Origin: Bifidobacterium psychraerophilum
GTDB taxonomy: Bacteria; Actinomycetota; Actinomycetes; Actinomycetales; Bifidobacteriaceae
Assembly: GCF_000741705.1 (NCBI RefSeq)
Contig: NZ_JGZI01000009.1
Span: forward strand, 434,001 to 498,000
DNA length: 64,000 nucleotides
Reading direction: 5' to 3'
The stretch's first letter is position 1. Each line of letters starts with the position of its first letter. The notes under the pieces were generated by a model. The model was not told the origin of the DNA and searched no databases. It was given only the letters and a program-made list of their open reading frames with translations. The position numbers and the translations under genes were made by a program. Of this stretch, positions 1 through 64,000 are shown in pieces.

Positions 1-772
1 GGACCATGGCGGGGCTCGCGCCCTTTTGCGGGCCGAAGACGGCTGATGCCCCCTGTCGTCCGGTCAGTGGGTTGCCGACATCCGAGGCGAGCGTGATCGT
101 GGTTTCCGAGAGTCTCGGATCGATGCCGGAGATGTCTATGGTGTGCAGGGAGGAAAGCGCCCCGCCTCCGAAAGGAAGTGACCTGCCTTGCCTGTCGAGT
201 AGCCGTACCCCCAGCGCCTGGGCCATGCCCGCGCCGCCGTCGTTGGTGGCGCTGCCTCCCAGACCGACAATGATGTTGCTGGCCCCGCGGTCGAGTGCAT
301 CGCGGATGAGTTCCCCTGTGCCGAATGATGTTGCGGTCATCGGGTCCATCGAGACGGCGTCCACCAGGTGCATGCCGCTTGCCGATGCCATTTCGATCAC
401 AGCCGTAAGTGCTTCCGCACTATGTCCCAGGTCGTCGTGCGCGTCGCAGGGCCTGGCGTTATGAATGCCGCTATGTGTTGTATCGCCGAGCAATCCATAA
501 GAGGCATCGACTCGCGCCCCCGTCGGCCCGGTGACATGCGTGGAGATGATGCGGGCCTGATGATCGGTGTCATCGCTGTGGTCGGTGACGGTGCGCGCCC
601 GGCCCAGGCAACTCATCAGGGTCTCGACGGTGCCTTCACCCCCATCCGCCACCGGCAGCAGGATGCAATCGGCCTGTGGTGCTATCTGTCGGATGCCCTC
701 GGCTATTGCCTGTGCGGCCTCCGGCGCGCTGAGCGATCCCTTGAAGGAGTCGGGGGCGATGAGGATTTTCAT
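1..772 (-). CDS. glxK: glycerate kinase, 3' end cut by window edge
   Basis: The minus strand reads from an ATG at 770-772 to the window edge without a stop, giving about 257 residues. The N-terminus MKILIAPDSFKGSLSA is the hallmark start of the GarK/GlxK glycerate kinase family. Further in are PVADGGEGT and, about residue 160, a glycine-rich stretch IVGLGGSATNDGG followed by GGGALSSL. These are family blocks for binding glycerate and ATP. The enzyme phosphorylates D-glycerate to a phosphoglycerate in the cytoplasm, feeding lower glycolysis. Family members are about 370-390 aa, so roughly the C-terminal third lies outside the window. It is the first of three consecutive minus-strand genes. I am confident of the family; the product isomer (2- or 3-phosphoglycerate) cannot be told from sequence alone. 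Confidence 0.93.
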   Translation of the reverse strand, partial: MKILIAPDSFKGSLSAPEAAQAIAEGIRQIAPQADCILLPVADGGEGTVETLMSCLGRARTVTDHSDDTDHQARIISTHVTGPTGARVDASYGLLGDTTHSGIHNARPCDAHDDLGHSAEALTAVIEMASASGMHLVDAVSMDPMTATSFGTGELIRDALDRGASNIIVGLGGSATNDGGAGMAQALGVRLLDRQGRSLPFGGGALSSLHTIDISGIDPRLSETTITLASDVGNPLTGRQGASAVFGPQKGASPAMV

Positions 773-821
773 GCTTGTTGCCAGGGCAGAGCCTGTGGGC
801 CTTTAGTGCCGACTGGCGCCC

Positions 822-1004
822 TCAGAGCTCGGAATTGGACTGTTCGCCCGTGCTTTTCTCGGGCAGCAGGCCGCATCCCAGACCCAGAAGACCTGCGATA
901 AGACCGCAGACTCCTGCAGCCGGGCCAGGTGTTGCAAGTGAAAGAGCGAGGCTGACCGCTCCGAATGCCAGGCTGACGGCCCCAATGATGATTCTTACAT
1001 GCAT
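822..1004 (-). CDS. small hydrophobic membrane protein, unknown function
   Basis: This is a 60-residue protein starting MHVRIIIGAV. I chose the ATG at 1002-1004 because a strong Shine-Dalgarno GGAGGGG lies 10 nt upstream; a longer frame begins at 1061 without one. Residues 4-25 and about 32-50 are two hydrophobic, Ala/Gly/Leu-rich segments joined by a short Pro-Gly turn, so it is probably a two-helix inner-membrane peptide. The tail is polar (KSTGEQSNSEL). It sits between glycerate kinase and another small membrane protein on the same strand. I do not recognise a family. Confidence 0.6.
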   Translation of the reverse strand: MHVRIIIGAVSLAFGAVSLALSLATPGPAAGVCGLIAGLLGLGCGLLPEKSTGEQSNSEL

Positions 1005-1152
1005 GATCGTGAATCCCCTCCAAGCGAATGCCCGGACTGATGCCCGACGGCAAGGCTTCAATGCTTTTCCAACACATTCAGCTTAACAGCGTTAGTGTCC
1101 GCTGCCTGTATTCGGCCGATTCGATAGGGGACTTCGGGTGCCGATGCCTGCC

Positions 1153-1431
1153 TCAGCGGCCGATTACGCTGACGAACACCGCGAGAAGGTAGACGAGGGA
1201 CAGCACGATGCCGATGATGGCGAGACCCTGCATCCTCCGTGACCGGGCGGCACCCAGGATGCCGAATGCCAGGGATACCAAGGCCACGGCGGTTGTGGTG
1301 AACGCGGGATAGGGGAGGTTCGGATGGATGACCGCGAACAGACCCAACACGAAGGATGAGATGCCCAATACGGATAGCCGTCTGTTTTCGCGCCTGCGCA
1401 TCTGCTTTCGAGTTTGAGACATGGGATTCAT
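1153..1431 (-). CDS. small membrane protein, DUF4190-like
   Basis: The product has 92 aa. A basic N-terminus (QTRKQMRRRENRR) is followed by three predicted membrane helices at about residues 20-38, 43-60 and 69-89. The pattern SVLGISSFVLGL ... GILGAARSRRMQGLAIIGIVLSLV resembles the repeated LGI/GIVL helices of DUF4190-type proteins of actinobacteria. An internal ATG at 1420-1422 is an alternative start; neither has a clear Shine-Dalgarno. Function unknown. The positive N-terminus suggests a cytoplasmic N-tail. Confidence 0.6.
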   Translation of the reverse strand: MNPMSQTRKQMRRRENRRLSVLGISSFVLGLFAVIHPNLPYPAFTTTAVALVSLAFGILGAARSRRMQGLAIIGIVLSLVYLLAVFVSVIGR

Positions 1432-1521
1432 CTTAGCGAATGCCGATATCCGATAAGAGCATCGCAGCCGTCGATACCTGCCCGGTGGCTCGCGCCTTCC
1501 ATGGGCAGGGGTGGGAGTCCT

Positions 1522-2406
1522 CTAGTCGACCAGATCGCCGTCATCGCGACGGGCGATTTCGATTTGCTCACGCATCCATACGCGTTCGGCAGGATTGATA
1601 TCCATGCTGTCCAAATATTTCTGATACACCGGGTAGAAGGTTCGCAGAACCGGGTAGAGCGCGTAGAGCGTGTGTTCGGGCTTCTCGGTCCTCCAGTGCT
1701 GCGGGTGCGCGTCAAAAGTGTTCTTGAAACGCTTCATATAGCTGCGGAAGGAGGAGAATGAGGTATCCATGCGACGTGCGCTCATACCTGCGATCATGCG
1801 CGGGGAGTACACGGTTTTGTAGCCTTTGCCGAGCAGATGGAGGGAGATGTCGACATCCTCGTGCATCACGTCGGATTCGTCGCGGCACACCTCGCCGGCG
1901 ATGCTTTGCCACGCCGAGGCCCGAATGGCCATATTCGAACCGAAGAGCAGATAATGTCCGCCATCGGCACGGTAGGTGCTCTGCCGGATGCGGTTGTCAC
2001 CTTTCAGTCCGATGCGCTTTCCCGGCATGTCGTAATAGACCACCGGACCGGTCGCGCCCATCGCTTCCGGATCCTCGGTGAATATGCCGGAAACGACTTC
2101 CGCCCAGTCGGGCTTGAGCATGCAATCGGCATCCACCCGACCCAGCACATCACCGGTCGCATGGTTGAGCCCGCAGTTCCTTGTGGGAATAAGACCCTGT
2201 TCATCATCCTGATGCAGTAAACGAACATTATCGTCGGGGTGTTCGGCGATGAATTCCTCCGTGACTGCGGCGGTTCTGTCGGTGGAGCGATTATCCACCA
2301 CGATCACCTCGTGGGGTGGCATCGTCTGCCTGGTGGCATTGAGCAGGCAGTCCGTGATGCGTTCTTCTTCGTTCCATGCGGGAATGACTATCGAGACGGT
2401 CAGCAT
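1522..2406 (-). CDS. family 2 glycosyltransferase
   Basis: This is a GT-A fold glycosyltransferase of 295 aa, starting MLTVSIVIPAWNEEERI. An upstream extension to 2451 is in frame, but the GT2 N-terminus begins at the ATG chosen here. Visible motifs are VVDNRSTDRTA (nucleotide-binding loop, about residue 33), GRVDADC (DxD-like metal motif, about 90) and HEDVDIS (ED catalytic-base region, about 185). There is no obvious membrane helix, so it is probably a cytoplasmic enzyme adding sugar to a surface glycan or lipid carrier. It is divergent from the AI-2E-type permease gene, about 110 bp away. Donor and acceptor cannot be deduced. Confidence 0.82.
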   Translation of the reverse strand: MLTVSIVIPAWNEEERITDCLLNATRQTMPPHEVIVVDNRSTDRTAAVTEEFIAEHPDDNVRLLHQDDEQGLIPTRNCGLNHATGDVLGRVDADCMLKPDWAEVVSGIFTEDPEAMGATGPVVYYDMPGKRIGLKGDNRIRQSTYRADGGHYLLFGSNMAIRASAWQSIAGEVCRDESDVMHEDVDISLHLLGKGYKTVYSPRMIAGMSARRMDTSFSSFRSYMKRFKNTFDAHPQHWRTEKPEHTLYALYPVLRTFYPVYQKYLDSMDINPAERVWMREQIEIARRDDGDLVD

Positions 2407-2519
2407 ATTTTCTAGGATACGTGCCCGGGCATACACGCCGCTTCGAAGCATGCTGCGGCTGGGCTGATTGTGTGCTTGATACGGCGATAATCAGGCCCGA
2501 TGTCAGTTCAGAGGACATA

Positions 2520-4025
2520 ATGGTATTCATGAGCGCTCAAGACAATCAACAGTTCGATCTGGCTTCGGTGTTCCCCAACAAGGGAGATGCTCGAAGGCCG
2601 CCTGAGTGGTACGGAAGGGCGTTGCTGTACACGGCAATAGCCGTGTACCTCGCATGGTTCATCTTCAGTTCCTGGGGAAAAGTCGAATTCGTCGTTCTTG
2701 ACATCATCATCTCCATTTTCATCGCGCTCGCCTTGGAGCCGCTGGTCCAGGCGATGGTGCGGCATGGTTGGCGCAGGGGCGCAGCCGCGGCGGTGTCACT
2801 GGTCGTTCTGGTGCTTGTCGTCATCGCATTGCTGGTGATGTTCGGCAATATGTTCGTGCAGCAGGTGACCGGCATGCTCGATGGTCTGCCGGATTTCTAC
2901 GATCAGATGGCTAAGACCATCGAGCAGCAGACCTCATGGCAGCTGCCGGCGATGTCGGATCTCGGCAACGAGATCGTCAAGAACATCCAGAGCTCGTGGG
3001 TCACTGATTTTGCCGGGCAGGCCATCTCCACGACGATGGGCTTCCTCAGTTTCCTGTTGAACTTCCTTACGGTTCTGCTGGTGACCTATTACATCTGCGC
3101 CGCAGGTCCGAAGATGCGCAGAAGCGTATGCCAGTGGATGAGCCAGAAAAGCCAGCGCAAATTCGTGCTGGTGTGGACCGTCGCGCAGGATCAGATCTCC
3201 AGCTTCCTGTTCAGCCGTACCGTTCTTGCAGTGATCAACAGCGTGTGCATGTCGATATTCATGGTCATCATGCATGTTCCCTATTGGCTGCCGCTCGCCA
3301 TCTTCTGCGGCTTGGTCTCGCAGTTCGTGCCCACGATCGGCACCTACATCGGCGGCGCGTTGCCGATACTCTTCGCATGGGGCAGCAACGGCCTGATGGT
3401 GGCGCTGAGTGTGCTGATCTTCATCGTCGTGTACCAGCAGATTGAGAATCTGATCTTCCTGCCCGCGGTCTCCCAGCGGACGATGGATCTCAATCCCGCC
3501 ATGGCATTCCTATCCGTGCTGGTGCTCGGATCCGTCTTCGGGGCGCTCGGCGCCTTTCTCGCCTTGCCGGTCGCCGCAAGCTTCCAGACCATATTCAAGA
3601 CCTATACCAAGCGCTATGAGTTGATAGACTCCCCGCTGATGCAGGATCCCAAGCCCGTGAAGAAATCCAAGGTGGTCGCTGGTGCGGAAGCCTTCAACGA
3701 GCATGTGATTCAGCCTGTCGCCAGCCGTATGCCGCGTGCCGCGAGCGGGTCGAGTGCCAGAGTGGTCGTCGGGGACGATGAGGTGACGAAACTGCGTGAC
3801 CAGCTCTATACCCCTCCGACCGCCGAAGCGCTGGACAGTTCCGAGACGATCGCGATTCCGAAAAACAAATCGGAGCATCGTCAGAAGGGTAAATCAGCCC
3901 TGAAGGGATTGGACGACGGCAGTGCCGATGCCGATTCCGGCGACGGCGTTGACGGCCCATCCTCCTCTGAGGGGAAACCCGTATCGAAGCCCGACAACAC
4001 TAATCCAAGGAACGACTGGCGCTAA
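2520..4025 (+). CDS. AI-2E family (PF01594) transporter
   Basis: The protein has about 501 aa and several hydrophobic segments: about residues 38-55, 60-76, 85-110, a long stretch at 170-200, and a C-terminal cluster at 235-345. The GTYIGGALP and LGSVFGALGAFLALPVAA segments are typical of PF01594 (TqsA/YdiK/YhhT-like) permeases. I chose the ATG at 2520 because AGAGGA sits about 5 nt upstream; an ATG at 2529 is the alternative. The last about 130 residues are a hydrophilic, Ser/Asp/Lys-rich tail after the last helix, which is long for the family. The stop overlaps the start of the next gene by one base (TAATG), so the two are translationally coupled. Substrates of this family vary (autoinducer, Na+/H+ antiport), so function is open. 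Confidence 0.85.
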   Translation: MVFMSAQDNQQFDLASVFPNKGDARRPPEWYGRALLYTAIAVYLAWFIFSSWGKVEFVVLDIIISIFIALALEPLVQAMVRHGWRRGAAAAVSLVVLVLVVIALLVMFGNMFVQQVTGMLDGLPDFYDQMAKTIEQQTSWQLPAMSDLGNEIVKNIQSSWVTDFAGQAISTTMGFLSFLLNFLTVLLVTYYICAAGPKMRRSVCQWMSQKSQRKFVLVWTVAQDQISSFLFSRTVLAVINSVCMSIFMVIMHVPYWLPLAIFCGLVSQFVPTIGTYIGGALPILFAWGSNGLMVALSVLIFIVVYQQIENLIFLPAVSQRTMDLNPAMAFLSVLVLGSVFGALGAFLALPVAASFQTIFKTYTKRYELIDSPLMQDPKPVKKSKVVAGAEAFNEHVIQPVASRMPRAASGSSARVVVGDDEVTKLRDQLYTPPTAEALDSSETIAIPKNKSEHRQKGKSALKGLDDGSADADSGDGVDGPSSSEGKPVSKPDNTNPRNDWR

Positions 4026-5251
4026 TGGCTCTGCTGAACATTCTTGACGTAATTCTGATGATTCTGGGTGTTGTGGGCATTCTGTACCAGGCCGTCTGCA
4101 TTCTGACCTCCTTCTTCGCCCGTCCTGTCACCTTTGCCGAGGCTCCCAAGGACAAGCATTTCGCCGTGCTCATCTCGGCGCGAAACGAGGAACTGGTGGT
4201 GGGCAACCTCATCGATTCCGTGAGGGCCCAGACCTATCCCGGCGAGCTCATCGACATATGGCTGGTCGCGGACAACTGCACCGACGATACCGCCGGGCTC
4301 GCCCGCTCGAAGGGATGCCATGTGGTGGTCCGAGACAACCTCAAGGAGGTCGGCAAGGGGTATGCGCTGACCTATCTGCTCAATCACATCATCGACTCCC
4401 AGTACTCGCACACCTACGACGCCTTCTTCGTATTCGATGCGGATAACCTGCTCGACAAGCATTACATCGAGGAAATGAACAAGGCATACCAGTCCGGCTT
4501 CAAGATCCTGACGAGTTACCGTAACTCCAAGAACTTCTCCGAGAACTGGGTATCCTCCGGTTCCGCGCTCTGGTATATCAGGGAATCGAGATTCCTGAAC
4601 TCCTCCCGTATGGTCTTCGGATCGAGCTGCCACGTCGGTGGGACGGGCTTCATGTTTTCCAGGCAGATCATGGAACGCAACAATGGCTGGAAGTTCCATC
4701 TGCTGACGGAGGATCTGGAATTCACGATGGATTCGGTGTTGCATGGGGACCGCATCGGGTATTGCGGCACCGCGATCCTGTATGACGAGCAACCGGTCAC
4801 CTTCAGGCAGAGCTGGCGTCAACGCGTGCGTTGGAGCAAGGGATTTCTGCAGGTCTTCCGTTATTACGGTCCGAGCCTGATCAAGCGGGCCATACGGGAA
4901 CGTGACTTCTCGGCGGTGGATCTGACCCTACTGATCTGTCCATTCACGGCTCTGGGAACGATCCGGGTGTTTCTGGGAGCCTTGTTCGCGATGTTCGGAT
5001 TCGTCTCCTGGGGTGGGCAATTCTCCGCACTAGGCAGTTGGGCCAGTGGCATAGCGTTGAGCATGCTGACGATGATGGGGCTTGCCGCGCTGACGATCAT
5101 CGCCGAACGCAACCGCATCGGCGCTTCGAACAAGGAGCTCTTCGCCTACTGCCTCAGCTTCCCGATCTACATGCTCAGCTACATCCCGATCTCCTTCATG
5201 GCCATATTCTCGAAGCCGGAGTGGAAGCCGATCCAGCACAGAGGCCAGTAA
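4025..5251 (+). CDS. membrane-bound family 2 glycosyltransferase
   Basis: The product has 408 aa. An N-terminal membrane helix (residues 5-30) is followed by a GT2 domain with ISARNEE, ADNCTDDT, VFDADN (D,D), TEDLEF (TED) and QRVRWSKG (QxxRW). Together these are the full signature of processive, BcsA/NodC/IcaA-like synthases. At least three more helices follow at about 290-385. This arrangement suits polymerisation or membrane-coupled transfer of a sugar from UDP-sugar at the inner face of the membrane. It is coupled by a one-base overlap to the upstream permease. The polymer made is unknown; exopolysaccharide or glycolipid synthesis are both possible. Confidence 0.85.
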   Translation: MALLNILDVILMILGVVGILYQAVCILTSFFARPVTFAEAPKDKHFAVLISARNEELVVGNLIDSVRAQTYPGELIDIWLVADNCTDDTAGLARSKGCHVVVRDNLKEVGKGYALTYLLNHIIDSQYSHTYDAFFVFDADNLLDKHYIEEMNKAYQSGFKILTSYRNSKNFSENWVSSGSALWYIRESRFLNSSRMVFGSSCHVGGTGFMFSRQIMERNNGWKFHLLTEDLEFTMDSVLHGDRIGYCGTAILYDEQPVTFRQSWRQRVRWSKGFLQVFRYYGPSLIKRAIRERDFSAVDLTLLICPFTALGTIRVFLGALFAMFGFVSWGGQFSALGSWASGIALSMLTMMGLAALTIIAERNRIGASNKELFAYCLSFPIYMLSYIPISFMAIFSKPEWKPIQHRGQ

Positions 5252-5308
5252 GCATCCTCGGCGTGCGGTCACGGCAGGCGGGGCTCTCGGTCTTGCTATG
5301 GTTGAGAT

Positions 5309-6316
5309 ATGAGCACACCACAAGAGTCCATGCCAATTGTTCCGCCAATCCAGATGCCGTCGGCATCTGCACCTTCCGAACAGAGACAGGGGATGCAGGG
5401 GGAACCCGGTGCCCTTCCACAGGAGCGTCAGTATCAGCCCCAGCAACAGTTCATGAATCCCGACACGGGCGCGGCCGTGTCCATTCGTGGCCTAGCCAAA
5501 CAGTTCGAGGGGAAGATCGCGGTCAATGGTCTGTCACTCGACATTCCCATCGGATCCTTCTACGGCCTGGTGGGACCCAATGGTGCCGGAAAAACGACCA
5601 CACTCAATATGCTGACCGGCCTGCTGGTGCCGGATGCGGGTATCGCACTGATCCTCGGCAACAATGTGTGGGCCGACACCAACCACATCAAACGCATGAT
5701 CGGCGTGATGCCCCAACCCGATCAGATCTTCGACAGACTCACGGGCATGCAGCTTCTTATCTATTCAGGGATGCTCAGAGGTATGGCCCGGGCCGAGGTC
5801 CAGAGCCGTGCGCAGGACCTCCTGCATGCCTTTGACCTCATCGATGCCGCCAACACGATGGTCAGTGACTACTCGGCGGGTATGACCAAGAAGATCTGCC
5901 TGGCAACGGCGATGATCCACAGTCCGCGGATTCTGGTGCTCGACGAGCCCTTCGAATCGGTCGACCCCGTTTCGAGCGCGAATCTGAAGGATATCCTCAT
6001 CGAGTATGCCCAGACCGGAGGCACCGTCATCATCTCCTCGCATGTGATGTCCCTCGTGGAGAAGATGTGCACCCACGTGGCCATCATCAACCGTGGCCAG
6101 GTCGCGGCGGCGGGAACGGTGCACGATGTCGCCGCCGGAGGCGAACTTGAGGACCGCTTCCTTGAGCTGGTCGGAGGGCGCCATCAGGCGGCGCATCTGT
6201 CGTGGCTCGACGGCGGGAACAGAGGGGATGGTCAGACACCCCAAACTCAGATGCCAATCCAGCAGATGCCAGGCCAGCAGATGCCGAATGCTCAGGGAAC
6301 GGTGAACGGTCGATGA
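5309..6316 (+). CDS. ABC transporter ATP-binding protein (exporter type)
   Basis: This is a 335-aa ATPase with a Pro/Gln-rich N-terminal extension of about 50 residues before the nucleotide-binding domain. It has Walker A GPNGAGKTT (about residue 91), signature YSAGMTKK, Walker B ILVLDEP followed by FESVDP, and the switch histidine in SSHVMS. The SAGM variant of the LSGGQ signature is usual in CcmA/YxlF-type drug, lipid or bacteriocin exporters. The C-terminal tail carries three 15-bp repeats. The stop overlaps the next gene's start (ATGA), so it forms an operon with the permease at 6313. Substrate unknown. Confidence 0.9.
   Translation: MSTPQESMPIVPPIQMPSASAPSEQRQGMQGEPGALPQERQYQPQQQFMNPDTGAAVSIRGLAKQFEGKIAVNGLSLDIPIGSFYGLVGPNGAGKTTTLNMLTGLLVPDAGIALILGNNVWADTNHIKRMIGVMPQPDQIFDRLTGMQLLIYSGMLRGMARAEVQSRAQDLLHAFDLIDAANTMVSDYSAGMTKKICLATAMIHSPRILVLDEPFESVDPVSSANLKDILIEYAQTGGTVIISSHVMSLVEKMCTHVAIINRGQVAAAGTVHDVAAGGELEDRFLELVGGRHQAAHLSWLDGGNRGDGQTPQTQMPIQQMPGQQMPNAQGTVNGR
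6248..6292 (+). repeat. three 15-bp tandem repeats at gene 3' end
   Basis: Three in-frame 15-bp units (6248-6262, 6263-6277, 6278-6292), each beginning CAGATGCC, encode a QMP(I/G/N)-Q pentapeptide series. It is the last coding part of the ABC ATPase, just before the overlap with the permease start. Confidence 0.85.
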
Positions 6317-7944
6317 AGGGCACTATGACGATTGTGCGTTTGCGCTGGGCCCTGACTTTCGCGGCGATGCGAAAATCATCCTGGCAGACCATCGGATACA
6401 TCATCGGCCTGCTGATGGGTGTGGGAACGGTTGTGGGCGTGGGTGTGGGGGCCTGGTATCTAGGGGACCTCGATTTCGCCAATGGCACCTCATGGGATTA
6501 TTCCTTGATGCACACGGTTATGGTGCTCGGCGGCAGCTTGGTGTGCATATTCACCGCCATCGTGCAGCTGATGCTCATCGGTGAGGGCTCCACGCTGAAT
6601 CCGAAGAAATTCGCTTTATTCGGCATCCCGGATAAAACCCTGCAGAGCGGTCTGACCCTGGCGGGGCTTTCGGGCACACCGGCGATCGCCGGACTGCTGT
6701 CATTGCTGCTGCTTCCCCTGGCATACAGAAGTCTGGGCCCGGTGATCGTCATCACCGCGATCCTGGCGGCACCTCTTGCCATCATCACGATCACGAGCTT
6801 CTCGAAGCTCATCATCGCGCTCGCGACCACCATGCTGCATTCACGTCGTAGCCAGGCGACGCTGTACATCGTGGTCATGGTCATCTTCATCGCGTTGTGC
6901 AACCTGCCGAATGTGGTCATCAACTCCGGCAATCCCGAGCACATCACCCTGACGCCCTTCCAGATGATGGCGGGGATATTCGCCTGGACGCCTTTCGGCG
7001 CGGCATTCCAACTGCCCTTTGACGCGTTTGACGGCAACTGGCTCGCCTTGGTGATCAGGGTCCTGATCCTTGTGGCGACCTGGGTGCTGTGCTTCGCGCT
7101 CGGTGTCTGGTGTCTGGCGCGTGACCGCCGCTATGCGGGCGAGTCGGAACGTGTGAAAAGCGTCAAGGGCATCGGATCCTTCTCCTGGATGCCGGACTCG
7201 ACTTCGGGGGCCATCTCGGCGCGTCTGCTCAGTTACCTGCGTCGCGATCCCAGGCAGGCCATGTTCCTGCTGTTCCCGGTGATCTTCCTGGTGCTGTTCG
7301 CCCTGCAATCGGCCAACCTCCCTGAAATGGTCTGGATGGCTCCTGTGTTGTCGGCGCTCTTCATGATGATGTCCGAGGCGAACGGCCTCGCCTATGACGG
7401 AAGAGGTTTTTCCATGCAGGCGATCATCGGCGTGAGCGGCCGCAACGACCGTCTCGGACGTGTCCGGGTCTTCGCGGTGATGGGTTTCGTGTATCTGCTG
7501 GCCGTCAGCATCGTAGCCGCCATCGTTTCCAAGTCATGGACGAGTCCGACGGGAATCACCATCGCGATCGTCTGCACGGGATGTTCCCTGGGGCTGTTCT
7601 TCGCAGGCTTGGGACTGGCCGAGATTCTCTCATGCGTGTTCATGTATCCCGTCGCCAGCATGGACAAGCCCTTCTCATCGCCGCAAGGCAGGGCCATCGC
7701 CCAGGGCTTCTTCCCCTTCATCCATATGTTCGCCTGTCTGCTGTCGCTGCTGCCGACAGGGATCGTCGCGATCATACTGGCGGTGAGCGCTTCGAGCGGC
7801 ATGCTCTGGATTCTCGCCCCGGTGGCACTGGCCAATGGTCTGCTGTTCCTCTACCTCGGGGTGGTGCTTGGTGGCAGACTGATGGATGCCAGGCTGCTCA
7901 AGATCGTTACCACACTCGACGGCTTCGCCGCCTTGCAGAAATAG
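6313..7944 (+). CDS. ABC transporter permease
   Basis: A polytopic protein of 543 aa with roughly 12 hydrophobic segments spread over the full length, as in fused or double ABC-2 type permeases. The start ATG at 6313 overlaps the ATPase stop as ATGA; an in-frame extension to 6202 lies inside the ATPase and is discarded. It has no cytoplasmic ATPase motif, so it relies on the upstream subunit. A long hydrophilic stretch at about residues 270-310 (ARDRRYAGESERVKS) separates two membrane halves. The two genes form an exporter of unknown substrate. Confidence 0.85.
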   Translation: MKGTMTIVRLRWALTFAAMRKSSWQTIGYIIGLLMGVGTVVGVGVGAWYLGDLDFANGTSWDYSLMHTVMVLGGSLVCIFTAIVQLMLIGEGSTLNPKKFALFGIPDKTLQSGLTLAGLSGTPAIAGLLSLLLLPLAYRSLGPVIVITAILAAPLAIITITSFSKLIIALATTMLHSRRSQATLYIVVMVIFIALCNLPNVVINSGNPEHITLTPFQMMAGIFAWTPFGAAFQLPFDAFDGNWLALVIRVLILVATWVLCFALGVWCLARDRRYAGESERVKSVKGIGSFSWMPDSTSGAISARLLSYLRRDPRQAMFLLFPVIFLVLFALQSANLPEMVWMAPVLSALFMMMSEANGLAYDGRGFSMQAIIGVSGRNDRLGRVRVFAVMGFVYLLAVSIVAAIVSKSWTSPTGITIAIVCTGCSLGLFFAGLGLAEILSCVFMYPVASMDKPFSSPQGRAIAQGFFPFIHMFACLLSLLPTGIVAIILAVSASSGMLWILAPVALANGLLFLYLGVVLGGRLMDARLLKIVTTLDGFAALQK

Positions 7945-7966
7945 CATGAAGGAATGAGTAGAGCTG

Positions 7967-9475
7967 TTGTCTTCACACATGGTGTCCTCAAATGATGACG
8001 AGTCCCCGGCGGCGGGTATGACGCCCGCTGCGGGTGCGGCGAAGAAAACGCACCACCCGGGCAGACTGCTCACGGTGACGGTGAGCGTGGTGCTCACGCT
8101 GGCGTTGGGCGTGGCCTATGTTATCGGCGATGCATACGATGTTCTGCCCGGTTCACTCACGCTCACAGGGGTGTCACGTCCCGAATTCACGCGCGCCCAG
8201 AGCGCATTCAAGGCATCGACGATTGTCGGGCAGATGGAGGAAGGCAAAACGGTCGACTCCGCTGCGGCGACGTCCCTGATGAACTCGCTGCTTTCCGCGG
8301 AAGGCGTGGGAAGCGACATCTCGGTGCTGATCGGTGACGGCTCGGGCAAAACGGTCGTCGAACACAACAGCGGCGCCGCAAGGGAGCCGGCATCCACACT
8401 GAAGACCCTGACGGCATTCACCGCCTCAAGCGTGCTCGACATGAACTCGACGCTCGATACCGAGGTCTATCTCGATCAGAGCAAGGGCACTTCAAGCGCG
8501 AAGCTGGTGCTCAAAGGCAACGGCGACATGCTGCTGGGCGAGGGGGCCAACGACTCCGACCACATCAACGGTCGTGCAGGTCTCGGAACACTGGCCAAGG
8601 AGGCGGCCCAGGCACTGGCGGCACGAGGCATCAGCGCGGTCGAATTGTCCTATGACGATTCATTGTTCGGCACGGACAGGAAGCCTTCGGGCATCGAGGA
8701 GAACGATGCGGAATGGCGCTACTTCACCCCCGTCTCTTCAATGGCGGTGGATGGCGGCAGACAATGGACGGATGTCGCCAAGGGGAGTGACCCCGATGTC
8801 GAGTCCGGCTATCCGACCCGTTCCACACAGACCGCATCCGATACGGCGCAAAGCTTCGCACAGCAGTTGCGCAACAACGGCATCACGGTCACAGGCAGCG
8901 TCTCCACAGGAACGGTACCCTCAGGCATCTCGGCATTGGTGAAGGTCAGTTCGGCTAAACTCTCCGAGATCATGGCCTTCATGCTGCGCAACTCGGATAA
9001 TACCGAGGCTGAGTTACTGGGCAGGCTGAGCGCCATCAAACTGGGGACCCAGAACAGCTCCAAAGGCGCGGTGCAGGCGGTCGAGCAGACCTTGAGCGCG
9101 GCGAAGATCAGCACCGCGGGGCTGCAGATGGCCGATTGCTCCGGATTGACACCGGGCTCCACGGTGAGTGTGAAGACATTGGACGAGGTGCAATACCACT
9201 TCATCACCGCCGGGAACAATACCACCGCGGCGGCGGAAGGCATGTCGATCGTGGGTCTGGTGGGCACGGCGGCCAAACGCGGCACCAGCGCTTCCGCCAA
9301 TGGTCTGCTGCGTGTGAAAACCGGCACCCTGAGCGGTGTGACCTCGATGGCGGGCAATGTCTCACGTGAATCCGGTGGCGTACTGACCTTCGCGGTCATC
9401 ATCAACAACCCTGAAAACGAATGGTCGGCCACACAGGCGATCAACGCCTTCATCACCAAATTGCCCACGCTCTAA
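7967..9475 (+). CDS. dacB: D-alanyl-D-alanine carboxypeptidase/endopeptidase (PBP4, S13)
   Basis: A low-molecular-mass penicillin-binding protein of about 502 aa that trims or cleaves peptidoglycan cross-links outside the membrane. One N-terminal helix (about residues 36-54) acts as signal anchor. The three active-site boxes are visible: STLK (SxxK, about residue 143), SDN (SxN-type, LRNSDNTEAE) and KTG (RVKTGTLSGV). The order and the long insert between SxxK and SDN fit family S13. The start is uncertain: TTG at 7967 has AAGGAA about 12 nt upstream, while the ATG at 7979 is too far away. It lies 9 bp before tilS on the same strand. Confidence 0.9.
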   Translation: MSSHMVSSNDDESPAAGMTPAAGAAKKTHHPGRLLTVTVSVVLTLALGVAYVIGDAYDVLPGSLTLTGVSRPEFTRAQSAFKASTIVGQMEEGKTVDSAAATSLMNSLLSAEGVGSDISVLIGDGSGKTVVEHNSGAAREPASTLKTLTAFTASSVLDMNSTLDTEVYLDQSKGTSSAKLVLKGNGDMLLGEGANDSDHINGRAGLGTLAKEAAQALAARGISAVELSYDDSLFGTDRKPSGIEENDAEWRYFTPVSSMAVDGGRQWTDVAKGSDPDVESGYPTRSTQTASDTAQSFAQQLRNNGITVTGSVSTGTVPSGISALVKVSSAKLSEIMAFMLRNSDNTEAELLGRLSAIKLGTQNSSKGAVQAVEQTLSAAKISTAGLQMADCSGLTPGSTVSVKTLDEVQYHFITAGNNTTAAAEGMSIVGLVGTAAKRGTSASANGLLRVKTGTLSGVTSMAGNVSRESGGVLTFAVIINNPENEWSATQAINAFITKLPTL

Positions 9476-9483
9476 GGTCGAAG

Positions 9484-10581
9484 ATGGCATATTCCGCAGA
9501 TATCAAAGCGATGATCGGAGCCGTACGCTCATGCCTGGAACAGCGGGGCATAACACGGCAGTCCGAGCGTTTCATCAGTCATGGTCTGCACGAGGCCGAT
9601 CAGAACAGCCCCCTGATACTCGTGGCATGCTCAGGTGGCAGGGATTCCATGGCGCTCGTCTCGATCGCGCACACGGTCTGTGGCATGCTCGGTCTTCGCT
9701 GCGGTGCCATCATCGTCGACCACGCATTATTCCCCACCTCGGCCGAAGTCGCACAGGAGGCGGCCGGACGTTGCGCCGAAATCGGTGTCCGGACCGTGGA
9801 GGTGCGGCGGATAAGCGTCGAACGCGGCAGAGCGGGAATCGAGGCAGCGGCACGCGAAGCGCGATACGCCGCGATCTGCGATGCGGCCCGTGAGCTCGAC
9901 GCGGCGCTGGTGCTGCTCGCCCACACGCAGGACGACCAGGCGGAAACCGTGCTGATGGGTCTGCTCAGAGGAGGGGGTCTTGATGCGCTCGCAGGCATGC
10001 CCAAGCTCATGTGTCGTGAGGGGGTTTCATTTGCACGTCCGTTGCTGGCATTCAGCAGGGAACAGACGACACAGGCCTGCCGGGATCTGGGCATCGGGTG
10101 GTGGGACGACCCGAGCAACGGTGAGGGGACTGAGGGGTCCCTGGATGCGGGATACCCGCTCAGATCGCGTGTGAGACATGATCTGATCCCGATGATCGAC
10201 GCCTTCGTCGGTGCGAGGATCGCCCCGTCGCTCGCCGCAGGAGCGCAGTCTGCGGCATTGGACGCCGATTTCCTTGATGATCAGACCGAGGGTTTGTTCC
10301 GGCGTGTTGTCAATACCGGACGCGACGCGGAGGGGGAGGCCCTGGTGCGTGTTGACGCCCATCAGCTCGCCGCATCACACCCGGCCATAAGGCTCAGGGT
10401 GTTCTCGCGATGCCTGGAAACACTGGGTTTGCCCACCGCGCGCAAACAGATCGAAGCGCTCGATCACTGTACGGTCAGCTGGCATGGGCAGGGTCCCATA
10501 GCCTTGTCCAGCGGGTATTCAGCATCCAGACAGGGGCACGTCATTCTCATATGCAAAGATGGTGGGCATGCAAATCGCTGA
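9484..10581 (+). CDS. tilS: tRNA(Ile)-lysidine synthase
   Basis: TilS converts the wobble cytidine of the CAT-anticodon isoleucine tRNA to lysidine using lysine and ATP, switching decoding from AUG to AUA. The protein has 365 aa. The ATP-pyrophosphatase P-loop CSGGRDSMAL is near residue 45, followed by DHALF and HTQDDQAETVLM, all diagnostic of the N-type ATPase domain. An in-frame extension back to 9421 lies inside dacB, so the ATG at 9484 is used. Its 3' end overlaps the start of hpt, a pairing widespread in bacteria. A tRNA with a CAT anticodon occurs elsewhere in this window (25039-25112). Confidence 0.93.
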   Translation: MAYSADIKAMIGAVRSCLEQRGITRQSERFISHGLHEADQNSPLILVACSGGRDSMALVSIAHTVCGMLGLRCGAIIVDHALFPTSAEVAQEAAGRCAEIGVRTVEVRRISVERGRAGIEAAAREARYAAICDAARELDAALVLLAHTQDDQAETVLMGLLRGGGLDALAGMPKLMCREGVSFARPLLAFSREQTTQACRDLGIGWWDDPSNGEGTEGSLDAGYPLRSRVRHDLIPMIDAFVGARIAPSLAAGAQSAALDADFLDDQTEGLFRRVVNTGRDAEGEALVRVDAHQLAASHPAIRLRVFSRCLETLGLPTARKQIEALDHCTVSWHGQGPIALSSGYSASRQGHVILICKDGGHANR

Positions 10582-11131
10582 TATTCAATCGGATATTGAC
10601 CACGAGTTGGTTTCGAAGCAACAAATCGACGCGAAGATCAAATCAGTAGCCAAACAAGTAAGTATCGATTATGCCGACGAGCCACCGCTGTTGGTGGCCG
10701 TGCTCAAGGGGGCGGTGAATACCCTGACCGCTTTTTCGCAAGCCCTGAGCATCCCGGTGCAGATGGATTTCATGAGTCTTTCCAGCTACGGGAATGGGAC
10801 CGAAAGCACTGGAACCATTACCGTTCGTCAGGATCTGAGCGTTGATGTTCGCGGCAGGCACATTCTCATAGTCGAGGATATTGTTGATTCAGGCCGGACG
10901 TTGAATTGGCTTATGGGTGAGCTGAGAGATAGAGGAGCGGCTTCGGTGGAGGTCTTCGCCTTATTGGAGAAGCCTGCGCGGCGTGAAGTCGAATTTGATG
11001 TGAAGTACCGGGGTTTCGAGATTCCGGACGAGTTCGTGGTGGGATTCGGCTTGGATTACTGCGAAGAGTACAGGAATCTTGATTCCATAGCGGTGCTTAA
11101 ACCACAGGTGTATCAAGGAGAACATGCATGA
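10559..11131 (+). CDS. hpt: hypoxanthine phosphoribosyltransferase
   Basis: This is a purine salvage enzyme making IMP/GMP from hypoxanthine/guanine and PRPP. It has 190 aa from the first ATG, or 187 from the ATG at 10568. Neither start has a good ribosome-binding site, which suits translational coupling to tilS, whose stop is at 10579-10581. The PRPP loop VEDIVDSGRTL (about residue 103) and the flexible-loop segment FMSLSSYGNG identify it. The C-terminal FVVGFGLDYCEEYRNL is the nucleobase-binding region. It overlaps ftsH by 4 bp. Confidence 0.95.
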   Translation: MVGMQIADIQSDIDHELVSKQQIDAKIKSVAKQVSIDYADEPPLLVAVLKGAVNTLTAFSQALSIPVQMDFMSLSSYGNGTESTGTITVRQDLSVDVRGRHILIVEDIVDSGRTLNWLMGELRDRGAASVEVFALLEKPARREVEFDVKYRGFEIPDEFVVGFGLDYCEEYRNLDSIAVLKPQVYQGEHA

Positions 11132-13212
11132 GCTACCCTCAAGGGCCGCAGCAGCGACCGCCAACAGGCAATGGTGGCAATCGGCCGGGGAACGGCAACA
11201 ATCCCTTCAACAAGCAGGGCGGTAACGACAACGGCCAGATGCCGGCGAACCGACCGTTCTGGCAGATGCCTGTACTCTGGCTCGTCGTGCTGGGCCTGCT
11301 GTTCGCAGTGGCCCTGCAGCTCTTCTCCATGGGAGGGCCGAAGACCATCGACACCAAGGACGGCTTCGATCTGCTGTCCAAAGGTGAGGTGACCTACGCC
11401 GAGATCACCGAAGACAAGCAAGTGGTGACGCTGAAGCTTAAGGACGACTTCACCAAAACCAACCAGAGCACCGGCAAAACCGAGAACATGGGCAAGAACG
11501 TCCAGTTCTACTATGTCTTCGCTCAGGGCGGCCAGGTGGTTCAGGCCATCGACAAGGCGAATCCCTCAGCCGGATTCAATTCGATTGTGCCGCAGACCAG
11601 TATCTGGTCGAGCCTGCTGGTCAGCATGCTTCCTCTGCTCATCATCATGGGTGTCTTCTGGTTCTTCATGAGCCGTATGCAGGGAGGCTCGGGCGGGCTC
11701 TTCGGCATGGGTGGCAAGAAGAACTCGGGCAAGCTGCTCGATGGTAAGACCCCGAAGACCAAATTCGCCGATGTCGCCGGTGAGGCGGCCGCGGTGCAGG
11801 AGGTCGAGGAGATCAAGGACTTCCTCAAGGATCCTTCGAAGTACAAGGCCCTTGGTGCCAGGATCCCCAGGGGTGTGCTGCTGTACGGCCCTCCAGGAAC
11901 AGGTAAGACGCTGCTGGCCAGAGCGATCGCCGGTGAGGCGGCCGTTCCCTTCTACTCGATGGCGGGTTCCGACTTCGTTGAAATGTTCGTCGGACTCGGT
12001 GCCTCCCGTGTGAGGGATCTGTTCGAAGAGGCCAAGAAGACCGCTCCTGCCATCATCTTCATCGATGAGATCGACGCGGTCGGCAGGCGCAGAGGCTCAG
12101 GCATGGGTGGCGGTCATGACGAACGCGAACAGACCCTGAACCAGCTGCTGGTCGAGATGGATGGTTTCGACAACGACACGAACCTGATTATCATCGCGGC
12201 CACCAACCGTCCCGATGTGCTCGATCCGGCCCTGCTGCGTCCTGGCCGCTTCGACCGTCAGGTCGGCGTTGAGGCACCGGACCTTGAAGGCCGTGAGGCG
12301 ATCCTCAAGGTGCACGCCAAGGGCAAGCCTTTCGTCCCGAATGTCGACCTGCATATGGTGGCCGTCAGAACACCCGGCTTCACCGGTGCAGACCTGGCCA
12401 ACGTGCTTAACGAGGCCGCTCTGCTGACGGCCCGCTCCGATGCGCAGCTGATCGACAACCGTGCGATCGACGAGGCCATCGACCGCGTCCAGGCTGGGCC
12501 ACGCCGCCAATCGAAGGGCATGGCGCTCAAGGAACTGCGCAACACGGCATACCACGAGGGTGGGCATGCTCTGGTTGCGGCTGCGCTGCACAACACCGAC
12601 CCGGTCACCAAGGTGACGATTCTTCCACGAGGCCGTGCACTGGGCTACACCGCCGTGATGCCGACCGAGGATCGGTATTCGCAGTCGCGCAATGAGCTGC
12701 TCGACCAGATGGCCTATGCGATGGGTGGCAGGGCCGCGGAGGAGATCGTCTTCCACGATCCGACCACGGGAGCTTCCAACGACATCGAAAAGGCGACGAA
12801 GATCGCCCGCAAGATGGTCGTCGAATTCGGTTTCTCCGCCCGCCTGGGTTCGATCAAATGGGCCGACGACGATGACCAGACCACAGTGATGGATGGTCTT
12901 CAGCCTCGCAAGTACTCGGACGAGACCGCTCGGATCATTGATGACGAGGTGCTTGATCTGGTGGAGAAGGCTCATACCGAGGCCTGGAACATCATCAATG
13001 AGAACCGCCTGGTTCTCGATGAGCTGGTTCGCCAGCTGCTGGTCAAGGAGACCCTGAACGAGAAGGAGCTCAAAGAGGTCTTCAAGGACCTGAGAATGGC
13101 CCCTGAACGCACGGTCTGGCTCTCCAACAGCAACAGGCCTGATTCCGATATCCCTCCGGTCGAGATTCCTGAATCGCTCAAACGCGATGCAGGGTTGCAG
13201 CCGGGAGAGTGA
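11128..13212 (+). CDS. ftsH: ATP-dependent zinc metalloprotease FtsH
   Basis: A membrane-anchored AAA+ protease that degrades misfolded membrane and regulatory proteins, 694 aa. A Gly/Pro/Asn-rich cytoplasmic start is followed by TM1 (about 50-70), a periplasmic-side domain and TM2 (about 160-183). Then come the AAA module with GPPGTGKT (about 254), FIDEID and the SRH arginines ([18 protein letters not shown]), and the peptidase with HEGGH (about 476) and a downstream zinc-ligand region. The C-terminus is complete. It follows hpt with a 4-bp overlap, and its stop overlaps the GTG of the next gene (GTGA). Confidence 0.97.
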
Positions 13213-14354
13213 CCTTTGGTCTAGATCAGAGCATGGACGCAATACAACTGACGGGAATCCAGCCAAGTGACGCTGCAATGGGCGGCGGCACGGCGGCTGG
13301 ATTCCCGTCTTTCGAAGCCGATGTCACACTCCATATGGATCTGGCCGAAGCAGGGGCGAGCGGCGACATTACTACGACGGTCGACTACGAGCAGATCGCT
13401 CGTCGGGTGGCTTCGGCCTTGAAGGCCGGTTCGCATGATCTGATCGAATCCGTGGCCCAAAGCGTCGCCGATGCCGTTCTGTTGTCCCATCGGGTGCATG
13501 ACGTGGAGGTAACCGTTCGCCAGCACAGGCATATCTCCGGGGTGAGCTTGGGTGAGGTCGCCGTGGTGGTGAATCGCGCGAATGCCGGATCGGCCCTAGC
13601 ATCCGAGGATGCGGCGTATGCCGACACCCGACTGCCGGAGGGCGGCAAAGCCCCCACGGCCGCTTCCGTGGCCTCAGCCGAGTTGTCCGGACCCGCCCGC
13701 TCCGTGCGGGGCGATGATCCTGGGATGCGGATGTCGGGTGATGGCAGGTATGACGAGGAAGGCGCGCAGGAGGCGCTGCGCAAGGCGGAGCGCCATACAG
13801 CGGTCATCGCGATGAGCGGTGGCGACCGCAGCGTGGCCGAAGGGGCCTTCAGAACAGCCATTGTGATTCTTGACGGGGTGCCGGGGAGCCAGGTGGTCGG
13901 CATCTCCCCGCTGTATTCATATGATGCCGATACCGCGTCTGACTCCGTGCGAACGAGTGCCGTGGTGATTGTGGAATGCGTTGCAGGGCGGCAGGAACTG
14001 CTCAGCATCATGCGATCCATCGAATTCGCCCAAGGTCGGGGCGCTCGGGGGAAGGCTTCTGTGGACACCGCAGCCTCCGGGGATGCAGGTGATGAGGAAG
14101 CCCCCACGAATCAGCATGCGGCATTGGCGCTGTTACGATACGACGAGGAGAGCGCTCTCACCGGGGAACGGCAAGGGCATGGAGATCGTTCCTCGATCCA
14201 TCCCGAAGTGCTGGTGGCGTGGCATGAGCTTGACGAGGAAACGTGGGACCAGCAGACAACATCCTCACTGTCCGAGGATGAATTGAATCATGCGGAGCGT
14301 TACGCCCGCGTGAATAGGATTTCCGATGAGTGGATTCTTGGAGGCATGTCATGA
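13209..14354 (+). CDS. FolB-FolK-like fusion, apparently catalytically eroded
   Basis: Position and layout match the bifunctional dihydroneopterin aldolase/HPPK of bifidobacteria. Residues about 9-125 align to FolB (TTVDYEQIA, DLIESVAQSVAD) and 190-381 to FolK (AVIAMSGGDRS, SPLYSYD, IEFAQGR, IHPEV). Key residues look lost. The FolB HG-x-x-x-x-E block is replaced by MGGGTAAGFPSFEAD. The catalytic Lys position in the KP motif reads VRQHRH. The FolK RTLDLD metal-binding aspartates read QHAALAL. Yet the 381-codon frame is uninterrupted and overlaps ftsH (GTGA) and DUF3180 (ATGTCATGA). An ATG at 13233 is an alternative start. The linker (about 125-190) is low in complexity. folE and folP, which I expect beside these genes in related species, are not here. 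It could be a repurposed non-enzyme or a gene in decay. Confidence 0.7.
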   Translation: MTFGLDQSMDAIQLTGIQPSDAAMGGGTAAGFPSFEADVTLHMDLAEAGASGDITTTVDYEQIARRVASALKAGSHDLIESVAQSVADAVLLSHRVHDVEVTVRQHRHISGVSLGEVAVVVNRANAGSALASEDAAYADTRLPEGGKAPTAASVASAELSGPARSVRGDDPGMRMSGDGRYDEEGAQEALRKAERHTAVIAMSGGDRSVAEGAFRTAIVILDGVPGSQVVGISPLYSYDADTASDSVRTSAVVIVECVAGRQELLSIMRSIEFAQGRGARGKASVDTAASGDAGDEEAPTNQHAALALLRYDEESALTGERQGHGDRSSIHPEVLVAWHELDEETWDQQTTSSLSEDELNHAERYARVNRISDEWILGGMS

Positions 14355-14941
14355 GAGCGCGTCGCACACCCTGGTGGTATTACGTAGTCGCTATTGCGCT
14401 CGGTCTGCTCGCAGGGGCGAGTGTGGTCCGTCTGACGCAAAGCAGTCAGATATCGGTTCTCGGCGCCCCATGGTTCGTCTCCGTGATGCTGCTGCTGGTG
14501 GGTGTGGTGGTGCTGTATATGGCCTGGCAGGTGCACCTGTACGTCAAAGGCACGCGCAGGGAGATGGATTCCGCCAGAGCCGTGAACACCCTGGTGATGG
14601 CGAAGGCACTCGGGCTTGCGGGCGCAGGCCTTCTCGGATGGTACGGCGGACAGATCCTGATGAGTCTGGCTCATGCCGATGCCCCCTTTTATGCGGAGAT
14701 CATCAAGGAATGCCTGTTCAGCGCCGGAGCCGCCCTGGTCGATATGATCATCGGCATCATCTCCGAATGGCTCTGCCAGCTACCGCCGAATCAGGGTCCT
14801 GAGCATCCGAAGATGAAGGAGGCGCAGCGCCGCAAGCGTGCGGCCGGTGCGGTCAATAGTGAGTTTCGAGGTATTGAACAGCCCCGACCAATCAAATCCC
14901 CGCCGCAGGATGCCGCAGGGGGTCACGGCCTTCGACACTGA
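14351..14941 (+). CDS. DUF3180 family membrane protein
   Basis: The product has 196 aa, starting MRARRTPWWYY at the ATG overlapping the folBK-like stop, with GGAGGC 5 nt upstream. Four hydrophobic helices are seen at about residues 9-27, 40-63, 83-103 and 118-142. The C-terminal 45 residues are charged and disordered. Actinobacterial DUF3180 proteins sit directly after folK, and that context is retained here although the folK domain looks inactive. Function unknown. The stop codon lies inside a terminator-like hairpin. Confidence 0.85.
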   Translation: MRARRTPWWYYVVAIALGLLAGASVVRLTQSSQISVLGAPWFVSVMLLLVGVVVLYMAWQVHLYVKGTRREMDSARAVNTLVMAKALGLAGAGLLGWYGGQILMSLAHADAPFYAEIIKECLFSAGAALVDMIIGIISEWLCQLPPNQGPEHPKMKEAQRRKRAAGAVNSEFRGIEQPRPIKSPPQDAAGGHGLRH

Positions 14942-14956
14942 AAGCAGTGTCGAAGG
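14929..14956. terminator. 12-bp hairpin between convergent DUF3180 and tesB
   Basis: A perfect 12-bp stem (14929-14940 with 14945-14956, CCTTCGACACTG arm) has an AAAG loop. It includes the DUF3180 stop codon. There is no T-tract on either side, so it may be a bidirectional, Rho-assisted or RNA-stabilising element. Confidence 0.6.
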
Positions 14957-14976
14957 ATTCAGGTCGAAGGATTCAG
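14949..14976. repeat. 14-bp tandem duplication across the tesB stop
   Basis: GTCGAAGGATTCAG occurs twice head to tail (14949-14962, 14963-14976). The second copy contains the tesB stop codon (14973-14975, read on the minus strand). The first copy overlaps the hairpin arm above. Confidence 0.85.
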
Positions 14977-15890
14977 GCGGCGCTTGGTTGCTGGGGGACG
15001 CGGATCATCGCTTCCTGGGCCATTGCGGCGACCAGCTCGCCATCCTGCGAGTAGACCATCGCTTTGCTCAATCCACGGCCATGCGCCGCGGTCGGCGTAT
15101 CCTGCACATACAGGTGCCATTGGCTCATATCCACGTCGCGGTACCACCACATCGAGTGGTCGAGCGAAGCGAATGAGATGCCGCGTGTGGTCATGCTCAG
15201 CCCGGCCCTGCGCAGCACGGGCTCCATCATGATCTGGTCGCAGCCGAGTGCCAGCATCGCACGGTTCATCATCTGCGATCCATCCGCGCCGCCGTCGGTG
15301 CGCATCCAGACCATCTGCTTCCCGGAATCCTCGGCCACGGCGTGCTTATCGACCCCGAGCAGGATCGAAGGGGTCACATGCCGGATGTCAAAAGGCGATT
15401 TGGTGGCATAGTAATTCGCGAAGGGGGACTGCTCGGCATACGGGGCCATCAGCTCCTTCGCGCTGCTCAGGCCCTCAGGCTCGGGAACATGTTCAGGCAT
15501 CGGGTCGGCGAATTCCACACCCTGCTGATCGGGTACCTGGAAGCTGGCGATGGCGGTGAGAATCGTACCGTCGGACTGCGTCGCATTGACCCTTCTGGCC
15601 GAGAAGGAGCGTCCGTCCCTGAGGTTCTCCACATCGAACAGCACATCCTGATGGATGTCGCCCGCTGCGACGAAGTAGCCATGTATCGAATGGGGGAGCC
15701 GACCTTCGGGTACCGTCTTGCCCGCTGCGATCACCGATTGGGCGATGACCTGCCCGCCATACACCCTTCCGGTCGGGAAGTACAGGCTCTCTCCATTGAT
15801 GTATGTGTGGCTTCGGTATGCTGACGGTTCACCGAGTGTCAACACCTTGACCAAATGCTCCAGAGGAGTCATCGTATCCGCACCTGGCAT
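14973..15890 (-). CDS. tesB: acyl-CoA thioesterase II
   Basis: A double-hotdog thioesterase of 305 aa hydrolysing acyl-CoA to free acid and CoA in the cytosol. The start MPGADTMTPLEH is chosen because AAGGGG lies 5 nt upstream. A much longer frame running back to 16112 would cross the ettA terminator and is rejected. The family-typical GRVYGGQVIAQS and HSIHGYFVAAGD segments mark the first hotdog, and SLDHSMWWYRDVD marks the second, with the Asp/Gln/Thr-type active site. It is preceded by the ettA terminator, so it is a single-gene unit. Confidence 0.92.
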   Translation of the reverse strand: MPGADTMTPLEHLVKVLTLGEPSAYRSHTYINGESLYFPTGRVYGGQVIAQSVIAAGKTVPEGRLPHSIHGYFVAAGDIHQDVLFDVENLRDGRSFSARRVNATQSDGTILTAIASFQVPDQQGVEFADPMPEHVPEPEGLSSAKELMAPYAEQSPFANYYATKSPFDIRHVTPSILLGVDKHAVAEDSGKQMVWMRTDGGADGSQMMNRAMLALGCDQIMMEPVLRRAGLSMTTRGISFASLDHSMWWYRDVDMSQWHLYVQDTPTAAHGRGLSKAMVYSQDGELVAAMAQEAMIRVPQQPSAA

Positions 15891-15969
15891 AGTTCCCCTT
15901 CGTTTATTCCACGCATCAATCCGCGTGGACGACTCATGAGTTCTGTTGAACAGTCTATCGGCTGGACGT

Positions 15970-16021
15970 AAAAAGACCCCTGCGTTTTGTAACGAACAGA
16001 TGTTACTAGGTAAACGCAGGG
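15970..16021 (-). terminator. Rho-independent terminator after ettA
   Basis: Reading the minus strand, CCCTGCGTTT (16021-16012) pairs with AAACGCAGGG (15987-15978) around a 24-nt loop that holds a second small stem (TAAC/GTTA). A run of five T follows (15974-15970). It stands between the ettA stop and the tesB start. Confidence 0.85.
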
Positions 16022-16062
16022 TGACATGCTGACGACGTCCGAGGAGCCGAGGATCCGCGTCC

Positions 16063-17739
16063 TTATCGACGCAGTTTGCGGTGCAGGCGATGAGGCTTGG
16101 ACGCCTCTTCACCCAGGCGGCTGACCTTGTTCTCCTGGTAGGCCTGGAAGTTCCCTTCGAACCAATACCAGTTCGCCGGATCCTCGTCGCTGCCCTCCCA
16201 GGCGAGGATATGCGTCGCGATGCGGTCGAGGAACCATCGGTCGTGGGAGATCACCACCGCGCATCCCGGGAAACCGAGCAGGGCGTTCTCAAGGCTCTCC
16301 AGGGTCTCCACATCAAGGTCGTTGGTGGGCTCATCAAGCAGCAGCAGATTGCCGCCCTGCTTCAGCGTGAGCGCCAGGTTCAGACGGTTGCGTTCACCTC
16401 CGGAAAGCACCCCCGCAGGTTTCTGCTGGTCGGAGCCTTTGAAACCGAAGCTGGCGACGTAGGCACGGGTGGGAACTTCGACGCCTGCGACCTCCATGAA
16501 GTCGAGTCCGTCCGAAACCACCTCCCAGAGGTTCTTGTTCGGATCCAGACCTTCGCGGTTCTGATCGACATAGGAGATTTTGACGGTATCGCCGACCTCC
16601 AGCTTGCCGCTGGTGACCTCCTCGAATCCGACGATCGTCTTGAAGAGGGTGGACTTGCCGACACCGTTCGGCCCGATTACGCCGACGATGCCGTTCCTGG
16701 GCAGGGTGAAGCTCAGATCGTCGATCAGCACACGCTCGCCGAAGGCTTTGTGGATGTGCTCGGCTTCGAGCACCTTCGAACCCAGACGGGGCCCCGGCGG
16801 AATCTGGATCTCGGAGAAATCGAGCTTCTTGTTCTGCCTGGCATCAGATTCCATCTGTTCGTAACGCTCAAGACGGGCCTTGTTCTTCGCCTGACGTGCC
16901 TTGGGGGAGCTGCGCACCCAGTCCAGCTCGGCGTTGAGACGCTTGGAGAGCTTCGCGTCCTTCTGGCCCTGGACCTCAAGACGCTTGGCCTTGGTCTCCA
17001 GATAGGTGGTGTAGTTGCCCTGATAAGGGTAGAGATGGCCGCGATCGACCTCGCAGATCCATTCGGCCACATTGTCAAGGAAATAACGATCGTGGGTGAC
17101 TGCCAGCACCGCACCCTTATAGGTGTGCAGGAACTGCTCAAGCCACAGGATGGATTCGGCGTCCAAATGGTTGGTGGGCTCATCGAGCAGCAGCAGATCG
17201 GGGGCTTCGAGCAGCAGCTTGCACAGTGCGACTCGACGGCGCTCGCCGCCGGAGAGCACGGATACCGGTGTGTCCGAGTCGGGGCACTGCAGGGCGTCCA
17301 TGGCCTGTTCCAGCTGGCTGTCGAGATCCCAGGCGTCGGCCGCGTCGATCTGCTCCTGAAGCCGGCCCATCTCGGCCATCAGCTTGTCGAAGTCGGCATC
17401 GGGATTGGCCATCTCCTCGCCGATCTCGTTGAAACGCCGAATCTTGGCCTTCATCTCGCCGAATGCCTGTTCGATGTTCTCACCGACGGTTTTGTCATCA
17501 TCCAGCGGAGGCTCCTGCTGCAGAATGCCTACGGTGTATCCCGGGGAAAGCTGGGCTTCGCCGTTCGAGACGGTGTCCAGCCCTGCCATGATCTTCAACA
17601 GCGTCGATTTGCCCATGCCATTGGGGCCAACCACACCGATCTTCGCACCGGGAATGAAACTGAGCGTGACGTCGTCGAGAATCACCCGGTCGGCGAAGGC
17701 CTTGCGTGCTTTGATCATTTGGTAGATGAAGTCAGCCAA
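16063..17739 (-). CDS. ettA: energy-dependent translational throttle protein EttA (ABC-F)
   Basis: A soluble tandem ABC ATPase of 558 aa that binds the ribosomal E-site and gates entry into elongation. Two complete nucleotide-binding domains are seen: GPNGMGKST, LSGGERRR, LLLLDEPTNHLD, then GPNGVGKST, LSGGERNR, LLLLDEPTNDLD. Between them lies the arm/linker (LSKRLNAELDWVRSSPKARQAKNKARL) typical of EttA. The start is a TTG (17739-17737, encoding MADFIYQM) with AGGAAC upstream. It is monocistronic and ends in the terminator at 15970-16021. Confidence 0.95.
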   Translation of the reverse strand: MADFIYQMIKARKAFADRVILDDVTLSFIPGAKIGVVGPNGMGKSTLLKIMAGLDTVSNGEAQLSPGYTVGILQQEPPLDDDKTVGENIEQAFGEMKAKIRRFNEIGEEMANPDADFDKLMAEMGRLQEQIDAADAWDLDSQLEQAMDALQCPDSDTPVSVLSGGERRRVALCKLLLEAPDLLLLDEPTNHLDAESILWLEQFLHTYKGAVLAVTHDRYFLDNVAEWICEVDRGHLYPYQGNYTTYLETKAKRLEVQGQKDAKLSKRLNAELDWVRSSPKARQAKNKARLERYEQMESDARQNKKLDFSEIQIPPGPRLGSKVLEAEHIHKAFGERVLIDDLSFTLPRNGIVGVIGPNGVGKSTLFKTIVGFEEVTSGKLEVGDTVKISYVDQNREGLDPNKNLWEVVSDGLDFMEVAGVEVPTRAYVASFGFKGSDQQKPAGVLSGGERNRLNLALTLKQGGNLLLLDEPTNDLDVETLESLENALLGFPGCAVVISHDRWFLDRIATHILAWEGSDEDPANWYWFEGNFQAYQENKVSRLGEEASKPHRLHRKLRR

Positions 17740-17907
17740 CTTGTTCCTGCTCTCACATTGCTTGTTCTTGATTGTCTTTTCTTGAGATTCCCCAACAACA
17801 ATCCTGTCTTGATATCCGCTACAGCTTAGCTGAAATGCTTGACTGCCGCATGGTGTTCACGCAAGGCATCCGGAGCTTCCGCCGGGCCGGGTGAGGGCTG
17901 ACCGGGC

Positions 17908-18900
17908 TTATACGCTTGCCAGCAGATACCTGGGGCGCCCGGTGAGGTCGTCGCCGGTCATGGCATGTGCGAATCCCGTCTTCCAGGCGGCCTCGCGCAG
18001 CGGGCTTCCTTGGGATATGTCGTGTTCCATGACGAGTGCGCCACCAGGTCGCAGCAGCGATACGGCCCTGTGAATAATCGCGTTGGGTATGCGCAGTCCA
18101 TCAGCCGAACCGCCATACAGGGCCATTGCCGGGTCCCAGTTGAGCACTTCCGGCTGTTCGGGCACCTCGGTTTCGGGAATATAGGGAGGGTTCGAGATCA
18201 CCAGGTCGATGGAGCCATCCAACTCGTGGAGCGTGGCGTCATCTGTGGCATCCGCCATAAGGATCCGGTATCGGGTGGGGGAGATGTCCCCTGCCGCGAT
18301 CAGACGGTCACGGTTCCTGGCCGTCCATATGCCGGCGTCGGGACTGGCTTCAACGGCCCAGACCTGCGCTTCGGGAATCTCCTTGCACAGGGAGAGGCCG
18401 ATAGCGCCGCTGCCGGCGCATAGATCCACTATCCTGGGCGCAGCCATCCCGGACTGCCGCAGGAAATCAATGCCGGCCTGCACCACGGTTTCGGTCTCTG
18501 GGCGTGGGATGAACACCCCATTGCCGACCTGGACGTCGATGTATCGGAACCACGTGTGCCCCAGGATGTGTTGCAGCGGTTCTCGTCGCTCCCGTCTGGA
18601 CACCCTTTCGGCCAGGATACCCAGATCGGATGAACGTTGAAGGCCCGTTTCCTCGTGCGCGCCACGATGCGGCGCTTCGGCGAGCGTGGTATTGAGAATC
18701 TCCGCCATGCGGATATCAGAACTCTCAATGCCGAGGCTCTCGGACACCAGCATTCTCGCGTCATGATCGGGAGTTTCGATTCCAGCCCTTCGCAGACGGT
18801 TCTCGATGTCGCGGAGCAAGACGGCAAGCGGCATGGAAAGATTCCATGCCGCTTGCCTGCTCCCGTGCGAGGAGGCTGAAGTCGTGTGGGCCTCGTTCAC
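17908..18900 (-). CDS. prmC: peptide chain release factor N5-glutamine methyltransferase
   Basis: PrmC methylates the GGQ glutamine of RF1/RF2 using S-adenosylmethionine. The product has 330 aa. The SAM-binding [14 protein letters not shown] (about residue 178) and the NPPYIP motif (about 243) define it. The N-terminal helical domain carries a longer than usual insert around [24 protein letters not shown]. It starts with GTG overlapping the prfA stop (GTGA), so modifier and substrate are co-translated. It is followed by about 170 bp before ettA. Confidence 0.95.
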
Positions 18901-19988
18901 CGCTGTTGTTCGAGTCTTTCCGCTTCGTCCGCGCTGATGTCCGAATTGATGACATCCTGCAGGTCGCCGTCAAGAACTTGGTCGAGATTGTAGGCCTTGT
19001 AGCCCGTGCGATGATCGACGATTCGATTTTCCGGGAAGTTGTATGTGCGGATGCGCTCGGAACGATCCAGCGAACGAACCTGGGAGTGGCGCATATCCGC
19101 CGCTTCCGCAGCGTCCTGCTCATGCTTCATCGCCAGCAGTCTTGACTTGAGCACACGCAGGGCGGCCTGGCGGTTCTGGATCTGGGACTTCTGATCCTGC
19201 ATGCTCACCACGATTCCTGTTGGGATGTGGGTCATGCGCACTGCCGAATATGTGGTGTTCACAGATTGGCCGCCGGGGCCTGAGCTCATGAAGATATCGA
19301 TTTTGAGGTCCTTGGCATCGACCTCGACCTCGTCATCATCCTCATCGGCTTCGGGGAATACAATCACACCGGCCGCGGATGTCTGGATGCGTCCCTGGGA
19401 TTCGGTTACCGGAACACGCTGGACGCGATGCACGCCGCCCTCGTACTTCAGGCTTGCCCAGACGCCGTCGGCGGGGGCTACGTTGCCTTTGGCACGTATA
19501 GCGAGCTGGATGTCCTTGATGCCGCCGAGTTCGGTGGTGTTCTCGTTCATCACTTCGGTGGACCACCCGCGTTTCTCGGTGTAACGCGTATACATTCTCA
19601 GCAGATCGCCTGCGAAGAGTGCGGCCTCCTCGCCGCCGCTTCCCGCCTTGATCTCCATGATCGTATTGCGTGAATCATCGGGGTCGCGGGGAATCAAGGC
19701 CGTGCGCAGCTTTTCGGTGATTGCCGGGATCTCGGCTTCGAGGCGTTTGGCCTCCTGTGCGAAGTCGCTGTCCTCCGAGGCCATCTCCTGCGCGGCCTCA
19801 TAGTCGTCAAGCAGGTTGGTGTATTCGCGGTAGATGCTGACGATGGAACCAAGTTCCGCATGACGGCGGCCGAGTTTGCGCATGGCATTGGGGTCGGAGG
19901 CGACCTCGGGATCGCTCATCTGCTGCTCTATGCGCTGGTACTCACTCAGCGCGGTAGCTGCGGCGGGAAATTGTTCATCGGACGGCAC
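18897..19988 (-). CDS. prfA: peptide chain release factor 1
   Basis: RF1 recognises UAA and UAG and triggers peptide release. It has 363 aa. The [18 protein letters not shown] segment and the catalytic [17 protein letters not shown] loop (GGQ about residue 237) are intact. The C-terminus keeps the family's [16 protein letters not shown] segment. The gene is translated just ahead of prmC with a 4-bp overlap and lies downstream of rpmE and its terminator. Confidence 0.97.
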
Positions 19989-20026
19989 TCTTGACCTCTT
20001 CTTCGATCAGATATCGCTGTACATAT

Positions 20027-20083
20027 AAAAAAACGCCAGCCCCATTTCGGGCATGACGGGCATGCCCTGTTAGGGTCTGGCGT
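20027..20083 (-). terminator. Rho-independent terminator after rpmE
   Basis: On the minus strand ACGCCAG (20083-20077) pairs with CTGGCGT (20039-20033) around a loop with an internal GGGCATGCCC-type stem. Seven T (20033-20027) follow. The terminator partly isolates rpmE from prfA. Confidence 0.85.
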
Positions 20084-20090
20084 AGGAAAG

Positions 20091-20303
20091 CTACTTGGTC
20101 TTCTTGCCGTAACGGGCTTCGAAGCGTGCAACACGGCCACCCGTGTCGAGGATCTTCTGCTTGCCGGTATAGAAGGGATGGCACTTCGAGCACACATCAA
20201 CGGTCATGTGATCGCCTGCTGCTGTGGAGCGCGTGACAAAGCTGTTGCCGCATGAGCACAGCACTTCTACTGCGTGATATTCAGGATGGATACCCTGCTT
20301 CAT
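20091..20303 (-). CDS. rpmE: 50S ribosomal protein L31, zinc-binding form
   Basis: The product has 70 aa beginning [14 protein letters not shown]. The cysteines in CSCG and [12 protein letters not shown] give the CxC...CxxC pattern of the Zn-containing (C+) L31 type rather than the zinc-starvation paralog. It is upstream of prfA, the common bacterial order rpmE-prfA-prmC. A terminator lies between it and prfA. Confidence 0.96.
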
Positions 20304-20451
20304 GGTTACTCCTAGGGGTTCGAGGGAACCGGGTCGCCTTGTCCTTGTAACAGACGTGAACCGGAACCTCCGAGATTATACGTCGCGGGCGGGATTTGCG
20401 CCTCAGGCTCAGCATTGCGGGTGCCGAAACAGGGTCCGGACGACCGCCGCT

Positions 20452-21213
20452 TCAGCGCTGGACCGGCTGTCCGCTGTAAATCTCAAAGCCTGCGGAGACG
20501 GGTATGTTTTCCCCGGTGATCGGACTGGACTCATCCGATGCCAGGAAATACATGGTCCGCGCGATATCCTCCGGATGGACCAGTCTGCCCAGAGGGCTCG
20601 CCTGGGTGAATTCATCGATGACTGATTGGGGGTTGCTGTTGAACATCGGTGTGAGCGTCGGCCCGGGATTCACGTTATTCACGCGGATGCCATAGGCCCC
20701 ATAGTCAAGGGCCATCGCACGCACCAGATTCACGACCGCGCCCTTGGCTGCGTTATAAACAGCCATGTTGTAATCCCCTTGCAGGCCGGAGATCGACGAG
20801 GTGTTGACGATCGTTCCTGATTTACGTTCCATCATCTCCGGCACGAATGCCTTGGTCGTCAGGAAAATCGACTTCACATCGGTTGCCATGACCCGGTCCC
20901 AGGTGCTTTCGTCGAGTTCATGGACCGCGCCCTTGGCAAAAATGCCCGCGTTGTTGATCACGCTGTCGACATGATCGAATGCGCGGTGCGTGGCCTGAGC
21001 GAGATTGTCGACAGATTCGGTGCTGGAAACATCACACTGTTGGAACGCCACGCGTTCGGGAGTGTATTGCTTCGACAATTCCTGATACACCTGCTCACCC
21101 AAAGAGCCATTGAAATCGGCCATCATGACATTCCAACCGTTGCTCAGGAACTGCTTCGAGGCGCTTAAGCCAATACCCGATACCGATCCTGTGATTACGA
21201 CCGTGTTATTCAT
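20452..21213 (-). CDS. short-chain dehydrogenase/reductase
   Basis: A classical SDR of 253 aa with a Rossmann fold. It shows TGSVSGIG (cofactor loop, TGxxxGxG), ADF (acidic residue after strand 2 favouring NAD(H) over NADP(H)), NNAG, a catalytic Ser in NTSSISG and YNAAK (YxxxK). The start ATG has AGGA close upstream. It stands alone between rpmE and the BAAT/MarR pair. The sugar, steroid or acetoin substrate cannot be told; the FabG-like C-terminus (ENIPVSAGFEIYSG) is only generic. Confidence 0.9.
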   Translation of the reverse strand: MNNTVVITGSVSGIGLSASKQFLSNGWNVMMADFNGSLGEQVYQELSKQYTPERVAFQQCDVSSTESVDNLAQATHRAFDHVDSVINNAGIFAKGAVHELDESTWDRVMATDVKSIFLTTKAFVPEMMERKSGTIVNTSSISGLQGDYNMAVYNAAKGAVVNLVRAMALDYGAYGIRVNNVNPGPTLTPMFNSNPQSVIDEFTQASPLGRLVHPEDIARTMYFLASDESSPITGENIPVSAGFEIYSGQPVQR

Positions 21214-21514
21214 ATCCTGCCTCTATCCCGTTCCGCATAGCCTGACTGTGTCACATCCGGCTGTGCAAAGTTTGATCCTCGTATCGCATCTGAACCACGG
21301 TGACATCCGAAAGGCACGGGCATTCATGCGCTGAGCCGTTGCCAACGCTCGAACTGTACCGGTGCCTTCCGGAATGGCACTACGAAAAACACCGTAATGC
21401 CGTCGTTTGACGTATGGATTCCACGGATCGGGTTCCGGGGGGTTTCGGGTGCCCGGCATACTTGCGGACCGCTGCCGCCATACGGGTGCATGAAGGCCAT
21501 GTGATCGTCGAAGA

Positions 21515-22816
21515 TTACGCCTGCCGACATTCATCGGGGCATGCATGCCCTTCGGCGATACCGAGGTGTGCGCCGAAGAATTCGAGTGTGGTCTTCCACG
21601 CCCGGGCGCACTCCTGTGCGTTCGTATGCCATAGTGCCGATGGATACCGAGGGTTCGGCATCCACGGGATCGTCAGCATATGGCCGACGGATGTGCACGG
21701 TACGGCGATGGTCGGGTAGCCGATATCATTGGCGACCCGTCTTTCCGACAATGCGCGCATCGAAGCGAATGCGGGCCATATCTCATCATGTGTGGAGGCG
21801 AACATCAGCAGCGGAGCCTTGATGTTCTCGGATTCGATAGCGCAGGGCAACGCCGTCGATGCTGGATGGTGAAGGGAATCGTTGGAAGGATTGCGCTTGA
21901 GCAGATCATGGATGCCGAACTTCCTGTATGCGAGTTCCTTTCCGCGCCAGGTCCACGATGAACCGCGCGAAGGCATGCGGCCTTTGATCCCTTCGAGGAC
22001 TTGAGCCGAAGGCGAGTTGGCCACGACCGCCGCAATGCCTGGAATTCTTTGGGCCGCGGCCAAGGCCATTTCTGCTCCCTTCGAACGTCCGTACAGGCCG
22101 ATGTGCCCTGCGTCGATGTCGTCACGTTGAGACAGGTATTCCAGCGCCCGCTCCACGATCTCCAGAGCTATGCCGTCGAGATTTTCAGCCAAACCTTCGG
22201 CGTGAAAGTAGCCTATGGCAAGAGCCGCGAAGCCGTGGCTGCAGAGCATCTGGGCAATATTCCGCGCCTTGTCGCTGCCGCCCTCACTGCCGCTCAACAC
22301 CATAATCGCCGGGGCTTTGATGCTGCCAGGATGGTACAGGACGCCACGGTAATCCTGGCCTTGCACGGGGATGATGCGGCTCTGCTCGGTCAGATAGTTT
22401 CGGCGTATCTCCTTGTCGCATAACACCGCGCCTTCATGCATCGCGCGAAGATGCAGCGTGAAGCCTCTTGCCGGCAGAGGGGATTGCGGAGTGCGGGGCG
22501 CGGCGTTCTGTACCGGAGACAGACAGTAGAGCAGACCCATCGGGTGCAGTCCGGTAAAGCTTCCCGAGAGTGAGGGGTCGGTGCACATATCGATCGTTCC
22601 CTCGTTGTCGCTGAGATATTGCGCCTGGGCGCGCCAGGGGAGACCGGATTGCTGCACGGGGACGTTGATGCAGTAATACGGTGTGCTTGTCTGAGCCTCC
22701 ACGGTTATCAGCCTGTTCGGCGGCAGATGATGCAGGCTGATCGATATTTCCTGGTCGGCAGGACTGGTCGAGTGGTCGACTTGAATGTACGGCCTGTCGT
22801 TGTTGGTCGCGCTCAT
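21515..22816 (-). CDS. BAAT/acyl-CoA thioesterase family hydrolase
   Basis: The product has 433 aa with the two-domain plan of bile-acid-CoA:amino acid N-acyltransferase/acyl-CoA thioesterases. An N-terminal beta-sandwich (about 1-150) is followed by an alpha/beta hydrolase. The nucleophile elbow is LYGRSKGAEMAL (G-R-S-K-G, Ser near residue 247). The likely acid is in STHDEIWP and the histidine in SVGHMLTIP. It is co-transcribed with the MarR regulator upstream (4-bp overlap), suggesting that the regulator senses its substrate. Substrate unknown: acyl-CoA, or a lipid or xenobiotic ester. Confidence 0.8.
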   Translation of the reverse strand: MSATNNDRPYIQVDHSTSPADQEISISLHHLPPNRLITVEAQTSTPYYCINVPVQQSGLPWRAQAQYLSDNEGTIDMCTDPSLSGSFTGLHPMGLLYCLSPVQNAAPRTPQSPLPARGFTLHLRAMHEGAVLCDKEIRRNYLTEQSRIIPVQGQDYRGVLYHPGSIKAPAIMVLSGSEGGSDKARNIAQMLCSHGFAALAIGYFHAEGLAENLDGIALEIVERALEYLSQRDDIDAGHIGLYGRSKGAEMALAAAQRIPGIAAVVANSPSAQVLEGIKGRMPSRGSSWTWRGKELAYRKFGIHDLLKRNPSNDSLHHPASTALPCAIESENIKAPLLMFASTHDEIWPAFASMRALSERRVANDIGYPTIAVPCTSVGHMLTIPWMPNPRYPSALWHTNAQECARAWKTTLEFFGAHLGIAEGHACPDECRQA

Positions 22817-23340
22817 GCCACATCACCCTTATCATTCGCGTCTTGCGCGGTATCGTCTTCGATTCTTGCCGTGGTGTTGTCGGAGAGCCATAGCCCGCTG
22901 TCCCAGACCTCCTCCAACTGACCCATCAGCACGTCAACCGATTGCAAGAACTCCGGTGGATATCGTTCCAGAACGGATTCGACGAGTTGCGACAGCGAGG
23001 CCAGTCTTTCGACGCGCTGAGTGTGGATGCGAATGCCTTGTCGCGTCAAAGAGACAACGACCCTATGCCCGCTGTCCGCCGTGTGCTTTGAGGCCAGGCT
23101 CATTGAGGTGAGACGTTTGACCATCTGGAAGGAGGCGCTGCGGGACTGATTGAGCGCTTCGGATAATTGGGCGAGGCTGGTATCGGGGTTTTGGGCTATG
23201 CAATCCAGCATGCGGACCTCCGCAAGGCTGAGCGTGATGCCGTCGTAGGTATGCTGCCTGTTGCCTAAGCGTTGATATGCGGACAGAAACCCGAAGAGCC
23301 GTTCACTCATATCGGATAAGGGCGGTGTGCGATCTTGCAT
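22813..23340 (-). CDS. MarR family transcriptional regulator
   Basis: A winged-helix repressor of 175 aa. The core TLSLAEVRMLDCIAQNPDTSLAQLSEALNQSRSASFQMVKRLTS holds helix-turn-helix and recognition helix, and DSGHRVVVSLTRQG forms the wing. It is the first gene of a two-gene unit with the BAAT-like hydrolase. No Shine-Dalgarno precedes the ATG at 23338-23340. Instead a perfect palindrome touches the start codon, so the mRNA may be leaderless or nearly so, and autorepression is likely. An internal ATG at 23310 also lacks a ribosome-binding site. Confidence 0.88.
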   Translation of the reverse strand: MQDRTPPLSDMSERLFGFLSAYQRLGNRQHTYDGITLSLAEVRMLDCIAQNPDTSLAQLSEALNQSRSASFQMVKRLTSMSLASKHTADSGHRVVVSLTRQGIRIHTQRVERLASLSQLVESVLERYPPEFLQSVDVLMGQLEEVWDSGLWLSDNTTARIEDDTAQDANDKGDVA

Positions 23341-23356
23341 GTTAAGCAGCTTAACA
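23340..23356. promoter_or_regulatory. probable MarR operator, perfect 17-bp palindrome
   Basis: TGTTAAGC-A-GCTTAACA is a perfect 8-1-8 inverted repeat that begins at the last base of the marR start codon. On the minus strand it overlaps a TATGTT -10-like hexamer and the expected transcription start. MarR proteins commonly bind such palindromes in their own promoters. Confidence 0.75.
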
Positions 23357-23647
23357 TACGATGCTGACCATTTGCCTGGGACGTGGTGTCATACGCTTCC
23401 ACTGGCTCGGATGGCTGCCTCGACAAAGGTGCGGAACACCCTCCCAAACCAGAACGCGCGAGATCAATGATTCAGGAGATGGATGGTGTAACGGAAGTGC
23501 GGTGTGGGGGGGTGATGGATCCGCAGTATCGAGATTGGAAGGCCTGTGGCTGAAACGCGTGCAGATGCGATGGGACTTCGATGTTCAATTCCCCACGGCA
23601 TCATGGAGAAGAGTCGGTGCCATGACGGCGGTGCCAAAGAAATGCTT
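23357..23647. other. gene-free stretch upstream of marR
   Basis: About 290 bp between the marR operator and the 3' end of the next minus-strand gene. A 96-codon open frame on the plus strand (23361-23651) has no ribosome-binding site, many Trp/Arg codons and no recognisable domain. I read it as noncoding. It should hold the -35 region of marR. Confidence 0.5.
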
Positions 23648-24016
23648 CTAGTAGTTAATTCTGAGGTTCTGGGGAAGGATGTCGTAAAGCACCCAGAGAT
23701 AGTCGACAACGACATTCACCACCACGGCAATTACGGCGAACATGATCACGGTGACCAGCAGGCCCTTTCCGGCATCCCTGCCGCGGCGCGTGCGCATGGA
23801 GGTAACGGCCAGGGCGATGATGGCCGGAATCATCGTGGGGACAAGAAGAGCCCACAGCGTCAGAGTGTGCTGCATCAGAAGAGAGGGGCCCGCATTGAGG
23901 TTGTTGATGGGGTAGAGGAACTGCGCCAGCATGACCGCGGTCATTGATAACAGACATATGGCGACGGTCAGCCAAGCGAAGATTCGGACTTTAGGTGCGA
24001 TGGTAAACACTGCCAT
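23648..24016 (-). CDS. small polytopic membrane protein, unknown
   Basis: A 122-aa protein starting MAVFTIAPKVRIF. Four hydrophobic segments are likely at about residues 10-30, 48-70 and two near 85-113. An RTRRGRDAGK loop (about 75-85) is probably cytoplasmic. The frame is open back to 24205, but the upstream part lacks membrane-protein character and has no ribosome-binding site. The start used here is the best guess (GGA 3 nt away). No family recognised. Confidence 0.5.
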   Translation of the reverse strand: MAVFTIAPKVRIFAWLTVAICLLSMTAVMLAQFLYPINNLNAGPSLLMQHTLTLWALLVPTMIPAIIALAVTSMRTRRGRDAGKGLLVTVIMFAVIAVVVNVVVDYLWVLYDILPQNLRINY

Positions 24017-24367
24017 ATTCCAGCTCTCATACACAGGATGCTCGGAGCTTTTCCGGGATGCCACATCTATCAACAGTGTAAGCAAGCTCAATGGATGCAT
24101 GTCCGGCAAATAAGCTGAGTCCACCCGTCCGGCAGTTGAGCATACCCTGAACAGCTTCAGGGGAAATGCTTCCTCTGGCATGGACCGGTGACGCATGGTA
24201 AACACCCGTAACTCAAAGTGGGTACTCAGCGGTTCCTGGTATTCGCTGATATTCCGGATGCGGTGACATCATGATGGTATGAGTCGTGCGCGGCGGGAGT
24301 GATTCTTGCGAATGTGAGCATCGAGCATGGTTCGACACAATAGGTCGATTGAAGGAATGTGAGTGAT
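24017..24367. other. divergent intergenic region
   Basis: About 350 bp between two divergently oriented membrane-protein genes. It holds a 7-bp hairpin CCCTGAA-cagc-TTCAGGG at 24145-24162, without a T-tract. I see no coding frame or RNA gene in it; it presumably contains both promoters. Confidence 0.5.
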
Positions 24368-24931
24368 ATGGAGCACGGCGACGACGGCGAGGATTGGTCA
24401 CCGATTCCCCTCAGGAACGTCATCCAAGGTCATCTGACGATTGCGACATTGATGCTTCCGCTGTATCTGCTTGCATCCTGGCTCGTCGGGTTGGTCCTTA
24501 CCGATGGGGCCATTCCCTTTGAGACGCTGTTCATCGTGGTTGTCGTCTCCGCACTGGTGAGTGCGGTTCCGAATGCATGCATATTGCATGTGCTCTCGGT
24601 GCGTGAGCGTACTGATTCTCCGGGTCGTTGGTATCTGGGGCTTCAGGCCGTCTGCTTGGCTTGCATAGCTTGCCTGGGAATGTTGCTGGCGCCGCATGCG
24701 GGGTGGTCGGCGTTGGGGGTTGGCCTTGTTATGGGGATTGTGAATCTGTCGGTGAATCTGCTGATGGAGCCCAGGGAGCCTTTGAGCAGGCAAGAGGTCG
24801 CGGAGAAGATGGAAGAGACCGGTCGAATGACCCGGGAGGTTTTCGCCGAGGAAATATCCCATGTGCATGACGAGCGGCGGCGCAGACTCGATGAAGTCAA
24901 CCGGAAGCATGGCGTCGACAAGCTCCACTAG
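24368..24931 (+). CDS. membrane protein with C-terminal coiled coil, unknown
   Basis: The product has 187 aa from the ATG at 24368, which has GAAGGA about 11 nt upstream; a GTG at 24359 is too close to that site. Four hydrophobic segments lie at about residues 24-45, 53-72, 88-104 and 106-128. A charged amphipathic tail follows (SRQEVAEKMEETGRMTREVF ... EEISHVHDERRRRLDEVNRK), probably a cytoplasmic coiled coil. No family recognised. It is convergent with the tRNA gene downstream. Confidence 0.65.
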   Translation: MEHGDDGEDWSPIPLRNVIQGHLTIATLMLPLYLLASWLVGLVLTDGAIPFETLFIVVVVSALVSAVPNACILHVLSVRERTDSPGRWYLGLQAVCLACIACLGMLLAPHAGWSALGVGLVMGIVNLSVNLLMEPREPLSRQEVAEKMEETGRMTREVFAEEISHVHDERRRRLDEVNRKHGVDKLH

Positions 24932-25000
24932 CTAATCCAGCACGGTCGCGTTCCCGGTGGCACGGGGCTGGAATCATGATGAGAGCTGGTGCGGAAATGA

Positions 25001-25033
25001 GAAAACCGCGGCCGCTGATGTGCGGCCACGGTT
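25001..25033 (-). terminator. terminator after the tRNA gene
   Basis: On the minus strand AACCGTGGCCGC (25033-25022) pairs with GCGGCCGCGGTT (25015-25004, one mismatch). TTTC follows. It lies directly 3' of the tRNA, suiting a single-gene transcript. Confidence 0.75.
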
Positions 25034-25038
25034 CGTAG

Positions 25039-25112
25039 TGGGGCCTCAGGGGCTTGAACCCTGGACCGAACGATTATGAGTCGTTTGCTCTAACCGACTG
25101 AGCTAAGGCCCC
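25039..25112 (-). tRNA. tRNA with CAT anticodon (Met elongator or Ile2)
   Basis: A full cloverleaf is visible. The acceptor is GGGGCCT/AGGCCCC with discriminator A73, the D-arm GCTC/GAGC, the anticodon stem AACGA/TCGTT around loop CTCATAA, and the T-arm CAGGG-TTCAAGC-CCCTG. The 3' CCA is not encoded. The CAT anticodon means elongator methionine or the TilS-modified isoleucine tRNA. The CGACTCATAATCG anticodon arm resembles E. coli Ile2, but that loop is shared by both types, so the identity is left open. It is not an initiator, because the GGG/CCC anticodon-stem pairs are absent. Confidence 0.95.
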
Positions 25113-25295
25113 GATTGGCATGAAACCAACTTAGCTATGGTAGCAAAGCCCATCAACCATGCAAACGCGGTGTCATGCCCCGCCCATCTCATCTTTTGCC
25201 CCGTCGGTCACCAAGGCGTGGCATCGTTCATCACCGCGATCAGGGGACAGGCCGCTGTAGCACCGTATACGTTGTGCACGATGCGCGCCTGTGCG

Positions 25296-25343
25296 GCCGT
25301 ATGCCCCGTGATCGCCCGATACAGCCGTATGCCCCGTGATCGC
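25296..25343. repeat. 20-bp direct repeat, two copies, period 28
   Basis: GCCGTATGCCCCGTGATCGC appears at 25296-25315 and again at 25324-25343, separated by 8 bp. It lies in the roughly 290-bp gene-free stretch between the tRNA and the YkoE-like gene, just after that gene's stop. No coding frame is supported there. Confidence 0.9.
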
Positions 25344-25405
25344 TCGCAACGAGCCGGGAAAAGGAAAACCTGGCTTTTCAACGACTTCGGAGCCGGTGCA
25401 ACGCT

Positions 25406-26041
25406 TCAGTCGCTGACGCCGCGAACGGCGCGGCCTGATGCGAATTTGTCGAGTGCGCCGGTTTTGGCGATGGCCAGGTACAGGTGCCAGCTCATCACGC
25501 CGCCGATGAGTACGCCGCCGATGATCTCGCAGATCATATGGATGATGCCGCGTGGGCTGAGCAGTGCGACACCCTGGTATTGGAAGAAGAGCAGATAGAA
25601 TCCGTATTCGATGGCAACCAGGAATCCTGAAAGCGCTGCAACCCCAAGCGTCCATCGTTTGTAAAGGAATATGGCGAAGGCGATTTCGGCGAAGAGTCCT
25701 TGCAAAGCGGCGGAAACGAAGACGAAACCGAACGAGAACTGGTTACCCAGCAGCATCTCGACCGCGCTTCCCACCAGATTCACGAATATCGCGGCTCCGG
25801 GCTTGCGGATGATCAGCAGTGCAAGGGGCCCCGAGAAGTACCAGACCGCATGGAACAGGCTTCCCAAACCGGGAAGTATGGCTGCCATCATCGGGAACAG
25901 CCATGCGGATATGTAGTTGAAGCCCCAGAACACCAATCCGCAGGCAACGCCGATGGCAGCGGAGACGGCGATATCCATCGGCCTCCATTGCAGCGTTGTA
26001 CGTGTTCGTGTGGCAATGTGATCTTGTGTTGTTGTGTTCAT
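25406..26041 (-). CDS. ykoE: ECF transporter substrate-binding (S) component, YkoE-like
   Basis: A 211-aa integral membrane protein with five to six helices. The segments RKPGAAIFVNLVGSAVEMLLGNQ, ALQGLFAEIAFAIF and FLYKRWTLGV match the YkoE (PF09819) family, the S component for thiamine or its hydroxymethylpyrimidine precursor. The start ATG at 26041 has GAGGAG about 9 nt upstream; a longer frame to 26101 lacks one. No EcfA/EcfT genes follow here, so the energising module must be encoded elsewhere. I looked for a TPP riboswitch in the leader and did not find its conserved blocks. Confidence 0.8.
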   Translation of the reverse strand: MNTTTQDHIATRTRTTLQWRPMDIAVSAAIGVACGLVFWGFNYISAWLFPMMAAILPGLGSLFHAVWYFSGPLALLIIRKPGAAIFVNLVGSAVEMLLGNQFSFGFVFVSAALQGLFAEIAFAIFLYKRWTLGVAALSGFLVAIEYGFYLLFFQYQGVALLSPRGIIHMICEIIGGVLIGGVMSWHLYLAIAKTGALDKFASGRAVRGVSD

Positions 26042-26119
26042 GGATATCCGCTCCTCGGAGGGTTGCTTGCGCATTGCATTGTCTTGTGTATTTGGAAACA
26101 ACGCTCCTTGACCTGCGCA

Positions 26120-26160
26120 GTCGGGCGGGAGCGCCGAGCAATACTGTATCAGCGCCCGAC
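26120..26160. other. 8-bp inverted repeat in leader of the YkoE-like gene
   Basis: GTCGGGCG (26120-26127) and CGCCCGAC (26153-26160) form a perfect stem around a 25-nt loop. It lies about 80 bp upstream of the transporter start, in the region shared with the divergent tsaC promoter. It could be a leader structure or a regulator site. Confidence 0.5.
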
Positions 26161-26309
26161 AATGCTCTTTCGCAGTTGCCCATTTACCAGTGAAATCGCC
26201 CTATCGTGGCCGCTGCTTCTCGAAACACCGCAGCAATGGCACAATAGAACGCGAGACTTTGACGCGAGAATTCAACACGGATCTTTGTAATGGCGGTATC
26301 AGGCACGCA

Positions 26310-27032
26310 ATGACGGGAATGGCGGCAGTGGAACAGATGGCGAATCGCAGCTCTGGGAGAGTGAGGACGATCAGTCCGGAGACTCTGGACTTGGCCGCAG
26401 AGCTCATACGGCGCGGGGAGGTGATCGTCATCCCGACCGATACGGTCTACGGCGTGGCTTGTGATCCTTTTAACGCCAAAGCGATCGAAGGTATATTCGC
26501 CGCCAAGCATCGCCCGCATACGAAGGCCTTGCAGGTATTGCTGCCTTCGGTGGCATCGATAGCAGAGCTTGGTCTTCGATTGCCTGACCCCTTGGGAATC
26601 CTCGCAGATGCATTCCTGCCCGGTCCCTTCTCCCCGATCTGTGAAGCGGATGAGCATTGCAGCCTGGCAACGGTCCGTATCGATGACGGCAGCCGCACCC
26701 AAGGGGTGAGGGTCCCCGATTCCGATGATTCACGTCGCCTGCTGGAGGCGACAGGCCCTCTTGCGGCATCCAGCGCGAATCGTTCGGGTCTGCCCAGCGC
26801 CCAAACCGCGCAGCAGGCTTATGAGCAGCTGGGGGATTCGGTGGCCTTGTACATCGACGCAGGTCCGACCCCCGGGCCGGTCGCCAGTACCGTTGTGGCC
26901 GCTTCCGCCGATGGGGAAGATGGCATCGCATTGCTGCGTGAGGGAGTGATCTCCGCGCAGGCCGTGCATGCGGCGATACGCGAGGCTGCGCATGCAAGCG
27001 GACGTCCCGGACAAGGGAATCAACGCTTATGA
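26310..27032 (+). CDS. tsaC: L-threonylcarbamoyladenylate synthase (Sua5/YrdC family)
   Basis: This enzyme makes threonylcarbamoyl-AMP for the t6A modification of ANN-decoding tRNAs. The YrdC core is visible: GEVIVIPTDTVYGVACDPFNAKAIEGIFAAKHRP, then SLATVRI, GVRVPDS and SSANRSGLPSA. The usual LWPGPLT segment reads AFLPGPFSPI, a mild divergence. It is about 240 aa from the ATG at 26310. The frame is open to 26190 but unconvincing upstream; ATGs at 26319 and 26337 are alternatives. It overlaps the next gene by ATGA, an arrangement seen in other actinobacteria where tsaC precedes a WecA-type transferase. Confidence 0.88.
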   Translation: MTGMAAVEQMANRSSGRVRTISPETLDLAAELIRRGEVIVIPTDTVYGVACDPFNAKAIEGIFAAKHRPHTKALQVLLPSVASIAELGLRLPDPLGILADAFLPGPFSPICEADEHCSLATVRIDDGSRTQGVRVPDSDDSRRLLEATGPLAASSANRSGLPSAQTAQQAYEQLGDSVALYIDAGPTPGPVASTVVAASADGEDGIALLREGVISAQAVHAAIREAAHASGRPGQGNQRL

Positions 27033-28396
27033 GGGTTTATCTGTTCATTGCGGCCATCGCAGGGGGTGCGACATGGCTGGTGACCCCGCTGGTCAGGCAT
27101 CTGGCGATACGCATAGGAGCCGTCGGTCAGGTGCGTTCACGCGATGTGCATACGGTGCCCACGCCCCGCATGGGTGGTGTCGCGATGATGATCGGTTTCG
27201 CGGTTTCGCTGCTCTTCGCCAGTCGTGTCCCCTTCATCAGTGGCCTCTTCGATTCAAGCAACCAGGCCTGGGTGATTCTTGGCGGGGCGGTGTTGATCTG
27301 TCTGTTGGGCGTTGCGGATGATCTCTGGGATCTGGATTGGATGTTGAAACTCGGTGGTCAGCTGCTGATATCCGTATTGGTTTCGTGGGGTGGGGTGCAG
27401 ATCATCTCCCTGCCGCTGGGCTCACTGGTGACCGCTTCCCCGAGCCTGTCGATGGCGATTACCGCATTCCTGATCGTGGCCTCGATCAACGCGGTGAATT
27501 TCGTTGATGGTTTGGATGGCCTGGCCGCGGGCATCGTCGCCATCGGTGGTATCGCCTTCGCCATCTACTCGTACATCATTGCGAGAACCTCACCGAGTTA
27601 CGCTTCGATGGCGACGCTGATCGACGTGGCCCTGGTCGGCATCTGCGTCGGCTTCATCCTGCATAACTGGCATCCCGCCAAGCTGTTCATGGGTGACTCC
27701 GGTTCGATGCTCCTCGGCTACATCATCACCTGCGCATCCATTGTGATGACGGGAAGGCTTGATCCCGTTTCCATCCACACCAGCATCTATCTTCCGGTCT
27801 TCATGCCGATTCTGCTGCCCGTGCTGGTGCTCTTTCTGCCCGTTCTTGATATGTGCCTCGCGGTGGTGCGCAGGGTCAGTCACGGGCAATCACCGATGCA
27901 CCCGGATAGGATGCATCTTCACCACCGGATGCTGAAAATCGGGCATTCCGTGCGTTCCGCGGTGCTTATTCTCTGGGGCTGGGCCGCACTCATAGCCTTC
28001 GGCTCAATCATGATTCTCTTCTTTGAAGCGGAATGGGTGGCGATTGGTTTCGCGGTCGCCTCCGTATTGCTCACCGTCGCCACCTCGTACCCTTATTACC
28101 GGCGTCGGATTCCCGAGATCAGAGCGGAAAACGCCGCCCTCGCGGCAGCCAGACGACGCGAACGGGCGGGCAGACAGGAATCCGAGCGCATCGCGCCGGA
28201 TACATCCGAGAGGAATCCGTCATCTTCGGCCGACGATGGTTTGAGACCTCCCTCCCCGCAGACGGAGGGCAAGGGTATGCGGAGTCGAAGCCTCGAAGAA
28301 CCGGGTGCGGAAGCGAATGATGCGAACGCCCGAGGGGTGGATAGGCAAGGGATGGATAAGCAGGGAGCGGATGAGCAGGGATCCCGGCAAGGCTGA
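27029..28396 (+). CDS. WecA/TagO-type undecaprenyl-phosphate sugar-1-phosphate transferase
   Basis: A polytopic MraY/WecA family enzyme that starts a surface-glycan lipid-linked chain at the cytoplasmic face, 455 aa. The conserved cytoplasmic loops are present: TVPTPRMGG, GVADDLWDLDWMLKL (DDxxD-like metal site), NFVDGLDGLAAG, AKLFMGDSGSM and HPDRMHLHHRML (HIHH-like). About 11 helices fill residues 1-345. The last 110 residues are a hydrophilic, Arg/Glu/Ser-rich tail ending in 15-bp repeats. It is coupled to tsaC by a 4-bp overlap. The donor is probably UDP-GlcNAc or another UDP-HexNAc, unproven. Confidence 0.88.
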   Translation: MRVYLFIAAIAGGATWLVTPLVRHLAIRIGAVGQVRSRDVHTVPTPRMGGVAMMIGFAVSLLFASRVPFISGLFDSSNQAWVILGGAVLICLLGVADDLWDLDWMLKLGGQLLISVLVSWGGVQIISLPLGSLVTASPSLSMAITAFLIVASINAVNFVDGLDGLAAGIVAIGGIAFAIYSYIIARTSPSYASMATLIDVALVGICVGFILHNWHPAKLFMGDSGSMLLGYIITCASIVMTGRLDPVSIHTSIYLPVFMPILLPVLVLFLPVLDMCLAVVRRVSHGQSPMHPDRMHLHHRMLKIGHSVRSAVLILWGWAALIAFGSIMILFFEAEWVAIGFAVASVLLTVATSYPYYRRRIPEIRAENAALAAARRRERAGRQESERIAPDTSERNPSSSADDGLRPPSPQTEGKGMRSRSLEEPGAEANDANARGVDRQGMDKQGADEQGSRQG

Positions 28397-28461
28397 CTGT
28401 GTTTGCCGGACTGTATTTGCCGGGCCATGCCTGTCGAATCGTGCTTCTCGAATCGTGCCGA
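28334..28461 (+). repeat. serial tandem repeats across the wecA-like stop
   Basis: Three 15-bp coding units (28334-28348, 28349-28363, 28364-28378) encode GVDRQ, GMDKQ and GADEQ. The stop is at 28394-28396. Two 14-bp copies of GACTGTRTTTGCCG (28395-28408, 28409-28422) start inside that stop codon. Two 14-bp copies beginning TCGAATCGTGC (28434-28447, 28448-28461) follow in noncoding DNA. Confidence 0.85.
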
Positions 28462-28483
28462 AGAGATGACAGTCGCCCGCTGA

Positions 28484-30226
<1,743 letters not shown>

Positions 30227-30249
30227 TCGATAGCTCCTCGGCATTCCGG

Positions 30250-30330
30250 GAAAGTGTGCGTATCCGTACACGACGCGCTGGCAACGGCGTTGCTCGTATG
30301 CGGATGCGCACACTTTCGCATATGTGTGCG
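30250..30330 (+). other. three-armed inverted repeat between guaB and orn
   Basis: Arms 30250-30273 and 30294-30317 pair over 24 positions (two G-U wobbles, one mismatch) around a 20-nt loop. The CGCACAC part of the second arm can instead pair with GTGTGCG at 30324-30330. These two hairpins are mutually exclusive. No T-tract follows either. It may be a terminator/attenuator or a structured 3' end for guaB mRNA. Confidence 0.65.
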
Positions 30331-30500
30331 GTGATGTCCTGCTGATGCCGGATATAACGGCCCTCGGATGCGTGGTCGTTGCTCGGGGGTAGGTTGAAGA
30401 GTTCGGCAGACGGACATATTGCCAAAGCAGCATGTGCTTACCCAGGACATGGTTTGGCGATAGAACAGTGTCAAGGAATTATTGAAAGGTGTGCACGCAT

Positions 30501-31202
30501 ATGTCCAACACAGAGGATCTGACGCTCAGCACTGAGGATTCACGGTTAATCTGGATCGACTGCGAGATGACGGGTCTGGATATCTTCCACGACGAGTTGT
30601 GCGAGGTATCGGTCGTCCCCACGGATTTCAACATGAAGGTTTTGGACCCCGGCATCGATTTGGTGATCAAGCCCTCGGACGAGTCGCTGGCGCAGATGAA
30701 TGACTTCGTGCGTCATATGCACACATCCTCAGGTCTGGTCGAGGAGATGAAGCAAGGTCTGGCACTCGCAGAGGCGCAACGTCAGGTCATCGAGTACGTC
30801 ACCCCCTTCCTGCCGGCAAAAGGCAAGGCTCATCTTGCCGGCAATTCGGTCGGTTCGGACAAGAAGTTCCTCGACCGTTTCATGCCGAATCTGATGGCGA
30901 AACTGCATTACCGTGTGATCGACGTGAGCACGCTCAAGGAGCTTTCGCGCCGTTGGTACCCATCCGTCTACAACAACAAGCCGGCGAAGCATGGCGGGCA
31001 CCGCGCGTTGGCGGATATCATCGAGTCCATCGATGAACTGCGCTACTACCGTGAGGCCTTCTTCGTGCCGACCCCCGGGCCGGACGAGCAGCGGTCGAAG
31101 GACATCGCCGCACAGGTCGAATCCACAAGCCTGCTGCGCAGCTATGAGAGCGAGGGCGCACCCGTCGAGGACGCCGCAACGCCGGAGAAGATCGACTACT
31201 AG
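30501..31202 (+). CDS. orn: oligoribonuclease
   Basis: A DEDDh 3'-5' exonuclease that clears 2-5 nt RNA oligomers (including pGpG) in the cytosol. [10 protein letters not shown] holds the first D and [17 protein letters not shown] the next Asp, and [17 protein letters not shown] the final H and D. The start is the ATG at 30501 with AAAGG 11 nt upstream; a GTG at 30489 sits on that ribosome-binding site. The product has 233 aa, about 40 longer than E. coli Orn, with the excess in a polar C-terminal tail after the catalytic core. Confidence 0.94.
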
Positions 31203-31321
31203 TCTCAGCCTCCAGTCTGGCAGGGCGGACAGCGCCGTTGTAGCAGCCGGCGCCGCCGCCGTGCCACGTCATGCCGGGCTGTTCATCATCGGAGGAGCCG
31301 CGTGCGCGGGTATTCGAAAGT

Positions 31322-32758
31322 ATGTACGACACTCGTGGCACGATGATGGGCATGCGGCAATCAGATGCGTTGACCATCCTCAAGGCGGGAGCCAATGTCT
31401 TCCTTACCGGTGCTCCAGGCGCCGGTAAGACCTATGTGCTGAACGAATTCGTCAACGGTGCGAGGCGCGCCGGGGCCTCCGTGGCGGTTACGGCTTCCAC
31501 GGGCATCGACTCGACGCATATCAACGGGCAGACCATCCATTCCTGGAGCGGTTTGGGCGTGGCGACCTGTCTGAGTGAAGAGTTGCTGAAACGCATCCGC
31601 ACCAGACGCAAACGTCAGATATCCGGAAGCGATGTTCTCGTCATCGATGAGGTCTCGATGATGCACGCCTGGTTGTTCGATATGGTCGACGAGGTCTGCA
31701 GAAGCATCCGGCACAGTCCGGAGCCTTTCGGTGGCCTGCAAGTGGTGCTCTCCGGGGACTTCTTTCAGCTCCCGCCCGTGAGCCGTTCCGGCCGCAACAC
31801 CGATATGCTGATGCCCAGTGAGGAATTCGAGCGTTCCAGACGGCGCTACGCCGATGCGGGCAAGGATCCGGAAGGTTTCATCACCGAATCGCTGGTCTGG
31901 GATGCCCTGGACCCCGTCATCTGCTACCTCACCGAACAGCACCGTCAGGATGACGGGCAGCTGCTGACCGTGCTCACCGATATACGGGATGGCTCGGTAA
32001 GCCAGGAGGACCATGACGTGCTGGCCTCACGTTTGGGGAAGATGCCGGCCGACAATGAGGTATCGGTCAATCTCTTTCCCGTCAATCGGCAGGCGGACAG
32101 TCTCAACGATCTGAAACTCTCGCAGATCGCTGATGCCCCTCACCATTACCATGCCGAATCCGCCGGTTCCGCCCAACTGGTCGAGCGTCTGAAAAAGAAT
32201 ATGCTCGCGCCCGAAGACCTGACCCTGAAAACAGGCGCCGCCGTTATGGCTCTGCGCAATGATCAGGATCATCAGTACGTCAACGGCTCGATCGGCAAGG
32301 TCCGAGGCTTCGTTCAGGAGAACAAGGGCGGCTGGCCGATTGTGGAGTTCGAGAACGGCAATATCGTCACGATGAAACCCGCCGCTTGGGAGATGATGGA
32401 CGGCGAGAGCGTCCTGGCTTCGGTGAATCAGGTGCCCTTGCGTTGCGCGTGGGCAATCACCATCCATAAGTCACAGGGCATGACCCTCGATCGGGCCGTG
32501 ATGGATCTGCGACGAACCTTCGCCCCGGGCATGGGATATGTGGCGTTATCCCGTGTAGAGGCCCTCGACGGCCTGTACCTCAGCGGCATCAACGAAAGGG
32601 CCTTCATGGTCTCGCCCGATGCGGTGCTGTTGGACTCCCGTCTGCGCGAGGATTCCAAAGCGGCTTCGGCCCGACTCGCGGGGGAGGGCAGCGCTTCCTT
32701 CTCGAAGGCGGAGCTGCATCAGCAGGAGGACGAATTCACGCAGGACGGCTTGTTCTGA
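31322..32758 (+). CDS. Pif1-like superfamily 1B DNA helicase
   Basis: An ATP-dependent 5'-3' helicase of about 479 aa. Motifs in order are Walker A GAPGAGKTYVL (about residue 30), motif Ia TASTGIDSTHINGQTIHSW, Walker B VLVIDEVSMM, motif III LSGDFFQLPPV, motif IV-like LTEQHRQDD, then AITIHKSQGMTLD and GYVALSRVEALDGL at the C-terminus. This is the Pif1/RecD2 pattern without nuclease domains. The start is uncertain among ATGs at 31322, 31343, 31346 and 31352. No partner gene is adjacent. Likely roles are in replication-fork or G-quadruplex processing, inferred from the family. Confidence 0.87.
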   Translation: MYDTRGTMMGMRQSDALTILKAGANVFLTGAPGAGKTYVLNEFVNGARRAGASVAVTASTGIDSTHINGQTIHSWSGLGVATCLSEELLKRIRTRRKRQISGSDVLVIDEVSMMHAWLFDMVDEVCRSIRHSPEPFGGLQVVLSGDFFQLPPVSRSGRNTDMLMPSEEFERSRRRYADAGKDPEGFITESLVWDALDPVICYLTEQHRQDDGQLLTVLTDIRDGSVSQEDHDVLASRLGKMPADNEVSVNLFPVNRQADSLNDLKLSQIADAPHHYHAESAGSAQLVERLKKNMLAPEDLTLKTGAAVMALRNDQDHQYVNGSIGKVRGFVQENKGGWPIVEFENGNIVTMKPAAWEMMDGESVLASVNQVPLRCAWAITIHKSQGMTLDRAVMDLRRTFAPGMGYVALSRVEALDGLYLSGINERAFMVSPDAVLLDSRLREDSKAASARLAGEGSASFSKAELHQQEDEFTQDGLF

Positions 32759-32824
32759 CCCATTCCCGGGTCCCCTGCCACGGCTGGTGCGCATTGTCCT
32801 TTTGACTGAATACCCTTGGGAGCC

Positions 32825-34642
32825 ATGACTGCCAAAGCTTTGCATATGTCCACGCTTTTTCTTCGAACACTGCGTGAGGACCCGGCCGATGCCGATGTCG
32901 ATTCCGCCAGACTCCTGCAGCGCGCGGGATACATCCGAAAGACCGCACCGGGTATCTTCACCTGGCTGCCTCTGGGATTGCGCGTCCTGAACAAGGTCGA
33001 GGCGATCGTCCGCGAGGAGATCAACAGCTTTGGCGCGCAGGAAGTGCATTTTCCCGCGTTGCTGCCGAAGGATCCCTATGAGCGCACGCATCGCTGGGAG
33101 GAGTACGGCGACAACATCTTCCGCCTCAAGGATCGTCACGGTGCCGACTATCTGCTGGCACCCACCCACGAGGAGATGTTCACGCTGCTCGTCAAGGATA
33201 TGTACTCCTCATACAAGGATCTGCCGCTGACCCTGTATCAGATCCAGACCAAGTACCGCGACGAGTTCCGTCCCCGTGCAGGCCTGGTGCGCGGTCGTGG
33301 CTTCGTGATGAAGGATGCCTACTCCTTCACCGTCGACGCTGATGGTCTGAAGGCCGCATACCAGGACGAGCGCGACGCGTATGAGCGTATCTTCAAGCGT
33401 CTGGGTGTGCAGTATGTGATCGTCCACGCGGTCTCGGGGCCGATGGGTGGTTCCGAATCCGAGGAGTTCCTCGCCCCGCTCGCGATCGGCGAGGACACCT
33501 TCGCACTGGCCCCTTCGGGCAAGGCCTGGAACGTGGAGGCTCTTACCACGCCCGAGGTGCCGGATGAGGACTTCTCCGATGTCCCGGACATGACGCAGCT
33601 GCATACACCCGATTCAACGACGATCGACAGCCTTGTCGATCAGGCGAACGCACTGCATCCGAAGGCCGACGGGAGCGCCTGGACGGCTGCGGATACCCTG
33701 AAGAACCTCATCGTGACCGTCAAGCACCCAGCTGATGCGGACCATGACGAGCTCTGGCGCGAACTGGTCGCCATTGCGCTCCCCGGAGACCGTCAGGTCG
33801 ATATGAAACGTATCGAAGCCCAGTTCGCCCCGGCGGAGGTCGAGGAGGCGAGCCCTGAGGATCTGGCCAGCCACCCTGAATTGGTGAAGGGCTATATCGG
33901 CCCGAAGGTGCTCGGTCCACAGGCCGAGGCCGCAGGTATCAAGCATCCCATCCGCTACTTCGTGGATGCCCACGTGGCCCGTGGCAGCGCCTGGGTGACC
34001 GGTGCGGATACCGAGGGCGAGCATCTCTTCAACGCGGTCTACGGTCGGGACTTCGATTCATCCGCACGCATAGAAGCCGTTGAGGTCCGCCACGGGGATA
34101 TCAGCCCGGATGGTTCCGGCCCGCTCAGCTTCGAGCGCGGGGTGGAGATAGGTCAGGTCTTCCAACTCGGTCTGAAGTATTCCAATGCCCTCGATCTGAA
34201 GGTGCTTGACCAGAACGGCAAAACCGTTCCGGTATGGATGGGCAGCTACGGTATCGGGGTCTCACGGGTGCTTGCCTGCATCGCCGAATACCACCATGAC
34301 GAGCGTGGTCTGGCCTGGCCGCTTTCGGTGGCCCCGGCACAGGTGCACGTGATGGCGACCGGCAAGGATCCCAAGGCATTCGAAGCCGCGGAGCGCTTGG
34401 TGTCCGAATTGGAGGAGCGGAATGTGGAGGTCATCTATGATGACCGTCTCAAGGTCTCCCCGGGAGTCAAGTTCAAGGACGCCGAGCTGATCGGTGTGCC
34501 GCTGATCGCCGTTGCCGGAAGGGACACGATCAATAACGGCACCATCGAGATTCGTCGTCGTGACGGCTCGGCATCACAGGCCGTGCCGATTGCAGAGGCC
34601 TCCTCCGTGGTGCTTGAGCATCTGGCGGCCCTGTCCGAGTAA
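32825..34642 (+). CDS. proS: prolyl-tRNA synthetase, bacterial type with editing domain
   Basis: A class II synthetase charging tRNA(Pro), 605 aa from the ATG at 32825. N-terminal [15 protein letters not shown] and [13 protein letters not shown]-like motif 1/2 regions ([35 protein letters not shown]) and motif 3 ([17 protein letters not shown]) are present. The central insert (about 225-405) is the YbaK-like editing domain that removes Ala-tRNA(Pro). The anticodon-binding domain closes the protein. Translation may instead begin at TTG 32816. It stands as a single gene; about 320 bp separate it from ssb. Confidence 0.96.
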
Positions 34643-34963
34643 TAACCACGGGTGATGTCTGAATCATCTCCTCATACCGTGTATCCGATGTATGCGCATC
34701 CGCAGATGAAGCATTGGCAACAGTGCGTTTCACCAGTGGGTGCGCATCTTGTTTGTGATGTGCCCACACGCCCATATTCGACCACATCGTTTCCCTAGGG
34801 CCAGGCTCCCGCCCGCATTCAGGCATGCTGATGCCTACCGTCGGTATTGTTCAGGAGACGCGACCCACTGTCGTCTCCGGCTCCGCCGAAGTTCGACGTT
34901 GGTCTGCTTGGGATGTCACGGAACGCAATGCGGACGGTCCACACCGTTTGCGAGGAGCAGAGC
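34643..34963. other. intergenic region between proS and ssb
   Basis: About 320 bp without a supportable gene. It holds a 7-bp hairpin GGAGACG (34854-34860) / CGTCTCC (34872-34878) and a short GGCATGCTGATGCC-type stem near 34822. The ssb frame is open back to 34847, but nothing there resembles an OB-fold N-terminus. Confidence 0.5.
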
Positions 34964-35668
34964 ATGGGCATTCAGCAGGGACACGTCACCATCAACGGCT
35001 ATGTAGCCAAGGAACCACGGAGCATCGGGGAGGGCGGACGCACACCGATGTGCACCTTCCGTCTCGCCTCAACCCGCGCATACTTCGATTCCAAAACCCA
35101 CAGTTGGAAGGATCTGGCGACGACCTGGATCTCCGTCAAAGCGTATCGGGCGCTCGCCACGAATATCGTGGCCTCGCTGCGCACAGGGGACCCGGTGATC
35201 GTGACCGGACTGTTGGGGACGGATGAGTGGAACAGAAAAGGCGAACCGCAATCCTCCCTGGTCATCGAGGCGAGCGCGGTGGGTCATGACCTGGGCCTCG
35301 GCACCAGCCTGTTCACCAGATCACGAAGGGAAAGCGGCAGCCAACGCGACAGAGAAGGCGACAGACAAAGTGACAGCGGAGAGCACATACGAGCTGCGGT
35401 CGGTCTGAGCGAGGCGGAGTCCTCAGGAAGCGGCACTGTGTGGAGCGGCACTGCGGGGAGAAGCACTGTTGAGAGAAACACTGTGGAAAGTGGCACTGTG
35501 GAAAGTGGCACTGCGGGAAGAGACACTGCGGGAAGAGGGGATGCAGCCAGCGCCGGTATGGATGCGGGTACTGTCTCCCGCGGATCGACGAGGACCGGGG
35601 CGGCGGCATACGGCGGTTTTGAGGCTCAGGATACAGGAATTCAAGATTTCGGTGCGCAGAGCTTCTGA
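34964..35668 (+). CDS. ssb: single-stranded DNA-binding protein, repeat-tailed paralog
   Basis: The product has 234 aa, starting MGIQQGHVTINGYVAKEP with GAGGAG 6 nt upstream. The OB-fold (residues 1-112) shows TFRLASTRAYFD, WISVKAYRALATNIVASLRTGDPVIVTG and the strand before VIEASAVGHDLGLGTS. The tail is atypical: Arg/Asp/Ser-rich, then eight 15-bp repeats (pentapeptides such as SGTVE, SGTAG). It ends GAQSF rather than the acidic DDDIPF tip of canonical SSB. It is not next to rpsF/rpsR, so it is probably a second SSB rather than the replicative one. Confidence 0.85.
   Translation: MGIQQGHVTINGYVAKEPRSIGEGGRTPMCTFRLASTRAYFDSKTHSWKDLATTWISVKAYRALATNIVASLRTGDPVIVTGLLGTDEWNRKGEPQSSLVIEASAVGHDLGLGTSLFTRSRRESGSQRDREGDRQSDSGEHIRAAVGLSEAESSGSGTVWSGTAGRSTVERNTVESGTVESGTAGRDTAGRGDAASAGMDAGTVSRGSTRTGAAAYGGFEAQDTGIQDFGAQSF
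35429..35548 (+). repeat. eight 15-bp tandem repeats in the ssb tail
   Basis: Units of exactly 15 bp run from 35429 to 35548 with consensus AGNGGCACTGYGGRA. Two adjacent copies near 35489-35518 share 12 of 15 bases or better. They encode pentapeptides [SR]-[GSND]-T-[VA]-[EGW]. The last unit is degenerate. Confidence 0.85.
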
Positions 35669-35809
35669 TCGAAGATGCCCCGCCATGTGCGGTCCCGGCA
35701 GCATCCGGAACGCAGATCGGCGGGCATTCATGCCGTAACAAGAATGCCCGCCGATCCGATGACCTGGCTGTGTGCGCCAGGCCCTAGTGGTGGGAGAGTG
35801 GAATGGCCC

Positions 35810-37891
35810 TCACCAAATGCGGACGCGTGAATCCGGATCCAGCCACATCTCGTCGCCCTCATGAATGGAGAAGGCCTCGTGGAAGAGATCCACATTCATC
35901 ACGATGCCGTTCGTCCTGAACTCGGCAGGGGAGTGGGGGTCGATCTGCAGGTATTGCTCGGCCAATTCATCGCGGAGCTTGGTGCGCCAGATCGAGGCAT
36001 AGGCGATGAAGAAGCGCTGCACGCCGGTGTAGCCTTCTATCTCGGGCGACTGTGCGAGTGATTGGCGGATGCCCTCGGCACTGCCATCCTTCTCACGCCC
36101 TGCCGCGGCATCGAGTGCGAAGGCATAGGCTTTGAGCGAGATGTTCACGCCGCCCAGATCGCCGATGTTCTCTCCGATGGTCAGAGCCCCGTTCACATGG
36201 GGTGCCTTTGCGGGGTCGTCGGCATACTTCTCGGCCAGCTGAGCAGGCACGAAGTGGTTGTACTGATCGATCAAGGCGGCGGTACGCTGTTCGAAGTTCT
36301 TGCGATCCGCTTCGGTCCACCAATCATGCAGGCGGCCCTCGCCATCGTATTTGCTGCCCTGGTCGTCGAATCCGTGGCCGATCTCATGCCCGATCACCGC
36401 ACCGATGCCGCCGTAATTGGCCGCGTCCTCGGCAGCGGGATCGAAGAATGGCGGCTGAAGAATCGCGGCGGGGAACACGATGACGTTCATCGTCGGCTCA
36501 TAGTAGGCGTTGACCGTCTGAGGGTTCATCAGCCACTCGTCCTTGTCGACCGTGGTGCCGACCTTGCTGAGCTGGTAGGCGGTTTCATAGGTCTGCGCCG
36601 CGTGGATGTTTTCGGTCAGGCTGGCATCGCTCTTCACATCGAGTGCCGAGTAGTCGCGCCAATGCTTCGTGTAACCGATTTTCGGTGAGAAGTGGTCGAG
36701 TTTGTTCAGGGCCTTCTTCTTGGTCTCCTCACCAAGCCACTCGCTGGAACGAATGGAGACGCGGTATGCGTCGATGAGATTGCCGACCAGCTCCTCCATG
36801 CGCTGCTTGCTGGATTCGGGGAAGTGGCGCTTCACGTACTCCTGGCCCACATCCTCTCCGCAGGTGCCATTGACCAGCGATACCCCGCGCTTCCAACGCG
36901 GTCGCATCTCCGTGGTGCCTGAAAGCACCTTGCCGTAGAAGTCGAATCGCGCCTGCTCGAAGTTGAGACTCAGATATCCGGCCCAAGAAATCAGCGTGTG
37001 GATGCGTCCCCAGAGTTTCAGATCGTCGAGTGCGGCTTTGTCCCAGACCGTATCGAGTCCGGTGAGGAAGCTGGGCTCATGCACGATGGTCCTGGCCAGG
37101 GACTTGGCCAGATCGAGGGGCATGATCCTCGCCGTTGCGGTCTCATCGTAGGCCTGTTGCCAAGCCTGCACCCATGCGGTGATGTCAAGGTGGGAAAGTG
37201 CGGATTGCAATGCGTCGAAGTCGGTCGGGTTGTAGGTTTTGTCCTGGTCGCGGGTCTCGACCACATCCCAATGGCATGCCGCGATGCTCCGCTCAAGGTC
37301 GAAGAAACGCGATGCCTGTGACTGCGCATCCTTGAGATCATGCGCATAGTGCGCCAGCATCAGCAGTTTGGCGACCATATCCTGATAGGCCTGACGAATC
37401 GCCTCATAGCGATCCTCGCGATAATAAGCCTCATCAGGCAGCGCGATGCCGCTTTGTTCGATGTGCACGATGTTGCGTTCCGGTTCCCCCGGGTCGCCGT
37501 AGATGCCGATGCCGAGCAGATCCGGCCCCCCTTGGGGATTGAGCCTTCCCAGCGCGCGGATCAGCTGCGCCTTGTCCTCGGTCCCGTCGATCGCGGCCAG
37601 ATCGTCACGAATGCCATCCATACCGGCAGCCTCGACGGATTCGGTGTCGAGAAAACTGGAATACAAAGCGCTGGATTTGGCTGCGGGTGTTTCGGGGTCT
37701 TCCAGAATGTCCCGAATCTGCGTCTCCGCGTCATCGGCGAGTTTGTCGAAGGAACCGAAACGGGATCGGTCATCGGGGAGGGAGTAGGTGTCGATCCATG
37801 GACCGTTCACGAAACGGAACAGGTCGCTGCTGGGTCGAATCACCGAGGAAAAGGATGTTGGGTCAATGCCCGATTTCAAAGCTGTATTCAT
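35810..37891 (-). CDS. pepO: M13 family metallopeptidase (PepO-like)
   Basis: A neprilysin-type zinc endopeptidase of 693 aa. The HEIGHGFDDQG motif (HExxH, about residue 502) and GENIGDLGG (third zinc ligand Glu, about 558) are intact, with the substrate-binding NAYYEP segment before them. No signal peptide is visible at MNTALKSGIDPTS, so it is probably cytoplasmic, as in lactobacilli and bifidobacteria, degrading peptides of up to about 30 residues. A TAGGCT -10-like hexamer lies 6 nt before the ATG, hinting at a leaderless start. It is divergent from map. Confidence 0.94.
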   Translation of the reverse strand: MNTALKSGIDPTSFSSVIRPSSDLFRFVNGPWIDTYSLPDDRSRFGSFDKLADDAETQIRDILEDPETPAAKSSALYSSFLDTESVEAAGMDGIRDDLAAIDGTEDKAQLIRALGRLNPQGGPDLLGIGIYGDPGEPERNIVHIEQSGIALPDEAYYREDRYEAIRQAYQDMVAKLLMLAHYAHDLKDAQSQASRFFDLERSIAACHWDVVETRDQDKTYNPTDFDALQSALSHLDITAWVQAWQQAYDETATARIMPLDLAKSLARTIVHEPSFLTGLDTVWDKAALDDLKLWGRIHTLISWAGYLSLNFEQARFDFYGKVLSGTTEMRPRWKRGVSLVNGTCGEDVGQEYVKRHFPESSKQRMEELVGNLIDAYRVSIRSSEWLGEETKKKALNKLDHFSPKIGYTKHWRDYSALDVKSDASLTENIHAAQTYETAYQLSKVGTTVDKDEWLMNPQTVNAYYEPTMNVIVFPAAILQPPFFDPAAEDAANYGGIGAVIGHEIGHGFDDQGSKYDGEGRLHDWWTEADRKNFEQRTAALIDQYNHFVPAQLAEKYADDPAKAPHVNGALTIGENIGDLGGVNISLKAYAFALDAAAGREKDGSAEGIRQSLAQSPEIEGYTGVQRFFIAYASIWRTKLRDELAEQYLQIDPHSPAEFRTNGIVMNVDLFHEAFSIHEGDEMWLDPDSRVRIW

Positions 37892-37996
37892 ACACCCAGC
37901 CTAATGACGTTTGTTGACAAGCCCGGGCCCGCTTGGTGCTGTAACGCCATCGCAGTAGGGTGGTTGATAACCAACAAGGTAGAAAGAAACAATCAA

Positions 37997-38776
37997 GTGA
38001 TCGAACTGAAGACACCACAGGAAATCAAGGCTATGCGCCCTGCCGGTAAATTCGTCGGGAGCATACTCAAGGATTTGCGGAAGATGACCAAGGTTGGCAC
38101 CAACCTTCTGGAAATCGATGATTTCGTCAAACAACGCATCGAAGGTCGGCCCGGGGCTGAATCCTGCTACGTGGACTATGCGCCTGATTTTGGAACAGGT
38201 CCTTTCGCGCACTACATCTGCACCTCAGTCAATGACGCCGTGCTGCACGGCGTTCCTTTCGACTACGCATTGAAGGAGGGGGATCTGCTCAGTCTCGATC
38301 TCGCCATCAATGTGGACGGCTGGGTCGGCGACTCCGCCATCAGCTTCGTGGTAGGCGAGCATGCCGATCCCGAGGATCTCAAGATCATCAAGGCAACCGA
38401 GGACGCCCTCAAAGCTGGCATCGCCCAGGCTAAACCCGGCAATCGCCTGGGGGACATCTCCTCGGCGATCGGTGATGTGGCACATGCCAACGGATACACC
38501 GTGAACCTCGAATTCGGCGGGCACGGCGTGGGGCACATCATGCACGGTGATCCCCACGTGGCGAATGACGGTAAGGCCCATCACGGCTACCGCTTGCGAA
38601 ACGGGCTGGTCATCGCTATCGAGCCCTGGTTCCTGCGCACCACCGATGAGATCTACCAGGATTCCAAGGATGGCTGGACACTGCGTTCAGCCGATGGCTC
38701 GCGTGGAGCACACACCGAGCACACCATCGCCATCACCGATGACGGTCCGATCATCCTCACGGCGCGTGACGAGTAA
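37997..38776 (+). CDS. map: type I methionine aminopeptidase
   Basis: Removes the initiator methionine from nascent proteins. It has 259 aa starting at GTG (37997-37999), encoding MIELKTPQEIKAMRPAGKFVG. An in-frame run back to 37340 is antisense to pepO and is discarded. Metal ligands are visible: SLDLAINVDGWVGDSA (two Asp), FGGHGVGHIMHGDPHV (His), AIEPWF (Glu) and HTEHTIAI (Glu). Ribosome-binding is weak (AGAAAG). Bifidobacteria usually carry more than one map; this is a stand-alone copy, not in a ribosomal operon. Confidence 0.93.
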   Translation: MIELKTPQEIKAMRPAGKFVGSILKDLRKMTKVGTNLLEIDDFVKQRIEGRPGAESCYVDYAPDFGTGPFAHYICTSVNDAVLHGVPFDYALKEGDLLSLDLAINVDGWVGDSAISFVVGEHADPEDLKIIKATEDALKAGIAQAKPGNRLGDISSAIGDVAHANGYTVNLEFGGHGVGHIMHGDPHVANDGKAHHGYRLRNGLVIAIEPWFLRTTDEIYQDSKDGWTLRSADGSRGAHTEHTIAITDDGPIILTARDE

Positions 38777-38959
38777 TCGGATGCGCATATTCAGAGGCTG
38801 ACGCTTCGGAACATATGGGGCTTGCCGACTTCCGGCAGACAATACCTGCATCAGGAAGGCAGGCCCCGTTCTGATACGATTGGCCATTCAAGCGCCGTCA
38901 AGGGCGCCGCAGTTCCATCCCAGTATCGTTGCTGGTCATTTCACGGGTAGGGGAGGCAG

Positions 38960-40252
38960 ATGATGCCCAAAGCACAACTTGATATAGATTCGTCAAAATT
39001 TGATCTGCCCGTTGTCAAAGCGACCTGCGGTCCTGATGGTATCGTCGTCTCCGATCTGCGCAACGACGGCTGGGTCACGCTTGACCCCGGTTTTCTGACG
39101 ACGGCGCAGTGCGAATCGAAAATAACATTCATCGATGGCAATCGCTCCATACTGCGGTATCGAGGCTATCCGATAGAGGAGTTGTGCGAGCAATCCAACT
39201 TCCTGGAGGTGGCATGGCTGCTCAATCAGGGTGAATTGCCGACCCAGGCGGAATACGATCAGTACCGTGCACGGGTGCTGCACCATACGGTCGTTGGAGA
39301 GGAATTCAGAACCTTGCTCGGTTCCTTCCCCCGCAACGCCCATCCGATGAGCGTCCTCTCCTCGGCGGTGAACGCCTTGGCGAGCTTCTACCCCGAGACC
39401 TGTGATGTATCCGATCCCGATCAGTTGGATGAGGCCGGGGCCATCATCATGGCCAAGGTCCGCACCATCGTGTCCTTGATCCACCGCCGAAGCCGGGATG
39501 AGCCGCTGCTGTACCCGGACTACACCCGTGGCTATGTCGACGACTTCCTCCGTATGAGCTTCGCCACGCCATACCAGTCATTCGAATCCGATCCGCTGAT
39601 GGTCGAGGCCCTTGACAAGCTGCTGATCGTCCACGCCGATCATGAGCAGAACTGTTCGACCTCGGTGGTGCGCATAGCCGGCTCCGCACATGCCAACCTG
39701 TATTCCGCGGTGGCGGCCGGCATCAATGCATTGTCGGGCCCCTTGCATGGCGGCGCGAACGAAGCGGCCTTGCGCCAGCTGATGTCGATCAGGGACTCCG
39801 GAAAATCGGTGAAGCAATTCGTCGAGGAGGCCAAGGAGAACGGCCAGCGCATTTCGGGATTGGGACATCGCGTCTACAAGTCTTACGATCCCAGGGCGGC
39901 CATCGCCAAGAAGTGGTTGACCCGCATCATGTCGGAAGAGCAGCTTGGTCTGCCGGGCAGCGATCTCGCCCTGTTCGATGTGGCCACTGAGCTGGAGGAC
40001 ATCGCGCTGCATGACGATTACTTCATCTCACGTCATCTGTATCCCAATGTCGATTTCTACACGGGTCTGATTTACAGGGCCATCGGATTCAACCCGAGCA
40101 TGTTCACCACATTGTTCGCGCTGGGCCGCATCCCCGGCTGGATCGCACAGTACCGCGAGATGCTCGACGACCCGGCGACCCGCATCGGGCGGCCGCGTCA
40201 GGTCTACACCGGTGAGCCGAAGCGCGATCTCATACCGATCTCCGAACGCTGA
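38960..40252 (+). CDS. gltA: citrate synthase
   Basis: Condenses oxaloacetate with acetyl-CoA to citrate, serving glutamate biosynthesis in organisms with a partial TCA cycle. The product has 430 aa. Catalytic regions are GGANEAALRQL (first His just before, in PLHGG), GLGHRVYKSYDPRA (second His) and NVDFYTGLIYRAIGF (Asp). HADHEQNCSTSVVRIAGSAHAN is the family block. GGGGAGG precedes two ATGs, at 38960 (spacing 3) and 38963 (spacing 6); the second is mechanically better. Only this cycle enzyme is in the window. Confidence 0.96.
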   Translation: MMPKAQLDIDSSKFDLPVVKATCGPDGIVVSDLRNDGWVTLDPGFLTTAQCESKITFIDGNRSILRYRGYPIEELCEQSNFLEVAWLLNQGELPTQAEYDQYRARVLHHTVVGEEFRTLLGSFPRNAHPMSVLSSAVNALASFYPETCDVSDPDQLDEAGAIIMAKVRTIVSLIHRRSRDEPLLYPDYTRGYVDDFLRMSFATPYQSFESDPLMVEALDKLLIVHADHEQNCSTSVVRIAGSAHANLYSAVAAGINALSGPLHGGANEAALRQLMSIRDSGKSVKQFVEEAKENGQRISGLGHRVYKSYDPRAAIAKKWLTRIMSEEQLGLPGSDLALFDVATELEDIALHDDYFISRHLYPNVDFYTGLIYRAIGFNPSMFTTLFALGRIPGWIAQYREMLDDPATRIGRPRQVYTGEPKRDLIPISER

Positions 40253-40269
40253 TTCCAGCGCCGTGCACC

Positions 40270-40353
40270 GGTGGCTGCTTCGCCAGGACGGTTATGGGAC
40301 ACGGTGTTCGCCTATCTTATTCCTGATAATGCCGTCCCGATGAAGCAGCCACC
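40270..40353. other. nested inverted repeat between convergent gltA and dapD
   Basis: GGTGGCTGCTTC (40270-40281) is perfectly complementary to GAAGCAGCCACC (40342-40353). Inside, GGACGG (40286-40291) pairs with CCGTCC (40332-40337). The loop is 40 nt. No T-tract flanks it. It could be a bidirectional terminator, or an 84-bp element with 12-bp terminal inverted repeats. Confidence 0.65.
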
Positions 40354-40381
40354 CGGATGAGTGTGCCGTGGCTTCAGCGCA

Positions 40382-41356
40382 TCAGTTGGCGTGAAGCTGG
40401 GCGTTCAGCGCGATGCCGGTATTCCTGCTGCGCGCCTCGATGGCCCCGCTGACCGAGTTCCGGATGAAGAGGATGTGGTCCCTGCCGCTGAGTTCCGCGC
40501 CTTTCACCACATCCAGAGCTTCATGGGCGGCGATTTTCGCCTTGTCGTATATCGTCACCTTGGTGCCTGCGGTCACATACAGTCCGGCCTCCACAACGCA
40601 GTGGTCTCCCAGTGATATGCCGATACCGGAATTCGCGCCCAGCAATGAGTGCTCGCCGATGGAGACCTTGTGCTTGCCTCCGCCTGACAGCGTTCCCATG
40701 ATCGAGGCCCCGCCGCCGATATCCGAACCGTCACCGACCACAACCCCCTGCGAGATGCGTCCTTCGACCATCGACGTTCCCAAGGTTCCGGCGTTGAAGT
40801 TCACGAAGCCTTCGTGCATCACGGTGGTGCCCTCAGCGAGATGCGCGCCGAGACGGATGCGGTCGGCATTGCCGATGCGCACGCCCGAGGGCACGACATA
40901 ATCCACCATGCGTGGGAATTTGTCGATGGAAAGCACATTGACATCCGCGTGGAGACCACTCTGGGCGCCCAGCACGTCGATCTTGCGCTGTGCGAAGTCG
41001 GCGACTGCGAAAGGACCGTAATTCGTCCACACCACATTGTTCAGAGCCGCGAAGATTCCTTCGAGATTCAGGGTGTTCGGCAAGGCGAGCCTCAGGCTCA
41101 GCAGATGCAGGCGAAGATAGGCGTCGGCGGTGTCGGTGATCGCGTCATCAATCGCGGATGTGGTGAAAACAGGGACCCGTCGCACCCCACGCTCATCGGG
41201 CTCATCGTGTACCAGGGCGCCGAATCCATGCTGCGGTCGTGAAGCTTCTGCGGGCGCTGCACCGATCTGAAGCGTCGGATACCATACATCGAGGGTGTTT
41301 CCTGCGGCATCGATGCTTGCAAGGCCCCATCCCCATGCTGTGCGTGAGTCAGTCAT
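40382..41356 (-). CDS. dapD: tetrahydrodipicolinate N-succinyltransferase
   Basis: Transfers succinyl from succinyl-CoA to tetrahydrodipicolinate in the lysine/meso-diaminopimelate pathway. It has 324 aa, close to the actinobacterial DapD form. The C-terminal half is a left-handed beta-helix of hexapeptide repeats ([26 protein letters not shown]..., [45 protein letters not shown]). The N-terminal domain begins with [20 protein letters not shown] precedes the ATG. DAP is needed for lysine even where the cell wall uses another diamino acid. Confidence 0.94.
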
Positions 41357-41440
41357 TGCTGTTCCTTTCCTGCGGATTGACCTAACTCTATGACTCGCCC
41401 CAGAAATTAAGGTTTATGCATCTGGGTACCATATTCGCTT

Positions 41441-41572
41441 ATGGGTGAATACGAAAGGCAGCGGGCTCGCGCGGAGCGTCGTCGCCGCAATATCGCGCGC
41501 ACGGTGTGTGCGATCATCGCCATCGCCATGCTTGCCAGTCTGGTCATTCCTGCTCTGTTCTCAGGTTTTTGA
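41441..41572 (+). CDS. 43-residue single-pass membrane peptide
   Basis: A short frame from the ATG at 41441 to the TGA at 41570-41572. It has a strongly basic N-terminus (RQRARAERRRRNIAR) and one hydrophobic helix (about residues 20-40, ending LVIPALFSGF). The positive-inside pattern supports a real N-in membrane peptide rather than chance, but there is no clear Shine-Dalgarno and I know no family. It lies between dapD (divergent) and prfB. Confidence 0.45.
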   Translation: MGEYERQRARAERRRRNIARTVCAIIAIAMLASLVIPALFSGF

Positions 41573-41751
41573 CCGCTGCGCCCAGCTTCGGGCACACGGA
41601 CGCACCGTGATGAAGCGCTGTCCGCCGAGGCTCCTGGAAGCATCGGGATTGGGCAGCGTCGAGAATGCGGGTGCCGGGTCCTACGGACAAGATGGTGTGG
41701 TTTGGGTATTCAACGCGCTGTTGTAGCAGCGCTAACGGTATGGTGGTAATG

Positions 41752-42879
41752 ATGGCAGATTTCGAAGTAATGCAGACGATAGACGAGGCTCGTACGATTT
41801 TCGAGTCAATCGCCAAAGCGGTCGACATGGATGATCTCCGTACAAGGATCGCCCATCTGGAACAGGAGGCCAGTGCCCCTGGACTGTGGGATGACCAGGA
41901 GAACGCGCAGAAGGTCACCAGCAGGCTTTCCGCTGCCCAGTCGCTGCTCAGACATCTTGAATCGGCTGAGCGCCGTCTTGATGACGCACAGACCCTGGTC
42001 GAGCTTGCCCAGGAGGAAAGCGATCAGGACACGCTCGATGAGGCCGCGACAGAGGCGAACAAGCTGAAAAGCGATCTGGTCGATATGGAGATCCAGACAC
42101 TGCTCGATGGCGAATACGATGAGCGTGCGGCTGTGGTCACCATACGTTCGGGCGCCGGTGGCGTCGATGCCGCCGATTGGGCTCAGATGCTGATGAGAAT
42201 GTATCTGCGCTGGTCGGAACGTCACGGCTATAAAACCAAGGTGATGGACACCTCATACGCCGAGGAGGCGGGCATCAAATCCGCCACCTTCCAGGTCGAG
42301 GCACCTTACGCTTATGGGCGTCTGTCCGTTGAGGGCGGCACGCACCGCCTGGTACGTATCTCTCCCTTCGACAATCAGGGACGCAGGCAGACGAGCTTCG
42401 CCGCCGTCGAGGTGATCCCACTGGTGGAGGCCACCGATCACATCGATGTGCCTGATTCGGATATCCGTCTTGACACCTACTGCTCGTCGGGTCCTGGCGG
42501 ACAGGGTGTCAACACCACGTATTCCGCCGTGCGCATCACCCACCTTCCCACGAATATCGTGGTGACGATGCAGGATGAACGCAGCCAGATCCAGAACCGT
42601 GCGGCCGCGATGGCCGTTCTGCAATCACGCTTGCTGGTGCTCCGCCACGAAGAGGAAGCCAAACGCAAGAAGGAGCTGGCGGGGGACATCAAGGCCAGCT
42701 GGGGTGACCAGATGCGTTCCTATGTGCTTCATCCCTACCAAATGGTCAAGGATTTGCGAACCGGTTATGAGACCTCGGATACGCAAGGCGTGTTCGATGG
42801 CGATATCGACGCATTCATCGATGCCGGCATCAGGTGGCGCCACCAGCAGCGCCGCGAGGATGCCGAAGCCAAGGAATAG
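41752..42879 (+). CDS. prfB: peptide chain release factor 2
   Basis: RF2 recognises UAA and UGA. The product has 375 aa from the ATG at 41752 (GGTGG 5 nt upstream); ATGs at 41740 and 41749 are alternatives. It has [14 protein letters not shown], the SPF codon-recognition tripeptide ([15 protein letters not shown]) and [17 protein letters not shown] with the GGQ loop. The reading frame is continuous. The CTTTGAC programmed frameshift found near codon 25 in many bacteria is absent, as in other actinobacteria. It is 8 bp upstream of ftsE. Confidence 0.96.
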
Positions 42880-42887
42880 GAGACTGT

Positions 42888-44255
42888 ATGGCGCTTATAT
42901 CGTTGGAACATGTCAGCAAGGTGTACCCGAAAGGGTCGCGTCCCGCTCTTGACGATGTCAGCTTGGACATCGATCGAGGAAATTTCGTGTTTCTCGTGGG
43001 GGCTTCCGGTTCGGGCAAAACAACCCTTCTGAGCCTTCTTCTGCACGAGGAGGAGGCGACCGAGGGTGAGATCCGCGTGGCAGGCAATGATTTGCGCCGT
43101 CTCTCCAACCGTCAGGTGCCGATGTACCGGCGCAGCATAGGTTTCGTCTTCCAGGACTACAAACTGCTGACGAACAAGACGGTGTGGCAGAATGTGGCTT
43201 TCGCGCTTGAAGTGATCGGTACGCGCCGTTCGACCATCAAGTCCCTGGTGCCACAGGTGCTGAAAACCGTCGGGCTTACCGGTAAGGAGAATAATTTCCC
43301 CCATGAGCTCTCCGGTGGCGAGGCACAGCGTGTGGCTATCGCACGCGCCTATGTGAACCATCCGCAGATCCTGCTCGCCGATGAGCCGACCGGAAACCTG
43401 GACCCGACGACCTCCTTGGGCATCATGGAGGTTCTTGAAGCCATCAATCGAACGGGAACAACGATTGTGATGGCAACGCACAACGAAGAGATCGTGAACT
43501 CGATGCGCAAGCGGGTCGTGGAGCTCCACACCGGCAAGATCGTGCGCGATGAGGCAACAGGTTCATACGATTCCGCCAAGTTCTTCCCCGATGCCGAGGT
43601 CGAGGCCCAGGCCCACCATGCCATCAAGGGTGGAGCCATCGAGACGCATGCCGACATAGCCTCCGAAATCGCACCGACACCGGAAATCGCAGGAGGACTG
43701 GCCGAAAGCAAGAACACGGAAGAACGCAGTGCCGATACCCAACAGGCGATCAGTGATGCCGAGCAGGGCGCACAGGGTATCGCCCGTCTGGCCAATTCCG
43801 TGCATTCCGGGCGGAAGGGCCGTTATGGTGAGGCCTTCGCTCCGGTGGAGACCACCCTGACCTGGGGGAAGGGCATCGTGCTTGATCCCGAGCATGCCGG
43901 GAACGCCCATGCCGACCAGACTGATGATGAACAATCCAGCGCCAAACAGACGAGTGGGAAGCAGCCCAGCGAGGGGCAATCCCGAGCTGAGCAGTCTGGT
44001 GACGAACGGTCTGATATCGAACGGTCCCGGAGCGCTCAGTCCGCCGAAGGGACGCAGGACGGGTCTCAGCGGCAGGAATCCGCTCAGGACGATGAGGCCG
44101 CCAAGGGCGACAAGACGGCGATTCCCGCACCGCCGACGCCTCCGGGCGGGGCGAAGGGCACCGCTGGCCATGACGCCACAGGCAAACAGACCGGGCATAA
44201 GCAGGATTCCTCGAGGCCCGAGGCCGCTGCTGAGGAGCAAGGGGACAAGAAATGA
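42888..44255 (+). CDS. ftsE: cell division ATP-binding protein FtsE with long C-terminal tail
   Basis: A cytoplasmic ABC ATPase that pairs with FtsX and drives septal peptidoglycan hydrolysis. The ATPase core (residues 1-225) has [10 protein letters not shown] (about 38), [14 protein letters not shown] and [15 protein letters not shown], plus [12 protein letters not shown] (Q-loop). The total of 455 aa is about twice the usual FtsE. The extra 230 residues are low-complexity and disordered, with eight 15-bp repeats. AGGAG lies 6 nt before the ATG. The frame is open upstream into prfB, but the FtsE N-terminus [16 protein letters not shown] is clear. It overlaps ftsX by ATGA. Confidence 0.95.
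43923..44042 (+). repeat. eight 15-bp tandem repeats in the ftsE tail
   Basis: Eight consecutive 15-bp units (43923-44042) encode degenerate pentapeptides of pattern x-x-x-[QR]-[ST], such as [15 protein letters not shown] and GDERS. DNA identity between units is lower than in ssb, but the period is constant. Confidence 0.75.
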
Positions 44256-45175
44256 GATTCCGGTTCATACTTTCGGAGACCTGGACAAGCCTGAAGCGTA
44301 ATGGTCCCATGATTCTTTCCGTGACCTTGGTCACATTCATCTCCTTCCTGTTCATCGGTGCCTCAGGTCTGATGCAGGCCCAGATCACCAAGGCCAAGGG
44401 CGATTGGTATGACAAGGTCGAGGTCGTGGTGTGGCTCTGCCCGGATGGTTCGAGCCAATCCGCCACATGCTCATCGGGCAAGGCCCCCACGCAGACGGAG
44501 ATCGTGGCCATCGAGGAGCTCATCAACACCGAACTGTCGGACGACGTCTCCAAGATCACCTACATGAGCCAGCAGGAATTCTACAAGACGATATTCCTCA
44601 AGGAGTATCCGAACGGGGTCTATGAGGGCAGAAGCCTCACCGCCGCGGATATGCAGGCCTCCCTGCGGTTGAAGCTGACGGATCCGACCAAATACCAGGT
44701 CGTGTCCGAAGTGCTCTCAGGGCGCACGGGCGTAGAGGAGGTGGTCGATCAGCGTCAGATATTCGATCCCGTTTTCAGCATCCTGAACCGGGCGACGGCG
44801 GTCACGGTGGTGCTTGCCGCAGTGATGGTTCTGGTGGCCATCATGCTGACTGGAACCACGATCAGAATGTCGGCGGCATCGCGAAAGAACGAGACCGAGA
44901 TCATGCGTCTGGTGGGCGCATCCAATTGGACGATAAGCCTGCCATTCATACTTGAGGGCATGTTCGCATCGCTGATCGGATCGGTGCTCTCCGTGGTGTC
45001 TCTCAGCGTGATCGTGAATACATTCGTGACGAATTGGCTCGCCAAATCCATCACGTGGATGCCGTATATCAACCAGACGACCGTGCTGTTGCTTGCTCCC
45101 GCCTTGATTATCGGAGCCATGCTGCTGTCCGGTATCGCATCCGCGGTTTCGCTGCGCAGATACCTGAAGGCATGA
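44252..45175 (+). CDS. ftsX: cell division protein FtsX
   Basis: The membrane partner of FtsE, 307 aa. TM1 is at about residues 22-42. An extracytoplasmic loop (about 43-175) contains [11 protein letters not shown] and a [17 protein letters not shown] region. Three C-terminal helices (about 180-203, 230-250, 270-295) carry the MacB/FtsX core [20 protein letters not shown]. Start ATGA overlaps ftsE. The extracellular loop is where an FtsEX-dependent hydrolase would dock, and the next gene is a candidate. Confidence 0.95.
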
Positions 45176-45243
45176 GTGGACCCTGGACGATTCAGACGAC
45201 TGCTGTACCATATATGTCTAACTGTGATTCGAAAGGCTGATTC

Positions 45244-46692
45244 ATGAAGCAGACAAAACGTGTCAAAGCCGTAAGCGCTGGGATGCTTTGTGCAACGATG
45301 GCGTTCACCGGCGGCATTGTGGCCACCACGACGGGCGCACAGACAGCTCAGGCGGTTTCAAGCTATTCCGAGTACCAACAGACCCTCGCATCCAGCGATG
45401 CATTGAAGGCGCAGCTCGCCGGTGTGAATTCAGCGCTGCAGAACAAGATCCTGGAACTCAACGATCTGGTCGAGAATCAGATTCCGGCTGCCCAGAAGGC
45501 CGCCGATGCGGCTGCGGATGCAGCCGAATCAGCCAAGCAGCAGGCGGATGCGACCGCGGATCGTTTGGATGCGGCCAAAAAGGATAAAAGCGATCTTGAA
45601 GCGAAGATCGCGGAAACCGGTGAGAACTACGACGATGCCAAGGCGGCCGTGGCTCAGCTGGCACGCAGCAGCTTCCATGGTTCCGATGCCTCCGATGTGA
45701 TGGATGTGGTGACCAACGCCAAAACGACCAGCGAGTTCGTGGACAAGATGCAGTCCGAAGCCGCCGTCACCAGGAGCGAGACCGAGGCGGCCAACGATGC
45801 GGCCACCACGCTGAGCGATTCGATGAATCGCAAGCAGCGCCTTGAGGCGATCGAGCAGCAGATCACCGTGCTCAAGCAGCAGACCGCGGATCAGGCGGCC
45901 GCCGCCCAGCAGGCTTCGGCTGATGCCTCCGCGAAGCAGACGAGTCTGAACACCTTGCGTGAACAGGGGAGTGCGCAACAGGCCTCCCTGGAATCCCAGC
46001 AGAGCAGCCTGAAAACCGCTGCGGCCAAGGAAGCCGCCCAAGCGGTCATGATGAAGGCGCAGATCGACGCCTATAACCTCCAGCTGCAGAAGCAGCGAGC
46101 TGCTGCTGCGGCCAATGCCGCCGCCGCGGCCGCCCAAGGGCAATCGACCAAGGCCAGCTCCTCAACGAGCAGCTCTTCGAGCTCCTCGTCATCCTCAAAG
46201 GGTTCAAGCTCCAGCTCGGGATCATCGAGCAGCTCGGGCGGTTCGAGCTCCGGTGGTTCCAGTTCAGGCGGAGCCTCCGGCATGAACTATTCGGTGCCGG
46301 GCAGCTGTGCGCCGGGTTCCACCTACTGCTATGGCCATGCCACCGGTAACACCAATGGCAACGCCTATCCATGGAGCCAGTGCACCTGGTGGGCATACAT
46401 CAGAAGGCAGCAGCTCAACCTTCCTGTCGGCTCGTATCTCGGCAACGGCCAGGATTGGGCGAACTCCGCTCGCGCCCTCGGCTATCTCGTCAACCACACA
46501 CCGCATGTCGGCGCTGCCATCTCCCTGAGGGGCGGCCAGCTGGGCGCCAATGCAAAATACGGCCACGTCGCGATTGTGGAACAGGTGAATTCCAATTCCA
46601 TCATCATCTCGGAAACAGGTGCAAGCCTTCAGGGAACGATCGTGTCCAGGACGATTTACAACCCAGGACTGTATTGGTACGTCCACTACTGA
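45244..46692 (+). CDS. secreted coiled-coil CHAP-domain peptidoglycan hydrolase
   Basis: The product has 482 aa. A signal peptide (residues 1-about 38, MKQTKRVKAVSAGML ... AQAVSS) is followed by a long Ala/Gln-rich coiled coil (about 45-300), a Ser/Gly linker (SSSSSSSS GSSSS GGSSSGG, about 305-345) and a CHAP domain. In it, SQCTWWAYIRR supplies the catalytic Cys and KYGHVAIVEQV the His. This is the architecture of PcsB/RipC-like amidase or endopeptidase activated by FtsEX. It has its own possible promoter (CATATATG region before GAAAGG) and is followed by a strong hairpin. Confidence 0.93.
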   Translation: MKQTKRVKAVSAGMLCATMAFTGGIVATTTGAQTAQAVSSYSEYQQTLASSDALKAQLAGVNSALQNKILELNDLVENQIPAAQKAADAAADAAESAKQQADATADRLDAAKKDKSDLEAKIAETGENYDDAKAAVAQLARSSFHGSDASDVMDVVTNAKTTSEFVDKMQSEAAVTRSETEAANDAATTLSDSMNRKQRLEAIEQQITVLKQQTADQAAAAQQASADASAKQTSLNTLREQGSAQQASLESQQSSLKTAAAKEAAQAVMMKAQIDAYNLQLQKQRAAAAANAAAAAAQGQSTKASSSTSSSSSSSSSSKGSSSSSGSSSSSGGSSSGGSSSGGASGMNYSVPGSCAPGSTYCYGHATGNTNGNAYPWSQCTWWAYIRRQQLNLPVGSYLGNGQDWANSARALGYLVNHTPHVGAAISLRGGQLGANAKYGHVAIVEQVNSNSIIISETGASLQGTIVSRTIYNPGLYWYVHY

Positions 46693-46714
46693 GTTCGCGC
46701 TGAAGCGATGATGT

Positions 46715-46750
46715 GATGGGGCCCGGGATGATTCCGGGCCCCATCGCTTT
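46715..46750 (+). terminator. terminator after the CHAP hydrolase
   Basis: A perfect 12-bp GC-rich stem GATGGGGCCCGG (46715-46726) / CCGGGCCCCATC (46734-46745) has a 7-nt loop and is followed by GCTTTCT. An alternative outer stem AAGCGATG/CATCGCTT is possible. It ends the ftsE-ftsX-CHAP unit before smpB. Confidence 0.8.
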
Positions 46751-46874
46751 CTGCCCCTCATCCGCGATGTGCTATCCTCAGGCCTTGCGAAAGGTGTGTG
46801 CCCTTCCGGAAGGGCACGGGTACGGTGCCGGTACGGCGGAACGGCACCGACAACGATGAAGAAGGAGGTCAGCG

Positions 46875-47357
46875 ATGGCTAAGGAGCAAGGAATCGCAAC
46901 GATTGCGAATAATCGAAGGGCGCGTCATGATTACGCCATCGAAGACCATGTGGAAGCGGGCATCGCGCTCACCGGTACCGAAGTGAAATCCCTGCGCGAG
47001 GGCCGTGCCTCCCTTGCCGAATCCTTCGTCACGATCGACAGGCGGGGCGAGATGTGGCTCGAAAACGCGAACATACCCGAGTACCTCAACGGCACCTGGA
47101 ACAACCATGCCCCTAAGCGCAAGCGTAAGCTGCTGCTGCATGCCGCCCAGATCGCCAAGTTCTCACGGCAGACCGAAGCCAAAGGCTACACGATCATCCC
47201 ACTGAGCCTGTATTTCAAGGACGGCAGGGTCAAGGTCGATATTGCGCTCGCCCGAGGCAAGCGTGAATACGACAAACGCCAGTCCTTGCGCGAAGAGCAG
47301 GACAAGCGCGAGGCGCAGCGTGCAATGCGATACAAGAACATGAAATCATCTGTGTAA
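46875..47357 (+). CDS. smpB: SsrA-binding protein SmpB
   Basis: Binds tmRNA for ribosome rescue. It has 160 aa. Segments ANNRRARHDYAIEDHVEAGIALTGTEVKSLREGRASL and KYRRKLLLH-like PKRKRKLLLH and KGYTIIPLSLYFKDGRVKVDIALARGKREYDKRQSLREEQDKRE are diagnostic. An excellent AAGGAGG lies about 7 nt before the ATG. No tmRNA gene was found nearby. The last codons and the stop lie inside a 3' tandem repeat. Confidence 0.97.
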   Translation: MAKEQGIATIANNRRARHDYAIEDHVEAGIALTGTEVKSLREGRASLAESFVTIDRRGEMWLENANIPEYLNGTWNNHAPKRKRKLLLHAAQIAKFSRQTEAKGYTIIPLSLYFKDGRVKVDIALARGKREYDKRQSLREEQDKREAQRAMRYKNMKSSV

Positions 47358-47408
47358 ATGAAACGTCTGTGTAGTTGAAACGTCTGTGTAGCAGAAATCA
47401 TCTGTGTA
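47342..47408 (+). repeat. four tandem repeats across the smpB stop
   Basis: Units GAAATCATCTGTGTA (47342-47356), GAAACGTCTGTGTA (47360-47373 and 47377-47390) and GAAATCATCTGTGTA (47394-47408) are separated by 3 bp each, giving an A-B-B-A arrangement. The smpB stop TAA (47355-47357) begins at the end of unit 1. The rest of 47409-47667 is gene-free and leads to the SBP gene. Confidence 0.9.
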
Positions 47409-47667
47409 GCTTGTGCCCACAAGCAGTGCGGGCGCGCGCAGGCACGCGTATCGGGCGGCCTGCTGCCGTACGTCGCCAATCGTGGATGCGGTGTTGATGG
47501 TTCGTATGGTCGCCGATGCCGAAGTGACCGCATAATGAGCGCGTAACAGGTTCGGTGATATTCGAGAATTATCTTGGTTCTTTACGACTTCGTGACATAT
47601 GCCTTTTACTCTCCCTTGTTGAGGGCGTCCGACGTTGTACATGGGATGGTTGAGAGAGAGGGAAACA

Positions 47668-48609
47668 ATGACATTGGGGAAGATCAAAGGCATCGCCTCG
47701 GCGATGCTCAGCGGCGCATTGATTGTCGCGATGGCAGGATGCGGCACCACCGACAGTTCGGAGAGCTCCGCATCAGGCACATCAGGAGCCGGTGCGACGC
47801 CATCGGCCTATGATGTGAGCGGCATCTCCAAGGATGACTCCATTGCGTCATTGGTGCCGAGCTACATCGCCAAGGACGGCAAGCTCACGGTCGGTATGGA
47901 TACCTCCTATGCGCCTGCCGAATTCCTGGACTCGGACGGCAAGACGCCGATCGGTTATGATGTGGATCTGGTCAACGCGATTTCAAAGGTGCTGGGACTC
48001 ACTCCCGACCCGCAGACGGCCACCTTCGACTCGATCATTCCCTCCATCGGCACCAAATACGATATCGGTGTTTCGAGCTTCACCGTCACCAAGGAACGTA
48101 GTGAGGCGGTTGATTTCGTGACGTACTTCAAGGCCGGTATGACCTATGCGGTGCAGAAGGGGAATCCCCAGAAGGTCGACGCCACCGATCTGTGCGGTAT
48201 CAAACTGGGCGTCCAGACCGGTACGACCGAGGAGGAGGAGGCCAACTCCGCCAACAAGGCCTGCACCGATAAAGGCAAGGATGCGATCGATGTGCAGTCC
48301 TACAAACAGCAGACCGATGTGACCACCGCGCTGGTGACCGGTAAGGTCGATGCCTTGTATGCGGACAGCCCCGTGACAGGCTATGCGATTGAACAGACCG
48401 GCGACAAATTGCAGAAGCTCGGCGAAGACCAGGGGGTCGCCCCTCAGGCCGTGGCCATCAAGAAGGGTGATTCCGCGACGGACCAGGCGATCCAACAGGC
48501 GATTCAGAAATTGATCGACGACGGAACCTACACGAAGATCCTGAAGGCCTGGGGTGCGCAGTCCGGTGCGATCGAGAAGGCGGAGATCAATCCCACCGCA
48601 AGCGAGTAG
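47668..48609 (+). CDS. polar amino acid ABC transporter substrate-binding lipoprotein
   Basis: A family 3 solute-binding protein of 313 aa. A signal peptide ends in the lipobox VAMAGC (Cys25), so it is anchored to the outer face of the membrane. After a Ser/Gly linker the fold shows LTVGMDTSYAPAEFLDSDGKTPIGYDVDLVNAISKVLG, and FTVTKERSEAVDFV is the family signature. The GAGGGA ribosome-binding site lies just before the ATG. It is first of an importer with the permease and ATPase downstream. A stable hairpin separates it from them. Confidence 0.93.
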   Translation: MTLGKIKGIASAMLSGALIVAMAGCGTTDSSESSASGTSGAGATPSAYDVSGISKDDSIASLVPSYIAKDGKLTVGMDTSYAPAEFLDSDGKTPIGYDVDLVNAISKVLGLTPDPQTATFDSIIPSIGTKYDIGVSSFTVTKERSEAVDFVTYFKAGMTYAVQKGNPQKVDATDLCGIKLGVQTGTTEEEEANSANKACTDKGKDAIDVQSYKQQTDVTTALVTGKVDALYADSPVTGYAIEQTGDKLQKLGEDQGVAPQAVAIKKGDSATDQAIQQAIQKLIDDGTYTKILKAWGAQSGAIEKAEINPTASE

Positions 48610-48616
48610 TTGCTTT

Positions 48617-48650
48617 CCGGGTGGCTGCGGTGCGCGCCGCATCCACCCGG
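48617..48650 (+). terminator. attenuating hairpin between SBP and permease
   Basis: CCGGGTGG-ct-GCGG (48617-48630) pairs with CCGC-at-CCACCCGG (48637-48650) around a 6-nt TGCGCG loop. No T-tract. Such hairpins often keep the binding-protein mRNA more abundant than the distal permease part. Confidence 0.6.
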
Positions 48651-48830
48651 AGCCATCGGCACCCGGCGCCTGTTTGGACGTGCGCCGATGTGCCGACGCT
48701 GATGTGGTGGATACTGTTTGGGTAGATGTTGATGTCGACGGTGTGCTGTGAACACTGTGATGTGAACGATGTGCCGTGGTGATAATCCGATGATCGCGCA
48801 GCTGCGGTTATCGGGGCGGGGAGGGGAAAC

Positions 48831-49808
48831 ATGCCGAGGAGTGATAGCGACGGAGGTTTGGATATACCGAACAGGATATCCGCGCGCCCAGTGAGGAAAC
48901 CGGGTCCGTACATCGCGGCGGTCGTCGTCGTGGTGGTCGCCTTGATGCTGCTTCATGGCATGGTGACCAACCCGAACTTCGATTGGCCAACGGTATGGAT
49001 GTATCTCTTCAATGAGAATGTTCTCTCAGGCATCGGATGGACCCTGCAACTCACGGTGTACGCGATGGTACTTGCCACGGTTCTGGCCGTGATCCTCGCC
49101 ATGATGCGCAAGTCGGCGAATCCCGTTCTGCGCGGGGTCAGCTGGTTCTTCATCTGGTTCTTCCGGGGCACCCCTGTGTATACGCAGCTGGTCTTCTGGG
49201 GTCTGCTCGCGGTACTGGTCCCCAGGATGGCCCTCGGCATTCCATTCGGTCCCGAGTTCTGGAGCATCGACACCAAGACCCTGATCTCCGCCGGCACGGC
49301 CGCGGTTCTGGGCCTTGGTCTCAATGAGGCCGCATACCTTTCGGAAATCGTCCGTGCGGGCATAGAGGCCGTTGATACCGGACAATCCGAAGCCGCCGCG
49401 GCACTGGGCATGCGGCGTTCGTTGATCATGCGCCGCATCGTCCTACCACAGGCCATGCGTATCATCGTGCCGCCCACGGGCAACGAGACCATTGGCATGT
49501 TGAAAACGACCTCGCTGGTGCTTGCCGTTCCTTTCTCCCTGGAGCTGCAATTCGCCACCAACGCCATCGCGAACCGTATATACAAGCCGATTCCGCTGCT
49601 GCTGGTGGCCTGCATCTGGTACCTGGTCATCACCACGGTGCTCATGATGCTGCAATCCCGTCTTGAGCATCACTTCGGGAAGGGCTTTGACGCCCGCGCG
49701 ATGGGCAGCAAGGGCAAGCAGCCTCCGCTGCCCGGTAAAACATCCGGCGAACCAAAGGATGCAGTCGATAAGGTGAATCAGGCCACGATGGTGGGGTTGA
49801 ACGCATGA
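48831..49808 (+). CDS. amino acid ABC transporter permease
   Basis: The product has 325 aa with a basic N-terminal tail, a first helix at about residues 25-45 and at least four more. The EAA loop [29 protein letters not shown] is the HisM-type ATPase-docking motif. [20 protein letters not shown] is the typical permease core of polar amino acid importers. GGGGAGGGG precedes the ATG. It overlaps the ATPase gene by ATGA. Confidence 0.93.
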
Positions 49809-50599
49809 GCATGCAAGAGCAATCGCTAGACGCGGCAGGTGCGCCCGCGATCGAAATCGTCCAGGTGCACAAGGCTTTCGGAAGCCTGCATGTGCTCAAA
49901 GGCGTGAGCCTTACGGTTATGCCGGGCACGGTCACGGCCATTCTGGGGCCTTCGGGTTCCGGGAAATCGACCTTGTTGCGGATGATCAATCAATTGGAGA
50001 CACGCACCGGCGGTGAGATCTTCATCGAAGGCGAGTTGGTTGGGTACAAGCCGCTGGGCAATGGCGGTCTGCGTCTGCTTGACGATAAGGAAGTCGCGGC
50101 GCAACGCTCGAAGATAGGCATGGTGTTCCAGCGTTTCAATCTCTTCCCCCATATGACGGCGGTTGAGAATGTGATGGAAGCGCCGGTGCATGTGGGTGGC
50201 GTCGCGAAACGCGAAGCCAGGGAGCAGGCGCTCAACGAGCTCGATCGCGTCGGACTGGCCGATCGTGCGAACTACTATCCGGCACAGCTTTCAGGTGGTC
50301 AGCAGCAACGTGTCGCCATTGCGCGGGCCTTGGCGATGCATCCGAGCATCATGCTCTTCGACGAGCCGACTTCGGCGCTTGACCCTGAATTGGTGGGGGA
50401 GGTCCTGGCCGTGATGCGTCAGGTGGCCAAGGAGGGCATCACGATGGTCGTGGTCACGCATGAGATGGGATTCGCCCGTGAAGTCGCCGATCAGGTCGTT
50501 TTCATGGATCAAGGGGTCGTGGTCGAGCATGGTGGATCTGACATCATCGATCATCCCCAGACCGAGCGATTCGGCGCTTTCCTGAAATCGGTGCTCTGA
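49805..50599 (+). CDS. amino acid ABC transporter ATP-binding protein
   Basis: A 264-aa ATPase of the GlnQ/ArtP class: [12 protein letters not shown] (about 43), [35 protein letters not shown] and the switch His in [14 protein letters not shown]. Start ATGA overlaps the permease. With the SBP at 47668 it completes an importer of a polar amino acid, probably glutamate/glutamine-like, but the exact substrate is unproven. Confidence 0.94.
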
Positions 50600-50665
50600 C
50601 CGGGCACAATGTCACATCCATGCGGGGCCGAGGTGTAGAGGTTCCGATAAGAAGGGCGTGTCCGG

Positions 50666-50702
50666 ATGACGTCCCTCTGGGAAATCCATAGACTGGAACA
50701 CT
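50666..50702 (+). promoter_or_regulatory. putative leaderless promoter of glmS
   Basis: ATGACG (50666-50671) and TAGACT (50689-50694) are separated by 17 bp and resemble -35 and -10 boxes. The -10 lies 8 nt before the ATG at 50703. There is no Shine-Dalgarno. Confidence 0.5.
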
Positions 50703-52592
50703 ATGTGCGGAATCGTTGGATATGCAGGATCGGGATGTGCGTGCGGCAAGCCTCTGGAAGTGTGTATGCAGGGTTTGCAACGTTTGGAATACCGGGGCTA
50801 TGACTCCGCAGGCGTCGCCTTGGTCGCTCCGGGGATGCAGGAGGTGGCTTGGCGCAAGAAGTCCGGCCGGCTGGGCAACCTCGAACAGGAGCTCGAGCGT
50901 CATCCGATGCCGGAGGCGACAGCGGGCATCGGACACACCAGGTGGGCCACCAACGGTGCGCCCACGGATGTGAATGCGCACCCTCATATGAGCGGTGACG
51001 GGCATATCGCCTTGATTCACAACGGCATCATCGAGAATGCGCCGCAGCTCAAATTCAATCTTCAGGCCGAGGGGTACACCTTCGCCTCCGCAACCGACAC
51101 GGAGGTCGCCGCGAAGCTTCTGGGCAAGGTCGCCAATGAAGTGATCGCACAGGAGGGTGCGCCCGATCTGTTCAAAGCGGTCAGGCGTGTGGCCAGAATG
51201 CTCACCGGGGCATTCACGATCCTTGCGGTCGATTCGCGTCAGCCGGATATCGTGGTCGGCGCCCGTCATGATTCACCGCTGGTGGTCGGTCTTGGCGATG
51301 GCGAGAATTTCCTCGGATCCGATGTCGCGGCCTTTGTGGCATATACCAAGGAGGCCTTGGAACTCGGGCAGGACGAGGCGGTATGCATCAGCGCGGACAA
51401 CGTTGAGGTCACGGATTTCGAAGGCAACCCCGTCACCGAAGCGAAGCGCTTCACCGTCGATTGGGACGCCTCCGCCACGGAAAAGGGCGGTTGGGATTCC
51501 TATATGGACAAGGAGATCCATGAGGAGCCCCTTGCCGTTTCCGACACGCTGCTCGGACGTTTCAGCGTTGACGGGGATCTGAATCTTGATGAGGTCCGTA
51601 TCGATGAGGATGTATTCCGCTCGATCGACAAGATCGTCGTCATTGCATGCGGTTCCGCTTCTTACGCGGGCCTGGTCGCCAAATACGCCATCGAGCATTG
51701 GGTGCGCATACCGGTCGAGATTGAGCTGGCGCATGAGTTCCGCTACCGTGACCCGATTCTGACGCCGCGAACCCTGGTGGTCGCGATCTCACAGTCGGGC
51801 GAGACGATGGATACGCTGATGGCCCTGCGTCATGCCCGGGAACAGGGGTCGAGGGTGCTGGCGATCTGCAATACCCAGGGTTCGACGATTCCCCGGGAGT
51901 CGGATGCGGTGCTGTATACGCACGCCGGTCCTGAAATAGCCGTGGCATCAACCAAGGCTTTCGTGGCACAGATCGTGGCTGCCTATCTGCTTGGACTGTA
52001 TCTCGCGCAGGTCAAAGGGACGATGTATCGCGATGAGATCCGTCAGATCGTGGATAATCTCAAGGCCATGCCCGAGAAGATCCAATGGGTGCTGGACAAC
52101 CAGGCCGATGTGATCGCCCAGACGGCTGACCGCATGGCGAAAGCGCACTCCTTCCTCTTCCTCGGACGGCATGTGGGATACCCGGTCGCCATGGAGGGCG
52201 CACTCAAACTCAAGGAGATCGCCTACACCTTCTCGGAGGGTTTCGCCGCCGGTGAGCTCAAGCACGGTCCGATCGCCTTGGTGGACGAAGGCGAACCCGT
52301 CGTGGTGATCGTCCCGAGTCCACGTGGCCGTGACGTGCTCCACAACAAGGTCATCTCCTCGATTGAAGAGGTCAAGGCCAGGGGCGCGTTCACCATCGCG
52401 GTCGCCGAAGTGGGGGATCCGGATGTCGAACATTATGCGGATGTGATTTTCTGGCGTCCCGAATGCTCGACGCTGCTCAGTCCGCTCACGGATGTGGTGC
52501 CCTTGCAGCTCTTCGCGATGGATATGGCGAAGCTGAAGCATTACGACATCGACAAGCCGCGTAATCTGGCCAAATCGGTGACTGTGGAATAA
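50703..52592 (+). CDS. glmS: glutamine-fructose-6-phosphate aminotransferase
   Basis: Makes glucosamine-6-phosphate from fructose-6-phosphate and glutamine, the first step to UDP-GlcNAc. The product has 629 aa. MCGIVGYAG exposes the class II glutaminase Cys2. HTRWATNGAPTDVNAHPH and the NGIIEN loop complete that domain. Two SIS sugar-isomerase domains follow (IVVIACGSASYAGLVAKYA, VVAISQSGETMDTLMAL). The C-terminus ends DIDKPRNLAKSVTVE, the family's conserved tip. I saw no glmS ribozyme in the 100 bp upstream. An unusual point is the missing Shine-Dalgarno. Confidence 0.97.
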   Translation: MCGIVGYAGSGCACGKPLEVCMQGLQRLEYRGYDSAGVALVAPGMQEVAWRKKSGRLGNLEQELERHPMPEATAGIGHTRWATNGAPTDVNAHPHMSGDGHIALIHNGIIENAPQLKFNLQAEGYTFASATDTEVAAKLLGKVANEVIAQEGAPDLFKAVRRVARMLTGAFTILAVDSRQPDIVVGARHDSPLVVGLGDGENFLGSDVAAFVAYTKEALELGQDEAVCISADNVEVTDFEGNPVTEAKRFTVDWDASATEKGGWDSYMDKEIHEEPLAVSDTLLGRFSVDGDLNLDEVRIDEDVFRSIDKIVVIACGSASYAGLVAKYAIEHWVRIPVEIELAHEFRYRDPILTPRTLVVAISQSGETMDTLMALRHAREQGSRVLAICNTQGSTIPRESDAVLYTHAGPEIAVASTKAFVAQIVAAYLLGLYLAQVKGTMYRDEIRQIVDNLKAMPEKIQWVLDNQADVIAQTADRMAKAHSFLFLGRHVGYPVAMEGALKLKEIAYTFSEGFAAGELKHGPIALVDEGEPVVVIVPSPRGRDVLHNKVISSIEEVKARGAFTIAVAEVGDPDVEHYADVIFWRPECSTLLSPLTDVVPLQLFAMDMAKLKHYDIDKPRNLAKSVTVE

Positions 52593-52673
52593 GCACCGTT
52601 CATCACCCCGTCGCCTCCTCGCGTCGTGGTGTCGCCGTCGCTGCGACGGGGAGGGGAGCAGCGACACATCGGA

Positions 52674-53516
52674 ATGAGAAGCATGCTGAATCAACGCTCC
52701 CCGCATCACCGTTGGGTCGTCGACGAGCCTGATATCCCGTTTGAGATGGGTATCCTCTATGAGGATGAGCGGATCATCGTGGTTGACAAGCCTCATTTTC
52801 TGCCGACCACGCCACGTGGCATGTGGTTTCGTTCCACTGCTCTGATGCGTCTTCGTGAGCGTTGCGATAATCCCGACATCACACCGGCCCATCGGCTCGA
52901 TCGTTCGACGGCCGGGATCGTCGTATTCGTCAAGGAGCCCTCCGCCAGGGGAGCCTATCAGATGCTCTTCCAGCGCAGGGAGGTGCGAAAGACCTACGAG
53001 TGCATTGCGCCGGCGGCGATACTGCGCACCGCTCCCCGTGGAGTGTCCCGAAGGCTGTGCCCTCCCGCGGTCTTCCCTCTGATGCGGATTTCGCATATCA
53101 GCAAGGATCGTGGAACCATACAAGCCTATGAGATCGCCGCCGCACCCAACAGCAGCACGCTGATCGCGGTGGCTGGCGATCAGGGGGCCGTGGCGTCTGC
53201 GAATGCAAAGGCGCGGGCAGGTCGCGCATTGCTGAGAGTGTATGAATTGCATCCTCGCAGCGGCAAAACGCATCAGCTCAGGGTGCATATGAATGCGCTC
53301 GGCCTGCCCATACTTGGTGATGATCTGTATCCGACCCTGAACATGCGGGCGACGGATGACTTCTCCCAGGCGCTTCAGCTTGTGGCACGAAGCCTGGAGT
53401 TCAGGGATCCGTACAGCGGTCAGTTCCGTCGCTTCACATCCCGGATACCGTTGGAGACCTCGGATGCCGCCGTGCAGTCGTATACCCGGCTTCCTGCACC
53501 TTCACGAAAGCGATAG
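52674..53516 (+). CDS. RluA family pseudouridine synthase
   Basis: The product is about 280 aa. HRLDRSTAGIVVFVKE contains the catalytic Asp (HRLDxxTxG motif). VVDKPHFLPTTP and the C-terminal LHPRSGKTHQLRVHMNALGLPILGDDLYP complete the fold. No S4 domain precedes the catalytic core, so it is of the short RluA/RluC-lacking-S4 kind that modifies rRNA or tRNA. The frame is open back to 52626, and a GGGGAGGGGAG tract precedes the ATG at 52674 at a loose spacing of about 14 nt; the ATG at 52683 is another option. A 9-bp stem (52606-52614 with 52643-52651) precedes it and may terminate glmS. Confidence 0.88.
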   Translation: MRSMLNQRSPHHRWVVDEPDIPFEMGILYEDERIIVVDKPHFLPTTPRGMWFRSTALMRLRERCDNPDITPAHRLDRSTAGIVVFVKEPSARGAYQMLFQRREVRKTYECIAPAAILRTAPRGVSRRLCPPAVFPLMRISHISKDRGTIQAYEIAAAPNSSTLIAVAGDQGAVASANAKARAGRALLRVYELHPRSGKTHQLRVHMNALGLPILGDDLYPTLNMRATDDFSQALQLVARSLEFRDPYSGQFRRFTSRIPLETSDAAVQSYTRLPAPSRKR

Positions 53517-53527
53517 CCGCATCGCTG

Positions 53528-54547
53528 CTATTCGTTGAGATCGCGGACTGATGAGCGCTCCACCATCTCGGCGGGGATGACGGTTTTGATGCCTGCCGGG
53601 GGCGTGTCACCCTCACAGGCCTGCAGCACCATCGAGAAGGCCTTCTGCGCGATCTGTGAGAAATGCATGCGCATCGTGGTCAGCGAAAGCCGTGGAACGG
53701 TCCCATGCAAGGAGTCATCGACTCCCATCACGCTGATGTCGTCGGGCACGTGTTTGCCGGTGCTTTCGATGCCTTGTATCGCGCCATAGGCCATCTGGTC
53801 GTTCGCCGCGAAGATCGCCGTGCATTGCGGGTCCGCGGCGAAGCGACGCCCGGCCTCATACCCACTGTCCGCATTCCAGTCGCCGATGAAGGCTTCCGGT
53901 ACGCGAATGCCCTGCTGCAGCAGCGTATCCTTCCATCCGCGGGCGCGGCTGACGGCCGCTTGGGAGTGCTGGGGGCCGGCGATGTGATAAACCGTCTGGT
54001 GTCCTTTGCTCAGCAGGTATTCGCTGGCTGTTGCCGCGCATCCGTACTGGTCATCGTCAATGGTGGGGCAGTGGTTCGAAGGCCCCTCGGTCACCATGAT
54101 CACGGGAAGATCCCGTGGGGGTACGAAATCCGCGAAATCCGAGACACGTTGTTCGAGCAGTACGATCATCCCGTCCACAGGGAATTTCTTCATCTGCTCG
54201 ACCGCATGTCGCAGAGGGTGCTCGTCCGTCGATTGCATGGTGAGCACCGTGGTGGCATAGCCCTTGGCGGCTGCGCATGTGCTGATGCCTTCCAGGATGC
54301 GCATATTCCCGTATGTGTTCATGTTGAACATGGCGACGCCGATATCCATGAAACGCCCGTGTTTGAGGGCGCGTCCGGCGAAGTTCGGACGATATCCGAG
54401 CTTCTGCATCGCCTCCTTCACGCGTGCGCGCGTCTCCGGTCTCACCGCCTCGCTGCCATTGGATACGCGGGACACGGTTTGGGGCGAGACGCCAGCTGCT
54501 TGTGCGACGTCTTGCATGGATGCCCATCGGGCTCGTTTGCCAGCCAT
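53528..54547 (-). CDS. LacI family transcriptional regulator
   Basis: The product has 339 aa. The N-terminal helix-turn-helix MQDVAQAAGVSPQTVSRVSNGSEAVRPETRARVKEAM is classic. The periplasmic-binding-protein-like effector domain follows (DIGVAMFNM, DGMIVLLEQR, FAANDQMAYGAIQGI, MGVDDSLHGTVPRLSLTT). The frame continues back to 54856, but the extra 103 residues are Thr/Pro-rich antisense noise. A TATACA hexamer and AGAGGA immediately precede the ATG. It is divergent from the sugar permease genes and almost certainly controls them through the palindromes at 54635 and 60820. Confidence 0.94.
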   Translation of the reverse strand: MAGKRARWASMQDVAQAAGVSPQTVSRVSNGSEAVRPETRARVKEAMQKLGYRPNFAGRALKHGRFMDIGVAMFNMNTYGNMRILEGISTCAAAKGYATTVLTMQSTDEHPLRHAVEQMKKFPVDGMIVLLEQRVSDFADFVPPRDLPVIMVTEGPSNHCPTIDDDQYGCAATASEYLLSKGHQTVYHIAGPQHSQAAVSRARGWKDTLLQQGIRVPEAFIGDWNADSGYEAGRRFAADPQCTAIFAANDQMAYGAIQGIESTGKHVPDDISVMGVDDSLHGTVPRLSLTTMRMHFSQIAQKAFSMVLQACEGDTPPAGIKTVIPAEMVERSSVRDLNE

Positions 54548-54624
54548 TCCTCTTGTATACCCCACTTCCTTGGCTTTGGTGTAATTTGTGCCGCGCTGCT
54601 GTGGTGGAAGCGGGCAATCGTGTG

Positions 54625-54650
54625 TAGAATGAAAATGGTTGCGCAAACAT
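54625..54650 (+). promoter_or_regulatory. permease promoter -10 with LacI-type operator
   Basis: TAGAAT at 54625-54630 fits a -10 box. Immediately after it lies ATGGTTGCGCAAACAT (54635-54650), a 16-bp palindrome around TTGCGCAA with one mismatched pair. A repressor bound there would block transcription start for the sugar permeases. The same core recurs at 60820-60833. Confidence 0.75.
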
Positions 54651-54728
54651 TTTGTTTCGAACCGAGTCGTCTCCTGGTGGAAGTCGCTGTTGACTGGGCC
54701 GGGGTTCCTTCGAGGGAGAGGGGTTGTT

Positions 54729-55655
54729 ATGGTTGCGCCGAGTGTGCCGGTGGTGCGGGGTTCGGTGGTGCCGGGTTCCGTTCGTGGTGGGCGTCGTGAT
54801 TGGCGTGGGTGGAAGTTCATGTTGCCGTTCGCGGTGGTGTTCGTGTTCGTGTTCATCGTGCCGATCGTGTATGCGGTGTGGATCTCGTTCTTCCAGAGGA
54901 AGATGATCGGTGGGACGGTGTTCGTGGGTTTCGCGAACTACGCGCGTCTGTTCGCTGATGCGCAGTTCTGGGACAGTGTGCGCCGGGTGGCGTTGTTCAC
55001 GGTGGTGCAGGTGCCGGTCATGTTGTTCCTGGCGGCGGCGATGGCGTTGGCGTTGGACAGCATGAAGCTGCATGGTTCGAAGTTCTTCCGTATCTCGACG
55101 TTCCTGCCGTATGCGGTGCCGGCGGTGGTGTCGACGTTGATCTGGGGTTTCGTGTACGGGGCGAAGTACGGTCTGGTGGGTTCGCTCAACGGGCTGCTGG
55201 GCACGGATCTGGATGTGCTGGCGCCTTCGGTGCTGCTGGCCGCGATCGGCAATATCGTGACGTGGGAGTTCACGGGGTACAACATGCTGATCTTCTATTC
55301 GAGCCTGTCGACGATCCCGCATTCGCTGTACGAGGCGGCGGCGATCGATGGCGCGGGGGAGTGGCAGATCGTGCGCCGGATCAAGCTGCCGGAGCTCAAA
55401 GGGTCGTTGGCGATCACGGTGATCTTCAGCATCATCGGGAGTTTCCAGTTGTTCAACGAGCCGAGCATCCTGCAGAACATGGTGCCGGGTAACGCGGTGA
55501 CGACGTATTACACGCCGAACATGTACGCGTACAACCTGAGTTTCTCGGGCAACCAGTCGAATTACGCGGCGGCGCTGGCGATCGTGATGGCCGTGATCAC
55601 GATGGCGATCGCGTATGCGGTGCAGCTGCGCAGCATGAGGGAGCAGATGAAGTGA
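54729..55655 (+). CDS. sugar ABC transporter permease (MalF/UgpA-like)
   Basis: The product has 308 aa. Start ATG at 54729 has GGAGAGGGG upstream; the frame back to 54639 is discarded. Six helices begin with PFAVVFVFVFIVPIVYAVWI (about 31-50). The EAA loop EAAAIDGAGEWQIVRRIKLPEL docks the ATPase. No ATPase gene is present in the locus, so a shared MsmK-type ATPase is likely. Codon use is strikingly G-ended (GTG, GCG, CTG), unlike nearby genes. The stop overlaps the next start as GTGA. Confidence 0.93.
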   Translation: MVAPSVPVVRGSVVPGSVRGGRRDWRGWKFMLPFAVVFVFVFIVPIVYAVWISFFQRKMIGGTVFVGFANYARLFADAQFWDSVRRVALFTVVQVPVMLFLAAAMALALDSMKLHGSKFFRISTFLPYAVPAVVSTLIWGFVYGAKYGLVGSLNGLLGTDLDVLAPSVLLAAIGNIVTWEFTGYNMLIFYSSLSTIPHSLYEAAAIDGAGEWQIVRRIKLPELKGSLAITVIFSIIGSFQLFNEPSILQNMVPGNAVTTYYTPNMYAYNLSFSGNQSNYAAALAIVMAVITMAIAYAVQLRSMREQMK

Positions 55656-56662
55656 GTGGGTCGAGGCGTGGTTCCCGGGTGTCGTCCGGGGTGGGTGTCG
55701 GTGGTTCGGGCGTGGGTGGCGTGCCGGTGGTGTCGGCGCGCGCGCGTGCCCGCAGGGTGGCGCGCGACGAGCGGGCCGAGCGGCGCAGGGCGGGGCGTTC
55801 GGGGTTCTCGAACCCGGCCAATCCGCGGCGTTCGACGGTGATGACGCTGGTGTGCGCCCTGTTCGCGGTGTACTGCCTGTTCCCCTTCGTGTACCTGGTG
55901 GTGAACGCGACCAAGACGCAGGCGGATTTCACCTCGACCTTCGGTCTGGGGTTCGGTGGCTCGTTCGCGTTGTGGGACAACCTGTCGCTGGTGTTCTCGT
56001 ACCAGGACGGGATCTTCGGCCGGTGGCTGGTGAACACGCTGCTGTACGTGGTGGTGGGCGCGGGCGGCGCGACCCTGCTGGCGATCATGGGGGGTTACGC
56101 GTTGGCGAAGTTCCGGTTCCCGGGCAGGAAGGCGGTGTTCGTGGTCGTGATCGGCGCGATCAGCGTGCCGGGGATCGCGTTGGCGGTCCCGCAGTTCCTG
56201 TTGTTCGCGAAGCTGGGGTTGACGAACACGCCCTGGGCGATGATCATTCCCAGCCTGATCAGTCCCTTCGGCCTGTACCTGATGTGGATCTTCAGCGAGC
56301 AGGCCGTCCCGGTCGAGCTGCTGGAGGCCGCCCGGGTGGACGGGGCCGGCGAGTTCCGGACCTTCTGGCAGGTGAGCCTGCCGTTGCTGGCTCCCGGGAT
56401 CGTGACCACGGCGTTGTTCACGATCGTGGCGACGTGGAACAACTACTTCCTGCCGTTGATCATGCTCAAGGACTCGGACTGGTATCCCCTGACGATCGGG
56501 TTGAACCAGTGGAAGGACCAGGCCAGCACCGCAGGGGGCCAGGCGATCCAGAACCTCGTGATCACAGGCAGCATGGTCACCATCATCCCCCTGGTCATCG
56601 CGTTCCTGCTCCTGCAACGCTACTGGCAATCAGGCCTCGCCGCAGGCGCAGTCAAAGAATAA
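55652..56662 (+). CDS. sugar ABC transporter permease (MalG/UgpE-like)
   Basis: The product has 336 aa from GTG 55652, overlapping the upstream stop. The first 60 residues are Gly/Val/Arg-rich and disordered, then six helices follow from about residue 62. The EAA loop LLEAARVDGAGEFRTFWQVSLPLLAPGI is the MalG type. With the upstream permease it forms the channel for the lipoprotein encoded at 60982. It shares the extreme G-rich codon use of its partner. Confidence 0.93.
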   Translation: MSGSRRGSRVSSGVGVGGSGVGGVPVVSARARARRVARDERAERRRAGRSGFSNPANPRRSTVMTLVCALFAVYCLFPFVYLVVNATKTQADFTSTFGLGFGGSFALWDNLSLVFSYQDGIFGRWLVNTLLYVVVGAGGATLLAIMGGYALAKFRFPGRKAVFVVVIGAISVPGIALAVPQFLLFAKLGLTNTPWAMIIPSLISPFGLYLMWIFSEQAVPVELLEAARVDGAGEFRTFWQVSLPLLAPGIVTTALFTIVATWNNYFLPLIMLKDSDWYPLTIGLNQWKDQASTAGGQAIQNLVITGSMVTIIPLVIAFLLLQRYWQSGLAAGAVKE

Positions 56663-56732
56663 CAATGGTCGGATAACAAGGGCCGGCTGGCAGAGCCGAA
56701 TAACGGTGCTTCCCCCATGCCTTGTCAGGTGA

Positions 56733-58997
<2,265 letters not shown>

Positions 58998-59013
58998 TGG
59001 AGGCTCTCGGAGA

Positions 59014-59038
59014 CGGATCGGCGTGGTACGCCGATCCG
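59014..59038. terminator. hairpin between convergent GH42 and GH51
   Basis: CGGATCGGCGT (59014-59024) and ACGCCGATCCG (59028-59038) form a perfect 11-bp stem with a 3-nt GGT loop. It can serve both strands. No T-tract. Confidence 0.7.
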
Positions 59039-59146
59039 CCTCCGTCTGGCGTGATGCTGGTCAGGTGCTTGTGCTTGGTGCTATGCGCTGTGGTCGGTCA
59101 TATGGGCTCTCACCCCGTGTGACCGACACAACATGTGAAGGCAGGT

Positions 59147-60787
59147 CTAAGCGCTGTGGAATCGAATGGCCGCCCATGAAATCTCGGGCATGGTCAGGGT
59201 GAATGAGGCATCCTCATTCATCCGAACATCGCATGCATGCGGCACAACGGCGTTGCTGTCCTCTGCGGTGTTGCGCCGGTAGGGATCGTCCTCGTGGAGC
59301 ATCTGTGTGGCATCGATGCGCATGGTCGATGCGTCGATCCGCGGCAGGGAGGAGCAATCGATGCGGACGTCGTGGGTGCCGTGCTCGTCACGGTTGACGA
59401 CGAGTGCAAGGCCTTCGTGCCGCTCGTCGTCCCATGTGATGACGGCGTCGATGGCAGGTACCGCATCGTATTGTGGCGTGGAGAGCATCGGGCCGTCGAT
59501 GCTGGGAGCATAGGCGTTTCCCCGGGCGTGGTGCGCGGCCGCCGCAAAGGGGTGGAAGACGCTCTGTTTCCAAGCGGGGCCCATCGCTTCCGTCATGATC
59601 GGGGCGATGACGTTGACGAGTTGGGCCCGGGAGGCCGAACGTACATGGTCGCAGTGCTTGAGCAGGGAGATCATCAGGGATCCCTCGACCACCGCGTCGG
59701 CGACCGTATACAGATCCTCCAGAAGCCTCGGCGCTTTCGGCCACTCTTCATGATGAAGACCGGCCTTCGCCTGCGCCTTCCATTCCTCTTCCTGCTGGTT
59801 CCAGACGTCCGAATACCATACCCCCCACTCATCGAAGGACAATGCGACTTCATGGTCGGAGTGCTTCTCCGCCTTCGTCGTGGCGCATATTCCGGCGACG
59901 GTGTCGATGAAATGCGCCATATCCTCAGAGGAAAGCAGGAAGTCCTGGAAGCTGGCGGCGCCCCGGTCATAGTAATAGGCGTGGCAGGAGATGAAGTCCA
60001 GGTTGTCGTAGGCCTTGTCCAACACCGTGCGTTCCCAGTGCCCGAAGCTGGGCATATGCGCGCTCGAAGATCCGCAGGCCACGAGTTGCAGGCCGGATTC
60101 GGCCAGTTTCATGGCATGCGCCACCTGATCCACCGCAGTGGCGTAGGCTTCCGCACTCATATGCCCGACCTGCCACGGGCCATCCATCTCATTGCCCAGA
60201 CACCACATCGAAACATCCATCGCCTCGGGAATGCCGTTGCGTACACGACGGTCGGCCAACGCCGTCCCTGCTGGGGCATTCACGTATTCCAACTCCTCCA
60301 GGCAGGCATGCAGCCCTCTCGTACCGAGGTTGACCGCCAGCATGATCTCCGTGCCGGTCTGACGACTCCAATGGTAGAAGTCGTCAATGCCGACCTCATT
60401 CGTTTCAGTGCTGTGCCAGGCCAGGTCGCGTCGTACCGGTCGGAGTTCCTTGGGTCCGGTCCCGTCCTCCCAGTTGTAGTTCGAGACGAAATTGCCTCCC
60501 GGGTAGCGAACGCAGGTGACACCGAGCTCATTGACGAGCTCCATGACGTCATGGCGGAATCCGTATTCGTCCGCTGTCGGATGATCCGGCTCGTATATGC
60601 CGCCGTATACGCCTCTTCCCATATGTTCGACGAAGGATCCGAACAGTCGCCTGGGAATATCGGCGACGGCGACGGGTGTGTGAACGAGCGCTGTTCCGGA
60701 GGCTTGATGCGGGATTTTTCGGGGCGGAACGGCATCCTTGCCAGCAGTGCCAATGGCTGCGGCCGTCTGGGTTTCTCCACGCGTCAT
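59147..60787 (-). CDS. abfA: alpha-L-arabinofuranosidase, glycoside hydrolase family 51
   Basis: The product has 546 aa. VRYPGGNFVSNYNWEDG and the barrel strands are followed by CLGNEMDGPW (acid/base Glu200) and LSFDEWGVWYS (nucleophile Glu320), then a C-terminal beta-sandwich. It releases L-arabinofuranose from arabinan, arabinogalactan or arabinoxylan oligosaccharides in the cytoplasm, with no signal peptide. The first about 40 residues are an unconserved extension. AAAGGAAG lies about 7 nt before the ATG. It is transcribed away from the SBP gene across the operator region. Confidence 0.95.
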   Translation of the reverse strand: MTRGETQTAAAIGTAGKDAVPPRKIPHQASGTALVHTPVAVADIPRRLFGSFVEHMGRGVYGGIYEPDHPTADEYGFRHDVMELVNELGVTCVRYPGGNFVSNYNWEDGTGPKELRPVRRDLAWHSTETNEVGIDDFYHWSRQTGTEIMLAVNLGTRGLHACLEELEYVNAPAGTALADRRVRNGIPEAMDVSMWCLGNEMDGPWQVGHMSAEAYATAVDQVAHAMKLAESGLQLVACGSSSAHMPSFGHWERTVLDKAYDNLDFISCHAYYYDRGAASFQDFLLSSEDMAHFIDTVAGICATTKAEKHSDHEVALSFDEWGVWYSDVWNQQEEEWKAQAKAGLHHEEWPKAPRLLEDLYTVADAVVEGSLMISLLKHCDHVRSASRAQLVNVIAPIMTEAMGPAWKQSVFHPFAAAAHHARGNAYAPSIDGPMLSTPQYDAVPAIDAVITWDDERHEGLALVVNRDEHGTHDVRIDCSSLPRIDASTMRIDATQMLHEDDPYRRNTAEDSNAVVPHACDVRMNEDASFTLTMPEISWAAIRFHSA

Positions 60788-60814
60788 GAAAATCTTCCTT
60801 TCGCTTCAAAACAC

Positions 60815-60844
60815 TTGTTTGTTTGCGCAAACATACCTTAAGAT
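60815..60844 (+). promoter_or_regulatory. SBP promoter overlapped by LacI operator
   Basis: A perfect 14-bp palindrome TGTTTGCGCAAACA (60820-60833) lies in the spacer between TTGTTT (60815-60820, -35) and TAAGAT (60839-60844, -10; 18-bp spacer). The core TTGCGCAA matches the site at 54639-54646. It also lies about 33 bp upstream of the divergent GH51 start, so one site may control both directions. Confidence 0.8.
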
Positions 60845-60846
60845 GT

Positions 60847-60866
60847 TATCGTTAACTCGAACGATA
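60847..60866. promoter_or_regulatory. second inverted repeat upstream of the SBP gene
   Basis: TATCGTT (60847-60853) and AACGATA (60860-60866) are perfect 7-bp inverted arms 6 bp apart, just downstream of the putative -10. The site is absent from the permease promoter, so it may bind a different regulator (for example for arabinose). Confidence 0.5.
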
Positions 60867-60981
60867 CAAGACGATGTATCCGAAGTCGAATTTGTGAACA
60901 AGGAACTCGTTCAATGGATGTATGTGGTGCTGACCAATCAACGAGGATTGGGCGGGTTCGCAAGACAAGGGAGAGTGAACG

Positions 60982-62328
60982 ATGAAGTTCGGCAAGCGAG
61001 CAATCGCACTTTTGGGGACTGTGGTGATGCTGGCTCCTCTGGCCGCTTGTGGTGGGTCAGGAAGCGACTCAGGTGCCTCCAGCGGCGGCAAGACCGAAGT
61101 GCTGGTCTGGGCCTGGGATTCAACACTGTCTCGTACGGTGGCGGGTTTCGAAAAGGAGAACCCCGATATCACCGTCAAGATCACTAATGCAGGAACGAAC
61201 AAGGACGAATATACGGCGCTGAACAACGCCATGTCGGCGGGGAAGGGCGCCCCTGACATCGCGCAGATCGAGTACTACGCCCTGCCGGAGTACGTGATCA
61301 GGGAGAACGTTCAGAACATTTCCGATCTGGGCGCCTCGGGTTACAAGGATTTCTACACTCCAGGCACATGGAGCTCGGTCAACATCAATGGAGGCGTCTA
61401 CGGGCTGCCACTCGATTCCGGCCCGATGGCCTTCTTCTACAACAAGGAGGTCTTCGACAAGGCGGGGGTCACGCAGATTCCCACCACATGGGATGAGTTC
61501 TACGAGGCAGCCAAGAAGATTCGCGCGACGGGGTCATACATCACCTCTGATTCGGGGGATGCGGGCTTCTTCGACTCGATGACATGGCAGGCCGGTGCCA
61601 CCCCATTCTCCACCAGCAACGACGGCAAGGAGGTGAGCATCAATCTCACATCCGATAGCGGCGTGAAGAAATGGACGGATTTCTGGCAGAAGATGATCAA
61701 TGAGGACCTCATCGACACCAAAACAGCCGGATGGACGGATGACTGGAACAAGGGTCTCAATGACGGTTCGATCGCATCCCTGCTGACCGGCGCATGGATG
61801 CCGTACAACCTCCTCTCGGGAGCACCGGACGGTTCCGGCAAGTGGAGGGTCGCCCAGATGCCCACCTGGGAGCAGGGCGGCACGGAGAACTCCGAGAACG
61901 GCGGATCGTCTCTGGCGATCATCAAGTCCGATGACGAGGCCAAGGTCAAAGCCGCATACAAGTTCCTGGAGTACGCGACGCATAACGCCGCAGGCATCAA
62001 GGAGCGCGTCGACGGCGGTGCCTTCCCGGCCGATAACGACACCCTCGCCTCCGAGGACTTCCTGAGCATGACCTCACTCAAGGATGCCGATGGCAAGGAT
62101 AACGAGTACTTCGGCGGACAGGAGTTCAACAAGGAGCTGGCAAAGGCGGCGGCCAATGTCATCACCGGCTACAAGTTCCTGCCATTCGAGGTCTATGCGC
62201 GAGGCGTGTTCGCCGACGATGTCGGCGGGGCCTTCACCGATAAGTCGATCACCCTCCAGGAGGGGATCGCAGCCTGGCAGAAGAACCTCAAGAGTTATGC
62301 GGAGAGTCAGGGTTACACGGTGAAGTGA
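60982..62328 (+). CDS. sugar ABC transporter substrate-binding lipoprotein
   Basis: A family 1 solute-binding protein of 448 aa. The lipobox LAAC (Cys23) follows a signal peptide. KTEVLVWAWDSTLSRTVAGFEKENPDI opens the fold, and GLPLDSGPMAFFYNKEVFDKAGV is the typical hinge region. AAGGGAGA precedes the ATG. It delivers an oligosaccharide to the permeases at 54729/55652, from which it is separated by GH42 and a reverse-oriented GH51. Its last codons are the first unit of a tandem repeat that continues beyond the stop. Confidence 0.94.
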   Translation: MKFGKRAIALLGTVVMLAPLAACGGSGSDSGASSGGKTEVLVWAWDSTLSRTVAGFEKENPDITVKITNAGTNKDEYTALNNAMSAGKGAPDIAQIEYYALPEYVIRENVQNISDLGASGYKDFYTPGTWSSVNINGGVYGLPLDSGPMAFFYNKEVFDKAGVTQIPTTWDEFYEAAKKIRATGSYITSDSGDAGFFDSMTWQAGATPFSTSNDGKEVSINLTSDSGVKKWTDFWQKMINEDLIDTKTAGWTDDWNKGLNDGSIASLLTGAWMPYNLLSGAPDGSGKWRVAQMPTWEQGGTENSENGGSSLAIIKSDDEAKVKAAYKFLEYATHNAAGIKERVDGGAFPADNDTLASEDFLSMTSLKDADGKDNEYFGGQEFNKELAKAAANVITGYKFLPFEVYARGVFADDVGGAFTDKSITLQEGIAAWQKNLKSYAESQGYTVK

Positions 62329-62455
62329 AGTAACACAGTGCAGTCAAGTAACGCGGTGAAGTGAAGCTCCACAGTGCAGTGTGAACTAGCACATGCAGTT
62401 AAGCAGCACGGTGCAGTGAAGTGAGACAGTGGAGTGAAGCAGCGCAGTGCGGTGG
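62318..62455 (+). repeat. degenerate 18-bp tandem repeats across the SBP stop
   Basis: About seven to eight units of roughly 17-20 bp, consensus ACACGGTGAAGTGAAGTA, run from the last SBP codons (62318) through the stop (62326-62328) to 62455. Core CAGTG/CGGTG plus GAAGT recurs throughout. Units diverge with distance. Confidence 0.8.
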
Positions 62456-62498
62456 GACCGCAAGCTGAAGTGGGGCTTCACCGATACGCAGGGGTCAT

Positions 62499-62543
62499 GG
62501 CGGCGGGGCCGCAGCGAATATCCTTCGCTGCGGCCCCGCCGCC
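62499..62543. terminator. 20-bp perfect hairpin between SBP and coaX
   Basis: Arms 62499-62518 and 62524-62543 are perfectly complementary, all 20 bp, GC-rich, around a TATCC loop. They lie between convergent genes. There is no T-tract, so termination could be Rho-aided, or the structure may protect the 3' ends. Confidence 0.75.
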
Positions 62544-62563
62544 CGCATATCCGGATCCGCCGT

Positions 62564-62580
62564 TTTCGACCAGGTCGAAA
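62564..62580. promoter_or_regulatory. perfect 17-bp palindrome near the coaX 3' end
   Basis: TTTCGACC-A-GGTCGAAA is an 8-1-8 inverted repeat. The 1-nt centre cannot form an RNA loop, so a DNA-protein site is more natural, but no promoter is expected here. Confidence 0.45.
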
Positions 62581-62608
62581 GGGGTGGCCTCAGGTCAGTC
62601 CGCGAAAC

Positions 62609-63379
62609 TCAGCGTCGCGTGTTCCTGGCATAGATCAACGCCATCCCCTTGAACAGCAGATTCGGGTCATAGGTGTCTACCGCGTCGATGTCGTGCGCGA
62701 ACACCCTGCCGAGTCCGCCGGTGGCGATGACTGTGAATTCCGATGCCAGCTCCTGCTGGAACTGCTCGATGGTGCGTTCCACACCACCGAGGAAGTTGTA
62801 ATACAGGCCCGCCTGCATGGCGGAGCGTGTGCTCGATGCGAGGATGGTGTCCGGTTTGATGATCTCCACCTCCGGAAGCTGGGCGGTCTGCCCCCACAGG
62901 GCGGCGGCGCCCGATTGGATGCCCACGGTGATGAGTCCTGCGGTCAGCGCCCCCGTGGCGTCGACGTAGGCGTATGTGGTGGCGGTCCCGAAATCGATGA
63001 CGAGTGCCGGGCCGCCGTATACGAAGTAGGCCCCCGCACAGCCCGCCAGGATGTCGCCGCCCACGGAGGCGGGATCATCCATGCGAATGTTGATTCCCGT
63101 TTTGATGCCGGGGCCGACGATCATCGGGTCGATGTCGAAGAACTTGATGATCGCCGATCGGAACGAGTACATGACCTTGGGCACCACGGATGTGATGATC
63201 ACATCATCCACATCATCTGCCTGGTAGCCGCTCATATTCAGGAATTCCTTGATCATCAGGCCGTACTCGTCCGACGACCGGCTTGTTTTCGTGGTGATCC
63301 TGTAGCTTCCCGCGATCGTCGAGTTATCCATGAATCCCAGGACGATGTTGGTGTTTCCGATGTCAACGGCGACGAGCAT
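62609..63379 (-). CDS. coaX: type III pantothenate kinase
   Basis: Phosphorylates pantothenate, the first step of CoA synthesis, and is insensitive to CoA feedback. The product has 256 aa starting MLVAVDIGNTNIVLGFMD (first phosphate loop DxGNT). The second acidic site is in LVIDFGTATTYAYVD, and TAGLITVGIQSGAAALWGQTAQLP is a family block. AAGGAG lies 7 nt before the ATG; the longer frame to 63436 is not used. Convergent with the sugar SBP gene. Confidence 0.94.
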   Translation of the reverse strand: MLVAVDIGNTNIVLGFMDNSTIAGSYRITTKTSRSSDEYGLMIKEFLNMSGYQADDVDDVIITSVVPKVMYSFRSAIIKFFDIDPMIVGPGIKTGINIRMDDPASVGGDILAGCAGAYFVYGGPALVIDFGTATTYAYVDATGALTAGLITVGIQSGAAALWGQTAQLPEVEIIKPDTILASSTRSAMQAGLYYNFLGGVERTIEQFQQELASEFTVIATGGLGRVFAHDIDAVDTYDPNLLFKGMALIYARNTRR

Positions 63380-63636
63380 GGGGATCTCCTTCGAAGGTGT
63401 GAGCAGTCCGTTGCTTGCTGGTCCGGCAAGGGGCAATGGTCATTACAGTAGCCGCATGGGCCTGTTCTCAGCATAATCGCAGGACCATCACCACAAATTC
63501 TATGTCCGTTGTTAGGATGGATTCCGGTGGTCGACCCGGATTCGGGCGGCCAATCGCAGCTTTTCTGACCGCGGCTTCGGGCATCCCAGGGTGCCGGGTG
63601 TCGCTGTCATGGGAGCCATGAACGAAGAGAGCAACA

Positions 63637-64000
63637 ATGTCGGGAAACATTGAACCAGGAACCACTGAACCGGAAAACAAAGAACCGGAAAATATCGAAG
63701 CGGAAAGCACCGCGCCGGGCGGCACAGGACCGGGAAACAAGGATTCTGCCGGGCCGCAGCCGGAATACGACGCATCCACAAGTGAGACCACCCCGGACGC
63801 AGCCTCCGGAAGCACCGATGAGACGCTGAACGCACTGAGCAAAAAGCCGAAGGGGCGCAGAAACTGGCTGCTGGCCCTGATCGCGCTTATCGTCGTGATC
63901 GCGGTGTCCGCGGGTGCATGGGTTTTCTCATCCCTGCGTTCGACGCCGGCGTCTACTGGCACCGTGGCGAAAAGCGTCACCATCGGGTTGAAGCTGGCAC
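63637..64000 (+). CDS. membrane-anchored protein, N-terminal part (possible SBP)
   Basis: An open frame from the ATG at 63637 runs off the window (121 codons seen). Residues 1-82 are hydrophilic and repetitive (pentapeptides NIEPG, TTEPE, NKEPE, NIEAE). A single helix follows (NWLLALIALIVVIAVSAGAWVF), then TPASTGTVAKSVTIGLKLA. The order cytoplasmic tail, helix, extracytoplasmic domain suggests an uncleaved signal anchor. The end resembles the start of a family 5 (peptide/oligosaccharide) solute-binding domain, but too little is seen to be sure. Confidence 0.55.
   Translation, partial: MSGNIEPGTTEPENKEPENIEAESTAPGGTGPGNKDSAGPQPEYDASTSETTPDAASGSTDETLNALSKKPKGRRNWLLALIALIVVIAVSAGAWVFSSLRSTPASTGTVAKSVTIGLKLA
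63646..63735 (+). repeat. six 15-bp tandem repeats at a gene 5' end
   Basis: Units of exactly 15 bp (63646-63735) encode NIEPG, TTEPE, NKEPE, NIEAE, STAPG and GTGPG. The consensus contains GAACCGGAA. It is the same period as the ssb, ftsE, wecA and ABC ATPase repeats, here at the 5' end. Confidence 0.8.

Follow-up and report, generated by a model that had tools for sequence, protein, structure and literature searches.

Why should a bacterium that has apparently lost folate synthesis keep an intact gene for two fused folate enzymes, FolB and FolK (HPPK), when neither seems able to work? The question is raised by one frame in the window, the whole stretch of 64,000 nucleotides analysed here (G000:C9:434001-498000, from a source genome of 2.6 Mb in 11 contigs). 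A preliminary description of this frame had offered two answers, slow decay or a new, non-enzymatic role for the protein.

An intact folB-folK frame between ftsH and DUF3180

Gene order at the locus is tilS, HPRT, ftsH, FolBK ORF and DUF3180 (Table 1). The FolBK frame (13209-14354, 381 codons, GTG start) is open throughout, and both of its ends overlap the neighbouring genes, the GTG with the stop codon of ftsH and its own stop codon with the ATG of DUF3180. This confirms the initial impression of an intact frame coupled to both neighbours. The ATG at 13233 is the likelier start, giving a protein of 373 amino acids, because most relatives start or align at MD-x-x-x-L.

Table 1 Features of the FolBK locus in the window.
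Feature	Position	Strand	Remarks
ftsH, upstream neighbour	11128..13212	+	Stop overlaps GTG of reported frame; phmmer reference
FolB-FolK fusion, presumed dead, 373 aa	13233..14354	+	Likelier ATG 13233; reported GTG 13209
FolB-like domain, residues 1-117	13233..13583	+	Lys->Gln at 13521-13523; Tyr 13386-13388 and Glu 13446-13448 kept
Variable linker, residues 118-186	13584..13790	+	Much at low pLDDT; highest segment dN/dS in relatives
HPPK-like domain, residues 187-364	13791..14324	+	N55->Ser 13956-13958; D95, D97->Ala 14121-14123, 14127-14129
Conserved non-catalytic motif DGVPGSQVVGISPLY, residues 214-228	13872..13916	+	Invariant positions in alignments
C-terminal tail SDEWILGGMS	14322..14351	+	W-I kept across the dead copies in the two genera
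DUF3180 membrane protein gene	14351..14941	+	Pfam PF11377 E 3.3e-28; start overlaps ORF stop

Catalytic residues are lost from both domains

The window protein passed the Pfam FolB cut-off (PF02152; 58.3 vs 31.8 bits, E 1.3e-15) with a match spanning only profile positions 25-112 of 113, and failed the NCBIfam folB equivalog cut-off (48.9 vs 72.15 bits). Relative to FolB of M. tuberculosis, E22 is replaced by Thr and K99 by Gln (Q97), so that the Lys to Gln exchange described before holds, and Y54 and E74 are kept. We take K99 and Glu22 to be catalytic, and Y54 and E74 to be pterin contacts. Across the 27 genomes of the window's genus, Y54 and E74 were each present in 27/27, K99 in 0/27 and E22, around which the alignment is gappy, likewise in 0/27. 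The living FolBs of the family retain K99 in 18/18 and E22 in 17/18 cases when fused to a single FolK, and both residues in 11/11 three-domain proteins.

For the second domain, no match to the Pfam HPPK profile (PF01288) was found in the window protein or its genome; 8/27 genus members passed the cut-off. Compared with E. coli HPPK, the window protein carries Ser for N55, Gln for R92, Ala for both D95 and D97, His for R121 and Glu for F123; H115 is not His in either alignment made, and E77 and R82 are kept. The aspartates of the RTLDLD motif thus read Ala-Leu-Ala, as had been noticed from the letters. N55, R92, D95, D97 and H115 belong to the active site of HPPK. Within the genus, N55 is kept in 2/27, R92 in 1/27, H115 in 2/27, D95 in 16/27 and D97 in 13/27 genomes, the last two columns adjoining an alignment gap in the asteroides group, where they are possibly misaligned. 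Since all five residues are kept in the living HPPK domains of the family (16/16 single-FolK and 11/11 first-FolK, tabulated without C_G184 and the first half of the split G080), this loss goes far beyond chance variation. According to the titles of the structure matches, many of the scored HPPK residues have been mutated in crystal studies.

The alignments place the catalytic Lys and Asp nowhere else in the window protein, and with E22 and K99 of FolB and N55, R92, D95, D97 and H115 of HPPK gone, the earlier claim that both active sites are lost is supported. We refer to copies of this kind as dead, inferring their inactivity from the residues. A low-confidence structure model of the window protein, built from 16 inputs (the window and 15 of 19 named loci; L086, L088, L089 and L099 left out), suggests that the FolB and HPPK folds are both kept, with residues 270-320 at pLDDT <50. 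The top Foldseek match of this model is the FolB-FolK of Streptococcus pneumoniae (PDB 2cg8), covering both domains at E 1.8e-8. With both folds apparently kept and the residues for either reaction gone, the protein would be a double pseudoenzyme.

The retained Y54 and E74, also present in 5/5 dead FolBKs of the neighbouring genus that have lost E22 and K99, would suit a sensor whose FolB-like ring binds pterin or a folate breakdown product taken up from outside and signals, perhaps to FtsH or other neighbours. We consider such a sensor unlikely, as the HPPK part no longer has N55 and F123 of its pterin site, and most of the lone or FtsH-fused domains in the neighbouring genus, described below, are without a recognisable FolB part.

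No route of folate synthesis was found in the genus

Between ftsH and the ORF neither folE nor folP is present, as the preliminary description had stated, and Pfam profiles found neither gene elsewhere in the window genome. Profile searches across the window's genus returned DHPS, FolE and FolE2 in 0/27 genomes each (control genomes: 13/14, 11/14 and 5/14), so no route to the substrates of FolB and FolK was found. The proposed loss of folate synthesis is supported by these results. PMC10917623 gives B. asteroides, B. indicum and B. coryneforme as folate non-producers, and folE, folBK and folP as missing from most animal species. The genomes of the window's genus analysed here retain a degenerate folBK.

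Among 189 Bifidobacteriaceae genomes, DHPS was detected in 78, and canonical FolB, defined by a line that we set at PF02152 E <=1e-20, in 74, all among those 78. Four genomes of 1.6-1.8 Mb (G117, G139, G147 and G149) have a DHPS match at E ~1e-56 and no canonical FolB. Dead folBK genes pass the Pfam FolB cut-off and can therefore mislead predictions of vitamin synthesis.

The dead protein is retained, with purifying selection in one clade

The window's genus includes Bombiscardovia coagulans, Bifidobacterium aquikefiri, B. xylocopae, B. asteroides and B. indicum. An intact frame stands directly after ftsH in 27/27 of its genomes, at 28-44% identity to the window protein and, in one of them (G014), with an altered N-terminus. 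Selection is well measurable in the asteroides group (13 genomes, 78 pairs), where the dead FolBK is under purifying selection: the comparison of relatives that had been proposed gave a median dN/dS of 0.120, with 0.076 for the FolB part, 0.238 for the linker and 0.088 for the HPPK part, beside 0.016 for an ftsH fragment. Values elsewhere were 0.172 for G005/G006/G017 (2/3 pairs usable), 0.263 for the window's own sub-lineage, from a single usable, near-saturated pair of 3, and 0.406 for the close pair G014/G015 at a dS of 0.054. For DUF3180, dN/dS was dropped because the wrong frames had been taken in many genomes. Between the window and G024, identity is 40% for FolBK, 59% for TilS, 74% for DUF3180, 93% for FtsH and 98% for HPRT; FolBK is thus the fastest-evolving gene of its cluster, which counts against a selected role.

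The positions kept in >=94% of the dead copies from the two genera include D214, P217, G218, Q220, G223-Y228, V244, W330, W367 and I368, none of them among the scored HPPK residues. D214, Q220, G223 and W367 are invariant in 27 living family domains as well, but not in 22 outgroup domains (outgroup tails were taken from 22/30 loci, the other 8 being without a motif match).

A decaying relic, or a frame kept merely as translational spacer between ftsH and DUF3180, would be in line with the missing pathway, the fast evolution within the cluster and the dN/dS of 0.406 in one very close pair. Both were nevertheless rejected as very improbable in view of the 27/27 intact frames, the dN/dS of 0.12 over 78 pairs of the asteroides group and the invariant non-catalytic residues shared by both genera. 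Of the two answers offered at the outset, slow decay is not borne out, the dead state being genus-wide. Instead, the marks of a pseudoenzyme occur together here, namely a kept fold, lost catalytic residues and purifying selection, the last measured in relatives rather than in the window's species.

Related domains in the neighbouring genus

We extended the search to the neighbouring genus (112 genomes, including B. felsineum, G071), using an FtsH-fused domain as query. It matched 112/112 genomes, 46 with and 66 without DHPS; in folate makers this query could match living FolK too, and where both were listed the better match was FolK2 or the dead copy (e.g., G058 and G140). For 31 of these genomes and for the two FtsH-fused domains, the residues were examined one by one. 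N55, R92, H115 and F123 were kept in 0/31 (11 three-domain proteins, 15 lone domains and 5 dead FolBKs).

Three-domain FolB-FolK-FolK2 proteins were found in 11 folate-maker loci. Their FolK2 keeps N55, R92, H115 and F123 in 0/11, has the 82-91 loop deleted in 11/11 and keeps E77, D95 and D97 in 11/11, so that binding of metal or nucleotide may still be possible. PMC1971073 reports that FolK is internally duplicated and fused to FolB in B. longum; it adds that, wherever FolK occurs in duplicate, only experiments can decide whether both copies are active. A passage of the B. breve UCC2003 transposon study (PMC5514069) gives 4 essential genes under folate, unnamed there. In a DHPS-positive genome (L106 of G080, 3465-5005), the living FolBK breaks within FolK1 into two overlapping frames, with FolK2 intact; the split may be genuine or due to a sequencing error. 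Among the family genomes, a DHPS-positive locus (L112 of G187) has folP directly after ftsH and no folE labelled in the stretch.

In DHPS-negative genomes of the neighbouring genus, 14 lone domains and 4 dead FolBKs lie between ftsH and DUF3180. Another 20 loci gave 14 intact lone domains, two of them in genomes with DHPS elsewhere (G139 and G147); the others comprise a split domain (G125), an intact one beside a two-frame ftsH (G134), one cut by a contig end (G078), two fusions to FtsH and one locus with none (G180). The split domain (L194, 4384-5533) extends over two overlapping frames and is the sole split lone domain among the mapped loci. In the other genera of the family (50 genomes), DHPS was found in 32/50; the remaining 18, mostly small, were without a match to the genus profile.

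Did the dead copies arise once or twice?

A quick tree (6/22 outgroup and 17/27 genus rows) placed the dead copies in one clade with a support of 91, long branches being flagged. In a thinned, more careful tree (3 outgroup and 5 genus rows, C_G140 left out) support was 57/86, and placing the genus with living enzymes was not rejected (p 0.356), nor was placing it with one living genus (p 0.238). By profile score, 8/27 genus members are nearer to living domains and 19/27, the window included, are nearer to FolK2. Dead copies in the window's genus and its neighbour may thus stem either from one duplication or from two separate losses of catalysis, and because the careful tree and the profile scores are split between one and two origins, we do not claim the window protein as a FolK2 orthologue. 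A quick FtsH tree requires at least 10 changes of folate state; as this tree is weak, with several rows that are short fragments and the window's genus split, no count of folate losses is given. Whichever origin applies, the HPPK fold seems to have had a non-catalytic role that persisted after folate synthesis was lost.

A candidate accessory of FtsH

G097 (L180) and G145 (L181), both from the neighbouring genus, carry an HPPK-like domain joined in frame to the C-terminus of FtsH, giving proteins of 955 and 958 amino acids; the fused domains were matched at E 6.5e-24 and 5.5e-23, respectively, in a small search set. A comparison of these two genomes gave dN/dS values of 0.026 (FtsH), 0.627 (linker) and 0.138 (fused domain); both ends of the fusion are therefore still under selection. 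The FtsH role that this fusion points to is merely suggested, because it represents one event in two sister genomes, between genes that were already neighbours. Both a fixed ftsH neighbourhood (27/27 downstream) and genetic fusion (two cases), as would be expected of an FtsH accessory, are nevertheless observed. In G140, which holds both copies, the dead one directly follows ftsH, ahead of folE-folP-folBK; this locus (L100, 3504-7188) carries ftsH, dead FolBK, folE, folP, living FolBK and DUF3180 together. Three observations count against a link to FtsH. In the 11/11 intact three-domain loci, folE and folP separate FolK2 from ftsH; in a 0.8 Mb genome (L182 of G180), ftsH adjoins DUF3180 with no FolBK remnant between them; and no change in the FtsH C-terminal tail was found that tracks presence of the domain.

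Apart from the pterin sensor, the main rival to an FtsH accessory is a partnership with the second fixed neighbour, the DUF3180 membrane protein. The DUF3180 start codon overlaps the ORF stop, and in the mapped loci the two genes lie side by side. Its occurrence in 186/189 family genomes, however, including some without the dead protein, makes co-occurrence uninformative, and the observed fusion joins FtsH, not DUF3180; we regard this partnership as rather improbable.

Because relatives keep the dead protein intact and a related piece is fused to FtsH in a small branch, the dead FolBK has probably been reused for another job, which favours the second answer of the preliminary description, a non-enzymatic role; related dead HPPK domains persist throughout the neighbouring genus, too, folate makers included. 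Our preferred reading, with a probability of about 0.55, is a FolBK pseudoenzyme that is under selection without being catalytic and most likely serves FtsH as an accessory. From the sequences we infer the partnership and its possible action as follows. FolBK of this group would carry a second, non-catalytic role, mainly via the HPPK fold, and would be kept for this reason. Putative marks of this role are the DGxPGxQxxGISPLY stretch and the W-I-L-G-G tail, unlike most of the outgroup HPPKs examined. The likeliest role would be that of an accessory of the membrane protease FtsH, e.g., an adaptor or regulator on the cytosolic side, and one sub-lineage of the neighbouring genus has incorporated a related domain into the FtsH chain.

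Comparison with known systems

A survey of open-access literature listed no paper on a dead FolBK or FolK in bifidobacteria or on a link of these to FtsH. We tentatively propose, at somewhat less than even odds, an undescribed FtsH accessory module derived from dead folate enzymes in Bifidobacterium and its sister genus, with an HPPK-derived domain in all 139 genomes searched, freestanding, behind a living enzyme or fused to FtsH, in folate makers or not. If true, a major group of gut bacteria would have recruited a vitamin enzyme to partner a membrane protease of the AAA+ class. The states from living enzyme, through a living and a dead copy side by side and a dead copy by itself, to the FtsH-fused domain would then form a natural series in which the gain of a pseudoenzyme role is directly testable.

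With the FolBK of folate-making Bifidobacteriaceae (ftsH-folE-folP-folBK-DUF3180), the window protein shares locus, domain order and the W-I-L/V tail; it differs in being without catalytic residues in both domains, and folE and folP are absent. The streptococcal 2cg8 is an enzyme by its title, and its two domains are not superposable together on the window model (rmsd 12.6). In FolB-FolK-FolK2 proteins, of the kind described from B. longum, the second FolK is dead as HPPK, too (11 examined). FolK2 of folate makers, unlike the protein of the window's genus, follows a living FolBK; it also bears the 82-91 loop deletion, which the least-derived members of the window's genus do not have. The FtsH-HPPK fusion of G097 and G145 contains a related dead HPPK domain, as found in the window's genus, but is a single polypeptide without the FolB part and, unlike the window protein, forms the longest branch of the set.
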